Source: Thalassomonas sp. RHCl1
GTDB lineage: Bacteria > Pseudomonadota > Gammaproteobacteria > Enterobacterales > Alteromonadaceae
Assembly: GCF_947387555.1 (NCBI RefSeq)
Contig: NZ_CANDNZ010000002.1
Coordinates: forward strand, 310,001 to 374,000
Direction of reading: 5' to 3'
Length of the DNA stretch: 64,000 bases
The first letter of the stretch is position 1, and every line of letters starts with the position of its first letter. Made by a program: the position numbers and the translations under genes. Under the pieces are notes generated by a model. The model made no database searches. It worked only from the letters and a program-made list of their open reading frames with translations, and was not told the DNA's origin. Positions 1-64,000 of the stretch are shown piece after piece.

Positions 1-1848
1 TCCATGCGCGGTTTTATCCGCGACTCTGTTATCGTATTGCGCGACGGTATCCGCCTGGGCCCGGCATCTATGACCATGCGGCCGCATAATACCTTTAACC
101 TGCAGCAGGTGGAGATTTTAAAAGGGCCGGCTTCTTTACATTTTGCGGCGCCAACGGCTTCCGGCATTATCAATATGATCACCAAAAAACCTGTGATTGG
201 CCAGGAAAGCGCCACCGAGTTGTTTGGCGCCTATAGCCGCTTTGACAGCAGCGAATGGGGCATTGGCCGCTCCGGACCTGTTACCGATAAACTGGCCTAT
301 CGTTTTGATATCAACCGTGCCGGCTCTAATGGCTGGGTTGATGATACCGACTCTTATTCTTTCAATATTACAGCCTCCATGCTGTGGCAGGTGTCGCCAT
401 CATTGGACATGATGCTCAGTTTTGATTATTTAGACGATGATTTGCCTGCTTATTGGGGGACCCCGCTGGTGCCGGCATCTTTTTCCCGGGAGCCGATTTC
501 GGGGATCATCAACACCGATAATGGCTCGGTACTGGATCAGCAGTTAAGGTTTAACAATTATAATGTTGGCGATCAACGCTCGGACTCTGAGCATTTATGG
601 AGCAAAATCACGGCTAACTGGCAACCAAGCAGCATGGTAAAAGTGAAAAATACCCTGTTTCATTTTAGCGCGGACCGGGCATGGAAAAATGCCGAAAGCT
701 ATGTTTTTAACCCGCAAACCTTATTGCTCGATCGGGACCGGTTTTTTGTTTTCCATGATCATCAATTTTACGGCAATCAACTCGACATCAATATCGAACA
801 TTTGCTCGGTCAAGTTGAGCATCAGCTGACGATCGGACTGGACTATGCCCGTACAGATTTTGAACGTGCCCGCGGATTTCCCGACGGCGACAGTGTTGAT
901 CCGTACCAGCCCGTTGCCGGTATGTTTGGTCCGCTTGATAAGCGGCTCAGCCCGACCAAAATAGATGAGTTTGCCATCATGGTTGAAGATACTTTGTTTC
1001 TCAACGATGACTGGCATCTAACCCTGGGAATACGAAAAGACTTTATTGATACTACCCGGGATAACTTTGATGAAAACGGTATTTTTATTGCCGAAGACAG
1101 CTTTAAAAGAACTTTTAAACCCATTTCTTACCGGCTGGCATCAAGTTATCAGCTGACAGAGAACCTTGCTGTCTATGGCCAGCTCAGCACCGGCCATGAT
1201 CCCGTCGGTTCCAATATCTATCTGGTTAACGCCAATGAAAACTTTGATTTTACCGACATCAGCCAGGTTGAGCTTGGTGTTAAATCGGTGTCCGCCGACG
1301 GGAATATTGAAATGACCTCGGCTATTTATAAAACCAAGCGGGAAAATATTTTATTGCTGGTGACCCATGATAGTGTCGGCAACTCAGGCAGCCAGGTGGC
1401 GAAAGGAATAGAGTTTGCCGCTTCCGGGCGTTTATCGAAAAATTGGCGGCTCGGGGGGAATTTTGCCTATACCCGGGCGAAGTATGAGGATTACATGGAT
1501 CCGGACTTTGGCGTCGATGCTACCGGCAATACCCCGCCGAATGTACCCAAGTGGGTGGCCAATGCCTGGTTCAGTGTCAATAATATTGCCGGGTTGCCGC
1601 TGGAGCTGGGCGCTGGTGTGCGTTACATAGGCAAACGCCATACTAACTTTGAAAATACCGTCACCTTACAGGATTATGTGGTGGTGAATGCCTTTGCCGC
1701 CTATACCCTGGATAAGTTACGCATCTCTATCAATGTCCGTAATATACTGGATGAAGACTATGCCCCCTGGGGGGATATTTTTTATCCCAATCAGATAGGC
1801 ATTGCCCCGCCAAGAGCGGTCGAATTAAGCTTCCAAACCAAGTTTTAA
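1..1848 (+). CDS. TonB-dependent siderophore-type outer-membrane receptor, 5' partial
   Basis: C-terminal ~615 residues of a TonB-dependent receptor, open at the left window edge. The frame is already open at base 1 (a Ser codon), and the Met at 4 lies inside the plug domain, so it is not the real start. Plug motifs are visible: RGF, VLRDGIR, LKGPAS and SGIINMITKKP within the first ~63 residues, the pattern of siderophore receptors (FhuA/FpvA-like). The rest is a beta-barrel with alternating aromatic strands, ending in VELSFQTKF; a terminal Phe is the usual BAM recognition residue. Family role: energised uptake of ferric siderophore across the outer membrane. The missing N-terminus would show the signal peptide, TonB box and any signalling domain. 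The exact ligand cannot be told from sequence. Confidence 0.9.
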   Translation, partial: SMRGFIRDSVIVLRDGIRLGPASMTMRPHNTFNLQQVEILKGPASLHFAAPTASGIINMITKKPVIGQESATELFGAYSRFDSSEWGIGRSGPVTDKLAYRFDINRAGSNGWVDDTDSYSFNITASMLWQVSPSLDMMLSFDYLDDDLPAYWGTPLVPASFSREPISGIINTDNGSVLDQQLRFNNYNVGDQRSDSEHLWSKITANWQPSSMVKVKNTLFHFSADRAWKNAESYVFNPQTLLLDRDRFFVFHDHQFYGNQLDINIEHLLGQVEHQLTIGLDYARTDFERARGFPDGDSVDPYQPVAGMFGPLDKRLSPTKIDEFAIMVEDTLFLNDDWHLTLGIRKDFIDTTRDNFDENGIFIAEDSFKRTFKPISYRLASSYQLTENLAVYGQLSTGHDPVGSNIYLVNANENFDFTDISQVELGVKSVSADGNIEMTSAIYKTKRENILLLVTHDSVGNSGSQVAKGIEFAASGRLSKNWRLGGNFAYTRAKYEDYMDPDFGVDATGNTPPNVPKWVANAWFSVNNIAGLPLELGAGVRYIGKRHTNFENTVTLQDYVVVNAFAAYTLDKLRISINVRNILDEDYAPWGDIFYPNQIGIAPPRAVELSFQTKF

Positions 1849-1863
1849 TCTTTTATGCCTTTA

Positions 1864-1893
1864 TTTACATTAACTATCAATGGCTTGTATAGT
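1864..1893 (+). promoter_or_regulatory. Candidate sigma70 promoter for the GFA-family gene
   Basis: TTTACA at 1864-1869 and TATAGT at 1888-1893 with an 18-bp spacer, about 30 bp before the GFA-family start codon. Pattern match only. Confidence 0.45.
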
Positions 1894-1921
1894 AAGGAAG
1901 TGATGAGTCAAGGAATTAAAG

Positions 1922-2290
1922 ATGAATAAAGCCAGTTGCCTTTGTGGTGCGATAAAACTTCAGATCGATGCCGAGCCGGTCAAAGTATCACATTGTCATT
2001 GTACTATGTGCCAGAAGCAGCATGGCGCGGCTTACGCCACCTATGCCCGTTTTAGGCGAGATGATGTTAACTACCTGCAGGGGGAAGATAAGTTATCCGT
2101 TTATAATTCCTCTGAGGATGTCTTACGTAAATTTTGTCGTATCTGTGGCTCGAATATTGAGTGGGGCTGCAGTGAGCGTTTTCCCCAATGGGTGTCGATA
2201 GCCTTGGCAGCTTTTGATACTGAGTTGTTGTTAACCGAAATTAAAGAGCTTCACTCAGACTCAAAAGTTTGTTGGCTATCAAAAGCCTAA
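1922..2290 (+). CDS. GFA/CENP-V family zinc-binding protein
   Basis: Protein of 122 aa with the fold signature of the glutathione-dependent formaldehyde-activating (GFA, CENP-V/S) family. Conserved zinc ligands are visible in order: C6 and C8 (CLCGAIK), C25, C27 and C30 (CHCTMC), then C72 and C75 (CRICGS). This is the usual two-zinc arrangement of the family. Start ATG 1922 follows an AAGGAATT Shine-Dalgarno-like stretch at 1910-1917. Most members have no proven substrate; despite the family name, formaldehyde scavenging should not be assumed. It is monocistronic, between the TonB receptor and a small exported peptide. Length is typical for the family. Confidence 0.85.
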   Translation: MNKASCLCGAIKLQIDAEPVKVSHCHCTMCQKQHGAAYATYARFRRDDVNYLQGEDKLSVYNSSEDVLRKFCRICGSNIEWGCSERFPQWVSIALAAFDTELLLTEIKELHSDSKVCWLSKA

Positions 2291-2491
2291 CCTTTTACTT
2301 GTCTCTGCCTTTACCTGACTGTCCGGGCGGTCATTATAGTATCAGGGGAAGATAGTATAGATTTTACAGCCCGGCATAAAGGTTTTGCCGGAAACCTATC
2401 TTAGGCTGAAGGGGCAAAACAATAAATGAGGTTAGATTTGTTGATGCAGATCAACAAAGTCAGGTTTTGTCCGGTATCTTGCCCTTGCTGC

Positions 2492-2519
2492 TTGATTTTC
2501 ATACAGTCACTTGTATTAT
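2492..2519 (+). promoter_or_regulatory. Possible promoter for the small exported peptide
   Basis: TTGATT (2492-2497) and TATTAT (2514-2519) with a 16-bp spacer, ~65 bp before the peptide ORF. The surrounding 2291-2583 gap shows no gene. Weak pattern match. Confidence 0.3.
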
Positions 2520-2583
2520 TGAACGGCATTTTTGCACTTTATTAATAAAAACAAATAATAATCATTAACTTAAGGATTTAGTT

Positions 2584-2765
2584 ATGAAGATGAATAAAAA
2601 ATGATCAGTGCGTTATTAGGACTAGGTTTAGGGGCTGTTTCTGCACCTGTAACAGTCAGTGCCGAGACTTGCCGTGAAGCGTTTCACCGGTGTATTGCAT
2701 ACGATGATGGTTTAAATGAACGTTACTGTGAATACCAATATAAAAAGTGCAGAGGTTATATCTAA
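2584..2765 (+). pseudogene. Small secreted Cys-rich peptide with interrupted signal sequence
   Basis: A good Shine-Dalgarno (AAGGA, 2572-2576) leads to ATG 2584, but that frame reads only MKMNKK and stops at TGA 2602-2604. The stop overlaps ATG 2601, which opens a 54-codon frame (MISALLGLGLGAVSAP...SAETC) ending at 2765. Read together they make one normal signal peptide: a basic n-region (MKMNKK), a hydrophobic core, a cleavage-like VSA-E, then a ~33-residue mature part with four Cys (spacings 7, 12 and 6). The break lies in a run of six A (2596-2601); seven A would fuse the two frames. It could be a true frameshift, phase variation or slippage, reinitiation at the overlapping ATG, or a sequencing error. 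No family recognised. Confidence 0.5.
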
Positions 2766-2773
2766 GCGCTGAT

Positions 2774-2800
2774 GACTTTGCAGGCACTGCCTGCAAAGTC
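2774..2800. terminator. Hairpin between convergent small-peptide and MerR genes
   Basis: GACTTTGCAGGCA (2774-2786) and TGCCTGCAAAGTC (2788-2800) are perfect inverted copies. The hairpin sits between the stop codons of two convergent genes. There is no strong T-run on either side, so it is a hairpin of probable but unproven terminator function. Confidence 0.5.
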
Positions 2801-2829
2801 GCCTGTCTGGCTGTGTTGCCTGCTTGTGT

Positions 2830-3231
2830 TTATGCTTTATTTTTTATGGGGCGTTTTTTCGGAGCAAGGTTTAACAGCCTGAGAAATTTCGGACACTGAA
2901 AATGATTTTCTGCCTTGCAGGCCGCGGCGTGGCGCAGCCCGTCGCGCATTGTGGTTAGCTCTTTAATTTTCTTGTCCAGCTCATCCGCCTTTGCCAGCAA
3001 CAGTTCCCTGTCTATATCTGCTCCCTTGGCGGTTAGCATGCCACCAATATCTTCGAGTGATAACCCTGCATTTTGCCCCAGAGAGATAAGGGCTAACCTG
3101 TCAATGACACTTGGATGGAAAAGTCTGCGTAAACCGTTCCTGCCGGTTGATTGAATCAATCCTATTTCTTCATAATATCTCAACGTTGAGGCTGGTAATC
3201 CGCTGGCTTTGGCGACTTTGGCAATATCCAC
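2830..3231 (-). CDS. MerR-family transcriptional regulator
   Basis: 133-aa MerR-type regulator. The winged helix-turn-helix is at the very N-terminus (VDIAKVAKASGLPASTLRYY, then EEIGLI), followed by a dimerisation helix (~residues 75-105) and a C-terminal tail with a C-x9-C-P-x-F pattern (AACKAENHFQCPKF). I chose GTG at 3231 because it gives the canonical MerR N-terminus and has a strong AAGGGGAAG ribosome site just upstream. The longer ATG frame to 3309 would run through the divergent promoter and add 26 unconserved residues. The gene is divergent from a methyltransferase gene whose promoter has the 19-bp spacer on which MerR proteins act, so that gene is the likely target. The inducer is unknown; the Cys pair could bind metal or sense redox, but this is inference. 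Confidence 0.85.
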   Translation of the reverse strand: MDIAKVAKASGLPASTLRYYEEIGLIQSTGRNGLRRLFHPSVIDRLALISLGQNAGLSLEDIGGMLTAKGADIDRELLLAKADELDKKIKELTTMRDGLRHAAACKAENHFQCPKFLRLLNLAPKKRPIKNKA

Positions 3232-3254
3232 AGCTCTTCCCCTTAAATATGCGC

Positions 3255-3285
3255 TTGACTTCAAGTTAACTTGAACTTGTATCAT
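3255..3285 (+). promoter_or_regulatory. MerR-type promoter/operator (19-bp spacer)
   Basis: TTGACT (3255-3260) and TATCAT (3280-3285) are separated by 19 bp rather than 17. The spacer region holds the perfect 16-bp palindrome TTCAAGTTAACTTGAA (3260-3275). This is the classic layout of a promoter that a MerR-family activator untwists, and it faces the methyltransferase at 3332. The regulator is encoded divergently. Confidence 0.8.
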
Positions 3286-3331
3286 AGTTTTAAAGTTAAT
3301 TGGGTACAAGATAAAGCAAAGAGGAAAACTT

Positions 3332-3919
3332 ATGTGGGATCAAAGATATGCGACAAAAGAATATGCATACGGCACCGAGGCCAATGAATTCTTACAGGAA
3401 AATGTTGCTGTTATGCCAAAAGGTAAAGTGTTGAGCCTGGCTGAAGGGGAGGGGCGCAATGCTGTTTTTCTGGCTAAGCTCGGTTACAGCGTGACGGCGG
3501 TGGACTCGTCACAGGTTGGCTTGGACAAGGCGCAAAAACTAGCGCAGGCGCACGGGGTCAGCATAGAGTGCATTCATGCTGATTTAACGGACTATGATCC
3601 CGGGCTGTGCCAATGGGACGGCATCGTTTCAATTTATTGCCCCTTGCCTGCTTTACTCAGGCAAAAGATGCATAGCAAAGTGATGGCGGGCTTAAAGCCT
3701 CACGGGGTTTTCCTGTTGGAGAACTACACCCCCGAGCAGCTAGGTTATGGTACCGGGGGCGGGAATTCAGCAGAGACCATGATAACAGCTCAGGCGATTC
3801 GCCGCGAATTGCCTGAGCTGAGCTTTCTGCATTTAAAAGAATTACAGCGCAGTGTTGTTGAAGGGCGATACCATACCGGGCTTGCCGCTGTGGTACAGGC
3901 GATTGCTGTGAAAGCCTGA
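3332..3919 (+). CDS. Class I SAM-dependent methyltransferase
   Basis: 195-aa Rossmann-type methyltransferase, close in layout to the TehB-like small methyltransferases. It starts MWDQRYATKEYAYG, the N-terminal pattern of this group. SAM-binding motif I is KVLSLAEGEGRNAVFLA (~residues 32-50), with the acidic residue of motif II in VTAVDSS and motif III-like CIHADL. Substrate side chains are not identifiable. ATG 3332 has GAGGAAA upstream. It is transcribed from a MerR-type promoter divergent from a MerR gene, so induction by a small molecule, metal or oxidant is likely. The next gene, pfkA, is convergent, 35 bp away, without a visible terminator. TehB-type tellurite or thiopurine methylation is a guess only. 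Confidence 0.8.
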   Translation: MWDQRYATKEYAYGTEANEFLQENVAVMPKGKVLSLAEGEGRNAVFLAKLGYSVTAVDSSQVGLDKAQKLAQAHGVSIECIHADLTDYDPGLCQWDGIVSIYCPLPALLRQKMHSKVMAGLKPHGVFLLENYTPEQLGYGTGGGNSAETMITAQAIRRELPELSFLHLKELQRSVVEGRYHTGLAAVVQAIAVKA

Positions 3920-3954
3920 GTGCGCCGTGCTGATAAGTTTATTTGGCGCAAGGC

Positions 3955-4974
3955 TCAACACTGGTTTTGCGCGGTGAGTGCCAGAATATTTTCATGGGCG
4001 GCCACCAGGTTGGGGTTGACCTTTTTCTGGTGTTGGATCGCCTGCTCCAGGGGCACAGAGCAAATGCGGCTGTTTTGCTCGGCGATCATCACATCGCTTT
4101 CATTATTTATCAGCGCCTGGACGGCCGCTACCCCCATTTTGGTAGCAATTACTCTGTCCTTGGCATCGGGTGAGCCGCCGCGCTGAATATGCCCGAGTAC
4201 ACAGGCGGTGCTGTCGATAGCAAACCTTTCTTTGAGCTCGCGGGCAAGGGCGGTAGCGCCGCCGGGCCAGACATTTTCTGCAATCACCATAATATAGCTG
4301 TTATGGCGGGTTTGCTGCAGGGAATTAATTTCTTGCGCCAACTGCTCGAGTTTTTGCTCCTGGTTGTCGGCAGAAAAGTTTTCAAACGATAATACCTGCT
4401 CGGCGGCGCAGGCGACCCCGACATTAAAGGTGATATGGCCGCTGTGCCGTCCCATCAACTCGACAATAAAAATGCGTTCGAAAGCATTGGCAGTATCGCG
4501 GATTTTATCTATGGCGTTAATGGCGGTATTGACCGCGGTGGAAAAACCTATGGTGGCGTCACTGCCGTCAATGTCATTATCTATGGTGCCCGGAATGCCG
4601 ATCATTTGGCCAGGCCAATATTGCTTTAATGCCAGCATGCCGGTAAAAGAGCCGTCGCCGCCGATCACGATCAAGGCATCGCAATGTTGTTTTACTAAAG
4701 TGTTGGCCGCTTGTTTGAGCCCGGTTTTTGTTTGAAATTGCGGGCAGCGGGCGCTTTTTAAAATAGTGCCCCCCAGGCGGATAATGTCATTGACACAGGA
4801 TAAGTCCAGCAGGGTGGGGTCATTGTCCAGCAGGCCGTTATAACCATGGAGAAAACCCAAGACCTCAATATGCGAATGATGGGCGGCCAGCACCACCGCC
4901 CTGATGGCGGCATTCATACCCGGGGCATCGCCGCCGCTGGTCAGCAAAGCCACCCTTTTGAGTTGATTATTCAT
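3955..4974 (-). CDS. pfkA: ATP-dependent 6-phosphofructokinase
   Basis: 339-aa PfkA catalysing fructose 6-phosphate + ATP to fructose 1,6-bisphosphate. Motifs in order: the N-terminal ATP loop TSGGDAPGMNAAIR; GGDGS (~residues 103-107), where Gly at the second-to-last position marks ATP rather than pyrophosphate use; catalytic PGTIDNDI; MGRHSGHI for substrate binding; GHIQRGGSPDAKDR near the C-terminus. The length is slightly above the E. coli enzyme (320 aa). ATG 4974 is preceded by AGGGAG. It stands alone on the minus strand. Its presence beside an Entner-Doudoroff cluster means that upper glycolysis by the Embden route is not excluded in this organism, unlike several marine relatives that lack Pfk. 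Confidence 0.95.
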   Translation of the reverse strand: MNNQLKRVALLTSGGDAPGMNAAIRAVVLAAHHSHIEVLGFLHGYNGLLDNDPTLLDLSCVNDIIRLGGTILKSARCPQFQTKTGLKQAANTLVKQHCDALIVIGGDGSFTGMLALKQYWPGQMIGIPGTIDNDIDGSDATIGFSTAVNTAINAIDKIRDTANAFERIFIVELMGRHSGHITFNVGVACAAEQVLSFENFSADNQEQKLEQLAQEINSLQQTRHNSYIMVIAENVWPGGATALARELKERFAIDSTACVLGHIQRGGSPDAKDRVIATKMGVAAVQALINNESDVMIAEQNSRICSVPLEQAIQHQKKVNPNLVAAHENILALTAQNQC

Positions 4975-5222
4975 ATAAACTCCCTGCGCGAATCACTGTT
5001 ATTGCTTTACCTTAGTCAGTTTATCAAATGTTGTTATATTCTAAATCAAGCATCAGTAAATAACGTGTTGTTATTATTGTTATAATATCGCCGACCGGGT
5101 TCCCGGCCGCTATTGGCTAAGGTGGTGTACAGCAAACTTTTGTTGCCAGTACGCGACCAGCTTAGATCTTAACAGTTCATATAAGATGTGAAATCGCCGC
5201 CATATTTTACTGCGGTAACTTT

Positions 5223-5738
5223 TTATTTTTCTTGGTGAAGGATTTCTGTTTGTCTGGGCATACCAAGCGCTTCACCGCAAATATTGCCATGGGGCATATG
5301 TTCAACCATTTGCAGATATTGCTGCTGCTCCAGTTTTACTAAAGAATGATGATCTCCGGCTTCGAGATATACCCGTTCACTTTTTAGCAGGCCATCATCA
5401 ATAAGGTTGTCAATGGCAAAGGCCTGGCCTAGCCCCGGAATGGCGCCCTGGGCGCAGTCGGGAAACAGATCCCGTAGCCTGGCTTCACTGACGACATGAT
5501 ACTCCTTATCCATCAATTCGTTGACCCGGGTGATGTCCAGGCGGTGATCGGCGGCCAGGGTAGCCATCAGAAATTTATCGTCCCGGCTTTGTAAAATGAC
5601 CGCTTTTGCCACCTGGGAGCCGGGCAAATGGGCGGAGCAGGAAGAGTCAAGGGAAGACTGGGTATGGCGATGTTGTACTAATTCGTAGTGGATTTCATGG
5701 CTGGACAGATAGTCATTTAAGGTGTTGGAAATAGCCAT
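5223..5738 (-). CDS. YbaK/ProX-family aminoacyl-tRNA deacylase
   Basis: 171-aa YbaK/EbsC-fold protein. Family members hydrolyse mischarged tRNA (for example Cys- or Ala-tRNA-Pro) in trans. The conserved catalytic-type Lys is in QVAKAVIL (~residues 41-48), and the pocket segment GAIPGLGQAF is visible. ATG 5738 is chosen because it has AGAGGTG at the right distance and gives the usual N-terminus (MAISNTLNDYL); an in-frame ATG at 5804 would add 22 unconserved residues. It is monocistronic, separated from pfkA by ~250 bp with no evident gene. Which aminoacyl group it clears is not readable from sequence. The C-terminal ~20 residues look variable. Confidence 0.8.
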   Translation of the reverse strand: MAISNTLNDYLSSHEIHYELVQHRHTQSSLDSSCSAHLPGSQVAKAVILQSRDDKFLMATLAADHRLDITRVNELMDKEYHVVSEARLRDLFPDCAQGAIPGLGQAFAIDNLIDDGLLKSERVYLEAGDHHSLVKLEQQQYLQMVEHMPHGNICGEALGMPRQTEILHQEK

Positions 5739-5874
5739 TATTGCACCTCTGCACTGATAGAGATTTGCTGCAACAAGTATAGCAAGCAAGGCGCTTGACG
5801 GCATATTTTACGACGGCTTATGTGGCGTTTTTATGACATATGTCAAAAGGTGAAAGGGGGGCTGATAAATGAAA

Positions 5875-5908
5875 ATGCCCCTGCTTTTGCGCTGAAAAGC
5901 AGGGGCAT
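5875..5908 (-). terminator. Rho-independent terminator of pykA
   Basis: A perfect 14-bp stem (ATGCCCCTGCTTTT, 5875-5888; complement 5895-5908) with a 6-nt loop. In the minus direction it lies 18 bp past the pykA stop and is followed by a T-rich stretch. Confidence 0.85.
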
Positions 5909-5926
5909 GAATTTGCTTAATAATGC

Positions 5927-7378
5927 TTAGCTTAAATGTGCCTTAGTCACTTTAAGTACTTTTAAGGTATTGGAAGCACCTACGGTTTCCATGGCATCAC
6001 CGTGAGTGAAAATCACCTTGTCATTGACGCTTAACTTGGCCTGTTTGATCACTTGCTTAAGCACATCCTGGGAAAGGCTGTCGTTGTCGCTTTGGGTGGA
6101 ATCAAAGGCTACCGGATAAACACCGCGGTAAATGGCGGTTTTATTCAGGGTTTTATCATGACGTGATAAGGAATAAATCGGTAATCCCGAAGTGATACGC
6201 GACATGATTTTCGTGGTATGTCCCGACTCGGTCAGGGCAATGATCGCCTTAACGCCGTCTAAGTGGTTTGCCGCATACATGGCCGACAGGGCGATGGTTT
6301 CGGAAATTTCACTGAACATTAATTCAATACGGTGGCCTGAAGTATGAACCGAGCGTTGTTTTTCGGCGCCCAAACAAACATTGACCATAGCTTTAACGGT
6401 TTCCACCGGGTATTTACCGGCGGCGGTTTCAGCAGAGAGCATCACAGCATCTGTGCCGTCGAGTACGGCATTGGCAACGTCCATGACTTCCGCACGGGTA
6501 GGCATAGGCTGTGAGATCATGGTTTCCATCATTTGCGTGGCGGTGATCACGATACGGTTTAACTGGCGGCTGCGGGCAATAATATGCTTTTGCTTGCCTA
6601 CCAGCTCGGCATCGCCGATTTCAACACCAAGATCGCCACGGGCCACCATTACCACATCTGAGGCCAGGATAATTTCATCCAATACCTTGTCATCGTTGAC
6701 CGCTTCTGCACGTTCGATTTTAGAAACCAGGCGGGCATCACAGCCGGCTTCCTGGGCTAGCAGGCGAGCTTCGCGCATATCGGCGGCATCGCGCGGGAAA
6801 GAAACCGCAAGGAAGTCGGCATTTAATTTAGCTGCAAGTTTAATGTCTTCTTTATCTTTATCGGTTAATGCCGCGGCAGACAGACCGCCGCCCTGACGGT
6901 TAATCCCTTTGTTGTTCGACAGCGGGCCGCCTACGGTAACTTCGGTAAAAACCGAGGTATCAGTGGTAGAAAGCACTTTAAGTTGTACCCGGCCGTCATC
7001 AAGCAGCAGAATATCGCCTTCACTGACATCCTGAGGCAATGCCTTGTAGTCGATACCAACCTTTTCCTGGTTACCTTCACCTTTACCCAGGGTGGCATCA
7101 AGTTCAAACTTGTCGCCGATAGCCAGCTGGATAGGACCGTCTTTAAAAGTAGACACCCGGATCTTTGGTCCTTGTAAATCACCCAGAATCCCAACATAGA
7201 CGCCTAATTCCCTGGCCAGTTCGCGCACTGTATTGGCACGGTCGATATGATCTTGCGGCTCACCGTGAGAAAAATTAAGTCTTACCACGTTAACACCGGC
7301 TGCTAGTACCTGTTTTAACGTCTCTCTGTCATCAGTTGCCGGCCCTAAAGTAGCAACGATTTTTGTTCTTCTAAGCAT
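5927..7378 (-). CDS. pykA: Pyruvate kinase (PykA type)
   Basis: 483-aa pyruvate kinase converting phosphoenolpyruvate + ADP to pyruvate + ATP. It follows E. coli PykA (type II, AMP/sugar-phosphate-activated) almost end to end: [13 protein letters not shown] at the start, [16 protein letters not shown], the catalytic segment [22 protein letters not shown] and [11 protein letters not shown] with [20 protein letters not shown]. The C-terminal allosteric domain is complete. ATG 7378 follows AAGGATT. It is a separate unit from hexR (130 bp upstream), and no HexR box is visible before it, although HexR controls pykA in several relatives. Perfect-stem terminator downstream. Confidence 0.95.
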
Positions 7379-7426
7379 TTTAATCCTTACTTTTAAAAAG
7401 TATTGAGGTTATTAAATTTCTTTATT

Positions 7427-7453
7427 CAGACAGCTCTGCTAAAGGGCTGTCTG
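7427..7453. repeat. Inverted repeat between hexR and pykA
   Basis: CAGACAGC (7427-7434) and GCTGTCTG (7446-7453) form an 8-bp stem with an 11-nt loop. The T-rich side is on the plus strand, so as a hexR terminator it is imperfect. It may be a weak terminator or a regulatory hairpin. Confidence 0.4.
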
Positions 7454-7508
7454 TTATTGTTTTTATTCCAGGGGATCGCTTTTCCCGCTTGGGGCGTGCG
7501 ATAAGCCC

Positions 7509-8357
7509 TTAATCTTTGCGCTCGAACCTGGAGCTTCGTAAACTGTCTTTGACTTTTTTCAGGTTATCCCTGAATTTCGTGCCGCGGCGCAGGGTAAAAC
7601 CTGTGGCGAGTACATCAATCAGTGCCAGCTGGGCGATACGTGAAGACATCGGCATATACAAGTCGGTGTCTTCGGCCACATCCACGGTTAACACGATATT
7701 ACATTCCTTCGCCAGCGGTGAGTTGGCGGAGGTAATGCCGATCACTGTGGCATCGTTTTCCTTGGCAATACTGGCCACTTCCACCAGGGATTTGGTACGG
7801 CCGGTATGGGAAATGACGATCACGACATCTCCTTGCTGGCTATTAATAGCACTCATGCGTTGCATTAATATGTCATCGAAATAGACCACGGGCACATTAA
7901 AACGGAAAAATTTGTTTTGTGCGTCATGGGCCACCACGGCGGAAGCGCCTAAGCCAAAAAAGGAAATTTTATTGGCCTGGGTCAGTAAATCTACCGAGCG
8001 GTTAATGGCGGCTGTATCTAAACTTTTACGGCCCAGTTCAAGACTGGCCATGGTCGATTCAAATATTTTCGCGGTGTATTCTTCGGCGGTATCATTCTCA
8101 TCGACATGCCGGTTAACATAGGGTGTACCGTTGGCTAAACTTTGCGCCAGGTGTAATTTAAAATCAGGATATCCTTTAGTATCCAAACGCCGGCAAAAAC
8201 GGTTTACCGTAGGCTCGCTGATATTCGCCTGTTTGGCTAATGCCGCTATACTTGCATGGATAACAGTACTAGGGGAGGCCAATATGACTTCTGCCACTTT
8301 ACGCTCAGACTTACTAAATGTGTCCAGTTCGTTGGCGATCTTTTCTAATATATTCAT
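7509..8357 (-). CDS. hexR: HexR, RpiR-family regulator of central carbon metabolism
   Basis: 282-aa RpiR-family regulator: N-terminal helix-turn-helix (~residues 1-77; SIAALAKQANISEPTVNRFC) and a C-terminal SIS sugar-phosphate-binding domain (~residues 115-260; FFGLGASAVVAHDAQ, VVIVISHTGRTKSLVEVA). HexR in gammaproteobacteria binds a TGTAATTAAATTACA-type palindrome and is released by 2-keto-3-deoxy-6-phosphogluconate. Such palindromes occur between hexR and zwf (8538, 8599) and before gapA (16976), so the regulon can be seen directly. The gene is divergent from the zwf operon, a common arrangement in Alteromonadales and Vibrionales. No strong ribosome site precedes ATG 8357. Confidence 0.93.
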   Translation of the reverse strand: MNILEKIANELDTFSKSERKVAEVILASPSTVIHASIAALAKQANISEPTVNRFCRRLDTKGYPDFKLHLAQSLANGTPYVNRHVDENDTAEEYTAKIFESTMASLELGRKSLDTAAINRSVDLLTQANKISFFGLGASAVVAHDAQNKFFRFNVPVVYFDDILMQRMSAINSQQGDVVIVISHTGRTKSLVEVASIAKENDATVIGITSANSPLAKECNIVLTVDVAEDTDLYMPMSSRIAQLALIDVLATGFTLRRGTKFRDNLKKVKDSLRSSRFERKD

Positions 8358-8537
8358 AAATGCATGATCCCAGATCTTTTTACTGTAATTTATTTTCTGC
8401 TAAAACGACAGAATAAATGAAATTTTCTTTCATTTTGACACATAATATAAATCAAAACAGAGAAAATTAGCAAATGTTTAATAATTCACCGCTAGTATTT
8501 TCGGCAAAAGGGTAATAAAAGCCATTACCGCAAAAGA

Positions 8538-8552
8538 TGTAGTAAAATTACA
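8538..8552. promoter_or_regulatory. HexR box 1 (hexR-zwf intergenic)
   Basis: TGTAGTAAAATTACA matches the HexR palindrome at nearly all positions and is identical to the site before gapA. Confidence 0.8.
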
Positions 8553-8598
8553 AAAAGTTCTTTACTGATGAAGGATCAGACGCTAAATTAAGGCTAAA

Positions 8599-8613
8599 TG
8601 TAGTTTAGTTACA
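8599..8613. promoter_or_regulatory. HexR box 2, overlapping the probable zwf -10
   Basis: TGTAGTTTAGTTACA, a slightly weaker HexR palindrome 61 bp after box 1. Its right end overlaps TACAAT (8610-8615), a plausible -10 for zwf, which suggests repression by steric block. A 26-bp leader remains before ATG 8640. Confidence 0.7.
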
Positions 8614-8639
8614 ATGAGTAAACTAGAGAAAAATACCAT

Positions 8640-10109
8640 ATGAAAAATTTAGATAGTCAGTCTGCCAGTGAAATTGTTTTGTTTGGTGCGCTCGGGGACC
8701 TTTCTCGTCGTAAGTTACTACCGGCGTTATATCAGTTAGACCTTGCCGGTTTATTGCATCCTAAAAGCCGCATCCTCGGGGTAGCCCGCACTGACATGGA
8801 TATAAAAGGATTTAGCGATTTTGTTGAAACCAATCTAAATGAATTTGTCAGTGAAGGCCTCGACAGCGAGGTCTTGGATCGTTTTCTCAGCCGCCTGGTG
8901 TACCAGCAACTTGATTTCAGCGACAGTGCTGCTTTTAAAAATCTCGCCCAGGCACTCAAGCAAGGGCATAAAACCCGTATTTATTATTTCTCGACCCCGC
9001 CGGCGATTTACGGCGCCATCTGTGACGGATTAAATCAGGCAAAACTGATTAGCGCAGCAGATCGCGTGGTGATGGAAAAACCTATCGGCGACAGCTTGGA
9101 ATCATCCAAGGTGATCAACGACCAGGTATCTCGCTTCTTTAAAGAAAACCAGATTTACCGCATTGACCATTACCTGGGTAAAGAAACGGTATTAAACCTT
9201 TTGGTATTACGCTTTGCCAACTCATTGTTTACTTCCAACTGGGACCGCAACAGTATCGACCATGTGCAGATCACGGTGGCAGAAAGCGTCGGCATCGAAG
9301 GGCGCTGGGGCTTCTATGATGAAGCCGGACAAATGCGCGATATGGTGCAGAACCACTTATTACAGATTTTATCCCTGATGGCGATGGAGCCGCCGGCGGA
9401 TTTAAGCGCCGACAGTATCCGGGATGAAAAACTTAAAGTCCTCAAAGCACTGCGTCCCATCAACCATTTAAATATCAAGGAAAAAACCGTACGCGGTCAG
9501 TATACCGACGGTTACCTTAACGGCGTGCCTGTACCCGGCTATCTGGCAGAAGAAGGTGCTAACGAAAAAAGCAGTACCGAAACTTTTGTCGCCATCAAAG
9601 CGGAAATCGATAATTGGCGCTGGTCGGGCGTGCCTTTTTACTTACGTACCGGTAAGCGTATGCCTGCCAAGCACAGTGAAATTGTTGTGCACTTTAAAGA
9701 GCAGCCCCACAATATTTTCAAGGACAGCTACAGCGATCTGCCCGCCAACAAACTTACCATCCGCCTACAGCCGGATGAAGGGGTTGAGCTGCAGATGATG
9801 AATAAGATCCCGGGAATCGCTTCACAGCTTAAAATCCACGAAAACAAGCTGGATTTGAGTTTCTCGCAAACCTATCGCGATGAGCGGGTAATCGATGCCT
9901 ACGAGCGTTTGATGCTGGAAATTATCAACGGCAACCAGTCGCTGTTTGTGCGCCGCGATGAGGTTGAACAGGCCTGGGCCTGGGCCGATGGCATTATCGA
10001 AGCCTGGGAAAGCACCCAGGAAAAACCTAAACCTTATGCCGCAGGCTCCTGGGGACCGGTTTCCTCGATTTCTTTAATTGCACGTGACGACAGGCAGTGG
10101 GTTGAATAA
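8640..10109 (+). CDS. zwf: Glucose-6-phosphate 1-dehydrogenase
   Basis: 489-aa Zwf, first enzyme of the oxidative pentose phosphate and Entner-Doudoroff routes (glucose 6-phosphate to 6-phosphogluconolactone). The N-terminal nucleotide-binding fingerprint is FGALGDLSRRKLLPALY; the catalytic signature RIDHYLGKE (~residues 177-185) is intact. The length matches the E. coli enzyme. It is the first gene of a five-gene operon; its TAA overlaps the pgl ATG (TAATG). Two HexR boxes lie upstream, so expression should rise when 2-keto-3-deoxy-6-phosphogluconate accumulates. The gene is divergent from hexR. Confidence 0.96.
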   Translation: MKNLDSQSASEIVLFGALGDLSRRKLLPALYQLDLAGLLHPKSRILGVARTDMDIKGFSDFVETNLNEFVSEGLDSEVLDRFLSRLVYQQLDFSDSAAFKNLAQALKQGHKTRIYYFSTPPAIYGAICDGLNQAKLISAADRVVMEKPIGDSLESSKVINDQVSRFFKENQIYRIDHYLGKETVLNLLVLRFANSLFTSNWDRNSIDHVQITVAESVGIEGRWGFYDEAGQMRDMVQNHLLQILSLMAMEPPADLSADSIRDEKLKVLKALRPINHLNIKEKTVRGQYTDGYLNGVPVPGYLAEEGANEKSSTETFVAIKAEIDNWRWSGVPFYLRTGKRMPAKHSEIVVHFKEQPHNIFKDSYSDLPANKLTIRLQPDEGVELQMMNKIPGIASQLKIHENKLDLSFSQTYRDERVIDAYERLMLEIINGNQSLFVRRDEVEQAWAWADGIIEAWESTQEKPKPYAAGSWGPVSSISLIARDDRQWVE

Positions 10110-10804
10110 TGTATCAAATCAATGAATTTAATGAAAAAGCAGCGCTGGATAATGCCTTGGCCGATAAGGTGGCAGCGCTTTTAAGCCAGGCCATCGAAGC
10201 CAAGGGCAAAGCCAGTTTGGCAGTCTCCGGCGGCTCTACCCCGAAAGGTTTTTTTAAGGCCTTGTCGCAAAAAGATCTGCCGTGGAAAAAAGTCACCATA
10301 ACCCTGGCCGATGAGCGCTGGGTCAATATTGACGATGATGCCAGCAATACCAAATTGGTGCATGAACATTTGTTGCAAAATAACGCCAGTGAAGCAAAAT
10401 TTTTCCACCTTAAACAAGGGGAAGCATTAACGGATGAGACCTTAACGGATCTCAACCTGGCGGCGAAATCATCCTTATTGCCTTTGGATGTATTGATTTT
10501 AGGCATGGGTGAAGACGGGCATACTGCCTCCCTGTTCCCGTGCAGCGATGAAATTGAGCTTGGCCTGGCACAGGATAACCCGAATGCCTTGCTTAAAGTT
10601 CAGCCGAAAACCGCCCCCCATCAGCGTATCAGTTTTACCTTCAGTAGTTTGATCGAAAGTGAAGCCATTTTCCTGCACATTGCCGGGGCAGGTAAGAAAA
10701 CCGTGTTAAACAAAGCACTTGGCGAGCAGAATATTTTGGAAATGCCGATCCGGGCATTTTTGCAGCACCCACAAGTGAATACGCAAGTATTTTGGGCGGA
10801 GTAG
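10109..10804 (+). CDS. pgl: 6-phosphogluconolactonase (DevB type)
   Basis: 231-aa DevB/SOL-type lactonase hydrolysing 6-phosphogluconolactone to 6-phosphogluconate. It is related to the glucosamine-6-phosphate isomerase fold. Visible motifs: LAVSGGSTPKGFFKAL (~residues 38-53), ADERWV (~66-71), and LGMGEDGHTASLFP (~131-144), which holds the catalytic His. The start overlaps the zwf stop by one base, indicating translational coupling, and the stop is one base before the edd ATG. It supplies the Edd substrate made by its operon neighbour Zwf. Confidence 0.94.
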   Translation: MYQINEFNEKAALDNALADKVAALLSQAIEAKGKASLAVSGGSTPKGFFKALSQKDLPWKKVTITLADERWVNIDDDASNTKLVHEHLLQNNASEAKFFHLKQGEALTDETLTDLNLAAKSSLLPLDVLILGMGEDGHTASLFPCSDEIELGLAQDNPNALLKVQPKTAPHQRISFTFSSLIESEAIFLHIAGAGKKTVLNKALGEQNILEMPIRAFLQHPQVNTQVFWAE

Positions 10805-10805
10805 T

Positions 10806-12635
10806 ATGATGAATAAAGATATTATAGCGATAACCGAGCGCATCAAAGCGCGAAGTAAAGACTCGCGTAGTGCCTACCTGGAAAAAATAGAACAGGCCAA
10901 ATCAGAAACGGTACACAGGGCAAGCCTGTCCTGCGGTAACCTGGCCCATGGCTTTGCAGCTTGCGGTAAAGAAGATAAGCAAGTCTTGCGCGGTATTAAC
11001 CATAGCGATATTGCCATTGTTTCCGCCTATAACGATATGTTGTCCGCCCACCAGCCTTATGAAACTTATCCGCAAATCATTAAAGCGGCGATAAAAGAAA
11101 CCGGCGGTGTTGCCCAGTTTGCCGGCGGTGTGCCTGCCATGTGTGATGGTGTTACTCAAGGCCAGCCCGGTATGGATCTTAGCCTGATGAGCCGGGATGT
11201 GATTGCCATGTCTACGGCAGTTGGCTTATCCCATAATATGTTTGACGGCGCTTTGATGCTGGGGATTTGCGATAAAATCGTCCCCGGCCTGCTCATTGCC
11301 AGCATGACTTTCGGCCATTTACCAACGGTATTTGTACCTGCTGGTCCTATGCTTTCAGGTATTCCCAATAAAGAAAAAGCCCGTGTTCGCCAGCAATTTG
11401 CCAAAGGCGAGATCGGTGAAGATAAGCTATTAGAAGCCGAGTCTGCCTCTTATCACAGTGCCGGTACCTGTACCTTCTTCGGTACGGCTAACTCCAACCA
11501 GTTAGTGGTTGAAGTGATGGGCTTACATCTGCCGGGAGCTTCTTTTGTTGCCCCCAATACCGAACTTAGGGAAGAATTAACCAAAGCGGCTGCCCGTCAG
11601 GTTACCCGCTTAACCCAACAAAACGGTCATTATATGCCTGTGGGCAAGATGATAGATGAACGCTCTATTGTCAATGCTATTGTGGCCTTGCTCGCTACCG
11701 GCGGCTCAACCAACTTGACCATGCATATTATCGCGTTTGCCAGGGCGGCAGGCATTATCATTAACTTCCAGGACTTCCATGATTTATCTGAAGTTGTGCC
11801 GCTGATCACCCGTATCTATCCTAACGGTCATGCCGATATTAACCACTTCCAGCAAGCCGGCGGTATGGCGTTGTTGTTTAAAGAGCTGCTCGGCAATGGT
11901 TTATTACATGAAGACGTTGAAACCATCTGTGGTAAAGGTTTAAGCCGTTATACCCAGCAACCGGTATTAGCAGACGGTCAGTTGAAATGGGTTGACGGAC
12001 CGGAGGTCTCCGGCGATGACCAGGTGATTGCCACTGTCGCCAAACCTTTTAAAGTTGATGGCGGCTTAAAAGTCTTGGAAGGTAATTTAGGGGTCAGTGT
12101 CTTAAAAACCTCTTCCATGCGTGAAGGCAGTTTGGTTATTGAAGCCCCGGCAGTGGTGTTTGAAGATCAGCATGATCTTGACGCCGCCTTTAAAGCCGGT
12201 GAACTGGACAAAGATTTTATTGCCGTGGTGCGCTTCCAGGGGCCTAAAGCCCGCGGTATGCCTGAGCTGCATAAGTTAACCCCGCCGCTTGGCGTGTTGC
12301 AGGACAAAGGCTTTAAAGTGGCCTTGGTTACCGATGGCCGTATGTCGGGGGCTTCGGGTAAGGTACCGGCGGCGATTCATTTATGTCCGGAAGCCTTAGA
12401 TGGTGGTCTGATCGCGAAAATCCGCGACGGCGATATCCTGCGTCTTGACGGTAAAACCGGTGAGCTGACCTTAAAAGTGAGCGAGCAAGAATTGGCGCAA
12501 AGAGAAAATGCCCAGTTCCAGGTCAATGGCCATCACCAGGGCATGGGGCGTGAGATCTTCGGCTTTATGCGCCGTAACCTAAGCTCGGCCGATACCGGCG
12601 CCTGCTCCTTGTTTGATGAAGGTGGTGTCGCTTAA
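10806..12635 (+). CDS. edd: Phosphogluconate dehydratase
   Basis: 609-aa Edd, which dehydrates 6-phosphogluconate to 2-keto-3-deoxy-6-phosphogluconate and belongs to the IlvD/Edd iron-sulfur dehydratases. Cluster-ligand Cys-containing motifs: [17 protein letters not shown], the GICDKIVPG segment and [14 protein letters not shown]; also [13 protein letters not shown] and the C-terminal [16 protein letters not shown]. The length is as in E. coli (603). It is third in the zwf operon; its TAA overlaps the glk ATG. Like other enzymes of the family it is probably sensitive to oxidative damage of its cluster. Confidence 0.96.
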
Positions 12636-13609
12636 TGAGTGAATCTATGGTTAATGTGGTCGCCGATATCGGCGGCACCAATATTCGCCTGGGGATCAGT
12701 GATGAGCAGGGTAAGATCAGTGAGTTGGAAGTTTTCCAGTGTAATGATTTTGCCAGTTTGGCGGATGTGCTTAAGCATTATTTCAGTGAAAAGGCGATAA
12801 CCGGCAAATCAATTAATGCCTGCCTGGCGATTGCCTGTCCGGTGGAAAATGATCTGATTTCCATGACCAATTTGCCTTGGCAATTTTCAAAATCTGCGCT
12901 TAAAGCAACCTTAAATCTCAACAAGTTATTATTGATCAATGATTATACCGCCATTGCCCATGCGGTGCCGTTTTTAAGCGATGAGCAAAAAGTGCAAATC
13001 GGCCAGGGCAGTGCGGCAGCGGATAAACCCATCGCCATTTGTGGCCCGGGTACCGGCTTGGGGGTTGCCCATGTGGTGCCAGCCAATGGCCAGTGGCTCA
13101 GCCTGGGCGGCGAGGGCGGCCATGTGGATTTTGCCCCGGTAGATGAAGATGAAACGCGTATTTTAGCTTATCTGTTGTCTAAATACCCAAGGGTGTCTTA
13201 TGAGCAGGTGTTATCCGGTTTAGGTTTAGAGCAGATTTACCAGGCGCTGATGTTTGATAAAGGGGAAGCTCCCCAGCCTTATAGTGCCAAGGATATCAGC
13301 GAAAGGGCGCTCAATGAAAGCTGTGATGTGTGCCAGCAGGCCCTGGCACAGTTTTGCAAAATTTTAGGTAGCTTTGCCGGTAACCTGGCGCTGACTATGG
13401 CCGCCTTTGGCGGAGTTTATATCGCCGGCGGCATAGTGCCGCGTTTTATTGAATATTTTAAAAGTAGTGAATTTAGAAGTCGCTTTGAAGCCAAAGGACG
13501 TTTTGTCGAATTTAACAAAACCATCCCGACCTTTGTGATCACCGAATCACAGCCGGGCATTATCGGCGCTTCAGCTTATCTTCGCCAACACAATACAGAG
13601 GAATTATGA
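12635..13609 (+). CDS. glk: Glucokinase (Glk family)
   Basis: 324-aa bacterial glucokinase, ATP + glucose to glucose 6-phosphate. The N-terminal phosphate-binding loop is VADIGGTNIRLGI; ICGPGTGLGVAHV and LGGEGGHVDFAP carry the sugar-binding and catalytic region; GGVYIAGGIVP is the C-terminal adenosine motif. This is the E. coli Glk type, not the ROK type. Its place inside the zwf-edd-eda operon means glucose phosphorylation and the Entner-Doudoroff route are made together, pointing to uptake of free sugar rather than by a PTS. It overlaps eda by four bases (ATGA). Confidence 0.94.
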   Translation: MSESMVNVVADIGGTNIRLGISDEQGKISELEVFQCNDFASLADVLKHYFSEKAITGKSINACLAIACPVENDLISMTNLPWQFSKSALKATLNLNKLLLINDYTAIAHAVPFLSDEQKVQIGQGSAAADKPIAICGPGTGLGVAHVVPANGQWLSLGGEGGHVDFAPVDEDETRILAYLLSKYPRVSYEQVLSGLGLEQIYQALMFDKGEAPQPYSAKDISERALNESCDVCQQALAQFCKILGSFAGNLALTMAAFGGVYIAGGIVPRFIEYFKSSEFRSRFEAKGRFVEFNKTIPTFVITESQPGIIGASAYLRQHNTEEL

Positions 13610-14253
13610 CGGTATCAAAAAACTGGCAAATATCGCCAAAAGAGCTTTTTGCCATGGGCCCTATAGTGCCTGTGCTTGTGATTAAAAATGTGGAAGATGC
13701 CTTGCCGATCGCTAAGGCCCTGCTGGCCTCAGGTATTAAGGTGCTTGAAGTGACTTTGCGTACGCCGTCGGCACTTGAGGTGATCAGAACGATTGCCAAA
13801 GAATTGCCGGAAGCTGTTGTTGGTGCGGGCACGGTGACTAACCGTGAAATGCTGCAGCGCTGCGCCGATGCCGGCGCCAAGTTTGCCATCAGTCCCGGCT
13901 TGACCAAAGATTTATTAAAAGCAGGTAATGAAGGCGATATCGCATTAATTCCCGGTATCTCTTCGATTTCTGAAATGATGGATGCGATTGATTTAGGTTA
14001 TGACCACCTGAAATTCTTCCCGGCAGAAGCTTCGGGCGGGGTTAAGGCAATACAGTCTATCGGCGGTCCTTTCCCGGATATCCGTTTTTGTCCCACTGGC
14101 GGCATTAATCCGAGCAATGTCCGCGATTATCTGGCCTTGCCGAATGTTGCCTGTTGCGGCGGCTCCTGGCTGGTGACGGATGATATCGTTAAGCAAAAGA
14201 ACTGGGCTGCAATAACGGATCTCGCCACCCAGGCGCTTAATCATGTAAAATAA
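13606..14253 (+). CDS. eda: KDPG/KHG aldolase
   Basis: 215-aa Eda, class I aldolase splitting 2-keto-3-deoxy-6-phosphogluconate into pyruvate and glyceraldehyde 3-phosphate. Family landmarks: GPIVPVLVIKNVEDALPIAK, the Glu of VLEVTLRTPSALE, GAGTVTN, FAISPGL, and the Schiff-base Lys in LKFFPAEASGG (~residues 131-141). FCPTGGI binds phosphate. It is last in the operon, followed by a strong terminator at 14274. Its product glyceraldehyde 3-phosphate feeds the two GAPDH genes downstream. Confidence 0.96.
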   Translation: MTVSKNWQISPKELFAMGPIVPVLVIKNVEDALPIAKALLASGIKVLEVTLRTPSALEVIRTIAKELPEAVVGAGTVTNREMLQRCADAGAKFAISPGLTKDLLKAGNEGDIALIPGISSISEMMDAIDLGYDHLKFFPAEASGGVKAIQSIGGPFPDIRFCPTGGINPSNVRDYLALPNVACCGGSWLVTDDIVKQKNWAAITDLATQALNHVK

Positions 14254-14273
14254 TTACAGCAGTTGATGTTGTT

Positions 14274-14301
14274 AAAAAACCAGGTTTAACCTGGTTTTTT
14301 T
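14274..14301 (+). terminator. Terminator of the zwf-pgl-edd-glk-eda operon
   Basis: Stem ACCAGGT/ACCTGGT with a 3-nt loop (14279-14295), A-rich before and followed by seven T. It lies 20 bp past the eda stop. Confidence 0.88.
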
Positions 14302-14902
14302 ATACCCGCAGCTTTCGGGTTTGTGATTTAGGTTCACGCCTTGGCACCTATGGTGTGAAACTAATTTTTCTGGTCAGGCCTGTTGCGACAGCCTAGTTAT
14401 TACAAGGGCTGCTCCATGTTTCTGAAAGGTCTGGGAGAATATTTCCTTTTCGGTCGTCAATGTTTAGCTTCATCTTCACTATACTGGAAAGTGGTTTCTT
14501 GAGAATTTTGTAAACCATGATTATTGCTTTGGTTTAGATAGCTGGTATTTAGATAGAAGCAGGAGGACCCTACGGGCTTGCCTTTTATTATCTGCCTCAA
14601 AGCAAAGCTTATTAATGTTAATATCGTCAAGGGAGGGAAACAAGCAGTATGACAATAGCGTATTAACACCAGAGCAAGGGGAAGCCTGGAAGGTTTCACC
14701 TGATCCCTGCTAAAACAAGTGCAAATCTTGTTTTAAGATATTTAAGGAAGCTTTAACCCGCAGAATATGACATGTCTCATAAGGTTAATACACCTGATCC
14801 GAACAATTGATTATTAGTTCCGTTAAAAATCTCAACAGGTTTTTAATGTTTGACCATATTTCAGGCCATAAGGCCTGCTGTAATGAAATACTGGAGAGAA
14901 TT
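14302..14902. other. Gene-free stretch before the serine protease
   Basis: About 600 bases without a convincing gene. The only frame of note (minus, 14457-14699) lacks a ribosome site and any recognisable domain. A 9-bp inverted repeat, TAAAACAAG/CTTGTTTTA (14711-14735), could be a terminator or leader hairpin. The protease promoter should lie in the last ~150 bases but no clear -35/-10 pair stands out. Confidence 0.5.
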
Positions 14903-15718
14903 ATGAAGATAATCGACGTGATGAAAAAAAACACTTTAGCCCTGGCCTGCTCTATGATGAGCTTATTGCCGTTAAGTTTTCCCGCCCTGGCGATTACTGA
15001 CGGCGAGCTCGATGGCGATAACCATCCGGCGGTGGTAATGCTGTTGATGGAAGCTGGCGGTGTTCCGGTTGGCCGCTGCAGTGCGACTTTATTGTCGCCA
15101 ACAGTTGTGCTTACCGCCGGCCACTGTACCGGGGAGCCGGGAGATTTTTCCGGGATGCGGGTATTTACCGAGTCTAACGTTGATGAAGGTAATAACTATT
15201 ACCCCAATAAAGGGCCTAACAGTGTTGAAGCGGTCAGTTGGGCATCACATCCAAGCTTTAGCCATGCGGTCTTTGCCCGTTATGATGTTGGCGTGGTGAT
15301 CCTGCAAGAACCCGGGGTCGTGCTTGATTCCTACCCCAGCTTGCCTGAGGCGGATCAATTTGATGAACTTACCCGCCGCCGTGGCAAGCAAGAGACTTCA
15401 TTTACTGCTGTCGGTTATGGCTTACAGCAAATAAACCCTGTGTTTATGGAGGCTAAGCGGGTACGAATGTTTGCAACCCCACGCCTTGTCCAGATAAATG
15501 CCTTGGGCGCTAAAAATGACTTTTCTATGTTGCTGTCTAATAACCGTAGTACCGGCGGGGTGTGTTTTGGTGATTCAGGAGGGCCTAACTTTCTCGGGCA
15601 GAGCAGTGTTATCGCAGGTGTGACTTCTTTTGGTAAAAATGGCAATTGTGCCGGGACTGGCGGGGTGTTCCGTCTGGATCGCATCAATGTACTCAATTTC
15701 ATTGAAAGCTACCTTTAA
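14903..15718 (+). CDS. Exported trypsin-like (S1) serine protease
   Basis: 271-aa secreted S1-family protease. A signal peptide is visible (MKIIDVMKKNTLALACSMM... to FPALA, ~30 residues). The catalytic triad is complete: His in LTAGHC, Asp in RYDVGVVIL, Ser in CFGDSGGP. A late Cys (GNCAGTGG) can pair with the Cys of VCFGDSGGP. ATG 14903 is chosen because it has GGAGAG upstream and gives a clean signal peptide; an in-frame ATG at 14807 would bury it. It stands alone between eda and gapA and is not part of the sugar regulon by sequence. A terminator shared with gapA follows. The substrate is unknown; an extracellular or periplasmic digestive role is likely. Confidence 0.88.
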   Translation: MKIIDVMKKNTLALACSMMSLLPLSFPALAITDGELDGDNHPAVVMLLMEAGGVPVGRCSATLLSPTVVLTAGHCTGEPGDFSGMRVFTESNVDEGNNYYPNKGPNSVEAVSWASHPSFSHAVFARYDVGVVILQEPGVVLDSYPSLPEADQFDELTRRRGKQETSFTAVGYGLQQINPVFMEAKRVRMFATPRLVQINALGAKNDFSMLLSNNRSTGGVCFGDSGGPNFLGQSSVIAGVTSFGKNGNCAGTGGVFRLDRINVLNFIESYL

Positions 15719-15800
15719 CCGACAGATTGGCACTAGGGTGCTGTGATCAGGGAACAAACCGTAGATATGTTTTAGCCTAGATCGGCTCTTTCGGATAATA

Positions 15801-15833
15801 AAAAAACCAGCAAGCTTAGCTTGCTGGTTTTTT
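15801..15833. terminator. Bidirectional terminator between the protease gene and gapA
   Basis: A-run plus CCAGCAAGC, loop TTA, GCTTGCTGG plus T-run. It is symmetric, so it serves both the plus-strand protease and minus-strand gapA. Confidence 0.9.
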
Positions 15834-15929
15834 GTGTTCAGGTATAAAGTGAAGTTGCTTACATGCTAAGATGGAAGCGCGGCAATCTGTTATCGCCGAT
15901 TTACCGGGCCATCAGCATTAACTAATGGC

Positions 15930-16990
<1,061 letters not shown>

Positions 16991-17201
16991 TCATTTTTAA
17001 GAAACTGCAAGTAAAAGATCATCTTTTAGCTGTTTTGAATCAATTTTTAAGCATTAATTACGTATGATTACTATATTATAGGTGTTTTATTGGTTTTATC
17101 GCGGTAATTTTGTAGGATTTACACCATTTTGCGTGTTACAATGACGCTCAATTTAAATCGGAGCCCCTGGCTTCTTCATCTTTCACAGTTGGAATAAATT
17201 G

Positions 17202-18743
17202 ATGACACGAGATACGGTTTTGTGTGACATAGGCTTTATCGGCCTGGGTGTAATGGGTAAGAATCTGGTCCTTAACCTGGCAGATAATGGCTATAAAATT
17301 GCGGCGTTTGATTTAAGCAGCGAAAAAGTAAATGATGTTATTTTACAGGATCAGCAAGAAAATAACGCAGACATTCCCCGGGTTCATGGCTGCTCCTCTT
17401 ATACCGAACTTCTCTCCCAGTTAAAACCTCCCCACCTCATTGTCTTATCCGTACCCGCCGGCGCTCCCGTTGACCAAGTTTGTGAAAACCTGATTGGTGC
17501 AGGCATAGGCGCGGATGATATCGTTATAGATACCGGTAACAGCTTATGGATGGATACCGTTGCCCGTGAGCAAAAGTATAAAAATAACTTTATTTTGTTT
17601 TCGTCGGCGGTGTCCGGCGGGGAAGTGGGGGCGCGTTTCGGGCCTGCATTAATGCCCAGTGGCTCTGCGTATGCCTGGACCCGGATAAAACCTATTTGGG
17701 AAGCGATTTCCGCGAAAGTGGATCCGCAAACCGGTAAGCCGCTGGAACGTACCAAACCCGGACAAGTGATCAATGAAGGCGATCCCTGCGCCGCCTATAT
17801 CGGGCCTGCCGGTGCCGGTCATTATGTGAAAATGGTCCACAACGGCATTGAATATGCGGATATGCAGATCATTGGTGAAGCCTATCATATCCTGCGCGCC
17901 GGCCTGGGATTGTCTACCGATGATATTGCCGATATTTTCGAAAAATGGCACCAGGGTCCATTGGACAGTTACCTGATGGAAATTACGGTGGAAGTTTTAC
18001 GTCAGAAGTCTTCTGATACCGGTACTTCCCTGGTTGATCTTATTCTGGATAAAGCCGGACAAAAGGGAACCGGCTTATGGACCGCGGTCAGCAGCCTGGA
18101 AGTAGGTTGTCCGGCGCCGACCATAGCCCAGGCGGTTTATGCCCGTTCTATTTCTTCTTTTAAAGATTTCCGTGTTCAGGCGGCGCAGAAGTTATCCGGG
18201 CCACAAACCGCGACTTTTAGCAAAGAAGAGCAAACGGCCTTTATCGATCGTTTGCATGACGCCATCTACAGCGCGAAAATTTGTGTTTATGCCCAGGGCT
18301 TCCAGCTAATGAAACTGGCGGCAAAAGAGCATAACTGGACGCTGAACTTTGCCAGTATCGCCAAGATATGGCGGGCGGGCTGTATTATCCGCGCGGTTTT
18401 CCTGCAGCCGATCACCGAGGCGTTCGAGCGCAATGAAGATTTGGATAACTTGCTGCTGGATGACTTTTTTGCCGGGCAGTTAAACGAGCACCAGGGCAAC
18501 TGGCGAAAATCGGTAGCGGATGCTACTTTGCTTGGTATTCCTGTCGGTGCTTTGTCTTCGGCGTTATCTTATTATGATTCGATGCGGGCCGAAGTGTTAC
18601 CGGCGAATTTATTGCAGGGACAAAGAGATTTCTTTGGCGCCCATACTTTTGAGCGGGTCGATAAACCGGCGGGGAAAAAATACCATGTGCAGTGGTCTTC
18701 ACCGGAGCGTAAAACCTTAGAAATACCGCCGGTGCAAAAATAA
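17202..18743 (+). CDS. gnd: 6-phosphogluconate dehydrogenase, decarboxylating
   Basis: 513-aa Gnd, oxidising 6-phosphogluconate to ribulose 5-phosphate + CO2 with NADP. GFIGLGVMGKNLVLNLADNG is the Rossmann start; SGGEVGARFGPALMPSG and the signature ILDKAGQKGTGLWT are present; GHYVKMVHNGIEYADMQ holds the catalytic Lys and Asn. It is ~45 residues longer than E. coli Gnd (468), with extra residues between ~150 and 190 (KVDPQTGKPLERTKPGQVIN). I start at ATG 17202, which follows GGAAT; a TTG three bases earlier is less likely. An extended -10 (TGTTACAAT, 17134-17142) may be its promoter. It is divergent from gapA with no exact HexR box on its side. Strong terminator downstream. Confidence 0.94.
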   Translation: MTRDTVLCDIGFIGLGVMGKNLVLNLADNGYKIAAFDLSSEKVNDVILQDQQENNADIPRVHGCSSYTELLSQLKPPHLIVLSVPAGAPVDQVCENLIGAGIGADDIVIDTGNSLWMDTVAREQKYKNNFILFSSAVSGGEVGARFGPALMPSGSAYAWTRIKPIWEAISAKVDPQTGKPLERTKPGQVINEGDPCAAYIGPAGAGHYVKMVHNGIEYADMQIIGEAYHILRAGLGLSTDDIADIFEKWHQGPLDSYLMEITVEVLRQKSSDTGTSLVDLILDKAGQKGTGLWTAVSSLEVGCPAPTIAQAVYARSISSFKDFRVQAAQKLSGPQTATFSKEEQTAFIDRLHDAIYSAKICVYAQGFQLMKLAAKEHNWTLNFASIAKIWRAGCIIRAVFLQPITEAFERNEDLDNLLLDDFFAGQLNEHQGNWRKSVADATLLGIPVGALSSALSYYDSMRAEVLPANLLQGQRDFFGAHTFERVDKPAGKKYHVQWSSPERKTLEIPPVQK

Positions 18744-18773
18744 GGCACTAGTCGGGTAAAATCATGTTTTAGT

Positions 18774-18811
18774 AAAAAGGCACTTCACTTTAGTTAGTGA
18801 AGTGCCTTTTT
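18774..18811 (+). terminator. Terminator of gnd
   Basis: 16-bp stem AAAAAGGCACTTCACT (18774-18789) and its complement (18796-18811) with a 6-nt loop, ending in a T-run. Confidence 0.9.
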
Positions 18812-18932
18812 ATATACAGGATGTATGGTATGGCGCAAAGCAGGGATGCTAAGAGCGCCGATATTCAGGATGTATGGTATGGCGCAAAGCAGGGATGCCA
18901 GGAGCGCCGATATACAGGATGTATGGTATGGC
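18812..18932. repeat. 49-bp tandem repeat, about 2.5 copies
   Basis: Units begin at 18812, 18861 and 18910. Each starts TATACAGGATGTATGGTATG or a close variant, and the full units also hold GCAAAGCAGGGATGC. Copies 1 and 2 differ at a few bases; copy 3 is cut after GTATGGTATGGC. As 49 is not a multiple of three, the frames that run through it are artefacts. It lies between the gnd terminator and the 3' end of the DUF2989 gene. Confidence 0.85.
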
Positions 18933-18971
18933 ACTTAGAACTGAAGGTAAAAGCAAGGAGTGAGAAAATAC

Positions 18972-19778
18972 TCACCCCTTAAGGTTAGGAGAGTGAAATT
19001 GTCCGGCTTTAATTTTATCTAAGGTGGTATCGGCCACCTGGTCGAGAAAATCACTGTCGAGCTGGAACGCCTCCTGATAGTTCTTCAGCGACTTTTCCGT
19101 TAAATCGGTATCTTCCGGATCGTAGAGCCTCATGATCTTCAACCAGATATAAGCTTGTTTGTATTCTTTTTTATCGGTGAAAATTGTCGTGAGGGATTTA
19201 AATATTTCACTGTCGATCACATCCCCCGCCTGATATAACTCCAGGGCGTGAAATAACAGGTTCAGGGTTTTGTCCGGGTCGCGTTTGGCATAATAGGTGG
19301 CTAGGTTTAACTGCGATGCCGGTGTTTCCAGTTCCGGGCTGCCTTCGAGTCTGAGAAATTTTTCCAGTGACCGCTCATTTAAATACCGGGTCCAGTGAAA
19401 ATACAGCAGCTGGGGATGCTCCGAAGAAGCGGTTTCCTGCGAAAGCTGTTCAATTCTTTCTTTGGCTTTGATGTAGTTGTTAATTCTGCGGGTTTTCTTT
19501 TCTTTTAGCTTGATGTGCTCGATTTGTGAGGCAAAACTGACGCATTCCGCGTAGCTTTCATAGGCGATCAATAAATTATATTTATGTTGATCGCTGGGAT
19601 TATCTTGTAAATCTGCACCGGCAAAAATGGTTTGGGTGCGCTCCTTTTTACACCAGTTATCTTCCTTAAACTCCTGACAAATCAAGGGGTGAGAATCACA
19701 TACTTGAGCTAAATTAGGACCTTTATCACAGGCTGATAAGGCCAAAGCGCTAATTGCAGCTAATAGGTGTAATTTCAT
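18972..19778 (-). CDS. DUF2989-type lipoprotein
   Basis: 268-aa predicted lipoprotein. It starts MKLHLLAAISALALSACDKG: a short signal peptide with the lipobox LSAC, so Cys17 would be lipidated. The mature part carries several more Cys in its first 70 residues (QVCDSHPLICQEFKEDNWC) and then mostly helical sequence with TPR-like hairpins (~residues 130-240; LNLATYYAKRDPDKTLNLLF, AYIWLKIMRLYDPE). It resembles the DUF2989 family of Alteromonadales and Vibrionales, whose function is unknown. It is divergent from the second GAPDH gene. Periplasmic, membrane-anchored location is inferred. Confidence 0.75.
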   Translation of the reverse strand: MKLHLLAAISALALSACDKGPNLAQVCDSHPLICQEFKEDNWCKKERTQTIFAGADLQDNPSDQHKYNLLIAYESYAECVSFASQIEHIKLKEKKTRRINNYIKAKERIEQLSQETASSEHPQLLYFHWTRYLNERSLEKFLRLEGSPELETPASQLNLATYYAKRDPDKTLNLLFHALELYQAGDVIDSEIFKSLTTIFTDKKEYKQAYIWLKIMRLYDPEDTDLTEKSLKNYQEAFQLDSDFLDQVADTTLDKIKAGQFHSPNLKG

Positions 19779-19968
19779 TCTTTTTCCAATATAAGAGATA
19801 AATAATTCTGTAACCGGTGGCGTAAGCTTTCATAGTCGACTACAATAGGCGCCGCTTTAAGGTATCCACGAGTATTATTTCGTAAAATAACGCTGGTGCC
19901 CATATATTATATTAACTTTATTGATAATAGACTATCGTTCAATCGACTGAAATAAAAAGGTTTATGCA

Positions 19969-21417
19969 ATGACTTCTCATCTTGAGGAAAAATATCAGAC
20001 TAGCTGGCAAGAACGTCAAACATTTGCTGAAAATATGCAACCCATTATTGGGCAACTCTTCAGAAACAAAGGCATAGAAGTATCGGTTTATGGTCGCCCT
20101 CTGGTAAATGCTTCTGCTATCGATATTATCAAGGCCCACAAATCTGTGGCTTTACATGAAGAAAGCAAATTACGTTTACGTGAAAGTTTTCCCTTTGTTG
20201 AAGCCCTAAGCAAGATGCAATTATCACCGGCGCGTATTGATGTCGGTAAGCTGGCTTATCGCTATTTATTTTGCGGCGGCGCCAATGGCCTGTCGATTGA
20301 ACAATATCTTGAAAAAGAATTAGCCGATATCGTTACCGGCGGCAAAGAGCAGCCGGAACAAGATGTTGTGTTGTACGGCTTTGGCCGTATCGGACGTTTA
20401 CTGGCCCGTTTATTAATTGAACGTGCCGGTCCTAGTGCCAAGATGAATTTACGTGCCATCGTGATTCGTCCGGGTAAAGAAGACGACTTGGAAAAACGTG
20501 CCAGCCTGTTGCGTCGTGACTCGGTACACGGTGCATTCAACGGCAGCATCACCATAGATAAAGAAAACAACGTCATTAAAGCCAATGGCGCCTTTATTAA
20601 AGTGATCTATGCCAAGTCGCCTGCGGAGATTGATTACACTGAATATGGTATTAACAACGCTTTAGTGGTTGATAACACAGGTATCTGGAGCGACAGAGAA
20701 GGTTTAGGCCAGCACCTGCAGTCAAAAGGCGTGTCTAAAGTGTTATTGACGGCTCCTGCTAAAGATGACATCAAAAACATTGTTTACGGCGTAAACCATG
20801 ACATGATCTTGCCGGAAGACAGAATTGTTTCTGCCGCCAGCTGTACCACCAATGCCATTACCCCGGTATTAAAAGCGGTGAACGACAAGTTCGGTATCCG
20901 CAACGGCCACGTTGAAACCATTCACTCTTATACCAATGACCAAAACCTGATCGACAACTACCACAAGGCTCCAAGACGTGGCCGCAGTGCGCCGCTGAAC
21001 ATGGTGATCAGTACCACGGGCGCGGCTAAAGCGGTATCAAAAGCCTTGCCTGAGCTTAAAGGTTTGTTAACCGGTAATGCTATCCGGGTGCCGACCCCGA
21101 ATGTTTCTATGGCGATCATGAACCTGAACTTAAAAGAAGCCACGGATAAAGATGGTTTAAATGATTACCTGCGTTATATTTCATTAGCTTCAGATCTGCA
21201 AAACCAGGTGGATTATACTGCTTCCAGTGAAATCGTTTCTACCGACCTGGTAGGTTCACGTTACGCCGGTGTTGTTGACTCGCAGGCGACCATAGTGGAT
21301 GAAGACCGCGCAGTATTATATGTCTGGTACGATAATGAATTTGGTTACAGCTGCCAGGTTGTGCGTGTGATGCATGAAATGGCCGGTATCTATGTACCTA
21401 CGCTACCGATGAAATAA
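19969..21417 (+). CDS. gap: Second GAPDH with ~130-residue N-terminal extension
   Basis: 482-aa GAPDH paralogue. Residues ~1-130 form a mostly helical extension unlike standard GAPDH; the Rossmann fold then begins at VVLYGFGRIGRLLARLL. The catalytic Cys is in SAASCTTNAITP and His in [22 protein letters not shown] and YVWYDNEFGYSCQVVR are also present. The catalytic segment HSYTNDQNLIDNYHKAPRRG differs from gapA ([14 protein letters not shown]) and is that of the long-type GAPDHs of Vibrio and Shewanella. The cofactor (NAD or NADP) cannot be settled by eye; a gluconeogenic role is plausible. No exact HexR box is seen upstream. It is divergent from the DUF2989 gene, with a terminator at 21437. 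Confidence 0.88.
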   Translation: MTSHLEEKYQTSWQERQTFAENMQPIIGQLFRNKGIEVSVYGRPLVNASAIDIIKAHKSVALHEESKLRLRESFPFVEALSKMQLSPARIDVGKLAYRYLFCGGANGLSIEQYLEKELADIVTGGKEQPEQDVVLYGFGRIGRLLARLLIERAGPSAKMNLRAIVIRPGKEDDLEKRASLLRRDSVHGAFNGSITIDKENNVIKANGAFIKVIYAKSPAEIDYTEYGINNALVVDNTGIWSDREGLGQHLQSKGVSKVLLTAPAKDDIKNIVYGVNHDMILPEDRIVSAASCTTNAITPVLKAVNDKFGIRNGHVETIHSYTNDQNLIDNYHKAPRRGRSAPLNMVISTTGAAKAVSKALPELKGLLTGNAIRVPTPNVSMAIMNLNLKEATDKDGLNDYLRYISLASDLQNQVDYTASSEIVSTDLVGSRYAGVVDSQATIVDEDRAVLYVWYDNEFGYSCQVVRVMHEMAGIYVPTLPMK

Positions 21418-21436
21418 GCATTTTGCTTGTTTTGAT

Positions 21437-21462
21437 AAAAGGCGCTTTTTGCGCCTTTTTTT
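21437..21462 (+). terminator. Terminator of the second GAPDH gene
   Basis: AAAAGGCGC, loop TTTTT, GCGCCTTTT with further T, 20 bp past the stop. Confidence 0.88.
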
Positions 21463-21638
21463 ATATCTGAAATAGCAGCAGGGCAGAGCGAAGGAGCTGT
21501 GTGCCAGCCTTAGCTTGTGTTTTTACTGCGTGATGATAAGCCCGGTTAAAAAAGATCAAAATAAAACTTAAGAAATTTTTTTCCTGGCCGATACTATAGT
21601 GAATATCTTTTTTGACGCTGTTAGGCCAAGGAGAAACT

Positions 21639-21854
21639 ATGTCGATTTCAATTAATGGATCAAGCCCCGGGTTACAGACAAATATGACCAATTCCGTGAC
21701 CGAGGCAAAAACCGAAGCTAAGGTCGCTTCACTTGCGAAAACTCAACAGGAGCTGGAAGGGCACATGGTTAATACTTTGCTTGATTCCAGCGCACAAACT
21801 GCCGCGCCAAGTGCAACACCTGGTGTCGGACAAAGTATTAATATCAAAGTTTAA
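21639..21854 (+). CDS. Small protein, possibly YjfB motility family
   Basis: 71-aa protein starting MSISINGSSPGLQ, with a perfect AAGGAG ribosome site six bases before ATG 21639 (an in-frame ATG at 21612 has none). There is no signal peptide, membrane segment or Cys. The middle is helical (KVASLAKTQQELEGHMVNTLL) and the end is GVGQSINIKV. That layout, a helix with a short C-terminal GQxI-IKV strand, resembles the YjfB putative motility family, but the match is only by pattern and I am not sure. It stands alone between the long GAPDH gene and a GlxA-like regulator. A hairpin (GGGCAGAG/CTCTGCCC, 21880-21905) follows. Confidence 0.55.
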   Translation: MSISINGSSPGLQTNMTNSVTEAKTEAKVASLAKTQQELEGHMVNTLLDSSAQTAAPSATPGVGQSINIKV

Positions 21855-22318
21855 TTTCCGCAATAGTGTAAAAATTAACGGGCAGAGATGGTATTGCCTC
21901 TGCCCTGATATCATTTCGAATAACGGCAAAGCTGGCGTTATTTTCCTTACCCTATAAAAGCAATCCCTTACCCTCAGCGCAGCTGCCATCAAGGTGGGGA
22001 TAAATGTGGCGTGAACTTTACTGTTATTGTTGCTTTTTGTTTACGATAAAGTTAATAATAAGCCATAAACGGTTTTCAGCCAGAGTATTCGCCTGTCTTT
22101 AAAATGCCTTTTAACCGTGATAGCTTAGTAGTATATCTGTTACTGAAGTGTTATTATTGAGCCGTTGAAGAAGGGATCTTTAACCGCTTTATTTACTTAA
22201 CCAAGTATTGAGCAGCGTATGTAGAAATAAGACAATGATGCAGCTTTGTTCGTTGTTTTATCTTGATGGAAAATTGGTTACAAATGGATGTAGCCTTATG
22301 TATTAAAAGGGAGTTTTA
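21855..22318. other. Gene-free stretch before the GlxA-like regulator
   Basis: About 460 bases with no credible gene. The 8-bp inverted repeat at 21880-21905 lacks a T-run and could be a weak terminator for the small upstream gene. The remainder is AT-rich leader and promoter sequence for the regulator; no operator is recognised. Confidence 0.5.
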
Positions 22319-23278
22319 ATGTCTAATTTTGATCCGTACACTAGCCGCAGACCCAGCATTACTTTCCTTTCTTATAACGAAAAACCTTCGTTTAGTCTCG
22401 GGTGCGCCCACGAACTCTTTACCAATAATATCGCGAATGTCGCCAATTGGTATGACTCTGACGTGCAATTGTGGACCTCCTGCATCAGTAATGCCAGCGC
22501 CAAGCAGCGTTTGTTTGAACGCGACTCTGTGCTGATTTCCGATGCTATCTTGCCGTTATGTGTTGAAGAGCAGCCTTTACTGGAGTTGATCATCGACTTG
22601 TATCAAAGCGGGAAGAGGTTGATCGCTTTTGGTACAGGTATAGATCTGTTGGCGAAGACTGGGCTGCTGGACGGAAAAACCGTTGCCACCGATCCCCGTT
22701 ATATCGACGAACAGCTAGAGCAGTATCCGGCGGTCAATTTCAATGCCGAGATGTTATTTAGCGGCGAGGATAATATCTATTGTGCGCCTTCGTCGGTGGC
22801 GGCATTAAAACTAGGGATCCATTTGATCAGCCTGGATTTTGACCAAGTCACGGCGACTAAGGTGGCCAAAATACTATCTGTGCCGGCTATCCAGTTGAAA
22901 AACCCGCCGAAATTAACCAAATCCTCCAATGCCAAGGGTATTAAAAGGTTGTTGTTGGCCATGGAATGGGCAGAGAAAAACTTAAGTAAAATCGATAGCC
23001 TGGATCAACTGGCCAATAAGGCTTTTATGTCCAGGAGAAGTTTTGACCGCCAGTTCCGCGCTTCTTTTAACCAAAGCCCGAAGGAATGGCTCACGGCAAA
23101 ACGCTTATCTTTGGCGATCAGCTATCTTGAAGGCGGCGAGCTTTGCATTGAAGAAATTGCCGGGGTATCCGGTTTTGGCAGTGCGGTTAATTTCCGCAAT
23201 AACTTCCGCAACAATATGGGGATTTCACCGACGGAGTATCGCTCGACTTTCTCCAGCCAAATGGTGAAAAGCGCATAA
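22319..23278 (+). CDS. GlxA/FtrA-like AraC-family regulator (DJ-1/PfpI + HTH)
   Basis: 319-aa regulator with two parts. Residues ~10-190 form a DJ-1/PfpI class I glutamine-amidotransferase-like domain, recognisable at LIAFGTGIDLLAKTGLLDGK; the nucleophile Cys of enzymes (CTG) is Gly here (GTG), so this is a sensing rather than catalytic domain. Residues ~215-310 are an AraC double helix-turn-helix (LDQLANKAFMSRRSFDRQF, then IEEIAGVSGFGSAVNF and the FR..GISPTEYR end). ATG 22319 follows AGGGAG. It is monocistronic with a strong terminator. Target genes and ligand are unknown; relatives often control amino-acid or quaternary-amine catabolism. Confidence 0.85.
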   Translation: MSNFDPYTSRRPSITFLSYNEKPSFSLGCAHELFTNNIANVANWYDSDVQLWTSCISNASAKQRLFERDSVLISDAILPLCVEEQPLLELIIDLYQSGKRLIAFGTGIDLLAKTGLLDGKTVATDPRYIDEQLEQYPAVNFNAEMLFSGEDNIYCAPSSVAALKLGIHLISLDFDQVTATKVAKILSVPAIQLKNPPKLTKSSNAKGIKRLLLAMEWAEKNLSKIDSLDQLANKAFMSRRSFDRQFRASFNQSPKEWLTAKRLSLAISYLEGGELCIEEIAGVSGFGSAVNFRNNFRNNMGISPTEYRSTFSSQMVKSA

Positions 23279-23290
23279 ATCCCGTTCAGT

Positions 23291-23327
23291 AAAAAAGGCG
23301 CCTGAGCTTAGCTCTGGCGCCTTTTTT
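23291..23327. terminator. Bidirectional terminator between regulator gene and tusE
   Basis: AAAAAAGGCGCC ... GGCGCCTTTTTT with an inner GAGC/GCTC arm; symmetric and serves both convergent genes. Confidence 0.9.
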
Positions 23328-23349
23328 GTTGCTGTACTTTTTAAAGCGA

Positions 23350-23682
23350 CTAAATACAACGTGCCGGTTTAGGTAAACCGGCATATTTGGTTGCCTGTTT
23401 CGCCGGCCCTTCGGGAAATAACCGGTATAAATAGCGGCTGTTGGCTTTCTCTTCACCGAATTGTTCTTTCATTGCTTTGGTGAGGGCACGAATGGCCGGG
23501 GAAGTATTGTATTTTAAATAAAATTCGCGCACGAAGCGGATCACTTCCCAGTGGGCCGGGGTGAGTTCCAAGCCGTCCTGCTGGGCCAGCACCGGGGCCA
23601 GGGCTTCACTCCAGTCCTGGTGCGCCAGCAAATAGCCCTGTTCGTCTGTATCTATGGTTTTATCTTCAAAAACTATGCTCAT
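23350..23682 (-). CDS. tusE: TusE, sulfur-relay protein (DsrC family)
   Basis: 110-aa DsrC/TusE protein, last carrier of the Tus relay that passes persulfide sulfur to MnmA for 2-thiolation of U34 in tRNA Lys, Glu and Gln. It ends KPARCI; the penultimate Cys is the sulfur-carrying residue of the family. Only this C-terminal Cys is present, which distinguishes TusE from dissimilatory DsrC with two. The helical core [21 protein letters not shown] is typical. Its start overlaps the tusB stop by four bases. It is the last gene of tusDCB-tusE. Confidence 0.93.
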
Positions 23683-23972
23683 TGCCAGGTCACCACACTG
23701 TCGTTGTTAAAGGTAAGGTGTACAAGTTCTGTCATGGAAATACCTGTGATGGTTTCGGGTAGGGTGACAGCCCTGGCCTGTGCATGGCTGGTCACTACCG
23801 CTATTTTTTGGGGGAATAATTTTTCTTGCGCCGCTATCAGCAGGGGATGGTGCAGGTTATAGCAGGCATCATCGAGTAATACCAGTTGATCACCGGGTGT
23901 TAAAACCCCGATACATTGCAAAAAGTCTGAACTGTTAAATTGTGAGCTGCGCACCAGATGTAAAATGGACAT
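23679..23972 (-). CDS. tusB: TusB, sulfurtransferase complex subunit
   Basis: 97-aa DsrH/TusB subunit of the TusBCD heterohexamer. It starts [12 protein letters not shown], the standard TusB start, with a GGGAGC ribosome site before ATG 23972; a longer in-frame ATG at 24062 would overlap tusC. The [10 protein letters not shown]-like segment (residues ~36-46) and C-terminal [11 protein letters not shown] are typical. The gene lies 13 bp after tusC and overlaps tusE by four bases, so the operon is tightly coupled. Confidence 0.88.
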
Positions 23973-23985
23973 AATAAGCTCCCGG

Positions 23986-24357
23986 TTAAAACCTGAAAAT
24001 AACCTGAAAACCGGCCAGGGTCTGTGCAAACTGCGCCGGTTCAAGTAGGGTGGTGTTTTCAATGTGGAACTTATCTGTTAACCCCCTGTCTTTGAGGGAT
24101 TGCGCGCAGACATATACCTGTTCGATATCGTAAAACTCAAAAGCCGAAAAAGTTTTCAGGTAATTTTTCTGGTTAATTAATTCCGGGTTTTGTTTGTCAA
24201 TAAGCTGATAGACGCCATCTCCCATAAAGAAGAGGGCGATATTCTGCTCATAAGAGCCAAAAATTAAGGCAGTATCCAAAGCATCCTTACCGCCGGGAGA
24301 TGAAAACGGCGCCTGTGAGTTGATAATGGCAACCGTTTTATTCTGTTTCTCTGTCAT
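23986..24357 (-). CDS. tusC: TusC, sulfurtransferase complex subunit
   Basis: 123-aa DsrF/TusC subunit. It starts KTVAIINSQAPFSSPGGKDALD, the usual TusC N-terminus, and has the central GVYQLI and FYDIEQVYVCAQSLKDRGL segments. It forms the TusBCD complex that takes sulfur from TusA and passes it to TusE. It overlaps the tusD stop by four bases. Confidence 0.9.
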   Translation of the reverse strand: MTEKQNKTVAIINSQAPFSSPGGKDALDTALIFGSYEQNIALFFMGDGVYQLIDKQNPELINQKNYLKTFSAFEFYDIEQVYVCAQSLKDRGLTDKFHIENTTLLEPAQFAQTLAGFQVIFRF

Positions 24358-24722
24358 AGCTGTATCACCCGATCGGCTTTATCTGTCAGTTCAACCAGTT
24401 CGCCGAGTCCGGAGACGGTAAACAGTGGGTTGATATTTGTTGGCGTGATATCGTCGCGCAGACCGCGTTTTTCTGCGGCGGTAATGCACAGGTGAAGAGG
24501 CAGCTGGTATTGCTGGTGTAATTGCTGCCACTTAGCTACTGCCTGAAATTCATCGCTGGCGATACTGAGGTTGCTATCTGCGTGTAACACGCCTTCCTGG
24601 TAAAAGAAGATACCGATAACTTCAAAACCGGCTTTAAGGGCGCTTTCGACATAATCCAGCGCCGTTGCCGTCAGGTTACTGTAAGGAGGGGTTGTGATCA
24701 CAACCGCAAGTTTTTGTCCCAC
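24354..24722 (-). CDS. tusD: TusD, sulfurtransferase complex subunit
   Basis: 122-aa DsrE/TusD subunit. The catalytic Cys is in LHLCITAAEKRG (~residue 79), aligned with the active Cys78 of E. coli TusD. It begins GQKLAVVITTPPYSN; the start codon is GTG at 24722, with only a weak ribosome site. First gene of the tus operon (tusD-tusC-tusB-tusE, all overlapping or within 13 bp). Upstream is a 50-bp tandem-repeat block and the terminator of the BAX-inhibitor gene. Confidence 0.9.
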   Translation of the reverse strand: MGQKLAVVITTPPYSNLTATALDYVESALKAGFEVIGIFFYQEGVLHADSNLSIASDEFQAVAKWQQLHQQYQLPLHLCITAAEKRGLRDDITPTNINPLFTVSGLGELVELTDKADRVIQL

Positions 24723-24910
24723 AAAAATTCACTTATCAAAATATTTCCCCAGCCGGGCATTCGCGCCTGGTTATGTTGAGACGGGTGCTGCGTGATGGGG
24801 CTGTGTTTTAAATTGCGGTTATTGTACTTAAAAATGAAACGTTTCTGTATAACTAAGTTAACTCTTTTGCGGGCGGAATACCCTAGCGATGTTTTTGCTC
24901 CGGGTGAGGG

Positions 24911-25080
24911 CAAAAGACTTTTCTTTCTGAACATCTTTGCTCTATGACATCCTGTCACCGCAAAATACTTTTCTTCCTGAACATCTTTACTCTATGACAT
25001 CCTGTCATCGTAAAATACCTTTCTTCCTGAACATCTTTACTCTATGACATCCTGTCATCGCAAAATACCTTTCTTCCTGA
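24911..25080. repeat. 50-bp tandem repeat, about 3.4 copies
   Basis: Units at 24911, 24961, 25011 and a partial one at 25061, each exactly 50 bp, containing CTGAACATCTTTACTCTATG and ACATCCTGTCA. Copies 2 and 3 differ by only two bases; copy 1 has about five differences. The period is close to five helical turns. There are no variable spacers, so it is not a CRISPR. Confidence 0.9.
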
Positions 25081-25084
25081 ATAT

Positions 25085-25111
25085 AAAAAAGCCCCGACTG
25101 GCGGGGCTTTT
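25085..25111 (-). terminator. Terminator of the BAX-inhibitor-family gene
   Basis: AAAAGCCCCG (25087-25096), loop, CGGGGCTTTT (25102-25111). In the minus direction it ends in six T. Confidence 0.88.
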
Positions 25112-25139
25112 GTTTTATTTGTACTGCTAAACTCGCATA

Positions 25140-25805
25140 TTAGTCGTCGTTCAGGGCGCCTAACAGGTGCAGCAAGCTAGTGAAGATATTATAAATATTC
25201 AGGTAAAGTGATACGGTTGCGCGAATGTAGTTACGCTCGCCGCCGTGAATGATACGGCTGGTATCAAACAAGATTAAACCTGACATGATCAAAATAATCG
25301 CTGAGCTGATTGCCAGAGACAGTGCCGGGATAGCGAAAAAGATGTTGGCGATGCTGGCAATGATGGCCACGATCAGACCAACCATTAAAAAACCACCCAT
25401 AAAAGAGAAGTCTTTTTTAGTGGTCAGGGCATAAGCCGACAGCGAGAAGAAAATTAACGCTGTACCGCCAAGAGCTTGCATGATTAACGAGCCGCCGTTA
25501 GGCATGGCTGCATACATATTAAGCATTGGCCCTAAAGAAGCGCCCATCAAACCGGTGAAAGCAAAAATCCAGAAAATTCCGTTGGCTTTATCCGCCTGTT
25601 TATTAACGACAAACAATAAACCAAAAGCCACTAAGGTCATCACCAGCGCGGCAATATGGGATAATCCCATTGCCATAGAAACACCTGCGGTGACCGCACT
25701 GAAGGCCAATGTCATAGACAGCAGCATATAGGTATTACGTAATACCTTGTTAATTTCCAGTGCTGAGCTTTGACTTGCCGCATTTAAACTCATATTTGAT
25801 TGCAT
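25140..25805 (-). CDS. BAX inhibitor-1 family membrane protein (YccA-like)
   Basis: 221-aa integral membrane protein with seven hydrophobic segments between residues ~28 and 215. It matches the BI-1/YccA/YbhL family: an N-terminal cytoplasmic tail (SSALEINKVLRNTYMLLSMT), the ALGGTALIFFSLSAYALTTKKDFSFMG region, and the C-terminal signature FDTSRIIHGGERNYIRATVSLYLNIYNIF with conserved acidic residues of the ion-transport centre; it ends LLGALNDD. E. coli YccA is a substrate and modulator of the FtsH protease; Ca2+ leak has been shown for other family members. Strong AAAGGA ribosome site; monocistronic with a terminator. Confidence 0.9.
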   Translation of the reverse strand: MQSNMSLNAASQSSALEINKVLRNTYMLLSMTLAFSAVTAGVSMAMGLSHIAALVMTLVAFGLLFVVNKQADKANGIFWIFAFTGLMGASLGPMLNMYAAMPNGGSLIMQALGGTALIFFSLSAYALTTKKDFSFMGGFLMVGLIVAIIASIANIFFAIPALSLAISSAIILIMSGLILFDTSRIIHGGERNYIRATVSLYLNIYNIFTSLLHLLGALNDD

Positions 25806-25990
25806 AAACTTTCCTTTAAGAACTCAGTTATAGTTTTTAGATAAGGGCTGTTTGCCGAAGTTCAAGTCTACATTGTAGATATTTAACTATGCAACACCAG
25901 CTTGTTAGCTCTCTCTAAAGCCTTGTGACATATTATGGCACGAAGATAATGGAATTGCTATTCCTTGTTTTATTGTTAACTATCAATTGT

Positions 25991-26581
25991 TTAGTTTGTA
26001 TCCTCCAAGATCTGCTTGCGCCGAAAACAATCCATACTGTGATCATTGACCATGCCGCAGGCCTGCATATGGGCATAACAGGTGGTCGAGCCGATGAATT
26101 TAAAGCCGCGTTTTTTTAAATCTTTGCTAAAGGCATCGGACTCAGGTGAGGTGGCTGGGTAGTCGGATAATGCCTTGAACCGGTTTACCTTGGGCTTATG
26201 GTCGACGAATTGCCACATATATTTGCTGAAACTGCCGAATGCTTGCTGGATCTCAAGAAATCTTTGCGCATTATTCACCGCCGCCTGAATTTTTAGTTTA
26301 TTTCTGATGATCTTGTCATTTTGCATCAGCGCTTCTATTTGTTGTTGGCTGAATTGGGCCACCGCTTTGACATTAAAATCGGCAAATGCCTGGCGATAAC
26401 CCTGGCGCCTTTTTAATATGCTGTACCAGCTCAGTCCTGCCTGGGCACTTTCCAGGGTCAGATACTCGAATAATTTATCATCATCATAAACGGGCACTCC
26501 CCATTCTTCATCATGATATTGAACATAGTCGGGCTTACTTGTGTCTAACCAAGGGCAACGGCAAAGCTGGGGATCGGGCAT
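25991..26581 (-). CDS. tag: DNA-3-methyladenine glycosylase I
   Basis: 196-aa Tag, which removes 3-methyladenine from alkylated DNA. Zinc site: an N-terminal Cys (CRCPWL) and C-terminal His and Cys (H-x3-C in AHMQACGMVNDH). EEWGVPVYDDDKLFEYL and LESAQAGLSWYSIL (with the catalytic Glu) are typical. ATG 26581 is chosen for its AAGGAG site; the longer frame to 26623 adds 14 unconserved residues. It is monocistronic, next to the tRNA-Ser array on the other strand. Confidence 0.92.
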   Translation of the reverse strand: MPDPQLCRCPWLDTSKPDYVQYHDEEWGVPVYDDDKLFEYLTLESAQAGLSWYSILKRRQGYRQAFADFNVKAVAQFSQQQIEALMQNDKIIRNKLKIQAAVNNAQRFLEIQQAFGSFSKYMWQFVDHKPKVNRFKALSDYPATSPESDAFSKDLKKRGFKFIGSTTCYAHMQACGMVNDHSMDCFRRKQILEDTN

Positions 26582-26668
26582 TTTTTCTCCTTTAGCGGAT
26601 GAACTTGGGTTAAATCCATGCAAAATGATTAATTATTTAGCAAATGAACAGCTTTGTTAAATTAATAC

Positions 26669-26697
26669 TTTACAAGCGTTTTATGACACTTTAATAT
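26669..26697 (+). promoter_or_regulatory. Promoter of the tRNA-Ser array
   Basis: TTTACA (26669-26674), 17-bp spacer, TAATAT (26692-26697), followed by a GC-rich discriminator (CGCTCC). It lies 39 bp before the first tRNA. The later copies have no equally good promoter, so one transcript is likely. Confidence 0.65.
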
Positions 26698-26735
26698 TCG
26701 CTCCGTCTTCAGGCAAGCATTGCTTTTAGACATAC

Positions 26736-26826
26736 GGAGAGATGGCTGAGTGGTCGAAAGCACCGGTCTTGAAAACCGGCAAGGGTTTGTAGCCCTTCTA
26801 GGGTTCAAATCCCTATCTCTCCGCCA
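26736..26826 (+). tRNA. tRNA-Ser(UGA), copy 1
   Basis: 91 nt with encoded CCA. Acceptor GGAGAGA pairs with TCTCTCC, discriminator G. The anticodon stem CCGGT/ACCGG encloses loop CTTGAAA, anticodon TGA. A long class II variable arm is present. It differs from copies 2-4 at paired acceptor (A3/T) and T-stem (GG/CC) positions. Confidence 0.97.
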
Positions 26827-26889
26827 TTTTTTAGTTTGTAGATGTTTTTATCTGCAAACCGCTTATTTTTTTGATAAGCAACAGTTTAT

Positions 26890-26980
26890 GGTGAGATGGC
26901 TGAGTGGTCGAAAGCACCGGTCTTGAAAACCGGCAAGGGTTTGTAGCCCTTCTAGAGTTCAAATCTCTATCTCACCGCCA
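26890..26980 (+). tRNA. tRNA-Ser(UGA), copy 2
   Basis: 91 nt with CCA; acceptor GGTGAGA/TCTCACC; anticodon TGA; T-stem AGAGT/TCTCT region differs from copy 1 with compensating pairs. First unit of a 195-bp direct repeat. Confidence 0.97.
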
Positions 26981-27084
26981 CATTAAGTCTTGTATAAGTA
27001 TTTACTGCTAATATAAGCAACAGGGAAAGCTGAAAGAGGTTTTTCTTGTATAGATGCTGTTATTGGCATCTTTAAAAGTTCAAT

Positions 27085-27175
27085 GGTGAGATGGCTGAGT
27101 GGTCGAAAGCACCGGTCTTGAAAACCGGCAAGGGTTTGTAGCCCTTCTAGAGTTCAAATCTCTATCTCACCGCCA
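27085..27175 (+). tRNA. tRNA-Ser(UGA), copy 3
   Basis: Identical over its 91 nt to copy 2 by direct comparison; the 104-nt spacer after it nearly matches the one after copy 2. Confidence 0.97.
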
Positions 27176-27279
27176 CATTAAGTCTTGTATAAGTATTTAC
27201 TGCTGATATAAGCAACAGGGAAAGCTGAAAGATGTTTTTCTTGTACAGATGCTGTTATTGGCATCTTTAAAAGTTCAAT

Positions 27280-27370
27280 GGTGAGATGGCTGAGTGGTCG
27301 AAAGCACCGGTCTTGAAAACCGGCAAGGGTTTGTAGCCCTTCTAGAGTTCAAATCTCTATCTCACCGCCA
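27280..27370 (+). tRNA. tRNA-Ser(UGA), copy 4
   Basis: Identical to copies 2 and 3; followed after a few bases by the array terminator. Confidence 0.97.
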
Positions 27371-27374
27371 CATT

Positions 27375-27402
27375 AAAAAACCCGCTGCTTAGCGGGTTTT
27401 TT
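27375..27402 (+). terminator. Terminator of the tRNA-Ser array
   Basis: AAAAAACCCGCT, loop GCTT, AGCGGGTTTTTT; starts five bases after the last CCA. Confidence 0.9.
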
Positions 27403-27574
27403 CTTTTTATCTTTCATCGTCTTTTACTTTCCCTTTAATTAAGCTTATTGTTTAGCTGTTATTAGCCCTTTGGCTGGATTAACATCTTAAGCGAAGCTTC
27501 TATTGTTTGTCAGAAAGATGGCTGGCTTGGCTGTATTAGTGATTATTAGTGCGGGTCAAGGAAGGGGCAAAGAA

Positions 27575-27595
27575 AAAGCCCGTTAAACGGGCTTT
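27575..27595 (-). terminator. Terminator of the LprI-like gene
   Basis: AAAGCCCGT, loop TAA, ACGGGCTTT; in the minus direction it is followed by a T-rich run. It lies ~50 bp past the stop. The remainder of 27403-27647 shows no gene. Confidence 0.8.
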
Positions 27596-27647
27596 ACTCA
27601 GGCAGAATAGGGGGCTCTGGTTTCACCTGGCAGGTGAACTTAAGTGA

Positions 27648-28049
27648 TTAATCGAAGCGGCTTAACTCAGCGATCCGGGTTTTGCTGACATCAATAAAAC
27701 ACTTTTTATAAGCCGGTGCGGCTTTTTTTCCCGGTGATAATGCCAGGTATTGCCACCGGCAATTGTTTTCCCTGAAGGTGATAAAGTTGCTCTGGGAGCG
27801 CTTGAACATGGTCAGCGCCGACTCGCGCCCGGTAACCAGTGCCAGCTCTTCCAGTTTAAAAACCTGATTATTGATCCAGGTCTGTAATTCCCGCTCTACC
27901 GAGTCTTTTACAATATCCAGGCATTGCAGGTACTCGCTGTCATCGTCTTTGACTTTTTCGCACTGTGCCAGGGTTTTTGCGGCAATTGCGCTGTTTGGCA
28001 GCAGACTTAGCAGCAATAAGCTGGCGCAGGTAGTAATTGCTTTGTTCAT
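27648..28049 (-). CDS. Exported LprI/DUF1311-like protein
   Basis: 133-aa exported protein. Signal peptide MNKAITTCASLLLLSLLPNSAIA (cleavage near residue 23-24), then a mature domain with four Cys. The second half matches the LprI/DUF1311 pattern: a helix with Arg/Ser before ITFRENNCRWQ, a short loop, and CFIDVSKTRIAELSRF. LprI of mycobacteria inhibits lysozyme; most proteobacterial members are uncharacterised. The first half departs from the family consensus. It lies 33 bp after yciI in the minus direction, so it may be the last gene of a yciB-yciI-this unit. Confidence 0.72.
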   Translation of the reverse strand: MNKAITTCASLLLLSLLPNSAIAAKTLAQCEKVKDDDSEYLQCLDIVKDSVERELQTWINNQVFKLEELALVTGRESALTMFKRSQSNFITFRENNCRWQYLALSPGKKAAPAYKKCFIDVSKTRIAELSRFD

Positions 28050-28082
28050 GTTATTTCTACATTATTAAATATAAGTGAATGC

Positions 28083-28385
28083 TCAGGCCGGCAGCACTTT
28101 CTTATAGGGTTTGACGGTGATCTTTTGATATACGCCGGCAGCGATATAAGGATCATTGTCGGCCCACTGTTTGGCATCCTCTAAACTATTAAACCGGGCA
28201 ATAATCAAAGAACCGGTAAAACCGGCTTCGCCGGGATCTTCACTGTCAATGGCCGGGCAGGGACCGGCAACCAACAGCCTGCCTTCATCCTGCAACGCGC
28301 TTAACCGGGCTAAATGTTGTTCCCGTACCGTTAAACGCAGGGGTAAACTGTTAGGGACATCTTCACTGTAAATTAAATAAAACAT
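28083..28385 (-). CDS. yciI: YciI family protein
   Basis: 100-aa YciI-like protein (dimeric alpha-beta barrel). It starts [17 protein letters not shown]; the conserved His/Arg region is [22 protein letters not shown] and an Asp sits in [13 protein letters not shown]. The exact biochemical role is unknown; the neighbouring family position with yciB is conserved in gammaproteobacteria. It lies 14 bp after yciB, so the two are co-transcribed. Confidence 0.9.
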
Positions 28386-28399
28386 ACTGTTTCCGTTTA

Positions 28400-28990
28400 T
28401 TAGTCTTTCGTTAGCTCAACGTTTTTTTGTTTGTCTTGAGCTTCTTCCGTGGCCGGCAATCCGTCCTCGGGCAAGTGTTTGTGCAGGGAGATAATGGAGC
28501 CAATGGCAAAAACAAAGGTGAGGCCGGTTAAACCGAAGACCTTGAAGTTTACCCAGGTTTCCTGTTCAAAATTAAAGGCGACATAAATATTGAGTATGCC
28601 GCATAGGGCAAAAAACATCGCCCAGGCAAGATTGAGCTTATTCCAGACGCCTTCAGGCAGGGTCAGGGCTTCACTGAGGAACTGTTTGATCAGGTTCTTT
28701 TTAAAAACATACTGGCTGACAAGTAAGGCCAGAGCAAAAAAACCATTGATCAGAGTAACTTTCCATTTTAAAAAGGCATCATCGTGCAAAAAGATGGTCA
28801 AGCCGCCAAAAACCGCAATTAAGCCAAAAAATACCCAGTTCCTGGTAGGGACCGGTTGTCTTTTGACAAAATAATATAAAATCTGCAGTGCAGAGGTTGC
28901 GATAAGGGAAGCTGTTGCCCAATAGATATCAAATACTTTGTAAAAAATGAAAAAAATAACTAATGGCAAATACTCGAAGATTGCGTGCAT
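28400..28990 (-). CDS. yciB: YciB, intracellular septation protein A
   Basis: 196-aa inner-membrane protein with about five or six membrane helices. It begins [27 protein letters not shown], typical of YciB/IspZ, and has [24 protein letters not shown] and [22 protein letters not shown]. coli YciB interacts with elongation and division machinery and affects envelope properties. The hydrophilic C-terminus ([19 protein letters not shown]) is longer than usual. It is first gene of a minus-strand unit with yciI. Confidence 0.92.
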
Positions 28991-29178
28991 AAATAACCAG
29001 AGCAGAGAAAATAATCATTAATTCTAACGAAACTGTCTTCAATAGCCAATCAATTATCTTTGCATTATCTGACTAAATGAGCGAACGCCAGTTTTCCGGC
29101 AAGGTAAACTTGCCTGCAGGCTAAGGTATACGGGGCTGTGATTATAACTTTAATGCCATAAATTCCCCTGTGGTTTTC

Positions 29179-29206
29179 TTGATTTACCTAAAATCTAACA
29201 TATAGT
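29179..29206 (+). promoter_or_regulatory. Candidate promoter of the chemosensory island
   Basis: TTGATT (29179-29184), 16-bp spacer, TATAGT (29201-29206), 37 bp before the first STAS gene. It is of sigma70 type; I see no sigma28 or sigma54 pattern in 28991-29243. Confidence 0.5.
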
Positions 29207-29243
29207 TAAAAACAGTTGATCAAAATACTACTGAGATATTAGC

Positions 29244-29540
29244 ATGGAAGCGTCTGCAGTTGCCGTATTTAAGTTACCCGCTGAATTAACCATAGTTCAG
29301 TTAGAGCAGTGCAAAGCCGATATCTTGGAGCTGATCGAAGATAACGATGCCATCACCCTTGACGACAGCGAGGTTGTCAGAATTGATACCTTAGGTATTC
29401 AGTTTTTACTCGCCACAGTTACCCAATTATCATCATTGAATAAACAGCTTATATGGCAATCCCAATCTTCTGCCGTCCAGGCGAGCGTAAAGCAGCTTGG
29501 CTTGAATGAACCTATTTTAAATCAATACCTTAATGTTTAG
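29244..29540 (+). CDS. STAS-domain protein at head of the che operon
   Basis: 98-aa single STAS domain (anti-anti-sigma fold). The phospho-acceptor region reads RIDTLGIQFLL, with Asp48-Thr49 at the place where SpoIIAA-type proteins have Asp-Ser. STAS proteins of this kind switch partners when phosphorylated by an anti-sigma kinase and released by a PP2C phosphatase; both activities are encoded in one protein later in this island (40900). It is the first gene of the che operon, 51 bp before cheY. Its function is not known; possible second client of that switch. Confidence 0.82.
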   Translation: MEASAVAVFKLPAELTIVQLEQCKADILELIEDNDAITLDDSEVVRIDTLGIQFLLATVTQLSSLNKQLIWQSQSSAVQASVKQLGLNEPILNQYLNV

Positions 29541-29591
29541 CTGGAGTCTAGTGCAGACGATTACTGTACCTATTTAGGGAAGGAAGAAATT

Positions 29592-29954
29592 ATGACCAAA
29601 ATATTGGTTGTGGATGACTCAAATTCTATCCGAGACATGGTGAGCTTTACCCTCAAAGGGGCGGGTTATGAGACGGTTGAAGCAAGAGATGGCCGGGAAG
29701 GACTCAATACCGCGCAGGGAGGGGGGTTTGACCTGGTGATCAGTGATGTCAATATGCCCAATATGGACGGCATTTCTTTGTGCCAGGCCCTTCGGGAGTT
29801 ACCCGCCTTTAAATTTACCCCTATTTTAATGCTGACCACGGAAAGCTCCGGAGATATGAAGCAGCGGGGCAAGGCGGCCGGGGCAACCGGCTGGCTGGTG
29901 AAACCCTTTAATCCTGAAAAATTGTTAGCAACCATTAAAAGGGTTGTTCGGTAA
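29592..29954 (+). CDS. cheY: CheY-type response regulator
   Basis: 120-aa single receiver domain. Acidic pocket VVDDS (D8-D9), phospho-acceptor Asp52 in VISDVNMPNMDG, Thr/Ser in MLTTESS, Lys in LVKPFNP. It closely follows CheY of the Pseudomonas/Vibrio Aer2 clusters rather than the flagellar CheY. AAGGAAG ribosome site. It lies six bases before cheA, so its phospho-donor is the adjacent kinase. In related systems this CheY does not control flagellar rotation. Confidence 0.93.
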   Translation: MTKILVVDDSNSIRDMVSFTLKGAGYETVEARDGREGLNTAQGGGFDLVISDVNMPNMDGISLCQALRELPAFKFTPILMLTTESSGDMKQRGKAAGATGWLVKPFNPEKLLATIKRVVR

Positions 29955-29960
29955 CTTATT

Positions 29961-32060
29961 ATGAGTGTCGACCTGTCACAATTTATTCCGACTTTCCTTG
30001 AAGAAAGCTTTGAGGGATTGGCGTTAATGGAGTCCAGCCTGTTGTCACTTGAGGTGGATGATAATGAAACCATCCACAGCATTTTTCGGGCAGCGCATTC
30101 AATCAAGGGAGGTGCCGGAACTTTCGGTTTTGATAAAGTCACCGAATTTACCCATCTGGTGGAAACTTTATTGGATGAAATGCGCGATGGCCGCCGGGTA
30201 ATCGCCTCAGCAGACATAGAATTATTACTTGAGTCGGTTGACTGTATACGCCTGCTGATAGAGTCCGCCCGGGATCAATCCGGTTATGATGAAGCCAAGG
30301 TGGCGCAAACCTCACAGGCCTTGTCAAAGAGCCTGTCACAGGGAGCAAGTTTACCCGGCGCCGAAAATACGCCCGAATCAGAAGGGGAAGCTGAACCGGA
30401 TGCGGTGCAATGGCAGATCAGTTTTATACCTGGCCATCATTTGGTGAAAACCGGCAATGATCCCTTATTGCTCTTTAATGCCTTGGCAGATCTGGGGCCG
30501 CTTGAGCTCAGCGCCCAGGCCAGTGAACTGCCGTCCCTGTCGGATATGGATCCGCAAGAGTTATATTTGAGTTGGCACCTGGTATTAACCTCGGCGGCGA
30601 GTGAAGCTGAGATCCGGGAAGTGTTCGAGTGGGTGGAAGATGAATGCCAGTTAGAACTGGCCCAGTTAAGCGGGCAAGGAAAACAAGATAAGGAGAGTTG
30701 CAACTCTCCTCCTGACGTAACCACAAGCGGTGAGCAAGTCACCGCAGAAGAACTTGCCGAACCGACAACCATAGCTGCTGCAGATAAAAGTCCGGAGAAA
30801 AAGCCGGAGAAGGCCCAGGTTAAAAATAAGCAAGATGCCGGCTCCATTCGGGTCGGGGTCGATAAGGTGGATAACCTGATCAATCTGGTCGGGGAGTTAG
30901 TGATCACCCAGTCAATGTTATCCGAGTTAGGCAATGACTTTGAGCTTTCCAAGCTTGAACGTTTAACCTCCGGCCTTGAACAACTGTTGCAAAATACCAA
31001 AGAGCTACAGGAAAGTGTGATGCGTATCAGGATGTTGCCTATCAGCTTTGCCTTTAACCGCTTTCCACGTCTGGTGCATGATTTATCGAAAAAAACCGGT
31101 AAAGCGATAGAACTTGTTATTAATGGCGAGCAAACCGAACTGGATAAAACCGTGATGGAACAAATCGGCGATCCCCTGGTGCATCTGGTGCGCAATGCCG
31201 TAGATCACGGCATAGAGCCGGCGGAGATCCGCAAGGCCAAGGGCAAGCCGGAGCAAGGGACGATAAAACTCGATGCCTATCATTTAGGCGGCAACATCGT
31301 TATCGAAATCAAGGATGACGGCGGCGGCATCAATAAAGAGGTTGTGCTCAATAAAGCGATAGATAAAGGCCTGGTGGAAGCAAGCAGCAACCTGAGTGAA
31401 AGCCAGATCTTTGATTTGATCTTTGAGCCGGGATTTTCAACCGCCAAGGAGCTTAGCGATATTTCCGGACGCGGCGTTGGCATGGATGTGGTGAAAAAGA
31501 ATATCCAGTCGCTGGGGGGAAGGATCCAGATAGAATCTGAGCAGGATAAAGGTTCGACCTTCAGGGTCAACCTGCCGTTAACCCTGGCGATACTCGACGG
31601 CCAGCTGGTCAGGGTAGGCAGTGAAATTTATGTGATCCCGCTTATCGCTATCGTGGAGTCCTTACAGGCAAAAGCCGAGCTGATTAACCGGGTTTCCGGT
31701 GACATGCTGTTATATCGCCTCAGGGAAGACAATGTTCCGGTATTACCGATTTATCAATTGTTCAGTTTACCCGCCGATACCACAGAAGTTGAAAATTCAC
31801 TACTGGTGGTGGTCGAAGCCGACGGACAAAAGGTGGGGTTAATGGTGGATGATTTGTTGGCGCAGCAGCAAGTGGTGATCAAAAGCCTTAAAGATAATTA
31901 TCAGCAGGTGGACGGGATCTCGGGAGCAACCATACTCGGGGATGGTTCGGTCGCCATGATATTGGATATACCGGGCATGATCCAGCTGGCTATGAAAAGC
32001 GCGCAAAAAAACCAGGCACAGCATTATTCCGCTAACGTCCTGGCAGGAGAAACGGTGTAA
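29961..32060 (+). CDS. cheA: Chemotaxis histidine kinase CheA (Aer2-cluster type)
   Basis: 699-aa CheA. P1 Hpt domain with His46 (FRAAHSIKGGAGTFGF); a P2-like CheY-docking segment (~residues 150-235; WQISFIPGHHLVKTGNDPLL); an acidic linker; P3 dimerisation (~290-355; IRVGVDKVDNLINLVGELVI); P4 ATPase with HLVRNAVDHGIE (N box), IKDDGGGIN (G1) and GRGVGMDVVKKN (G2); P5 CheW-like domain (~540-680). All catalytic elements are intact. It overlaps the next cheW by one base (TAATG). The protein should phosphorylate CheY (29592) and CheB (38181). Confidence 0.95.
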   Translation: MSVDLSQFIPTFLEESFEGLALMESSLLSLEVDDNETIHSIFRAAHSIKGGAGTFGFDKVTEFTHLVETLLDEMRDGRRVIASADIELLLESVDCIRLLIESARDQSGYDEAKVAQTSQALSKSLSQGASLPGAENTPESEGEAEPDAVQWQISFIPGHHLVKTGNDPLLLFNALADLGPLELSAQASELPSLSDMDPQELYLSWHLVLTSAASEAEIREVFEWVEDECQLELAQLSGQGKQDKESCNSPPDVTTSGEQVTAEELAEPTTIAAADKSPEKKPEKAQVKNKQDAGSIRVGVDKVDNLINLVGELVITQSMLSELGNDFELSKLERLTSGLEQLLQNTKELQESVMRIRMLPISFAFNRFPRLVHDLSKKTGKAIELVINGEQTELDKTVMEQIGDPLVHLVRNAVDHGIEPAEIRKAKGKPEQGTIKLDAYHLGGNIVIEIKDDGGGINKEVVLNKAIDKGLVEASSNLSESQIFDLIFEPGFSTAKELSDISGRGVGMDVVKKNIQSLGGRIQIESEQDKGSTFRVNLPLTLAILDGQLVRVGSEIYVIPLIAIVESLQAKAELINRVSGDMLLYRLREDNVPVLPIYQLFSLPADTTEVENSLLVVVEADGQKVGLMVDDLLAQQQVVIKSLKDNYQQVDGISGATILGDGSVAMILDIPGMIQLAMKSAQKNQAQHYSANVLAGETV

Positions 32061-32584
32061 TGAATATACAAGAGCTGGCCCAGGATGTTCCCCGGGTAGG
32101 TGATAACGATATCGAAGGCATAGATTTTATTACCAGTGGTGAGCAATATCTGACCTTTATCCTGGAGCAGGAACAATATGCCGTGGATATCTTATGCGTG
32201 GAAGAAATCAGGAGTTGGGAGCCGCCGACAAAAATTCCCAATTCACCGGAATATGTTAAAGGGGTGATCAATATGCGCGGCATTATTGTCCCCATTTTGG
32301 ATTTAAGGCTGAAGTTTAATATCGGCCAGCCCAGCTATACCGAAGTGACGGTAGTGATCGTCCTGACCCTGGAATCCGAACAGCAGTCCCGCACCATAGG
32401 TTTTGTTGTCGATGCGGTTTCGGATGTATTAAACGCCGATGAAAGCGATATTAAAAAGGCACCGGCCTTTGGCGGTTGTGTGCCCCAGCATTATGTCGAG
32501 GGGCTGGTAAATGTCGGGGATAATGTGGTGACTTTGCTTAATGTCCAGTCATTACAGGCACTGGAGCCGCACCAGCTGAACTAA
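32060..32584 (+). CDS. cheW: CheW coupling protein 1
   Basis: 174-aa CheW. An N-terminal tail of ~30 residues precedes the SH3-like fold: YLTFILEQEQYAVDILCVEEIRSW, then VKGVINMRGIIVPILDLRLKF, GFVVDAVSDVLN and YVEGLVNVGDNVVTLLNVQ. It links CheA P5 to receptor tips. Translationally coupled to cheA. A second cheW follows at once; Vibrio Aer2-type clusters also have two. Confidence 0.93.
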   Translation: MNIQELAQDVPRVGDNDIEGIDFITSGEQYLTFILEQEQYAVDILCVEEIRSWEPPTKIPNSPEYVKGVINMRGIIVPILDLRLKFNIGQPSYTEVTVVIVLTLESEQQSRTIGFVVDAVSDVLNADESDIKKAPAFGGCVPQHYVEGLVNVGDNVVTLLNVQSLQALEPHQLN

Positions 32585-32657
32585 AAAGTATTGTATCTTG
32601 TCGGTAGGCACAGATGAGCCGGTATTGACATAAACGCAATTTGATAAAGGACATGTC

Positions 32658-33146
32658 ATGATGGAAAAAGAGCAAGAATATCTGACCTTTGTGCTGCATG
32701 GGGAAGAGTTTGGCGTTGATATTTTATGTGTCCAGGAAATCCGGGTATGGAGTGCATTAACCCAGCTGCCTAATAAACCCGCTTATATTAAAGGGGTCAT
32801 TAATTTACGCGGTGTCATTATTCCCATCATAGATTTACGCCTGCGCTTTGGTAAGGAGCCGCTGGAATATAATGATCAGACAGTCACCATCATTTTAAGT
32901 AATCATGACAAGCAAAACCCTATGGTGGTGGGGATTGTCGTAGATGCCGTTTCTGAAGTGTATAAATTTAACAGCCGGGCGATCCGTCCGGCACCGTCCT
33001 TTGGTCAGGTGGTTGATAATTGTTTTTTAAAGGGGCTGGCATCAATAGATGACAAATTGATTATTTTATTGGACTCGAAAGCCTTGCTTGATCATGAAGA
33101 ATTATATTGTACTGAAAAGGTAGTGCTTGGCCCGGTTGCAGGTTAA
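32658..33146 (+). CDS. cheW: CheW coupling protein 2
   Basis: 162-aa CheW paralogue: YLTFVLHGEEFGVDILCVQE, YIKGVINLRGVIIPIIDLRL, GIVVDAVSEVYKF, FLKGLASIDDKLIILLD. It lacks the N-terminal tail of the first CheW, so it is the more standard of the pair. It lies 73 bp after the first. Possession of two may let the array mix soluble and membrane receptors or set ring composition; this is inference. Confidence 0.93.
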   Translation: MMEKEQEYLTFVLHGEEFGVDILCVQEIRVWSALTQLPNKPAYIKGVINLRGVIIPIIDLRLRFGKEPLEYNDQTVTIILSNHDKQNPMVVGIVVDAVSEVYKFNSRAIRPAPSFGQVVDNCFLKGLASIDDKLIILLDSKALLDHEELYCTEKVVLGPVAG

Positions 33147-33231
33147 GCGTAAATAAAATAATAAATGCTGGTGAAGTCGTACAGTAAGGACAGAGCTTAC
33201 CGTAATCATTAATGTGTAAGGAATACAGGTT

Positions 33232-36200
33232 ATGACTCCCAAACAGATGACTTTAGTCCGGCAGAGCTGGAAAAAAGTACTACCTATGGCCCCTAAGGCG
33301 GCAGATCTTTTTTATCAAACCTTGTTTGAATTATCGCCTACTCTTAAATCCTTGTTTAAAAATGATATTTCTGAACAGGGAGGGAAATTAATGGCGATGC
33401 TCGACAGCGCGATTAAATTACTTGATAAGCCGGATAAGTTGCTGCCGGCGGTACAAAAACTAGGTCAGCGCCATTTAGCTTACGGTGTTGAGCCCCGGCA
33501 TTATGACCTGGTTGGCGAGGCCTTATTAACAACACTTGCCACAGGCCTTGGAGATGAGTTTACCCCGGCGGTAAAGAAAGCCTGGATTGAGGTGTACCAA
33601 ACCCTGTCTTCGACCATGATAGCCGCGGCCGAGGCCTTAAAAGCACAAGAAGCGCAAGAATTAGCAGAGGTGGAAGCCGCAGCGGACAGGCAGAGGGTGA
33701 AAGCGGCCAATAGTGCTGAATCTGCCGGGGACAGCTCAGCGACTACCGCCGTGAAAGAGCGAAAAACGGTTAATACGGGAAAAGCGAAAACCACTAAGCC
33801 CAAGAGGAAGGCGACTTCTTCTGCAAAGAAATCTGCGCAATCTTCTAAATCAACTCAGCATAAAGAGCCAGCCATGGACAGCCAAACCAACGAAACCGAA
33901 GAACTGGCGGAACGCCTGCAAGGCGCGCTGGAGCAGTCAACTACCGCTATTGTTATGATTGACCGGGACTTTATCATCACCTATGCCAATCAGGCGACAC
34001 TGGATTTATTGAGCCGGCACGAACAGGTTTTTGCCCAAAAGTGGCCGGGCTTTAAAGCCGATAAATATGATGTCATCGGCTCCTGTATTGATGGCTTTTT
34101 GTCCCGGGCCGAGCATCAGTGTCAGTTGCTTAACGATATCAGCAATTTACCCTATCAAACTGAAATTGAGATTGGTGAGTTAACGTTTGAGCTTAATGTC
34201 ACCGCCATTGAAGACGGCAAAGGGGTGTATATAGGTAACTTATTGGAGTGGTGCGATATTACCCAGATCCTGGCCCGGCGCTCTAAAGCCGTGCAACTGC
34301 AGGGGGCGGTTGATCAAAGCGGTACCGCCTGTATCATGATCGACCGGGACTTTACTATCACTTATGCCAATGACGCCACCATCAGGTTATTAAAACAACA
34401 TGAAGCGACTTTTGCGAAAAAATGGCCGGGCTTCAAAGCGGATGCCGATGCCCTGATCGGCAGTAATATCGACGGCTTTCATACCAATCCGGCGCACCAA
34501 CGTAAGTTACTGGGTGATGTCAACAACTTACCCTATCAAACAACTATCACCATAGAAGATTTAAAGTTTGAGCTTAATGTCACCGCTATCCTCGATAATG
34601 GCGGCAATTATATCGGCAATTCACTGGAATGGCAGGATGTAACAGAGGCTTTGGCCCAGAAAAATAAAGCGGTGCAACTGCAAGGCGCCGTGGACCAAAG
34701 CGGCACCGCCTGTATCATGATCGACCGGGACTTTACCATCACCTATGCCAATGAGGCGACCCTGAGATTATTAAAGCAGCATGAAGCCACTTTTGCGAAA
34801 AAGTGGCCGGGTTTTAAAGCGGATGCCGATGCGCTGATCGGCGCCAATATCGACGGCTTTCATGCCAATCCGGCACATCAGCGTAAGTTACTTGGTGATA
34901 TCAATAATTTACCTTATACCACAACCATCACCATAGAAGATCTAAAGTTTGAACTTAATGTCACCGCGATTATCAATAGCGACGGCGATTATATCGGTAA
35001 TTCCCTTGAATGGCAGGATGTCACGGCGGCTCGGCAAAATGCCGTGCAGGTTGGTCGCCTGACTTCTGCGGTGGAAGGCATGACCACCAATTTGATGATG
35101 GCAGATATAGACGGCAATATCGTCTATGCCAATCCCGCGGTGACCGCCATGTTAAAACGTAGGGAAAGCCAGCTACGCAGCGTGTTGCCTTCCTTTAATG
35201 TCGATACCCTGATCGGCACTAACTTCGATACTTTCCATAAAAATCCGGCGCACCAGAAAAACTTGTTGGCGAATCCGGCAAACCTGCCATATGCCACAGA
35301 AATAACCGTCGCGGGGCTAACCTTCTCCCTGACCGGTATAGCTTTGCTCGATAGTGAAAATAACCATTTGGGCACGGCAGTACAGTGGCTGGATTTAACC
35401 GAACAAAAAGATGCGCAAAACCAGGTAGAAGGCTTGATCAGTGCTGCCATTAACGGTGAGCTGGACCGGCGCATCGACACCGATGCCTACGAAGGCTTTA
35501 TGAAAGCCCTCGGCGATAACATCAATAACTTGATGAATGCCATCGTCGAGCCTGTCACCGATGCCATAGATGTAGCTCAGGCGCTGGCCAACGGCGATCT
35601 CACCAATGCCATGGACGGTGAATACCAGGGAGAATTCCTGGCGCTGGCCAATGCCATGAACGGCTCGATTGAAAACCTGAGCAAGATGGTAGATGAAATC
35701 CGCAATGCCTCCACCAGTGTGTTTGAGGCCGCGCGGGAGATTGCCGCCGGTAATAATGAATTAAGTCACCGCACCGAATCCCAGGCATCGAGCCTGGAAG
35801 AAACCGCTTCGGCGATGGAAGAGCTCACCAGCACGGTACAGCAAAATGCTGAAAATAGCACAGAGGCCAGTAAGCTCTCGGGCTCGGTGATGGCAAAAGC
35901 CAGTAACGGCGGTGCTGTGGTGAAAAATGCCATCGAAGCCATGAGTGATATCAATAAATCCAGTAAAAAAATTGCCGATATTATCAGTGTTATTGATGAG
36001 ATTGCTTTCCAGACCAACTTGCTGGCCCTTAATGCCGCGGTTGAAGCGGCTCGCGCCGGTGAGCAGGGACGCGGTTTTGCCGTGGTCGCCGCCGAAGTGC
36101 GTAACCTGGCGCAGCGCTCTGCCGGCGCCGCCAAGGAAATTAAAGGCCTGATCAATGACAGTGTTGAGGCGGTGGGCCAGGGCACTAAACTGGTGGACGA

Positions 36201-36585
36201 AACCGGGCAGACCTTTACCGAGTTGGTGACCGCCATCGAAGAAGTCAGCAATATGATCGGCGATATCGACAGTGCCGGTAAAGAGCAGAGTGCCGGTATC
36301 GGTGAAGTCAGTGCAGCGGTGAGTCAGATGGATGAAATGACCCAGCAAAATGCCGCACTGGTGGAAGAAGCGACCGCCTCGAGTAAGGCGATGGAAGAGC
36401 AGGCGCAATCATTACTCGAACAGGTCGATTTCTTTAATAACGGTGAACAACCAAGTGCGGATGTCGGCAGAAGCCGTGTTGGGGAAGTGGTAAGAAAGCC
36501 TCCGGCAAAAGCCGTAGTGAAACCGGACACCCGGCACAGGCAGCGCCCGGTGACACAAACCGATAAAGAGTGGGAAGAGTTCTAA
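33232..36585 (+). CDS. Soluble globin-PASx4-HAMP chemoreceptor (Aer2 position)
   Basis: 1117-aa chemoreceptor with no membrane segment. Residues 1-~135 are a globin of flavohaemoglobin/single-domain type: Tyr28 (B10 position, DLFYQTLF), Phe42 (CD1) and proximal His81 (GQRHLAYGV). Residues ~140-215 are an Ala/Lys/Ser-rich linker. Four PAS-like domains follow with a 127-residue period (about 228-350, 354-478, 481-600, 605-725); the second and third are almost identical. HAMP-like helices (~730-830) lead to a methyl-accepting signalling domain whose tip ([21 protein letters not shown], near 925) is canonical. The protein ends EWEEF, a xWxxF pentapeptide like the CheR/CheB tether and like GWEEF of Pseudomonas Aer2. 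It sits exactly where aer2 does in che2 clusters. Predicted role: oxygen or redox input to CheA. Confidence 0.9.
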   Translation: MTPKQMTLVRQSWKKVLPMAPKAADLFYQTLFELSPTLKSLFKNDISEQGGKLMAMLDSAIKLLDKPDKLLPAVQKLGQRHLAYGVEPRHYDLVGEALLTTLATGLGDEFTPAVKKAWIEVYQTLSSTMIAAAEALKAQEAQELAEVEAAADRQRVKAANSAESAGDSSATTAVKERKTVNTGKAKTTKPKRKATSSAKKSAQSSKSTQHKEPAMDSQTNETEELAERLQGALEQSTTAIVMIDRDFIITYANQATLDLLSRHEQVFAQKWPGFKADKYDVIGSCIDGFLSRAEHQCQLLNDISNLPYQTEIEIGELTFELNVTAIEDGKGVYIGNLLEWCDITQILARRSKAVQLQGAVDQSGTACIMIDRDFTITYANDATIRLLKQHEATFAKKWPGFKADADALIGSNIDGFHTNPAHQRKLLGDVNNLPYQTTITIEDLKFELNVTAILDNGGNYIGNSLEWQDVTEALAQKNKAVQLQGAVDQSGTACIMIDRDFTITYANEATLRLLKQHEATFAKKWPGFKADADALIGANIDGFHANPAHQRKLLGDINNLPYTTTITIEDLKFELNVTAIINSDGDYIGNSLEWQDVTAARQNAVQVGRLTSAVEGMTTNLMMADIDGNIVYANPAVTAMLKRRESQLRSVLPSFNVDTLIGTNFDTFHKNPAHQKNLLANPANLPYATEITVAGLTFSLTGIALLDSENNHLGTAVQWLDLTEQKDAQNQVEGLISAAINGELDRRIDTDAYEGFMKALGDNINNLMNAIVEPVTDAIDVAQALANGDLTNAMDGEYQGEFLALANAMNGSIENLSKMVDEIRNASTSVFEAAREIAAGNNELSHRTESQASSLEETASAMEELTSTVQQNAENSTEASKLSGSVMAKASNGGAVVKNAIEAMSDINKSSKKIADIISVIDEIAFQTNLLALNAAVEAARAGEQGRGFAVVAAEVRNLAQRSAGAAKEIKGLINDSVEAVGQGTKLVDETGQTFTELVTAIEEVSNMIGDIDSAGKEQSAGIGEVSAAVSQMDEMTQQNAALVEEATASSKAMEEQAQSLLEQVDFFNNGEQPSADVGRSRVGEVVRKPPAKAVVKPDTRHRQRPVTQTDKEWEEF

Positions 36586-36588
36586 TAT

Positions 36589-37464
36589 ATGTTGTGCGAT
36601 GAACCACGTGATAATGCATTAACACTAAATCAGCAAGAATTTGCTTTTATTTGCCGGTATGTGCATGAGCATGCCGGCATAGTGCTGAGTGAAGGTAAAC
36701 GGGAAATGGTCTACCGGCGCTTTTCTCGCATTATCCGGGAGCGCCGGTTATCTTCTTTTAGCGAGTATTGCCATTTATTGCAGCAAAACCCTTTGCAGGA
36801 GCAAAATTATTTTATTAATGCCATTACCACAAACCTGACCAGTTTTTTTCGCGAACAGCATCATTTTGATTACCTGCGCCAGCATGAACTGCCGGCGCTG
36901 ATCCGAAACGGCGGCCATGAAAAGCACATGCGCATCTGGTCGTCGGCATGCTCTACCGGTGAAGAGCCCTATAGCATCGCCATCACCTTAATCCAGGCAA
37001 TGCAAGGGCTGTTGTCGCAATGGGACGTGAAGATACTGGCCACCGATATCGACAGTAATGTCTTGGCCAAAGCAAAACAGGGGATATACGCCAAGGATAA
37101 GCTCGACGATCTGAGCAGTGACATCAAAGGGCAATATTTTAAACAAGGCACAAGAGAAAACTCGGGCAAGGTCAGGGTGGCCCAATGCCTGTCGAAACTT
37201 ATTACCTTTAAGCAGCTGAACTTATTGCATCAATGGCCGATGAAAGGGCTTTTTGATGTGATTTTTTGCCGTAACGTCATTATTTATTTTGATAAGGATA
37301 CCCAGCAAGACTTATTTGCCCGTTATTACGACTATTTAAAACCCGGGGGCTTATTGATCCTCGGTCATAGCGAAAATTTAGGCTCGTATCAAAGTGATTT
37401 TGACAATGTCGGTCGCACTATTTTTCGTAAACCCGCGTTATCAGAACAGGCTCAAGTGGTGTAG
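36589..37464 (+). CDS. cheR: CheR methyltransferase
   Basis: 291-aa CheR, which methylates receptor glutamates with SAM. An N-terminal helical domain (FAFICRYVHEHAGIVLSEGKR; ITTNLTSFFREQHHF) precedes the Rossmann domain with the SAM motif WSSACSTGEEPYSIAI and LATDIDSNVLAKA, then FDVIFCRNVIIYF and LKPGGLLILGHSE. It lies three bases after the receptor gene and should bind its EWEEF tail. It overlaps the cheD GTG by one base. Confidence 0.94.
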   Translation: MLCDEPRDNALTLNQQEFAFICRYVHEHAGIVLSEGKREMVYRRFSRIIRERRLSSFSEYCHLLQQNPLQEQNYFINAITTNLTSFFREQHHFDYLRQHELPALIRNGGHEKHMRIWSSACSTGEEPYSIAITLIQAMQGLLSQWDVKILATDIDSNVLAKAKQGIYAKDKLDDLSSDIKGQYFKQGTRENSGKVRVAQCLSKLITFKQLNLLHQWPMKGLFDVIFCRNVIIYFDKDTQQDLFARYYDYLKPGGLLILGHSENLGSYQSDFDNVGRTIFRKPALSEQAQVV

Positions 37465-38129
37465 TGATTGTGGCGAGTGCGGCGAGAGTGGAAGTAGAGG
37501 AATGTTTACATAAATGTTTGCCAGAATTCACCCATATTAATCATTATTGGGATCGACAAAGGCAAATGGTGGTAGCGAAAATATTACCCGGTGAGTTTTA
37601 CATCACCACGGAAAATATTGCCATCGCGACCACCTTAGGCTCTTGTATTGCGGCCTGTATCTGGGATATGCGCACCGGGGTGGGGGGCATGAATCACTTT
37701 ATGCTGCCCCATACCCAAAAGGAAGCGGCGGAGGTCGATTGGGGACAAAGAAAGCGAATCGGTGATGCCACCCGCTATGGCAATTATGCGATGGAGCATT
37801 TGATCAACAAAATTTTAAGGCATGGCGGGCGAAGGTGTAACTTTCGCGCCAAGGTCTTTGGCGGCGGTAAGGTGTTAAAGCAAATGTCGGATGTCGGGCA
37901 AAGTAATATTGATTTTGTCCTGGGTTATCTCAAGGATGAAAATATCCGCATCGATAATGCCGATCTCGGGGGGGGTTATCCGCGCAAAGTCATTTTTGAG
38001 CCGGGTACGGGTAAGGCTTATATGAAACGTCTGGATAATTTACATAACGATACCATAGTGCGCCGGGAAAGAGACTATAAATATAAAATCGACCACCAGG
38101 CAGTGGGTGGAGATATTGAACTGTTTTAG
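37464..38129 (+). CDS. cheD: CheD receptor deamidase
   Basis: 221-aa CheD, glutamine deamidase of chemoreceptors. Catalytic Cys and His: TTLGSCIAACIWD and GMNHFMLP; the Thr-region FRAKVFGGG is also present. The start is GTG 37464, overlapping the cheR TAG; the N-terminal segment CLPEFTHINHYWDRQ is normal for CheD of this cluster type. The protein ends GGDIELF, an acidic -LF tail shared with two other island proteins. CheD in such clusters is required for signalling by the Aer2-type receptor. Confidence 0.93.
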   Translation: MIVASAARVEVEECLHKCLPEFTHINHYWDRQRQMVVAKILPGEFYITTENIAIATTLGSCIAACIWDMRTGVGGMNHFMLPHTQKEAAEVDWGQRKRIGDATRYGNYAMEHLINKILRHGGRRCNFRAKVFGGGKVLKQMSDVGQSNIDFVLGYLKDENIRIDNADLGGGYPRKVIFEPGTGKAYMKRLDNLHNDTIVRRERDYKYKIDHQAVGGDIELF

Positions 38130-38180
38130 TGCCCGGGTAAACAAACCGGCATTGAGCATTTTAGTAAAGGACATTACTAA

Positions 38181-39269
38181 ATGAACAAGATCAAAGTGTT
38201 AGTAGTGGATGATTCAATTACGATACGCAATATCCTCACCTCGATATTGGCACGGGAGAGTGAGATTGAGGTGGTCGGGGAAGCTGAAGATCCCTATGAT
38301 GCCCGGGAGAAAATCAAGCAACTCAATCCCGATGTCTTAACCCTGGATGTGGAAATGCCGAAAATGGATGGCTTGACTTTTCTTGCCAATCTGATGCGGC
38401 TGCGCCCTATGCCTGTGGTGATGTTATCGACCCTGACCACCAAAGGGGCCGATACCACGTTAGCTGCCCTGGAAACCGGCGCGGTAGATTACATCACTAA
38501 GCCCGATGCCGAGGCGTTAATGGCAGAGCAGGATAGTTTCAGGAAAACCCTGGTAACCAAACTTAAAGATGCGGCAGGTATTAATTTAAAAAACCTGAAA
38601 CTGAGTAAGAGTTTAACGGTAAAGCAAGATCTTCGGGAGCTGCCTTTTGCCGGCAGTGGACGCCGAAATCACCTGATTGCCATCGGGGCTTCTACCGGAG
38701 GTACGGAAGCCATTAAAAGTATTTTGATGCGTCTGCCGCCAACATCCCCTGCCGTGGTGATCACCCAGCATATTCCCGTGACCTTCAGTGCGCGTTTTGC
38801 CAGCCGCCTCAATGCCTGTTGTCCAATGGCGGTACAGGAAGCCCGCCATGGACAGAAAGTGCATCCGGGCAATGTCTATATTGCGCCGGGGGATAAACAT
38901 CTGAAAATAGAGCAAAGAGGCGGGGTTTTATTTTGTTTGCTTGAAGACTCTCCCGAAGTCAACCGGCATAAGCCGGCGGTGGATGTTTTGTTTGACTCCC
39001 TGTTGCCTGTTGCCGGCAATGTCCAGGCGGTGTTGCTCACCGGTATGGGGCAGGATGGTGCCCGTGGCATGTTAAATTTAAAACAGCAAGGGGCGAGGAC
39101 CTTGATCCAAAATCAGGCGAGCAGTTTGGTATGGGGTATGCCGGGAAAAGCGTATGCCCTTAATGCCCATACCGAGCAATATCCGCTGGGGGACATCGCC
39201 GCTACCTTACTTGATTTTGCTGCGCTTAAACGCGGTCAGATGAAGGAGGTATTAAATGTCAGTGAATAA
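38181..39269 (+). CDS. cheB: CheB methylesterase
   Basis: 362-aa CheB. Receiver domain 1-125 with phospho-acceptor Asp56 ([12 protein letters not shown]); linker; C-terminal esterase with the triad Ser in [11 protein letters not shown], His in [17 protein letters not shown] and Asp in [12 protein letters not shown]. Phosphorylation by CheA should activate demethylation of the island receptor. The end overlaps the next gene by 14 bp. Confidence 0.94.
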
Positions 39270-40530
39270 GTTATTACCTCAAGTACCGTTTTCTACCCTG
39301 TCTTTATCCGTTGTCGGGATTTTTGGCGTGGTACTCGCTTTGCTCAATATTTTTTTTATCGAACAGATCTTTCTTGATATTTTATTGTTAATCAGTTTGT
39401 TAGCCCTGTTTGCTCTGACATTGCGTAACAGTTTGCTGCAAAAAGTGTTATCGCCCGAATCGCTTGGCCAGGGGATGAAAACCGCAGGTGAACGGCAGGA
39501 TATCGGGGGGCAAACGGCTAAACAGGTAAATCAGCAGCCGAGCCAGCAGCTAAGGATACAGTCGGTGTTGGCGGATCTGAATAAATCCCTGTCGCAGGAA
39601 GTAGAGATCATAGGCAACGAAGTCAGGCGTACCAGTAGCGTGCTCAGTGACGCTATTTCCGGGGTCTCCGGCAGTTTTAAGGGCTTGCAGGAAATCAGTG
39701 ATGAACAGCAGCGCTTGTTTAATGAAATCGTCGACTGTAAGCATGACCCCGATGGCGGTCAGGTCAATGTTTTTGAGGCCTTTATTGATAATTCATGTCA
39801 GGTGCTGGATGATTTTGTCGAGGTGATAGTAAAAACCAGTAAGCAGAGCCTGGAAACCATGTACTTTATCGATGAAATGGCTAAGCAGTTTGAGCAGGTG
39901 TTTAATTTTCTCGGCCAGGTGGAGAACCTGGCAAGTCAGACCAATTTGCTGGCGCTAAATGCCGCCATCGAAGCGGCGCGTGCCGGTGAAGCCGGCAGGG
40001 GCTTTGCCGTTGTTGCCAATGAGGTCAGGGCGCTTTCCCTTAACTCCAGTGAATTAAACAACAATATTCGCCAGTCGATTAATCAGGTCCAGGGCATTAT
40101 CGGCAAACTCAGGGGGTCGGTTGAAGTGATTGCCTCTGCCGATATGAGCTCAACCCTGGAAGCCAAGGACAGGGTCAAGGACATGATGGTGCAGGCAGAA
40201 AGTGTCAGCCAGCAAACCCATGACACAGTCGATGAACTGGCGTCGCTCTCCCCTAAGCTCAATGAAAGAGTCTCTGTCGGTATACGCTCTTTGCAGTTTG
40301 AAGATTTAACCCACCAGATCCTCGATTCCGTCGGTGATAATCTGGGGCGTTTACAAGCCATTGCCGGGGAAATGACTCAAGTAGAGCACTCGGCTGAGCA
40401 TAATATTGACAGCCAGTTAAAGAAATTACAGTTATGTTGTCAGCAGGTATTTGAGCAAACGAAATCTGCAGACAAGCACCGCACCGTCGAACAGGCATCA
40501 ATGGAGGAAGGGGCCATTGATTTATTTTAA
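39256..40530 (+). CDS. Membrane mini-chemoreceptor with CheZ-like D-x-x-x-Q motif
   Basis: 424-aa receptor-like protein. Two hydrophobic helices at residues ~12-55 form a tight hairpin with no periplasmic sensor. A Gln-rich linker is followed by a short methyl-accepting signalling domain with a canonical tip ([21 protein letters not shown], then [17 protein letters not shown]). Past the tip, helix ~335-365 contains [13 protein letters not shown]: Asp350 and Gln354 have the spacing and context (F-x-D-L-T-x-Q) of the CheZ phosphatase site. It ends EGAIDLF. AAGGAGG ribosome site inside the cheB end. Similar membrane receptors follow cheB in Vibrio Aer2-type clusters. The role could be array anchoring, CheY-phosphate removal, or both. 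Confidence 0.82.
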
Positions 40531-40587
40531 CAGCGCTAACTTTTTTGTTAGGTAAGTCAGGTAAGTAAGGTAAGGCAGGGAGTTTTT

Positions 40588-40896
40588 ATGTCGATTGAAA
40601 AAATTGTTTCAGCAGATAATCAAAATGTTTCTATCGCGATTGAGGATAGGTTCGATTTTTCGTTACACCAAAAATTCAGGGAATCGTATGCCGATTGCGA
40701 TACTAACGGCACGACTTTTACCCTCAAACTGGATAAAACCAGTTATATGGACAGCTCTGCGCTGGGCATGATTTTATTGCTTAAAGATCATGCGGATAAA
40801 ATCTCCGGCAAGGTGATCATTAATAAGCCCAATGAAACCGTGAATAAAATCCTTGAGATTGCCCAGTTTCATCGCCTGTTGACCATAGAGCTGTAA
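40588..40896 (+). CDS. STAS anti-anti-sigma factor (HsbA-like)
   Basis: 102-aa STAS domain. The phosphorylation site region is SYMDSSALGMILLL with Asp55-Ser56-Ser57, matching classic SpoIIAA/HsbA. It lies three bases before the gene for a receiver-PP2C-kinase protein, its obvious partner. In Pseudomonas aeruginosa HsbA is phosphorylated and dephosphorylated by HsbR and, depending on state, binds FlgM or the cyclase HsbD. The same gene order (STAS, PP2C regulator, cyclase) here supports an equivalent switch. Confidence 0.87.
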   Translation: MSIEKIVSADNQNVSIAIEDRFDFSLHQKFRESYADCDTNGTTFTLKLDKTSYMDSSALGMILLLKDHADKISGKVIINKPNETVNKILEIAQFHRLLTIEL

Positions 40897-40899
40897 AGC

Positions 40900-42633
40900 A
40901 TGAATGCCATGGTTGAAAACCCGGATGCCAAACTTGCCCTGGTAGTCGATGACTCCGAGATGCAGTGTATGATATTAAAAAACCTGCTCATGGAGGAAGG
41001 TTATCGGGTGTTAACCGGCAATGACGGCGCCAGGGGGGTAGCTTTATATATTGAGCATTTACCGGATCTGGTGTTGATGGATATCAATATGCCGGTGATG
41101 GACGGTTATGAAGCGGCAAAACGTATTAAAAGCTTGTCGCCGAACAGCTTGGCCCCTTTGATCTTTATCACCAGCATGGACTCGGATCAGGCTTTTGTCG
41201 ACAGTATTGAAGCCGGCGGTGATGGGATTTTGACCCGGCCATTTTCTCCGGAGGTGTTTAAAGCCAAGATCAAATCCATTCAGCGGATCAGTAATTTGTA
41301 TAGCCAGGTGAAAAACTTGCAGCAAGAGCAGCAGCAAGATGCCGAGCTGGCAGAGCAAATTATGTCCGGGGTGATCGAGGCGAGAAATTTTGCCCTTGAC
41401 CGCATCGGCATTATCAAGCAGGCAGCGGCTCTGTTTAGCGGTGATATCCAGTTAACGGCGTTATGCCCCGGAGGCAATGTTAACGTGTTGCTGGGGGATT
41501 TTACCGGTCACGGCCTGCGCTCGTCTATCGGCGCTATTCCCCTGGCTGAAACCTTCAGGGTGATGACAAAAAAGGGGTTTTCCCTGCTGGAAATCATTGA
41601 GCAGATCAACCGGCAGTTATATGAGTTATTGCCGGTGGATTTATTTTGCTGTGTTTGTTGCGTCAGTATTTCCAGCCATGAGCGTTCTGCCTATGTGTTT
41701 AATGCCGGGTTGCCGGATACCTATATCTTCAACCACGAAGGAAAAATCAAGCATAAAATCACCTCTAACCATATTCCTTTAGGGGTGATGCCAAATCTCT
41801 TGCCGCAGGCCCAACTGCAGGTCTTTAGTGTCGCAAGCAACGACAGGGTGGTACTGATCAGTGACGGTATCCTGGAGGCGAGAAACCACCAGGGGGAAAT
41901 GTATGGTACCCGGCGCTTTGAATTTGCCGCCAAACAAGGCTTTTACCACGGAGATATTCCCGGCAAGGTCTTTGATGCCGTTGATGAGTTTTGTCAGGGC
42001 AGGCCGCAGGAAGATGATCTTTCCCTGATAGATATTCCCTGTCATGGCTGGGAGCAAGCGCCGGCACCGGATGAGGCTGCCCAAAGTATTGCCATCAGTG
42101 AAATGCATGATTTATATCTGGAGTCCGAGCCAAGCTGGAAATGGCAATTGAAGCTCACCGGCCAGCGCCTGGCGCTGGTAAATCCTGTGCCTATGGCGAT
42201 GGGACAAATCCAGGAAATAGAAGGAAACGGCGAGCACTGGAATAACATGTACAGTATTTTAACCGAGCTTTATGTCAATGCCCTGGATCACGGCATTTTA
42301 AGGTTAAATTCCGATCTGAAAAACTCGGCGGCCGGTTTTGCCCATTATTTTATGGTCAGGGAGTCGAGGCTGAAGAATTTAAGTAGCGGCATGATAGATA
42401 TCAGCTTGAGTTATCACCCGTTGCAAAGTGGCGGCAAGATGATCATCACCATAGCCGATGATGGTGCGGGGTTTGACCTGGCGGCCTTTTATGAACACCG
42501 CCTCAAGCTTAAACAAGCGGACAAGGTCATGTTATGTGGCCGTGGTATAGATCTGGTGCATCAACTGTGTGAAAAGCTTGAATATCTGGACGGTGGCAAT
42601 AAGGTGCAGGCCACTTATGTCTGGGCGAAGTAA
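40900..42633 (+). CDS. Receiver-PP2C phosphatase-anti-sigma kinase (HsbR-like)
   Basis: 577-aa three-domain switch. Receiver (1-~130) with Asp61 (LVLMDINMPVMDG). PP2C/RsbU-type phosphatase (~160-400) with metal-binding motifs LLGDFTGHGL, ISDGILEARN and EDDLSLID. C-terminal RsbW-like ATPase (~440-575) with N box ILTELYVNALDHG and G1 ITIADDGAGFD. All three catalytic centres look intact, so the protein can both phosphorylate and dephosphorylate a STAS partner, depending on receiver state. It lies three bases after that partner. In Pseudomonas HsbR has the same domains. The receiver input here is plausibly CheA or one of the hybrid kinases downstream. Confidence 0.9.
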   Translation: MNAMVENPDAKLALVVDDSEMQCMILKNLLMEEGYRVLTGNDGARGVALYIEHLPDLVLMDINMPVMDGYEAAKRIKSLSPNSLAPLIFITSMDSDQAFVDSIEAGGDGILTRPFSPEVFKAKIKSIQRISNLYSQVKNLQQEQQQDAELAEQIMSGVIEARNFALDRIGIIKQAAALFSGDIQLTALCPGGNVNVLLGDFTGHGLRSSIGAIPLAETFRVMTKKGFSLLEIIEQINRQLYELLPVDLFCCVCCVSISSHERSAYVFNAGLPDTYIFNHEGKIKHKITSNHIPLGVMPNLLPQAQLQVFSVASNDRVVLISDGILEARNHQGEMYGTRRFEFAAKQGFYHGDIPGKVFDAVDEFCQGRPQEDDLSLIDIPCHGWEQAPAPDEAAQSIAISEMHDLYLESEPSWKWQLKLTGQRLALVNPVPMAMGQIQEIEGNGEHWNNMYSILTELYVNALDHGILRLNSDLKNSAAGFAHYFMVRESRLKNLSSGMIDISLSYHPLQSGGKMIITIADDGAGFDLAAFYEHRLKLKQADKVMLCGRGIDLVHQLCEKLEYLDGGNKVQATYVWAK

Positions 42634-42705
42634 TGCCTGAGTGGCTGCGGGGAGATTTCACCGGCTATTGAATTTAAAGCATCTATTGGGGTTTATTAAA
42701 AAACG

Positions 42706-43644
42706 ATGAACATATTGGTGGTTGATGACAATAAGTGTATCCGGGATGTGATCGGGGCCATGGTGCTGGCCAATGATCATCAGCCTATCGTTGTTGACGG
42801 CCATGTAGCTGCGCTGGAGAAATTAAGACGCCAGGTTATCGATGTTATTTTAATGGATATTGAAATGCCTGAGGTGGACGGCCTGACCCTGACCCGTATG
42901 GTGAGAAAGGAATTTAGCCAATGGATCCCGATTATTTTTCTCAGCGCCAATGACAGTGCCCGTTATCTGGCCGAAGGCATCGAAGCCGGTGGCGATGATT
43001 ATCTGACCAAACCGGTGAAAGAAGAGATCTTAAATGCAAAAATTTTGGCGATGGCGCGTATTGCCAAAATGAAGCAGCAGCTGGACGAAGCCAATAAAAA
43101 ACTGGAAATGCTCAGTTGTATCGACCCGTTAACGAATGTGCTCAACCGCAGGGGACTGGAGCAAGAGCTGGATGCGATGTGGCAAAAAAATATCCGGCAA
43201 AGGGGGGAGTTATCCTTGCTGATGCTCGATATCGATTTTTTTAAGGCCTATAACGATAACTATGGCCATCCCCGGGGAGATCAATGCCTGCAGCAGGTGG
43301 CTTCGGTACTGGGGGCAACTTTACTTAAAGGCGCCGAGCTGATCGCCAGGTATGGCGGCGAAGAATTTATCATGCTGCTACCTTCGACTTCGCTGTCACA
43401 GGCAAGAAATCGGGGCCGGAACATTATAGCGGCGCTAAATCAGGCGGAGATAGTGCATGAATATTCTGATGTTGCCCCCAGGGTAACCGTCAGTATCGGC
43501 ATATCTAACAGCACGCTGGGGGCAAAAGACCCCCGGGCGCTGATAGAGCAGGCGGATCAGGCTCTGTATCAGGCAAAACGCCTTGGCCGTATGCAATGTG
43601 TGTTGTTTCAGAAAACGACGACAGTATGGTGTTTGGATAAATGA
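42706..43644 (+). CDS. Receiver-GGDEF diguanylate cyclase
   Basis: 312-aa response regulator: receiver (1-~125, phospho-acceptor Asp51 in LMDIEMPEVDG) and GGDEF domain (~140-305) with active-site GGEEF at 217-221. The inhibitory RxxD site is missing: the aligned residues are KGAE (208-211), so product feedback should be weak. Expected activity: GTP to c-di-GMP upon receiver phosphorylation, cytoplasmic. Its place after the HsbA/HsbR-like pair parallels hsbD in Pseudomonas. The start codon ATG 42706 has only a modest ribosome site. Confidence 0.9.
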   Translation: MNILVVDDNKCIRDVIGAMVLANDHQPIVVDGHVAALEKLRRQVIDVILMDIEMPEVDGLTLTRMVRKEFSQWIPIIFLSANDSARYLAEGIEAGGDDYLTKPVKEEILNAKILAMARIAKMKQQLDEANKKLEMLSCIDPLTNVLNRRGLEQELDAMWQKNIRQRGELSLLMLDIDFFKAYNDNYGHPRGDQCLQQVASVLGATLLKGAELIARYGGEEFIMLLPSTSLSQARNRGRNIIAALNQAEIVHEYSDVAPRVTVSIGISNSTLGAKDPRALIEQADQALYQAKRLGRMQCVLFQKTTTVWCLDK

Positions 43645-43678
43645 ACGCGGATCTCATTCATAACTCACAGGAAGTAAA

Positions 43679-44842
43679 ATGGCTATGTCACAACCTAAGG
43701 TATTAATTATTGATGATGACAGAGAATATCTGGAGTTATTAACCGAAGCCCTTGAAGGGGATTTTGTGGTGAAATGCGCCCATAATTTTTCCATGGCGGA
43801 AATGATGATCAGTGATTTAGCGCCTTTTGATATCGCTTTGGTGGATGAACATCTCAAAGAGGCAAAAGGCTCCGTCTGGATAAAGCAGCAAACCCGGGGC
43901 GGGACCTCGGTCAGATCGTTTGTGCTTTATTCGGGCATGGCAACGGAAGAGGCTATATTAGCCGGATTAGAGTGCGGCGCCGATGATTTTCTTTGCAAAC
44001 CCATCTCTTTGCTGGCGTTAGCCAATAAACTTAAAAAGCTCATTGCCTACCAGCATAAGATCAAAGACTTTGAAGCCGAGCTGCACTCTAAAGATAATGT
44101 CATCAATATTTCCATGGCACAGGCCTCTAAATATGGCGCCTGTATGCAGCTAAGCTCCCGTCTTAACCATTGCGACAGTTATGAAAAGATCCGCGATGAA
44201 GTGTTTCATTATTTTTACAATATGAACTTACATGGCTGCCTGGCGTTTTATCCGTTAAATGAAAGCGCTATTTTTTATCATTCGCAAAAAGGCTGCTGTT
44301 CGCCGGTTGAAGTGGAAGTGATGGAGATTTTAAAAGCCAAACCCCGCTTATATCGCTTTGGTCCCCGAACCATTTTTAACCATAGCCTGGTCTCTATTTT
44401 GATCCTCAACCTCGAAGAAGGCCATATCGATACCGATATTTATATTGATGCCCTGGCATCGGTGATCGAGTGTATCGGCGCGAGAATGGAATTTATTACC
44501 TACAAACATTCTTTACAGCAGGTGGAACAACAGATCCAGGAAGCGGTTTTTAAAACCAAGAAAATGCTGGGCATTTCAAAACTTCACCAGCAGGAGGTGA
44601 TGTCGGAAATCGTACAAAACATCGGTATGAGTTTCCATGTCCTGGACTTAAATGAAGAGCAGGAAAGTTATTTGACCAGCCTGGTACACAGCGCCCTGAA
44701 AAAACATACCCAGGATGATATTAACTTTTTGGAAGTCAGTCAGTTATTGGATGTGGCGCTGGCCAGTGTCGATAAACTGCAAGCGCTCAATACCGGCCAG
44801 CAGCTTTCCTGTGAACTTGATGAAGAGGATGAGTTATTTTGA
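43679..44842 (+). CDS. Response regulator with uncharacterised C-terminal domain
   Basis: 387-aa protein. Residues 1-~125 are a receiver with acidic residues DDD (12-14), phospho-acceptor Asp56 (FDIALVDEHL, with EHL replacing the usual MP) and Lys in LCKPIS. Residues ~150-385 have no domain I recognise: a Cys-containing segment (~160-215; LNHCDSYEKIRDEVF, GCLAFYPLN) with GAF-like character and a helical part with an HQQEVMSEIVQNIGMSF stretch. It ends DEEDELF, like CheD and the mini-receptor. Ribosome site AGGAAG; a second ATG six bases later is also possible. The gene overlaps the next kinase gene, a likely partner. Confidence 0.72.
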   Translation: MAMSQPKVLIIDDDREYLELLTEALEGDFVVKCAHNFSMAEMMISDLAPFDIALVDEHLKEAKGSVWIKQQTRGGTSVRSFVLYSGMATEEAILAGLECGADDFLCKPISLLALANKLKKLIAYQHKIKDFEAELHSKDNVINISMAQASKYGACMQLSSRLNHCDSYEKIRDEVFHYFYNMNLHGCLAFYPLNESAIFYHSQKGCCSPVEVEVMEILKAKPRLYRFGPRTIFNHSLVSILILNLEEGHIDTDIYIDALASVIECIGARMEFITYKHSLQQVEQQIQEAVFKTKKMLGISKLHQQEVMSEIVQNIGMSFHVLDLNEEQESYLTSLVHSALKKHTQDDINFLEVSQLLDVALASVDKLQALNTGQQLSCELDEEDELF

Positions 44843-47451
44843 AGTCCGTGCCCAGCCTTGCGCTTAAGGATATCCCCTTACCGGCATTTGTGCTGGGAAG
44901 CGCCTTTGACATTGTCTCGGTTAACGATGCCTTGGTGGCCTTGAGCGGCTACCGGGACCATGAATTACTGGGGATGGCGGTGCAGGTATTACTGCCGGCT
45001 TACCCGGAGCATAAATTGCCCGGGGCAGCAGGTACTGGCGGGACAAGGGAAGGTAGCGGCGATGAAAATGGCAGCATCAAGCGCTCAGGTAACTCCCGGG
45101 AGAAGCCTTTGCAGCACAGCAGAGCACCGGGAGAGGAAAAGGCCGGCCCCGCCCATTTAGCCTTGTTGGCAAAAGACGGACAAAAACACTTGATGGAGTT
45201 GCGCGCTCAAACCATTGACAGCCAGGTCTTTGTTTTTCTGACTCCCAGAGGCGGAGGCGGAGGCGGAGGCGGAGGCGCTGCGTTGGCGGACAATAACCCA
45301 CAGGAAAGTGAACAGGCGTACTGGGAATGGCAAGGGGATAAAGAAGAGGTTTATTATTCTTCCCGCTTTATGGCGTTGCTCGGTTATGAAAATCGTGCTT
45401 TTAGCGGACCTGTTTCTTTTTGGGAAAAACATATCAATAAAGCCGATGTCAGCTTATTTAACCAACAGTTGGCGCAGGCGACTTCAGGCAAACGCACTAA
45501 GGTCAACTTCAGTCTTAAGCTGGTGGATAATAGCGGCCAGGAAAAGTGGGTCAATATCCAGGCGAAAGTCCGGCAAAGCCAGTCCCGGCAAAATAAAGGG
45601 CAGCAAGTGTGCCATTTGGTGGGGATGATGAAGGATGTCAGCAAAACGCAGTTTTTGCTCAGTCCGGGGCAAGAGCAAGAGCGTTATTTGGGCCTGGTAG
45701 AGCACTTGAGTATTTGCGGGCACTGGCGCTTTAGCCCCGACGATGAGAAGTTTTTCTGGTCCAGCGGCGTGTTTAAAATTTTTGGCATCCGCCCCTCGAA
45801 CTACCGGCCAAGCATTGAAGAAAGTGCACACTTTTTTGTGCCGTCGCAGCGGGAATTGTTGAAAAAACATCTGCTAACGGCGGTAAGCAGCGCCAAGGGC
45901 TTTTATTTTAAAACCTGTATTAAGCGGCCTTCGGGGCAAAAGGTAAAAATTGAAACCATAGGGGAAGTGGAGCTGGATCAGCAGGGCAAGGTGATTTCTA
46001 TCTTTGGTTTGTTCAGGGATATCACCCGCACCGAGGAAGTATTTGAAAAGCTTAAGCTGCTTGCGATGGTCAATTATACCATCAAGGTGCCGATATTTTT
46101 TATCGATGATAATGATAATGTCGTTTATCAGGACTTGTCGCCGCAGGGGGACAGTGAGAAATCGACCCTGTTTAATTACATTAATTTTAGTATTACCGAC
46201 TACCTGGCGCTGAAAAAGACCACGAAATTAAAAGGACAGATCAAAAGAAATCATATCAGCTTTGACAAGTTCAATAGCGTTTTTAACTTGTGCGTGACCT
46301 ATGAAGCACAGGAAGGGATCTATATCTGGATCGTGGAAAATGTCACGGATAATTTTCGTAAGGAGCAGCAGCAGATCATCAGTAACCGTTTAGCCTTGCT
46401 GGGCAATACTTTTGGCAATGTCTCCCATGATATCAATAATGTCCTGGGGGTTGCCCTGGGGGCCATTGAAATGCTGGAGTTAAAATATGCCCAGGGAGAG
46501 CGGGAGATATCCGGTTATATTGACCGGGTGAAAAATGCCATAGATAAAGGAAAAAGTGTGACCGAGCGTTTATTGGCGTTTACCCGTAAACCGCCGGTTA
46601 AAGTGGTGGAATTTGATCCGATTCGTGAGATCAAGGAAAACAAGTACCTGTTTAAACAGTTGTTGCCCAGCTCTATTGAGTTAAGCTTTGCCTTTGCTCC
46701 CGTGCATTGTTTAATCCACTTTCCGCAGGGGGAGTTTATTAATATTTTGCTCAATATTGTCTTAAACGCCCAGGATGCCATCAAGGAAACCGGGGAGGGG
46801 GGGCAAATTGAGCTCTCTGTGGTCTTAAATCAGGAAAAGCACCTGGAAATTCATGTTAAAGACAGCGGCACCGGCATAGCGCCGGAAAATATTTCCCGGA
46901 TATTTGATCCCTTTTTCAGCAGCAAGTCCATCAACAAAGGTAATGGTATCGGCCTGGCCAATGTCTACAGCACTATGTACAAGCATAACGGCCAGATCCA
47001 GGTGCAGGGTAAATGCGAACTCGGAGGGGCGCACTTTACCCTGATCTTCAATTGCCAGCTGGAGGAAGAACAGGTACAGGAATATGCCGCACTTCTGCCG
47101 GGGCTCAATATCAAAGATAAAAATGTCCTGATCCTCGATGACGAAGTCAGTATCAGCGAATTTATTGCCTTATATCTTGAAAGTGAAGGGGCATTTACCA
47201 CCTATGCCAATAACAAGGAAGACCTGCTGGCACATCTGGCAAGCGGGCAGGATTACGATATTTTTATTACCGATATGATCATGCCGGATTTATCGGGTCG
47301 TGAAGCGGTAAACCTGGTTAAAGCAAAATTTCCCGAGATCAAGATCTATTCTATCAGCGGTTATATCACCCATGAAGACAGGAAATGGCAATATCCTGTA
47401 TTGAGAAAACCATTTAATTCCAAAGAGTTGGCGGATTTTTTGATGCGTTAG
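44839..47451 (+). CDS. PAS-containing soluble hybrid histidine kinase with receiver
   Basis: 870-aa kinase without membrane segments. An N-terminal PAS-like domain (1-~135) is split by a low-complexity insert (~55-110). A run of nine Gly (138-146) is encoded by a hexanucleotide repeat. PAS domains follow at ~155-275 and ~285-400 and a degenerate one at ~405-505. HisKA has His530 (NVSHDINNVLG); the ATPase has NIVLNAQDAI, VKDSGTGIAPENI and GNGIGLANVYS. The C-terminal receiver (~755-870) has Asp in IFITDMIMPDLSG. The start is TTG 44839 overlapping the previous stop, or GTG 44848; neither is certain. Role: cytoplasmic sensor, probably acting on island receivers. Confidence 0.87.
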   Translation: MKSVPSLALKDIPLPAFVLGSAFDIVSVNDALVALSGYRDHELLGMAVQVLLPAYPEHKLPGAAGTGGTREGSGDENGSIKRSGNSREKPLQHSRAPGEEKAGPAHLALLAKDGQKHLMELRAQTIDSQVFVFLTPRGGGGGGGGGAALADNNPQESEQAYWEWQGDKEEVYYSSRFMALLGYENRAFSGPVSFWEKHINKADVSLFNQQLAQATSGKRTKVNFSLKLVDNSGQEKWVNIQAKVRQSQSRQNKGQQVCHLVGMMKDVSKTQFLLSPGQEQERYLGLVEHLSICGHWRFSPDDEKFFWSSGVFKIFGIRPSNYRPSIEESAHFFVPSQRELLKKHLLTAVSSAKGFYFKTCIKRPSGQKVKIETIGEVELDQQGKVISIFGLFRDITRTEEVFEKLKLLAMVNYTIKVPIFFIDDNDNVVYQDLSPQGDSEKSTLFNYINFSITDYLALKKTTKLKGQIKRNHISFDKFNSVFNLCVTYEAQEGIYIWIVENVTDNFRKEQQQIISNRLALLGNTFGNVSHDINNVLGVALGAIEMLELKYAQGEREISGYIDRVKNAIDKGKSVTERLLAFTRKPPVKVVEFDPIREIKENKYLFKQLLPSSIELSFAFAPVHCLIHFPQGEFINILLNIVLNAQDAIKETGEGGQIELSVVLNQEKHLEIHVKDSGTGIAPENISRIFDPFFSSKSINKGNGIGLANVYSTMYKHNGQIQVQGKCELGGAHFTLIFNCQLEEEQVQEYAALLPGLNIKDKNVLILDDEVSISEFIALYLESEGAFTTYANNKEDLLAHLASGQDYDIFITDMIMPDLSGREAVNLVKAKFPEIKIYSISGYITHEDRKWQYPVLRKPFNSKELADFLMR
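45250..45276 (+). repeat. GGCGGA hexanucleotide microsatellite in kinase gene
   Basis: GGCGGA repeated four times plus GGC, encoding Gly138-Gly146. Changes in copy number would lengthen or shorten the linker by two Gly without a frameshift. Confidence 0.9.
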
Positions 47452-47506
47452 CAAAGAAAGTAACTTGATGGCCGGGGATTGACACAATAACAAAGGACAA
47501 GTTTGG

Positions 47507-47629
47507 ATGACGGTAATGGCAACAGTGAAGGAAATGTTCCCGGTAACGGCGCTTAAGGGCGTCTGCCCGGCTGTGAGCTTGCTTTCCCTGGTCAAGCCCG
47601 GGGCCTGGTGTGGAGGTGCAAATGAATAA
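47507..47629 (+). CDS. Possible 40-aa leader peptide before hybrid kinase
   Basis: Short frame MTVMATVKEMFPVTALKGVC... of 40 codons. AAAGGA lies about nine bases before ATG 47507, and the stop (47627-47629) overlaps the kinase start (ATG 47622) by eight bases. It has no recognisable domain. It may serve translational coupling or be chance. Confidence 0.25.
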   Translation: MTVMATVKEMFPVTALKGVCPAVSLLSLVKPGAWCGGANE

Positions 47630-50600
47630 ACCGGTTGCCGCAGATATAGCCGGGCAAAATAGCGGGCAGGGGCTCTCCGGTGTAAAGCGCTATGGGATAC
47701 AATCTTTGCTGGTTAAAATTGTTTTGGCGGCGGTGTTATTTTGCCTGCTGGCCCTGCTCGGTATTGGCGGCTTTCTCTATCAGCAAACCAATCAGCTTCA
47801 GCAGGAGCAAAGGTTAAAGGAACTTGAGCAGCACAGCCAGCTGGTGACCCCTGTTTTACGGGATTTTTATTACAATGCCCGTGCGGATGTACTGATGCTT
47901 GATAACGGCCTTACCTTGGCAGAAAAAGGTCTGGAAGAAAAAAGCTTACCAGAAAAAAGCCAGCATCCGGAAATACCAGAGACAAAAAAATTAACCGCAG
48001 GCGTAGCGGACAAAATGGAGCACATGTTCCGTGTGTTATTAATGCGCAGCCGCATTTATCATAAAATCAGTTATTTTGAAGTGGCGGAGGCGATCACGGA
48101 GAAAATTAGCCTGACACGTGAAAAAGACAAAGTCGTTAAGTCAACGCTGCCGCTACAAACCTTAGGGTTAAATTTTATCTCAGACAATGAGCTGTTGTTT
48201 TATCAGGGAACCGAGGCCGATGTTTTTCAGGGACGCCAGGCGTATTTTTCCCAGATAGCCTTGAAGCAGCAAAAAAAGCAAGGTCTCAGGCCTCCTAAAG
48301 TGGTTATGAAGGTTATCTTGCCCAGGTACGACAGTCAATCTCTGGTGTTGGGCCGCGCCGGAGGTAAAGAAGGTTTGCAGGGGCTGATTTTACTTGAGCT
48401 TGATTTTAATGCTTATATGCAAGTACTGGTTGACGGTCCCCTGGCTGATTTGGACTTTTATCTGGCCAATGCCGACGGTGATTACCTCTATTATGCCCAG
48501 TCCCCTGATTCATTAAGCTTCAGGCCGGATGGTTACCGGCTACAGGATGAGTTTCCCCAGCTAAAGACGGTGATGGATAAGCATCTGCTCTTTAAGAAAT
48601 TAAGGCAGCTCACTTTAGCCACAGGAAGCGGCGAAAGCCAGGTCACAACAGACATGGCTTATTACAGCCGTATCCCTTTGGCTGATCTAGGCATTGCCGG
48701 GCATCTTAATTTCTTACTCAGATCCCCCCATCACGGTTACCAGGTAGTGGTCAACTGGATACAGCAGCAGGGGTTTTTCCTGATGTTAGCCTGGCTTATG
48801 CTGGTGCTTGGACTCGTGATTTATGGTGCCCGCAAGCTGCTGGCGCCGTTACAGACCCTGACCGAAAGCATACAAGGATATGACATTGCCGCCAAGGTGG
48901 ATTTGCCCGGTGGCAGACGGGATGAAATTGGCGAGCTTAGCAGTAGCCTCTCCCGGGTATTTGCTACTTTTAGCAAACAGCTGTTTGCCCAGGAAAAAGC
49001 GCTTAGCCAGGCAAAAGATTTTTCCGCGGGCTTGCAGGGGGTGCTGGACTCGATTGCCGATGCCGTGGTGAATATCAACCCCGAAGGTAAGATCCTTTCC
49101 TTAAACCAGGCGGCCCAAAGAATGTTCGGTTATAAGGAAGAAGAAGTTAAAGGGAAAAGTATCAGGGTGTTGATGCTCGATACCAAGGGCAGGCAAGGGG
49201 CCAATGCGGTGTTGGATTATCTGCGCTCGGGCATTAATTGCGTCGGCGGTAAGGGGGAGGAATTGACGGGACTTCGCCACGATGGTGATGACTTTCCCAT
49301 GTACCTGGTACTGACGGAGGTGATGACCCGGGAAGGTAAACTTTATACCGCCATGATCCGGGATGTGACCGCCAATAAACTGATGGAAGAAGAGCGGGTC
49401 CAGGTGCTGAAAAAAACCAAGGAGCTGGCCTGGCGGTTGGACTTTGCCCTGGCGGCTCCCGGCATTGGCGTCTGGGATTATCATGTCCTGAGCGGCAAGG
49501 TGACCTGGGATGAGCGTATGTACCATTTATACGGGGTTGAAGCCAATTGCGGCCTTGATCCCGCCGATTTATGGAAATCCAGGATGCACCCGGATGACCT
49601 TGACGCCGTTGAAGCTAAGGTGGCGGCGACGGTAGAGACAGGCAAGGCCCTTAATACTACCTTCAGGATCTTGCTGCCCGGGGGAGTGATCAAATATATC
49701 GAGGTCCATGCCAAAGCCATGTCTGATGGTTATGGCGGCATTATCCGCCTGGTGGGCACCAATATCGACGTTTCCGAGCAGCAAAACTTACAAAATCTCA
49801 AACAGGAGGCCCTGGAGCTGGCGGAAGAGTCTTTGCGCTTGAAATCTGAATTTTTAGCCAGCATGAGTCATGAGATCCGCACCCCCATGAACGGAGTATT
49901 GGGCATGTTGGGCCTGCTTGAACATACCGAATTGTCCAAGCAGCAGCAACATTATATCGAACTGGCCAGTAGCAGCGCCCAGTCCCTGCTGTCCCTGATC
50001 AATGATATTCTCGATTTCTCTAAAATCGAAGCCGGTAAACTTGAGTTGGAGATCATTGATTTTGATCTGCGCACCCTGCTCGGTAATTTTGCCGAATCTA
50101 TGGCGGTACGCTCCCAGGAAAACAATACCGAGCTTATTCTTGATGTCTCGGGATTAGACCTTTACATGGTCAAAGGGGATCCCGGGCGCATCCGCCAGAT
50201 ATTATCTAACCTGGTGGGGAATGCCATTAAATTTACCAGCGAAGGGGAGATAGTGATCAAGGCATCCATTGCCGAACCGGAACAAGACCAGTCGCTGATG
50301 CTGCATTGTTCGGTGACAGATACCGGGATCGGTATTCCCAAGGATAAAGTGGGCCAGCTGTTTGACTCCTTTACCCAGGTGGATTCTTCCACCACGCGAA
50401 AATATGGCGGTACCGGGCTGGGACTGGCGATAGTGAAACAGCTTTGCCAGTTAATGGATGGGGATATCCGGGTATCGAGTGAATTGGGACAGGGCAGTAC
50501 CTTTAGCTTTGATATCAGAGTAAGGGCCTGCGAGCAGAAAAAAGTCATGATGCCGACTGTCGATATCAAAGGCACCAGGATTTTAATTGTTGATGATAAC

Positions 50601-51926
50601 AGCACCAACCTGGAAGTGTTAAAAACCCAGTTGGAGCAATGGGGGGCTAAGGTGACCCAGGCAAAAAGCGGTTATGAAGCAATGGCGCTGGTGGAGCAGA
50701 CGCCGGCGAACTTTTTCCGGGTGGCCATTTTGGATATGCAGATGCCGGGCATGGACGGTGCCACTTTGGGAGCCAAGATCCATAACCACAGCAACAGCCG
50801 TGAAACTAAACTGATCATGATGACCTCTATGGGAGAGCGCGGAGACGCCAGTTATTTCGCCGAATTAGGCTTTTGCGCCTATTTTCCCAAACCTGCCACC
50901 ACCTCTGATTTATTTGATGCCCTCACCGTCGTGGTTGAAGGTAAGGAAGCACTGGAAGTGGCGCAACCTTTAGTGACCACCCACCATTTACAAAGCCTCA
51001 AACGCAATACCAACGAGGGAGAGATCACAGCAGATGCCCGTATCTTGCTGGTAGAGGATAACCAAATTAATCAAACCGTGGTTCAGGGGATATTAGCCAA
51101 CCTGGGGATACAGGCAGATGTTGCCAATAACGGCCTTGAAGCTATTGCCAAGCTCAACGCTTCAAAAAGTGATCGTTTGTATCAGGTGATTTTTATGGAT
51201 TGTCAAATGCCTGAGATGGACGGTTATGAAGCCACCCGTAAAATTCGTCACGGGGCTGGCGGAGAAGCCTATTTACATGTGCCTGTTATTGCCATGACCG
51301 CCAATGCCATGAAAGGCGATAAGGAAAAATGTTTAGCGGCGGGCATGAGTGATTATACCACCAAACCGATTGACGGCGATATTATCGAGCAAAAGCTGAT
51401 TTACTGGCTTAAAGAAGAAAGGAAGTTAGACATCAATCAATATTTGACCGCCAGCCGGATCATGGCCGCACAAACCCAGGCCGAAGAAGAGCAAGGCGAG
51501 CAGCAAACGCCGGCGAAAACTGCACAGGAAAAAGCGGTACAGGAAGAAACGGCTCCGGCGAAACAGGGCCCCAGTGTCTTTAAAGACGAGCCTCAGGATG
51601 AAATCTGGGACAAGGAAGGCTTTTTGAAGCGCATCCGTAACAACGAAGAAATTGCCCGCACCCTGGTGAATATGTTTTTAGAGGAAATGCCCGAGGTGAT
51701 CGAGTCCTTATACCTGGCTATCGCCGAGAAAAACTTTGCCGACGTCGCCGCATTCGCCCATAAAATGAACGGCACCATGAAAAATATCGGCGGCATCAGC
51801 TCATCAAAAATTGTTGCGAAAATGGAAGAAGTCGCCAAAGCCGGGGATATTAACCAGTTAAACGAAATGCAGCCCCAGCTCAGTAGCGAGTTTGATAAAT
51901 TTATGACGGTGCTTAATCAGTATTGA
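47622..51926 (+). CDS. Membrane hybrid histidine kinase (HAMP-PAS-PAS-HK-REC-REC-Hpt)
   Basis: 1434-aa BarA/ArcB-like hybrid kinase. TM1 at ~27-50 and TM2 at ~385-410 flank a large periplasmic domain of Cache-like size. HAMP (~410-465), two PAS domains (~475-590 and ~610-730), HisKA with His750 (SMSHEIRTPMNG), ATPase with NLVGNAIKFT and TDTGIGIPKDK, receiver 1 with Asp1038 (LDMQMPGMDG), receiver 2 with Asp1193 (MDCQMPEMDGYEA), an acidic/Gln-rich linker (~1275-1325), and Hpt with His1380 (FAHKMNGTMKNIGG). All phospho-residues are present, so the full His-Asp-His relay can run. ATG 47622 follows GGAGG at 47612; the frame opens four codons earlier at a GTG inside the ribosome site. Partner regulators are probably the island receiver proteins, including the next gene. 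Confidence 0.9.
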   Translation: MNKPVAADIAGQNSGQGLSGVKRYGIQSLLVKIVLAAVLFCLLALLGIGGFLYQQTNQLQQEQRLKELEQHSQLVTPVLRDFYYNARADVLMLDNGLTLAEKGLEEKSLPEKSQHPEIPETKKLTAGVADKMEHMFRVLLMRSRIYHKISYFEVAEAITEKISLTREKDKVVKSTLPLQTLGLNFISDNELLFYQGTEADVFQGRQAYFSQIALKQQKKQGLRPPKVVMKVILPRYDSQSLVLGRAGGKEGLQGLILLELDFNAYMQVLVDGPLADLDFYLANADGDYLYYAQSPDSLSFRPDGYRLQDEFPQLKTVMDKHLLFKKLRQLTLATGSGESQVTTDMAYYSRIPLADLGIAGHLNFLLRSPHHGYQVVVNWIQQQGFFLMLAWLMLVLGLVIYGARKLLAPLQTLTESIQGYDIAAKVDLPGGRRDEIGELSSSLSRVFATFSKQLFAQEKALSQAKDFSAGLQGVLDSIADAVVNINPEGKILSLNQAAQRMFGYKEEEVKGKSIRVLMLDTKGRQGANAVLDYLRSGINCVGGKGEELTGLRHDGDDFPMYLVLTEVMTREGKLYTAMIRDVTANKLMEEERVQVLKKTKELAWRLDFALAAPGIGVWDYHVLSGKVTWDERMYHLYGVEANCGLDPADLWKSRMHPDDLDAVEAKVAATVETGKALNTTFRILLPGGVIKYIEVHAKAMSDGYGGIIRLVGTNIDVSEQQNLQNLKQEALELAEESLRLKSEFLASMSHEIRTPMNGVLGMLGLLEHTELSKQQQHYIELASSSAQSLLSLINDILDFSKIEAGKLELEIIDFDLRTLLGNFAESMAVRSQENNTELILDVSGLDLYMVKGDPGRIRQILSNLVGNAIKFTSEGEIVIKASIAEPEQDQSLMLHCSVTDTGIGIPKDKVGQLFDSFTQVDSSTTRKYGGTGLGLAIVKQLCQLMDGDIRVSSELGQGSTFSFDIRVRACEQKKVMMPTVDIKGTRILIVDDNSTNLEVLKTQLEQWGAKVTQAKSGYEAMALVEQTPANFFRVAILDMQMPGMDGATLGAKIHNHSNSRETKLIMMTSMGERGDASYFAELGFCAYFPKPATTSDLFDALTVVVEGKEALEVAQPLVTTHHLQSLKRNTNEGEITADARILLVEDNQINQTVVQGILANLGIQADVANNGLEAIAKLNASKSDRLYQVIFMDCQMPEMDGYEATRKIRHGAGGEAYLHVPVIAMTANAMKGDKEKCLAAGMSDYTTKPIDGDIIEQKLIYWLKEERKLDINQYLTASRIMAAQTQAEEEQGEQQTPAKTAQEKAVQEETAPAKQGPSVFKDEPQDEIWDKEGFLKRIRNNEEIARTLVNMFLEEMPEVIESLYLAIAEKNFADVAAFAHKMNGTMKNIGGISSSKIVAKMEEVAKAGDINQLNEMQPQLSSEFDKFMTVLNQY

Positions 51927-51954
51927 TCGGCGCCAAAGGGATGGAAACAATACC

Positions 51955-53304
51955 ATGTATAAGATATTAGCGGTAGATGACGCCAAGGATACCTTGTTGC
52001 TGCTTGAGTTTGATCTCAGCGCCGAAGGCTACCAGGTCATGACCACAGATGCGGCAGACAGCGCGCTGAGACTCCTGGAAAAAGAGCACTTCGATCTGAT
52101 TTTACTGGATATGTATATGCCCGGCATCACGGGGATGGCAGCGTTGGAAGTGATCAAAAAGAAGGAAGCACTGCAGCATATCCCGGTGATCATGTTATCG
52201 GCTGCCGACGGTGAAGATGAAATTGTTTCGGCGCTGGAGCTGGGGGCGGATGATTATGTCACTAAGCCTTATATTGCCAAAGTCTTGCTGGCCAGGATAC
52301 GGACTTCTTTGCGCTTGATGGAAAAAAACCGCGAGCTGGAAATTCTGGCCACCACAGACTTTTTAACCGGTATTAATAACCGTGGCCGCTTTTATGAGCT
52401 GGCAAGTAAAGCTTTTACCGAATCCATGCGGCAAAAGTCCGGCCTGGTACTGGCCATGTTTGATATTGATTTATTTAAACAGGTTAATGATAACTACGGT
52501 CATGAAGCCGGTGATAAGGTGCTGGTAGAATATACCCAGCTGATGGGCAAGGTTTTCAGGGAGTATGATATTCTTGGCCGTCTCGGGGGAGAAGAATTTG
52601 CCGTGTGCTTTCCCGATACGGCGATAGAAGAAGCCATCAATGCCTGTGAGCGGTTCCGCCTTTGCCTTGAGCAGCACGCCATCTTGCCCGGCAAACAGGA
52701 GCAAGAACCCTTGTTTGTTAGCGTCAGTATCGGGGTGGCGTCAACGACCCTTGCTTCCCCCGGGTTAGATGATCTGATCCGCCGGGCAGATCTGGGCTTA
52801 TATGAGGCAAAAAACACCGGCCGCAATAAAATTATTGATGCCGACAAGCTGCAGCAAATTAATGAAACACAAGCGCCGTTGATCGATTATATTGATACTA
52901 TGAATGATGAAGAACCTGCGCCGCAAGTACCCCAGTCACAGGAATTTCCCGGCATAGATCAGAAAATCGGCCTGGGTAATGTGCTTGGCGATAAAAGCCT
53001 GTTTAAGGAGATACTGGTGATGTTTTACCAGGATCATCATGACGATAAGGAAAAGCTGCAATCGGCCCTGTCAGCCAAAGACAATGCCACGGCAAAACAT
53101 CTGGCTCATACCTTGAAAGGGGTTGCAAGCTCGGTTGGCGCCATGGCGCTGTTTGAACGGGCCAAAGCCCTGGACAATGCCATCAGCGGCGGAGAAAAAG
53201 ATCAATACCAGCTGTTGTTTGAGGGGGTGGCGGCAGAATTAATCAAGGTGATGGCAGGTATCGAGCAGGAGCTGGCAGAGCAGCTGCATAAGGTCAGCAG
53301 CTAG
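51955..53304 (+). CDS. Receiver-GGDEF-Hpt diguanylate cyclase
   Basis: 449-aa protein with three modules: receiver (1-~120, Asp52 in LLDMYMPGITG), GGDEF (~130-300) with active-site GGEEF at 211-215, and a C-terminal Hpt domain (~345-445) with His385 (LAHTLKGVASSVGA). An inhibitory site RxxD (REYD, 202-205) sits exactly five residues before the active site, so it should be feedback-inhibited by c-di-GMP, in contrast to the cyclase at 42706. A cyclase carrying its own Hpt can both receive and pass on phosphate. It is 28 bp after the large hybrid kinase and the last gene of the island; convergent with the ferredoxin gene. Confidence 0.9.
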   Translation: MYKILAVDDAKDTLLLLEFDLSAEGYQVMTTDAADSALRLLEKEHFDLILLDMYMPGITGMAALEVIKKKEALQHIPVIMLSAADGEDEIVSALELGADDYVTKPYIAKVLLARIRTSLRLMEKNRELEILATTDFLTGINNRGRFYELASKAFTESMRQKSGLVLAMFDIDLFKQVNDNYGHEAGDKVLVEYTQLMGKVFREYDILGRLGGEEFAVCFPDTAIEEAINACERFRLCLEQHAILPGKQEQEPLFVSVSIGVASTTLASPGLDDLIRRADLGLYEAKNTGRNKIIDADKLQQINETQAPLIDYIDTMNDEEPAPQVPQSQEFPGIDQKIGLGNVLGDKSLFKEILVMFYQDHHDDKEKLQSALSAKDNATAKHLAHTLKGVASSVGAMALFERAKALDNAISGGEKDQYQLLFEGVAAELIKVMAGIEQELAEQLHKVSS

Positions 53305-53317
53305 TTGCCGCCGGATT

Positions 53318-53680
53318 TTAGTCGAGCTCTATTTTGATATCGGTGACCGGCAAGGAGCAGCAGGTTAATATTTCTCCTTCGCCGACAAACGCCAGCGGCT
53401 CCCCCTGAGGGTAAACCACCTGGCCCCGGTGCAGGGTGACCCGGCAGGCGCCGCAAAATCCGTCGCGGCAATGATAATGTACTTCCAGATCGGCATCCTC
53501 AAGGCACTCAAGGATGCTGGGGTATTGCTCGGTGCAGGCGATGTCCTTTCCTTCAACGCTGATCACCGGCGCTTTTGGCTCTTCTGCTTGTGCCCGTACC
53601 TGGGGTTTTGCGCCGTGCAGTTGCCCGCCGGCGTCAGGTGGCTTTGCTTCGCTCAGGCAAAGTGTTTCCGGTTTACTCAT
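53318..53680 (-). CDS. yfaE: 2Fe-2S ferredoxin for class Ia ribonucleotide reductase (YfaE-like)
   Basis: 120-aa plant-type ferredoxin. Cluster Cys ligands: YHCRDGFCGACRV (three) and the fourth in ILTCCSLP. YfaE of E. coli maintains the diferric-tyrosyl cofactor of NrdB, and this gene lies 44 bp after nrdB on the same strand. The first ~38 residues (Pro/Ala/Gln-rich) are an extension absent from YfaE (~84 aa). No strong ribosome site supports ATG 53680, and a GTG at residue 40 could be the true start. Convergent with the cyclase gene, 13 bp between stops. Confidence 0.87.
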   Translation of the reverse strand: MSKPETLCLSEAKPPDAGGQLHGAKPQVRAQAEEPKAPVISVEGKDIACTEQYPSILECLEDADLEVHYHCRDGFCGACRVTLHRGQVVYPQGEPLAFVGEGEILTCCSLPVTDIKIELD

Positions 53681-53724
53681 GATGATCGCGGCTGCCCCGG
53701 TGTTTGCCCGGGCGGGACAGGCAC

Positions 53725-54855
53725 TTAGAGATCAAAATCATCAAAATCATCGGAAGACACCGCAGAGTCTACTTGTCCCACCAGGTAGCTGGAAATTTCC
53801 GTTTCCTGCGGCGCCACCTGGACATTATCGCTGACCAGGTAAGCATTCATCCAGGGCAGGGGATTGCTCTTGATGGTAAAGGGGCTGGTCAGGCCGATAG
53901 CCGCCAGGCGCTGGCTGGAGATGTATTCGATATACTGGTTTAAGATTTCGGCGTTGAGGCCGATCATAGAGCCGTCTTTAAACAGGTATTGGGCCCATTC
54001 CTTTTCCTGGTCGACAACATCAAGGAAAATCTGCAGCGCCTGATCTTTCATTTGCTCTGAGATTTCCTGCATTTCCGGGTCGTCTTTGCCCGACATCCAG
54101 TTATTAAGGATATGCTGGGTGCCGGTCAGGTGCAGGGCTTCATCGCGGGCAATGAGTTTAATGATCTTGGCATTGCCTTCGAGTAGTTCCCGCTCGGCAA
54201 AAGCAAAGGAACAGGCAAAGCTGACATAAAAGCGTATCGCTTCCAGGGCATTGACCGAACAAATCGCCAGGAATAACCGCTCTTTGAGTTTACGCTCTGA
54301 AACCTCAAGGGTTTTCCCGTCAACTTTATAGCTGCCTTCTCCCTGGGATTGCAGCAGCTGAGTGGTGAGGATGACGTCATCAAAATATTTGGCGATGCTG
54401 GTGGCTCGCTTTAATATCGCAGGATTAACCACGATATCGTCAAATACTTCACTGGGATCGGTAAACAGGTTACGTAAAATATGGGTGTAGGAGCGCGAGT
54501 GAATGGTTTCACTAAAAGCCCAGGTTTCCACCCAAGTTTCTACTTCCGGCAGGGAAACCAGCGGTAGCAGCACGGCATTGACGGAGCGGGCCGCCATGGA
54601 GTCGAGCAGGGTCTGGTATTTCAGGTTGGAAATAAAAATATGTTTTTCCGAGGCGGTCAGGCTTTGCCAGTCGGCCCTGTCTTTGGAAACATCGATTTCT
54701 TCCGGGCGCCAGAAAAAAGAAAGTTGTTTTTCAATCAACTTTTCAAATGCCTGATACCTTTGCTGGTCATAACGGGAAACATTAACGCTGTTCCCCATAA
54801 ACATAGGCTCTAACAAGGCATTGTTGGGCGTTTGATTGAATGTGGTGTACGACAT
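53725..54855 (-). CDS. nrdB: Ribonucleotide reductase class Ia beta subunit
   Basis: 376-aa NrdB, carrying the diiron-tyrosyl radical. The radical Tyr is in [10 protein letters not shown] (aligned with E. coli Tyr122); iron ligands lie in the [10 protein letters not shown] region and [17 protein letters not shown]. The C-terminal acidic tail binds NrdA. The length equals that of E. coli (376). It is separated from nrdA by ~120 bp including a strong hairpin terminator, so it gets less message than nrdA or is expressed by read-through. Confidence 0.96.
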
Positions 54856-54941
54856 TAAATACTCCTGGAAATCTCCCCCGGGGGAGATAGAAAAATCAAA
54901 AAATTGCGTAACGTTTGCAGCTTATGGTCTCTTTAGCGTGT

Positions 54942-54969
54942 AAAACCCGCAACCTGAGTTGCGGGTTTT
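54942..54969 (-). terminator. Hairpin terminator/attenuator between nrdA and nrdB
   Basis: AAAACCCGCAAC (54942-54953), loop CTGA, GTTGCGGGTTTT (54958-54969). It starts 8 bp past the nrdA stop, in the minus direction, and lies upstream of nrdB. Confidence 0.82.
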
Positions 54970-54976
54970 CGCTGGC

Positions 54977-57241
54977 TTAGATCTTACACGCACCGCCTTC
55001 ACAGCCGTCGTCTTGTCCCTGATCGCTGGCGCCGTCCCGGGTATTGTGATAATACATGGTTTTCACCCCAAGCTTGTAGGCGGTTAAAATATCCTTGAGG
55101 ATCTGCTTAACCGGTACCTTGCCCCCTTCGAAACGGGCGGGATCATAATTGGTGTTGGCGGAAATAGTCTGGTCAACAAATTTCTGCATGATGCCCACCA
55201 GTTCCAGGTAACCTTCATTGCTGGGGATATTCCATAACAATTCATAGTTATCCTTCAGGCGCTGATACTCAGGTACAACCTGCTTTAAGATCCCGTCTTT
55301 ACTGGCCTTGATGCTGATCAAGCCTCGCGGCGGCTCGATACCGTTAGTGGCATTGGAAATCTGCGACGAGGTTTCCGACGGCATCAGTGCCGATACGGTA
55401 GAGTTTCTTACTCCGTGCGCTTTAATGCTCTCACGCAGGCCTTCCCAGTCAAGGTGCAGCGGCTCATTGGTGATGTTATCGATATCTTTCTTATAGGTAT
55501 CAACCGGTAAGATGCCCTGGGACAAGCGGGTTTCGTTAAACTTAGGACAGGCACCTTGCTCTTTTGCCAGTTCATTTGATGCTTTGAGCAGGTAATACTG
55601 TATCGCTTCAAAAGTGCGGTGAGTCAGGTTGTTGGCACTGCCGTTGGAGTAATACACGCCGTTTTTCGCCAGGTAATAGGCAAAGTTAATCACACCTATA
55701 CCTAAGGTACGGCGCCCCATGGTGGCATTTAACGCTGCCGGTACCGGGTAGTCCTGGTAGTCGAGCAGGCTGTCCAGGGCGCGTACCGCCAGATCTGCCA
55801 GGCCTTCTAACTCATCGAGGGAGTCGATGGCGCCTAAGTTAAAGGCGGACAGGGTACATAAGGCAATTTCGCCGTCGGGATCGTTAACATCTTCCATCGG
55901 TTTGGTCGGCAGGGCGATTTCCAGGCATAAGTTACTCTGGCGAATCGGGGCTACTGTTGGCTCAAACGGCGTGTGGGTGTTGCAGTGGTCGACGTTTTGC
56001 AGATAGATACGGCCGGTGCTGGCACGTTCCTGGGCAAACAGGGTAAACAATTCAATCGCCTTGATACGCTTTTTACGGATGGAATCATCCTGTTCGTACT
56101 TGCAGTAAAGTTCTTCGAATTTATCCTGATCGGCAAAGAAAGCTTCGTAAAGGCCGGGTACATCGCTCGGGCTGAACAAAGTGATAGATTCCCCTTTGAT
56201 CAGGCGCTGGTACATCAGCTTGTTAAATTGCACGCCGTAATCTAAGTGGCGGACACGGTTTTCTTCAACACCGCGGTTGTTTTTCAACACCAGCAGGCTT
56301 TCGACTTCCAGGTGCCATAACGGGTAGAACAAGGTGGCTGCGCCGCCGCGAACACCGCCTTGCGAACAGCTTTTTACTGCCGTCTGGAAATGCTTATAAA
56401 ACGGGATACAGCCGGTGTGGAAGGCTTCACCGTTACGGATATTACTGCCCAGGGCACGGATACGGCCGGCATTAATACCGATCCCGGCACGCTGCGACAC
56501 ATATTTTACGATCGCACTTGAGGTGGCATTAATCGAGTCCAGGCTGTCGGCACATTCAATCAGCACACAAGAAGAGAACTGACGGGTCGGGGTACGTACG
56601 CCGGACATAATAGGGGTCGGCAATGACAGCTTAAAGGTGGAAATGGCGTGATAGAAATTTTCCACATAAGTTAACCGGGTGTCTTTAGAGTATTTGGCAA
56701 ATAAGCAGGCGGCAACCAGGATATAAAGAAATTGCGCGCTTTCATAAATTTCACCGCTGACCCGGTTTTGCACCAGATATTTACCTTCAAGCTGTTTAAC
56801 AGCGGCATAGCTGAAATCAAGATCCCGGCTATGGTCGATAAAGCTTTCCATCTGGGCAAATTCAGCTTCGGTATAATCGCTGAGCAGGTGCTGGTCGTAT
56901 TTGCCAGCTTCCACCATTTTCACTACCTGATCGTAGAGTTTAGGCGGTTCAAACTGGCCATAGGCTTTTTTACGCAAGTGGAAAACGGCAAGGCGGGCGG
57001 CCAGGTACTGATAATCAGGGGCTTCTTCGGAGATCAGATCGGCAGCTGCCTTGATGATGGTTTCATGAATATCTTCGGTCTTGATACCGTCATAAAACTG
57101 AATATGTGATTTTAATTCAACTTGTGAGACTGATACCTGATCCAGGCCTTCCGCCGCCCAGGTGATCACCCGATGGATTTTTTCTAAATCAATGAGTTCT
57201 TTTTCACCATTTCGTTTCGTTACAAAAAGATTACTGTTCAT
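54977..57241 (-). CDS. nrdA: Ribonucleotide reductase class Ia alpha subunit
   Basis: 754-aa NrdA reducing NDPs to dNDPs. An N-terminal ATP cone (VTKRNGEKELIDLEKIHRV) gives dATP feedback control. Active-site Cys are in RQFSSCVLIE and ALCTLSAFN, with NLCLEI between; the C-terminal redox pair is in DDGCEGGACKI, as in E. coli. Two NrdR boxes lie upstream. It forms a unit with nrdB and the ferredoxin, interrupted by a terminator-like hairpin after the stop. Confidence 0.96.
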   Translation of the reverse strand: MNSNLFVTKRNGEKELIDLEKIHRVITWAAEGLDQVSVSQVELKSHIQFYDGIKTEDIHETIIKAAADLISEEAPDYQYLAARLAVFHLRKKAYGQFEPPKLYDQVVKMVEAGKYDQHLLSDYTEAEFAQMESFIDHSRDLDFSYAAVKQLEGKYLVQNRVSGEIYESAQFLYILVAACLFAKYSKDTRLTYVENFYHAISTFKLSLPTPIMSGVRTPTRQFSSCVLIECADSLDSINATSSAIVKYVSQRAGIGINAGRIRALGSNIRNGEAFHTGCIPFYKHFQTAVKSCSQGGVRGGAATLFYPLWHLEVESLLVLKNNRGVEENRVRHLDYGVQFNKLMYQRLIKGESITLFSPSDVPGLYEAFFADQDKFEELYCKYEQDDSIRKKRIKAIELFTLFAQERASTGRIYLQNVDHCNTHTPFEPTVAPIRQSNLCLEIALPTKPMEDVNDPDGEIALCTLSAFNLGAIDSLDELEGLADLAVRALDSLLDYQDYPVPAALNATMGRRTLGIGVINFAYYLAKNGVYYSNGSANNLTHRTFEAIQYYLLKASNELAKEQGACPKFNETRLSQGILPVDTYKKDIDNITNEPLHLDWEGLRESIKAHGVRNSTVSALMPSETSSQISNATNGIEPPRGLISIKASKDGILKQVVPEYQRLKDNYELLWNIPSNEGYLELVGIMQKFVDQTISANTNYDPARFEGGKVPVKQILKDILTAYKLGVKTMYYHNTRDGASDQGQDDGCEGGACKI

Positions 57242-57340
57242 GAAATACCCGTAAAGCCAATTATTGTTTTAATTACCCGTTTATAGCGGCGAAAAAAAGT
57301 CTTCTGCGAATTTTTTGAATAAATTTGCTGAATAACTAAT

Positions 57341-57356
57341 GCACAATATATAGGGG
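57341..57356. promoter_or_regulatory. NrdR box 1 upstream of nrdA
   Basis: Read on the gene strand, CCCCTATATATTGTGC fits the NrdR consensus acaCwAtATaTwGtgt in its whole core. Confidence 0.75.
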
Positions 57357-57371
57357 TGTTTGAAAAATTCA

Positions 57372-57387
57372 TCACAAGATAATGAGG
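57372..57387. promoter_or_regulatory. NrdR box 2 (degenerate) upstream of nrdA
   Basis: TCACAAGATAATGAGG begins exactly 31 bp after box 1. The 31-bp (three-turn) spacing is the usual NrdR pair, which supports this weaker match. Confidence 0.6.
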
Positions 57388-57647
57388 TTTTAAGGCTATT
57401 GCAAGCCTAAAAATCCCTTGCATTTTTCTAAAATGTTGCTCTCAAAAAACATGTTAGTAGTAACTAACTTAGCACATCTGTTTTATTTTGATATTTAGTA
57501 AACGCAACGATTATTTTGTCTTAATTTCTTCTCTATAATTATTTTGAACTAAGTTCAGTTATTTTTTATCACTTGTTGAAATAAAAATGTTAAAACACCT
57601 ATTTTACAAAAGCTTACTTTTAATTGTTCTTTGTTTAACCAACCTGG

Positions 57648-58313
57648 TTATAAAATAAACGCCAGAATTTGTGCCGGATCTTCGGCGAGTAAATCCGCCT
57701 GCCATGAACGGCACACACCCGTGTCGGCAATATAACCCCATTGCGCCACTATAGTGGCCATTTTAGCGTCATTTCCTGCCTGGATATCCCGCAGGGCATC
57801 ACCGACATAGACGCATTGCTCTGGAGGGAGGGCAAGCTGCTCGCTGGCATATAATAACGGCGCCGGGTGCGGCTTACGCTGCGCCAAACTGTCGCCGCCT
57901 ACCGTCACGGCGCAATGTGCGAACAGCGGATAATGGGGCAGCAGTTTTTGTGTCAGGGCGATAGGTTTGTTGGTCACTACGCCCCAGGGAATGTCATGCT
58001 CGTTTAAAGCCGTTAATAACGGGGCTATGCCCTGGTAAAAGCAGGTATGTTTGGCAATGTTTTCACGGTAATAGCGTAAAAACTGCTGGCGCAGCTGCTC
58101 GTAATCTAATTCGGTCAGGGCATCGCCGAAACCGAGTTCGAGCAAACCTTTGGCGCCGTCGGAGGCCACCGGGCGAAAAGCCTCTGGCGGGACCTTGGGC
58201 ATGTCATGCTGTTCAAGCACATGGTTTAGTGCTGCGCCTAAATCATTGGCGGTATCGAGCAGGGTGCCGTCGAGATCAAACAGCACCCCTTGGTAGCGGT
58301 TGTTCTTGGTCAT
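57648..58313 (-). CDS. gph: HAD-IA hydrolase, phosphoglycolate phosphatase-like
   Basis: 221-aa HAD hydrolase. Motif I LFDLDGTLLDTANDLGAAL, motif II VVTNKP, motif III Lys in QRKPHPAPLL, motif IV YVGDALRDIQAGNDA. All catalytic residues are present. Gph-like: it would dephosphorylate 2-phosphoglycolate or a similar sugar acid. I prefer ATG 58313, which has AGGAAG eight bases upstream; a GTG at 58319 overlaps the ubiG stop but is too near that site. Co-transcribed with ubiG, a common pair in gammaproteobacteria. Confidence 0.85.
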   Translation of the reverse strand: MTKNNRYQGVLFDLDGTLLDTANDLGAALNHVLEQHDMPKVPPEAFRPVASDGAKGLLELGFGDALTELDYEQLRQQFLRYYRENIAKHTCFYQGIAPLLTALNEHDIPWGVVTNKPIALTQKLLPHYPLFAHCAVTVGGDSLAQRKPHPAPLLYASEQLALPPEQCVYVGDALRDIQAGNDAKMATIVAQWGYIADTGVCRSWQADLLAEDPAQILAFIL

Positions 58314-58315
58314 GA

Positions 58316-59023
58316 TCACAGCTTCCTACAGCACAACAGGTAGTTAACATCCAGTCCCGGGGCCAGCTTATGGTTTTCCGTCAGCGGATTATAATGGATG
58401 CCGGTGGCATCGATACATTTTAGTTCGCTAGCCTCTGCCCAGGAAATCAAGGTTGAAGGGCGGATAAATTTATCATGGTCATGGGTGCCGTCCGGCACCA
58501 GCTTGAATAATTTTTCTGCTGCGACAATCGCCAGTAAATAGGCTTTAACGGATTTATTTAAGGTGGAGAAAAACACCAGGCCGCCGGGTTTGACCATATC
58601 GCTACAGGCTCTGACAATGGAAGCGGGATCCGGGACATGCTCGAGCATTTCCATACAGGTGACCACATCATAGGTTTCTGGCTGGCTTTGCGCCTGGGCC
58701 TCGGCGGTAATTTTCTGGTAATTAACGGTAACGCCTCCTTCCAGGGCATGTAACTTGGCGACCTTAAGGGGCTCTTCCCCCATATCGATACCGGTAACAT
58801 CACCGCCTAATTTGGCCAGGCTTTCGGCGAGTATGCCGCCGCCACAACCGACATCAATGATCTTTTTGCCGAAGATATCACCCAGATGTTGCGTAATAAA
58901 CTGCAGGCGCAGCGGATTAATTTGATGCAGGGGTTTAAAATCTCCGCTTAAGTCCCACCACTGGCTGGCAACTTTTTCAAATTTCGCGATTTCATCCGGG
59001 TTTACATTGATTGATTCTGACAT
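58316..59023 (-). CDS. ubiG: Ubiquinone biosynthesis O-methyltransferase
   Basis: 235-aa UbiG, which performs both O-methylations in ubiquinone synthesis. SAM motif [19 protein letters not shown], post-motif [42 protein letters not shown], and [14 protein letters not shown] near the membrane-binding region. The start is ATG 59023 ([19 protein letters not shown]), the standard UbiG N-terminus; the open frame to 59188 adds 55 unconserved residues. No strong ribosome site is seen. First gene of a unit with the HAD phosphatase. Confidence 0.94.
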
Positions 59024-59250
59024 GTAGGGTTTAGCATTTATTGATAGATGAGAGGATTCTAAACCAAACTTGTCGGCAAACCTAGTGATTAACATCAAGA
59101 AATTGTTATCTAGTGGCGAAAGGGTTTTATTCGTTTGCTTTGCTGTATTGCGGCACAAAAACCAATGGATTTGGGGTGAATTTACCATTGCTTTTATTAT
59201 AGGGGGCTCATAAATTAATATGCAGACTCACGAACATAAGTTTATAGATA

Positions 59251-59805
59251 ATGAAAACAATCACAGAGCAACTGGCCAATTATAAAAGCGTCCATCTTAA
59301 CCGCAACAATATCATTACCCATTTTATCGGTATTCCGCTGATCATCTTCGCGATTGCCCTGGTGCTGAGCACGGTCACCTTTGAGGTGTCATTAGATGCC
59401 GCTAGCCTGCCTGATTTTATCAACGGCGATTATCGCTTTACCCTGGCCTTAGCCATTGCAGCAGCTGTTATGGTGTATTACTTTATTCTGCATATTCCCC
59501 TGGCGCTGATGATACTGGTTTGTTTCTTCCCTATTTTTTATGGTGCGCACCAAGTTGCTCAAGGGGAGGGCAGCTACGTGCTGGCGGGAGTTACCTTTTT
59601 TGTCGGTTGGGTTTTTCAATTTATCGGCCATGGTTTTGAAAAAGCCAAACCCGCTTTTATTGATGATTTAAATCAGCTGTTGATAGGGCCGCTGTTTTTA
59701 ATTGCCGAAATTTATTTTATCCTGGGACTCAATAAGGCGATGGCGAAAGATATTCATGAGCAGGCGGTGGAGAAACGTCACCTGCTGGAGCAGGCAAAAG
59801 CATAA
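59251..59805 (+). CDS. DUF962/Mpo1-like membrane protein
   Basis: 184-aa integral membrane protein of the Mpo1/YGL010w (DUF962) family. It has four or five membrane helices and the family His motifs: THFIGIPL (~residues 24-31) and VFQFIGHGFEKAKPAFIDDL, followed by LIGPLFLIAEIYFILGL. Yeast Mpo1 is an iron-dependent dioxygenase in fatty-acid alpha-oxidation; the conserved His residues are present, so a similar reaction is possible, but bacterial members are untested. Monocistronic between ubiG (divergent) and gyrA. Confidence 0.87.
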   Translation: MKTITEQLANYKSVHLNRNNIITHFIGIPLIIFAIALVLSTVTFEVSLDAASLPDFINGDYRFTLALAIAAAVMVYYFILHIPLALMILVCFFPIFYGAHQVAQGEGSYVLAGVTFFVGWVFQFIGHGFEKAKPAFIDDLNQLLIGPLFLIAEIYFILGLNKAMAKDIHEQAVEKRHLLEQAKA

Positions 59806-60148
59806 GTTTATAGTCGCTGTTCCCGGCCGGGCTATGCTTTGGCCGGGTAAGAGCACAGCTCCCGCAGCCCATTGCGGTTAAATTCTAACCTTTTCCTGCT
59901 TTTTATCGCAGTATCGTCATATAAAGAGCAAAAAAAACTTTCCTACCCTCTTAAGGTTTATTCCCTTTTTTATCAGTGAATTATGTTTGTGCCTTGCCGA
60001 TAAAACCAGCGATTTTTCCACCGGGAAACCAGAGTTAAAATTATCCCTCACAAAGCAGTATTGCCGACCAAACTTTTGTGCTAATATCCCCAGTCGATTA
60101 AGAATAATAAGTTCGAAAATTTTCTGATTTAAGGGATACCGTCGATTT
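59806..60148. other. Gene-free stretch with gyrA control region
   Basis: About 340 bases. An inverted repeat CCCGGCC/GGCCGGG (59822-59847) lacks a T-run. The gyrA promoter lies near the right end. No gene is seen. Confidence 0.5.
60061..60087 (+). promoter_or_regulatory. Candidate gyrA promoter
   Basis: Extended -10 TGCTAATAT (60079-60087) with TTGCCG at 60061-60066; the spacer is short (15 bp), so the extended -10 may carry it. The leader is ~55 bp. Confidence 0.4.
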
Positions 60149-62824
60149 ATGACCGATCTGGCTAAAGAAATAGTTCCAGTTAATATTGAAGATGAGCTTA
60201 AAACCTCATACTTAGATTACGCCATGAGCGTAATTGTCGGGCGTGCACTTCCAGATGTACGCGATGGCCTCAAACCCGTTCACCGCCGCGTATTATACGC
60301 CATGAACGTCTTGGGCAACGACTGGAATAAAGCATATAAAAAGTCTGCCCGTGTAGTTGGTGACGTTATCGGTAAATATCACCCGCATGGTGATACCGCT
60401 GTTTATGACACAATCGTCAGGATGGCGCAGCCATTCTCTTTACGTTACATGTTGGTTGACGGACAAGGTAACTTCGGCTCGGTTGACGGTGATTCTGCCG
60501 CGGCGATGCGTTATACCGAAATCCGCATGGCAAAAATTGCCCATTCCATCCTGGCGGACTTAGATAAAGAAACCGTTGATTTCGTGCCTAACTACGACGG
60601 CACCGAACATATACCGGCGGTAATGCCGACCCGCATTCCTAACTTGCTGGTAAACGGTACTTCGGGTATTGCCGTGGGCATGGCGACTAACATACCGCCC
60701 CATAACTTAACCGAAGTAATCAATGGTTGTCTGGCGCTGATTGATAACAGTGATATTTCTATTGAAGAAATTATGGAGCATATCCCGGGACCAGATTTCC
60801 CGACCGCGGGTATCATCAGTGGCCGTGCCGGCATTCAAGAAGCCTATCGCACCGGCCGCGGTAAGATAAAAATTCGCGCCCGTGCTGAAATTGAAGTCAA
60901 CGAAGCTTCGGGTAAAGAAACCATTATTGTTCACGAATTACCTTACCAGGTGAACAAGGCACGCCTGATTGAAAAAATGGCGGAACTGGTTAAAGAAAAA
61001 CGCATTGAAGGCATTTCCGCCCTGCGCGACGAGTCGGATAAAGACGGCATGCGCATGGTGATTGAAGTTAAGCGCGGCGAAGTTGGCGAGGTGGTATTAA
61101 ACAACCTTTATAAGCTGACACAAATGCAGGTTTCTTTTGGTTTGAATATGGTGGCACTGGCAAACGGCCAGCCGAAACTGTTCAACATCAAAGAAATGCT
61201 CGAAGCTTTTGTCTTGCACCGCCGTGAAGTGGTGACCCGCCGGACCATCTTTGAATTGCGTAAAGCCCGTGAGCGCGCACATATCTTAGAAGGTTTGTCG
61301 ATTGCATTAGCGAATATCGATCCGATTATTGAACTCATTAAAAACTCACCGTCGCCAAGTGATGCCAAGGAAGCCTTGGTTTCCCGTGGCTGGGCCTTAG
61401 GTAATGTTGCCGATATGCTTAGCGCTGCAGGTAATGATGCCGCACGTCCTGAGTGGCTGGAGCCTGAATTTGGGATCCGTGACGGTCAGTATTACTTAAC
61501 CATTCAGCAAGCCCAGGCGATCCTGGACTTAAGGCTGCATAAGTTAACCGGCTTAGAACATGAAAAAATTCTAAGTGAGTACAAAGCGTTATTAGACCTT
61601 ATTGCTGAATTGATGCATATTCTTGCCTCTCCTGAGCGTTTGATGGAAGTTATTCGCGAAGAGCTGGAAGTGATCCGTGATGATTTTGGTGATGAGCGTC
61701 GTACCGAGATAAGCTCTGCTTCCCATGATCTTTCCATGGAAGACTTGATCAACGAAGAAGATGTTGTGGTGACCCTGTCCCATGAAGGTTATGTCAAATA
61801 TCAGGCATTAACCGATTATGAAGCCCAGCGCCGTGGCGGTAAGGGTAAGGCAGCCACTAAGATGAAGGAAGAAGATTTCATCGAACGTCTGCTGGTAGCT
61901 AATACCCATGATACTATTTTATGTTTCTCCAACCGGGGACGCATGTACTGGTTAAAAGTGTTCCAGTTGCCGCTGGCAAGCAGAACGGCCCGTGGCCGTC
62001 CGATTGTTAACATCTTGCCGTTAGAAGATAACGAACGCATTACCGCCATCTTGCCGGTACGCGAATACGAAGAAGATAAATATATCTTTATGGCAACGGC
62101 ATCGGGTACGGTGAAGAAAACCCGCTTGACGGAATATTCCCGTCCGCGCGCCAACGGTATTATTGCCATTAACTTACGTGAAGACGATACCCTGATCGGG
62201 GTCGACATCACTAACGGCGACAACGATATCATGTTGTTCTCCGATGCCGGTAAGGTGGTACGTTTTACCGAAGGCAAGAAAAATCCGGATGATGAGAACT
62301 TCGTTGTTAAACCGGTTGGCCGTAATGCCACCGGGGTACGCGGCATGAAGCTTGAAGGTGACGAGAAAGTGGTCTCACTTATCGTGCCTCATAACGAAGG
62401 GCCGGTACTGACGGTAACCCAGAACGGCTTTGGTAAACGTACCGAGCTGGAAGAATATCCGGCCAAGAGCCGTGCCACTAAAGGTGTGGTTTCCATTAAG
62501 GTCAGTGAACGTAACGGCCCTGTTGTCGGCGCGGTGCAGGTGGAAGAGCAGGATGAAATTATGCTGATCACCGATAACGGTACTCTGGTACGCACCCGGG
62601 TGAATGAGGTCAGCGTTATCGGCCGTAATACCCAGGGGGTACGTTTGATCCGTACCGCGGACGACGAACATGTGGTGGCCTTGCAGCGCATCGATGAAAT
62701 CGAAGAAAGCGAGCAAGCGGGTGAAGAAGCTGCCCAGTCTTCAGCCGAAGTCACAGATGTTTCAGCCGAGCAGGGCGCTGCTGAAAATGACGGTGAAGCG
62801 CTCAGCGGCGGTGAAGAGGAATAA
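60149..62824 (+). CDS. gyrA: DNA gyrase subunit A
   Basis: 891-aa GyrA, breakage-reunion subunit of gyrase (type IIA topoisomerase). The N-terminus is nearly that of E. coli ([20 protein letters not shown]). The catalytic Tyr122 is in [13 protein letters not shown]. The quinolone-determining region reads [17 protein letters not shown]: residue 83 is Thr (Ser in E. coli; Thr in wild-type Pseudomonas) and 87 is Asp. The DNA-wrapping C-terminal domain has the GyrA-box QRRGGKGK (~residues 562-569). An acidic tail (~870-891) follows. Monocistronic with a terminator at 62846. Confidence 0.97.
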
Positions 62825-62845
62825 TCACCGCAACGAAGAAGGATT

Positions 62846-62869
62846 AAGGGCGGATTACCGCCCTTTTTT
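62846..62869 (+). terminator. Terminator of gyrA
   Basis: AAGGGCGG, loop ATTA, CCGCCC followed by six T; 21 bp past the stop. Confidence 0.9.
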
Positions 62870-63086
62870 ATTTACAGGAGGTAATGTATGTCATGGCTTC
62901 ACGGATGAAGAGGGATGACACTTTCATCTTTGCTGTTATCGCTGACTTGACAGCATTAGCTGAGTAAGATGATAAGTGAGATAAGTGGTATTTAGCTTTG
63001 GCGAAAATTTTGGTAACTTTTTTAAGACTCTTTTGAAGATAACGAAGAAAAAGCAAAACACTATTAACAGAGGATAATTGCGTTAT

Positions 63087-64000
63087 ATGTCTGGTATTTT
63101 TAATTTTTGTGCGGGGCCGGCCATGTTACCCCATGAGGTGATGACTAAGGCTCAGCAAGAGTTTATTAACTGGCAGGACACAGGCTGCTCGGTGATGGAA
63201 TTAAGTCATCGCAGTAAGGAATTCGTTGCCCTGGCCAGCCAGGCTGAGGCAGATTTACGCCAGTTACTCAATATCCCTGAAAATTACAAAGTACTCTTTT
63301 GCCATGGCGGCGGCCGCGGGCAGTTCTCTGCCGTACCTTTAAACCTGCTTAAGCCGGGAAAATCGGCAGATTATATCGTTTCCGGCTCCTGGTCTAAAGC
63401 GGCGGCGAAAGAAGCAGCCCAGTATGGTGAGATCAATATTCTCGATATCACCCAAGAGCAGACAGACAGCAAAAGCGTACTGGCGCCGCAAGACTGGCAA
63501 TTAAATCAGGATGCTGCTTATGTGCATTTTTGTCCCAATGAAACCGTAGACGGTATTGAAATTTTTGATTTGCCCGAAACTCACGGTGTGCCGATTGTCG
63601 CCGATATGTCATCGACCATTTTGTCTCATGAAATTGATGTGACAAAATTTGGCCTCATTTATGCCGGAGCACAGAAAAATATCGGTCCGTCGGGGTTAAC
63701 CTTAGTCATTGTCCGTGAAGATTTACTCGGCAATGCGGCTAAAGGTACACCGGCTATCATGAATTACCAGCTGCTGGCAGAAAATGATTCCATGTATAAT
63801 ACTCCGCCAACTTATGCCTGGTATTTAGCCGGCCTGGTATTTCAGTGGCTTAAAGACTTAGGCGGCGTGGCGGAAATTGCCAAGCGCAATCAGGCCAAAG
63901 CGAAACTATTGTATCAATATATAGATAACAGCGGCTTTTATTATAATAACGTTACCCCTGAGCAGCGCAGCTTAATGAATGTGCCGTTTTGGCTTAAAGA
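63087..64000 (+). CDS. serC: Phosphoserine aminotransferase, 3' partial
   Basis: First 304 codons of SerC, cut by the right window edge. It is a class V PLP aminotransferase converting 3-phosphohydroxypyruvate + glutamate to phosphoserine (serine and pyridoxine biosynthesis). It starts [31 protein letters not shown] binds the cofactor phosphate, [11 protein letters not shown] and [10 protein letters not shown] follow, and the Schiff-base Lys is in [12 protein letters not shown] (~residue 196). ATG 63087 has AGAGGA at 63070. About 55 residues should remain outside the window. The gyrA-serC order is common in gammaproteobacteria. Confidence 0.95.

Follow-up and report, generated by a model that had tools for sequence, protein, structure and literature searches.

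The Aer2 receptors of Vibrio cholerae, V. vulnificus and Pseudomonas aeruginosa share with the receptor considered here a PAS motif with a haem His and a Trp, a HAMP domain and an MCP domain, and V. vulnificus Aer2 has three haem PAS domains, according to the available part of a review (PMC13401364). In Shewanella, RpoS control has been proposed as the output of the Che1/CrsA-CrsR system (PMC9855816; PMC6482189). HemAT and other globin-coupled sensors likewise bear an N-terminal haem globin on an MCP; in the available part of the same review, HemAT consists of a globin, a linker and a signalling domain, without a PAS array (PMC13401364). Receptors that combine a globin with PAS and MCP domains, as found here, were listed in print in 2018: Corallococcus coralloides Cc_4972 and six other proteins, among which the available passages of that paper include Colwellia sp. 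MT41 and Glaciecola nitratireducens (PMC6194562).

Receptor architecture, haem count and che cluster

The window analysed is a stretch of 64,000 nucleotides from the genome of the marine bacterium Thalassomonas sp. RHCl1, and all positions refer to it. The open reading frame at 33232..36585 (+) is single and uninterrupted, starts with ATG and encodes 1117 amino acids; judged by its domains, its product is a globin-fused chemoreceptor of the Aer2 type, and the gene does occupy the aer2 position in a che cluster, as the first-pass annotation had it. Its annotated (long-form) start follows a Shine-Dalgarno-like AAGGA (33218..33222, +; anti-SD duplex energy -6.1 kcal/mol). The order of domains is an N-terminal globin, a disordered basic linker, four PAS repeats, a HAMP domain (residues 758-816; 35503..35679, +; Pfam HAMP_2) and an MCP signalling domain (residues 885-1037; 35884..36342, +; Pfam MCPsignal). 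The sequence ends in the pentapeptide EWEEF (36568..36582, +), which we take to be a CheR/CheB-tether-like motif and in which W1114, E1116 and F1117 are invariant in 11 aligned rows. The NCBIfam Aer2 model NF041847 gives the whole protein 1246.8 bits against a cut-off of 1200, with two stretches counted and partly because the PAS repeats help the score, and the single best stretch (1070.3 bits) is below the cut-off. The full-length AlphaFold2 model, built from 11 full-length rows, has low global confidence (mean pLDDT 63.4, pTM 0.28) and therefore served solely to delimit the domains and the disordered linker.

The four PAS-like repeats that had been noted are confirmed by Pfam PAS_8 matches in four stretches, and inspection for the Aer2 haem His and Trp, suggested as a check, found both in PAS2 to PAS4 and only the Trp in PAS1. 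PAS1 (residues 226-345; 33907..34266, +) keeps Trp340 and has Leu290 at the haem His position, where two congeners keep His. The ligand pair is His417 and Trp467 in PAS2 (352-473; 34285..34650, +), His544 and Trp594 in PAS3 (479-599; 34666..35028, +) and His669 and Trp719 in PAS4 (606-725; 35047..35406, +). PAS4 matches the solved Aer2 PAS structures 6ceq, 3vol and 4hi4: its FHKNPAHQ aligns with all three, the ligand His corresponding to His234 of P. aeruginosa Aer2, and its Trp aligns in 3vol and 4hi4, the 6ceq chain having Leu there. Across the family, the ligand-position His is present in 137 of 140 PAS units, drawn from the 41 of 45 homologues that have such units; the rest are two Leu and one unread residue. 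Since three PAS units carry the Aer2 haem ligands in addition to the globin, up to four haems per chain are predicted, so that the "two possible haem sensors" of the first-pass annotation were an understatement.

Upstream of the receptor gene lie genes for a CheY-like protein, CheA, CheW and a further CheW (29592..33146, +; Pfam), seen in the loci of 12 of 12 relatives, and downstream those for CheR, CheD, CheB and a second MCP-domain protein (36589..40530, +; Pfam). The last of these (39256-40530, +), in which only MCPsignal was found, is present in 9 of the 12 loci. A STAS protein resembling the anti-sigma antagonist CrsA (40588..40896, +; Pfam STAS) adjoins the cluster in 11 of 12, and is followed by a REC-SpoIIE(PP2C)-HATPase_c_2 protein resembling the CrsR partner switch (40900..42633, +; Pfam), the only full-length copy in the genome; this gene was seen in 9 of 12 loci, the available stretch ending short of it in L033 and L038 and none being seen in L040. 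By gene content, a STAS gene with an adjoining REC-PP2C-ATPase gene in a che cluster is a CrsA-CrsR-type arrangement, and by analogy the output is likely to be RpoS control through this switch.

The globin domain and its family

The globin (residues 1-133; 33232..33630, +) is delimited by Pfam, AlphaFold2, Foldseek and a residue table of 45 homologues. Pfam Globin (PF00042) scores 68.2 bits at residues 27-129 in a scan of the whole protein and 72.2 bits on residues 1-145 alone (cut-off 22), and Protoglobin (PF11563; cut-off 25) scores 12.7 and 18.0 bits, respectively. The AlphaFold2 model of residues 1-145 (47 rows) is all helical with a mean pLDDT of 97.2, and its best Foldseek match is Hell's Gate globin I (HGbI; 3s1i, TM 0.86/0.95, rmsd 1.1 Å), so the proposed check by structure prediction and HMM returned a globin fold. 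The pocket residues Y28, F42, Q49 and H81 are all present, and Leu53 and Tyr91 were also assigned; we take Phe42, Leu53, His81 and Tyr91 to be CD1, E11, F8 and G5. Y28 and Q49 align with Tyr29(B10) and Gln50(E7) of HGbI, in the numbering given in the available part of its description (PMC4476040). The N-terminal globin with B10 Tyr, CD1 Phe and His81 that had been read from the letters is upheld, and its haem pocket appears intact by residues, with haem binding predicted.

A HemAT-type globin is ruled out, HemAT being of the Protoglobin family and the RHCl1 domain being below that cut-off, which agrees with the earlier assignment to the single-domain/flavohaemoglobin-like group. Within that group the assignment can be refined: by sequence the globin is HGbI-like, and eight flavohaemoglobin globins form a separate clade (SH-aLRT 100) in a tree of 137 columns in which 54 of 121 inner branches are open. 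A flavohaemoglobin proper is ruled out by this separate clade and by the absence of an FAD/NAD reductase domain in the Pfam scan. Elsewhere in the genome, the only Protoglobin match is a flavohaemoglobin-like frame of 397 amino acids (25.9 bits).

The globin fusion is present in all 41 best-scoring Aer2 genomes of 395 sampled. The family as counted here comprises 45 proteins from 44 genomes, namely 41 genomes at 839.8 bits or more and four that score lower but show a globin match within a long frame; all counts are among the matches listed, which may lack weaker members, particularly receptors like those of G006 and G109. The relatives carry two to seven PAS units. In the receptor tree, 42 fused receptors form one clade against 10 unfused ones (support 100/99), both trees omitting G140, G207 and G285, which are cut by contig ends or gaps, and no globin was found in the 10 unfused Aer2 examined, which belong to other families within the order. 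Chance or artefact is excluded, since 12 loci from 10 genera are arranged in the same way, and these relatives rule out a feature unique to this genome. The receptor had been called unusual, which holds against the published Aer2 proteins considered here and fails within the globin-fused family, where the fusion is the rule.

B10 Tyr, CD1 Phe, E7 Gln, F8 His and G5 Tyr are all kept in 34 of the 45 globins, and the pocket is decayed in 11. The globin tree joins ten of the decayed globins, but on long branches, so decay was counted on the receptor tree, where it occurred at least four separate times. Six of the 11 still have His in the F8 column, and haem loss is therefore not certain there; in the G344 type, Arg replaces the His. 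Globin dN/dS is below 1 in three decayed pairs (0.11, 0.56 and 0.29) and 0.015-0.18 in five intact pairs, with globin dS below PAS dS in most pairs.

The linker and its internal ATG

The linker (residues 134-225; 33631..33906, +) was recognized from its sequence and from AlphaFold2 pLDDT, which is below 50 at residues 161-225 (24-50 in this block), the last globin helix being modelled on to residue 165. Residues 169-212 contain 13 Lys/Arg against two Asp/Glu. Across the family the linker is hypervariable in sequence and length, and an internal Met is found at residue 144 to 216. In RHCl1 this is Met215 (33874..33876, +), the putative start of a globin-less short Aer2 of 903 amino acids for which three haems would be predicted, with a weak Shine-Dalgarno-like AAAGAG (33862..33867, +; -2.1 kcal/mol) 6 nt before it. 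The internal Met was defined as the first one between residue 139 and PAS1, without use of the SD score; in the four proteins without haem-PAS matches it was sought before about residue 177, and one earlier Met (residue 156 of G002) was set aside by hand.

So defined, the internal ATG is kept in 45 of 45 homologues, including all 11 with a decayed globin pocket, and is aligned no more than about 30 columns away from the point at which unfused Aer2 starts. Met is present in 26 of 26 representatives, which share less than 60% identity over the 60 nt upstream of the ATG, and at every other position from -12 to +12 the commonest residue occurs in at most 50% of them. With an anti-SD sequence that was assumed and not taken from these genomes, the mean energy is -5.04 at the internal ATG, -4.92 at the annotated start and -1.25 at 1139 other in-frame Met; values of -4 or better occur at 31 of 45 internal sites, 39 of 45 annotated starts and 6.7% of other Met. 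The energy minimum lies at the same offset for the internal ATG and the annotated start, none of 2000 codon permutations reached the internal-site mean, and the best of 16 other conserved Met columns (-3.33) is not near the value of the internal Met (-5.13). The 45-nt folding energy is -2.42 at the internal ATG, -2.31 at the annotated start and -5.88 at 686 other Met, in part because GC content is lower at the internal ATG (36% against 41%).

Synonymous change in the seven codons before the internal ATG is 0.131, against 0.36-0.38 in the globin (Fisher p 0.0003) and 0.51 in the PAS region, and non-synonymous change there is not low (0.091). Synonymous change is also low elsewhere (0.27 at -15 to -8, 0.21 farther up the linker and 0.27 just past the ATG), and the SD codons compared with the eight codons before them give p 0.10. 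Codon choice is biased at the internal start, with GAG for 11 of 19 Glu (6.0 expected) and GGA or GGG for 12 of 18 Gly (4.3 expected). Linker Lys and Glu codons favour SD-like strings, which the permutation control answers in part. A nucleotide signature of internal initiation is thus present at the level of the family. Site by site, 14 of 45 fall short of -4, that of G041 being stronger at -6.3, and a permutation p below 0.05 is obtained for only 10 of 45. The RHCl1 site, at -2.1 kcal/mol, is not above the other Met of its gene (mean -2.5); the ATG and AAAGAG are common to RHCl1 and three congeners, in all of which the internal SD is weak, with means of -2.2 to -2.9 for other in-frame Met and codon-permutation p values of 0.24-0.27. 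From the family signature, we infer that one gene may give two receptors, with and without the globin.

Proposed explanation, alternatives and known systems

The locus probably encodes a multi-haem, globin-fused Aer2 of a che1/CrsA-CrsR-type system, with two products from one gene. The haem-PAS array, with three of four units haem-competent by sequence, would be the main O2 switch and would drive HAMP, MCP and then CheA, the likely output being the STAS/REC-PP2C-ATPase partner switch, which in Shewanella frees or holds RpoS. A single fusion in an ancestor of these bacteria would have placed an HGbI-type globin ahead of aer2 and left the old start codon in place, giving a long receptor with the globin and a short one without it that would mix in the same arrays. 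Because its tether is flexible, the globin most likely has an accessory role, in gas binding or in contacts, rather than that of a rigid switch, and decay of the pocket with the domain still present argues against a purely haem-based role. A fuller version, to which we give an even chance, is that the short product is the ancestral Aer2, that the translation ratio sets the number of globins per array of a stress-response system, and that in several lineages a globin without its haem site has been retained in a regulatory capacity, as in RsbR. If the two-product reading is true, a fusion was gained without loss of the old protein, through a retained start codon, and a globin was placed on a chemosensory system that likely acts on the general stress sigma factor rather than on the flagellum. 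The family also offers a natural series, with two to seven haem PAS and the pocket intact or decayed, for asking the share of each haem in O2 sensing.

The gene might instead give the full-length receptor only, the linker Met being either a relic of the former start codon or retained for its part in the protein, with an SD-like tract that merely results from Lys, Glu and Gly codons. The weak internal SD in the genus of RHCl1 and the low synonymous change elsewhere in the linker are what this would predict, but it is made rather unlikely by the invariance of the Met where no other linker position exceeds 50%, by an SD energy that is locked in position and unmatched in 2000 permutations, by low mRNA structure and biased codon choice at the ATG, by synonymous change that is low where non-synonymous change is not (0.091), and by retention of the ATG in all 11 decayed-pocket proteins.

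As to the globin itself, it is conceivable, if doubtful, that it serves mainly for protein contact or dimerization with haem optional, as in RsbR, a precedent cited in the available part of PMC4476040; an N-terminal MTPKQI..VQ.SW-like motif is recognizable even in decayed globins and dN/dS stays below 1 in the three decayed pairs, but the pocket is strictly kept in 34 of 45, haem loss is uncertain in the six of 11 that retain the F8-column His, and the decayed globins sit on long branches. A second, direct O2 sensor driving the receptor through a helical linker, as HemAT is known to couple globin to output (PMC13401364, available part), would suit those 34 intact pockets and the helix modelled to residue 165; the disordered linker at 161-225 (pLDDT 24-50), variable in length and sequence, and at least four pocket decays while the rest of the receptor stays make it unlikely. 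It is decidedly improbable that the globin is a tethered enzyme for NO or O2, or a gas buffer, which protects the PAS haems with the help of a reductase from elsewhere: B10 Tyr, E7 Gln, F8 His and G5 Tyr are present, RHCl1 also has Glu at the H23 column, and the related HGbI has a very high O2 affinity (PMC4476040, available part), but a reductase domain is absent from the Pfam scan, the H23 Glu gives way to N, D, K and other residues within the family and the pocket has decayed repeatedly.

To return to the two-product, globin-fused Aer2, literature searches covering internal starts in chemoreceptors, internal starts with CheA and Aer2 in these genera brought up no report of the internal start. 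The long and short forms of Escherichia coli CheA offer a parallel, in which an internal start in one chemotaxis gene gives a short product; CheA is a kinase, whereas globin-fused Aer2 is a receptor. HGbI and HGbRL of Methylacidiphilum infernorum belong to the same globin group, with no D helix and with B10 Tyr and E7 Gln, and HGbRL, too, has its globin joined to a signalling-type domain, but to Roadblock/LC7 and not to a chemoreceptor, in the available part of PMC4476040. The listed proteins of Colwellia sp. MT41 and Glaciecola nitratireducens are probably members of the globin-fused Aer2 family; their set is defined through Bac_globin (PF01152), and the passages available from that paper make no mention of haem-PAS residues, a linker, decay of the pocket or an internal start (PMC6194562). 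The Aer2so/Che1 system of Shewanella oneidensis likewise has CheD, a second MCP, an anti-sigma antagonist, a three-domain regulator and a haem-PAS receptor (PMC9855816; PMC6482189), but Aer2so has two PAS domains, the word "globin" is absent from PMC9855816, and the RHCl1 cluster has two CheW genes. Compared with the Aer2 of Vibrio and Pseudomonas, the RHCl1 receptor adds an N-terminal globin, a long linker, four PAS domains and a putative internal start.

Globin class and haem-PAS array of the window receptor

The receptor gene (33232-36585, forward strand) is an intact frame encoding 1117 residues. Pfam places a globin at residues 27-129, a HAMP domain at residues 758-816 and an MCP signalling domain at residues 885-1037, with four PAS stretches between the globin and the HAMP domain, in agreement with the first-pass annotation of four PAS-like repeats after an N-terminal globin. 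The whole protein scores 1246.8 bits against the curated NCBIfam Aer2 model (cut-off 1200), two stretches being counted, the better of which (1070.3 bits) lies below the cut-off on its own.

Residues 1-145 are predicted to form a globin fold (mean pLDDT 97.2), the closest solved structure being that of Hell's Gate globin I (HGbI; 3s1i, TM 0.86/0.95, 39% identity), and the pocket residues Tyr28 (B10), Phe42 (CD1), Gln49 (E7) and His81 (F8) are all present. A HemAT-type globin was rejected because the protoglobin model gave 18.0 bits against a cut-off of 25, and a flavohaemoglobin proper because eight flavohaemoglobin globins of the same order formed a clade of their own in the tree. These results uphold the earlier assignment to the single-domain/flavohaemoglobin group rather than to HemAT and narrow it: judged from sequence and modelled structure, the window globin is an HGbI-like single-domain globin.

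PAS4 can be aligned over its full length to the solved Aer2 PAS domains 6ceq, 3vol and 4hi4, and the alignment includes an FHKNPAHQ motif containing the haem His. The first His of this motif is presumably Aer2 His234. The haem role of His234 is described in PMC13401364 and the role of the Aer2 PAS Trp in PMC9855816. Both residues recur in PAS2 and PAS3; PAS1 retains the Trp, with Leu290 in place of the haem His. On this basis four haems per chain are predicted, one in the globin and three in the PAS array, which is more than the two possible haem sensors first suspected. The nearest congener (G002) shares the Leu at this position (codon 34099-34101 in the window), while the congeners G001 and G003 retain the His, so the array of the window species and of G002 probably lost one haem recently. 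PAS2 and PAS3 (34285-35028) are identical at 110 of 122 residues, suggesting that the array underwent duplication or gene conversion recently.

Across 45 homologues (globin-fused Aer2 receptors from 44 genomes), the haem His was found in 137 of 140 PAS units, the others being two Leu and one unread at a gap. Chains have two to seven haem-PAS units, and four of the 45 have no unit matched by the haem-PAS profile used. One 1438-residue chain of a relative (genome G027, locus L038, 7365-11681) combines seven haem-PAS units with the globin, so that a single subunit is predicted to hold as many as eight haems.

Spread of the fusion and decay of the globin pocket

Globin, PAS and MCP domains in one protein were reported in 2018 for seven proteins, including those of Colwellia sp. 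MT41 and Glaciecola nitratireducens (PMC6194562). In the literature searched, largely without subscription papers, no report was found of an HGbI-type globin in such receptors, of a haem-PAS array beside such a globin, or of pocket decay or an internal start in these proteins, which does not prove that none exists.

The Aer2 model matched at E 1e-100 or better in 162 of 395 genomes sampled from the family of the source organism. The best-scoring 41 (at least 839.8 bits) all have a globin-derived N-terminus, three of these genes being interrupted by contig ends or a gap; with four fused receptors of lower score, they make up the 45 homologues. Carriers include Colwellia MAGs, Thalassotalea, Glaciecola pallidula and Alteromonadaceae M269. 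At eight lower-scoring loci (G020, G409, G176, G247, G022, G134, G031 and G115), che genes adjoin the receptor in seven, there is no globin among the matches listed, and neither a STAS gene nor a full REC-PP2C gene occurs in the fetched stretch. The globin was also absent from all ten unfused Aer2 receptors examined in three other families of the order. In a genome scan that found 166 relatives, 13 of the 80 loci covered were fused genes, two of them cut, and the other 67 were frames of 132-291 residues counted from the match start. In a receptor tree from which the globin was left out, the 42 fused receptors included are all grouped together, apart from the unfused ones (100/99).

B10 Tyr, CD1 Phe, E7 Gln, F8 His and G5 Tyr are all retained in 34 of the 45 globins; in the other 11 the pocket is decayed, these residues being partly replaced. 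CD1 Phe and E7 Gln are both lost in ten of the 11, and the eleventh (G344) differs at these positions only by replacement of the proximal His with Arg. The proximal His is missing from five (G004, G191, G168b, G109 and G344), and a His is still found in the F8 column of six, making haem loss uncertain in these six. The receptor tree, with the globin left out, requires five changes between intact and decayed states, at least four being forced by well-supported branches. Haem-PAS units persist in seven decayed forms and none is matched in four. Globin dN/dS was 0.11, 0.56 and 0.29 in three close decayed pairs (a fourth was saturated), against 0.015-0.18 in five intact pairs and 0.02-0.09 in the PAS and MCP regions of the same three decayed pairs; these comparisons suggest that the decayed globins are under relaxed, though not absent, selection.

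Synonymous divergence is lower in the globin part (window 33232-33630 and relatives) than in the PAS part in close pairs where both could be computed. Four loci (L160, L042, L044 and L162; 762-1019 residues) combine a decayed globin with PAS domains of another type bearing a QAVIEFNMDGT-like motif; genome G168 has two clusters, one with a decayed globin (L160) and one with an intact globin and haem PAS (L161).

A putative internal start in the globin-PAS1 linker

Although the linker is variable in both length and sequence, a Met, always encoded by ATG, precedes PAS1 in each of the 45 homologues (Met215 in the window, 33874-33876); among 26 representatives, it is the only position between -12 and +12 at which a single residue occurs in over 50% of the sequences. 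The mean duplex energy with an assumed 16S anti-Shine-Dalgarno (anti-SD) sequence was -5.04 at the internal ATG, -4.92 at annotated starts and -1.25 at 1139 other in-frame Met, and values of -4 or better were reached by 31 of the 45 internal ATGs and by 39 of the 45 annotated starts; the energy minimum has the same offset at both. None of 2000 codon permutations reached the observed mean, nor did any of 16 other conserved Met columns approach it. The folding energy over 45 nt was -2.42 kcal/mol at the internal ATG, -2.31 at annotated starts and -5.88 at 686 other Met, the low structure being due in part to lower GC (36% vs 41%). In the seven codons before the internal ATG, 6.8 of 51.7 synonymous sites differ over 11 close pairs (0.13; globin 0.36-0.38, PAS 0.51), and non-synonymous change (0.091) is not reduced; the constraint is not sharply limited to the SD, since rates are also low in the remaining linker (0.21-0.27) and directly after the ATG (0.27). 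Glu codons before the ATG favour GAG and Gly codons GGA/GGG. Unfused Aer2 proteins start about 30 alignment columns or less from the internal Met, mostly upstream.

A simple reading would be the in-frame fusion of a globin gene to the front of aer2, with the old start still in use. The case lies in the whole set, as only ten of the 45 proteins reach permutation p <0.05 singly; at family level, a second start yielding a putative globin-less product is quite probable. For the window gene itself, this has somewhat better than even chances. Its tract, AAAGAG, which the three congeners share, reaches only -2.1 kcal/mol and so does not surpass other Met of these four genes; in them the short form may be a minor product or one that is being lost.

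All four members of the genus of the window have a long Lys-rich linker stretch (window 33736-33867, residues 169-212; 13 K/R vs 2 D/E in 44 residues), most other linkers seen being much shorter. It resembles a nucleic-acid-binding tail; FrzCD is described as a DNA-binding cytoplasmic receptor.

The che cluster and a possible mechanism

By analogy with Aer2, the main O2 switch would be the PAS array nearest the HAMP domain; the globin would play an accessory part at the end of a flexible tether, given the disorder of residues 161-225 in the structure model. For the decayed lineages at least, repeated pocket decay in a globin domain that has itself been kept suggests a contact function; strict retention of the pocket suggests gas binding in the majority, the window receptor included.

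The window cluster has the order CheY-CheA-CheW-CheW-receptor-CheR-CheD-CheB-MCP-STAS-REC/PP2C/ATPase. The order from CheY to CheB is identical in 12 relatives' loci from 10 genera. Of these loci, nine show the second MCP, 11 the STAS gene and nine the REC-PP2C gene, two of the misses falling where the fetched stretch ends. The cluster corresponds to Che1 of Shewanella oneidensis, which contains an Aer2so with two haem PAS domains, CrsA and CrsR (PMC9855816), with RpoS under the control of CrsR-CrsA (PMC9855816, PMC6482189).
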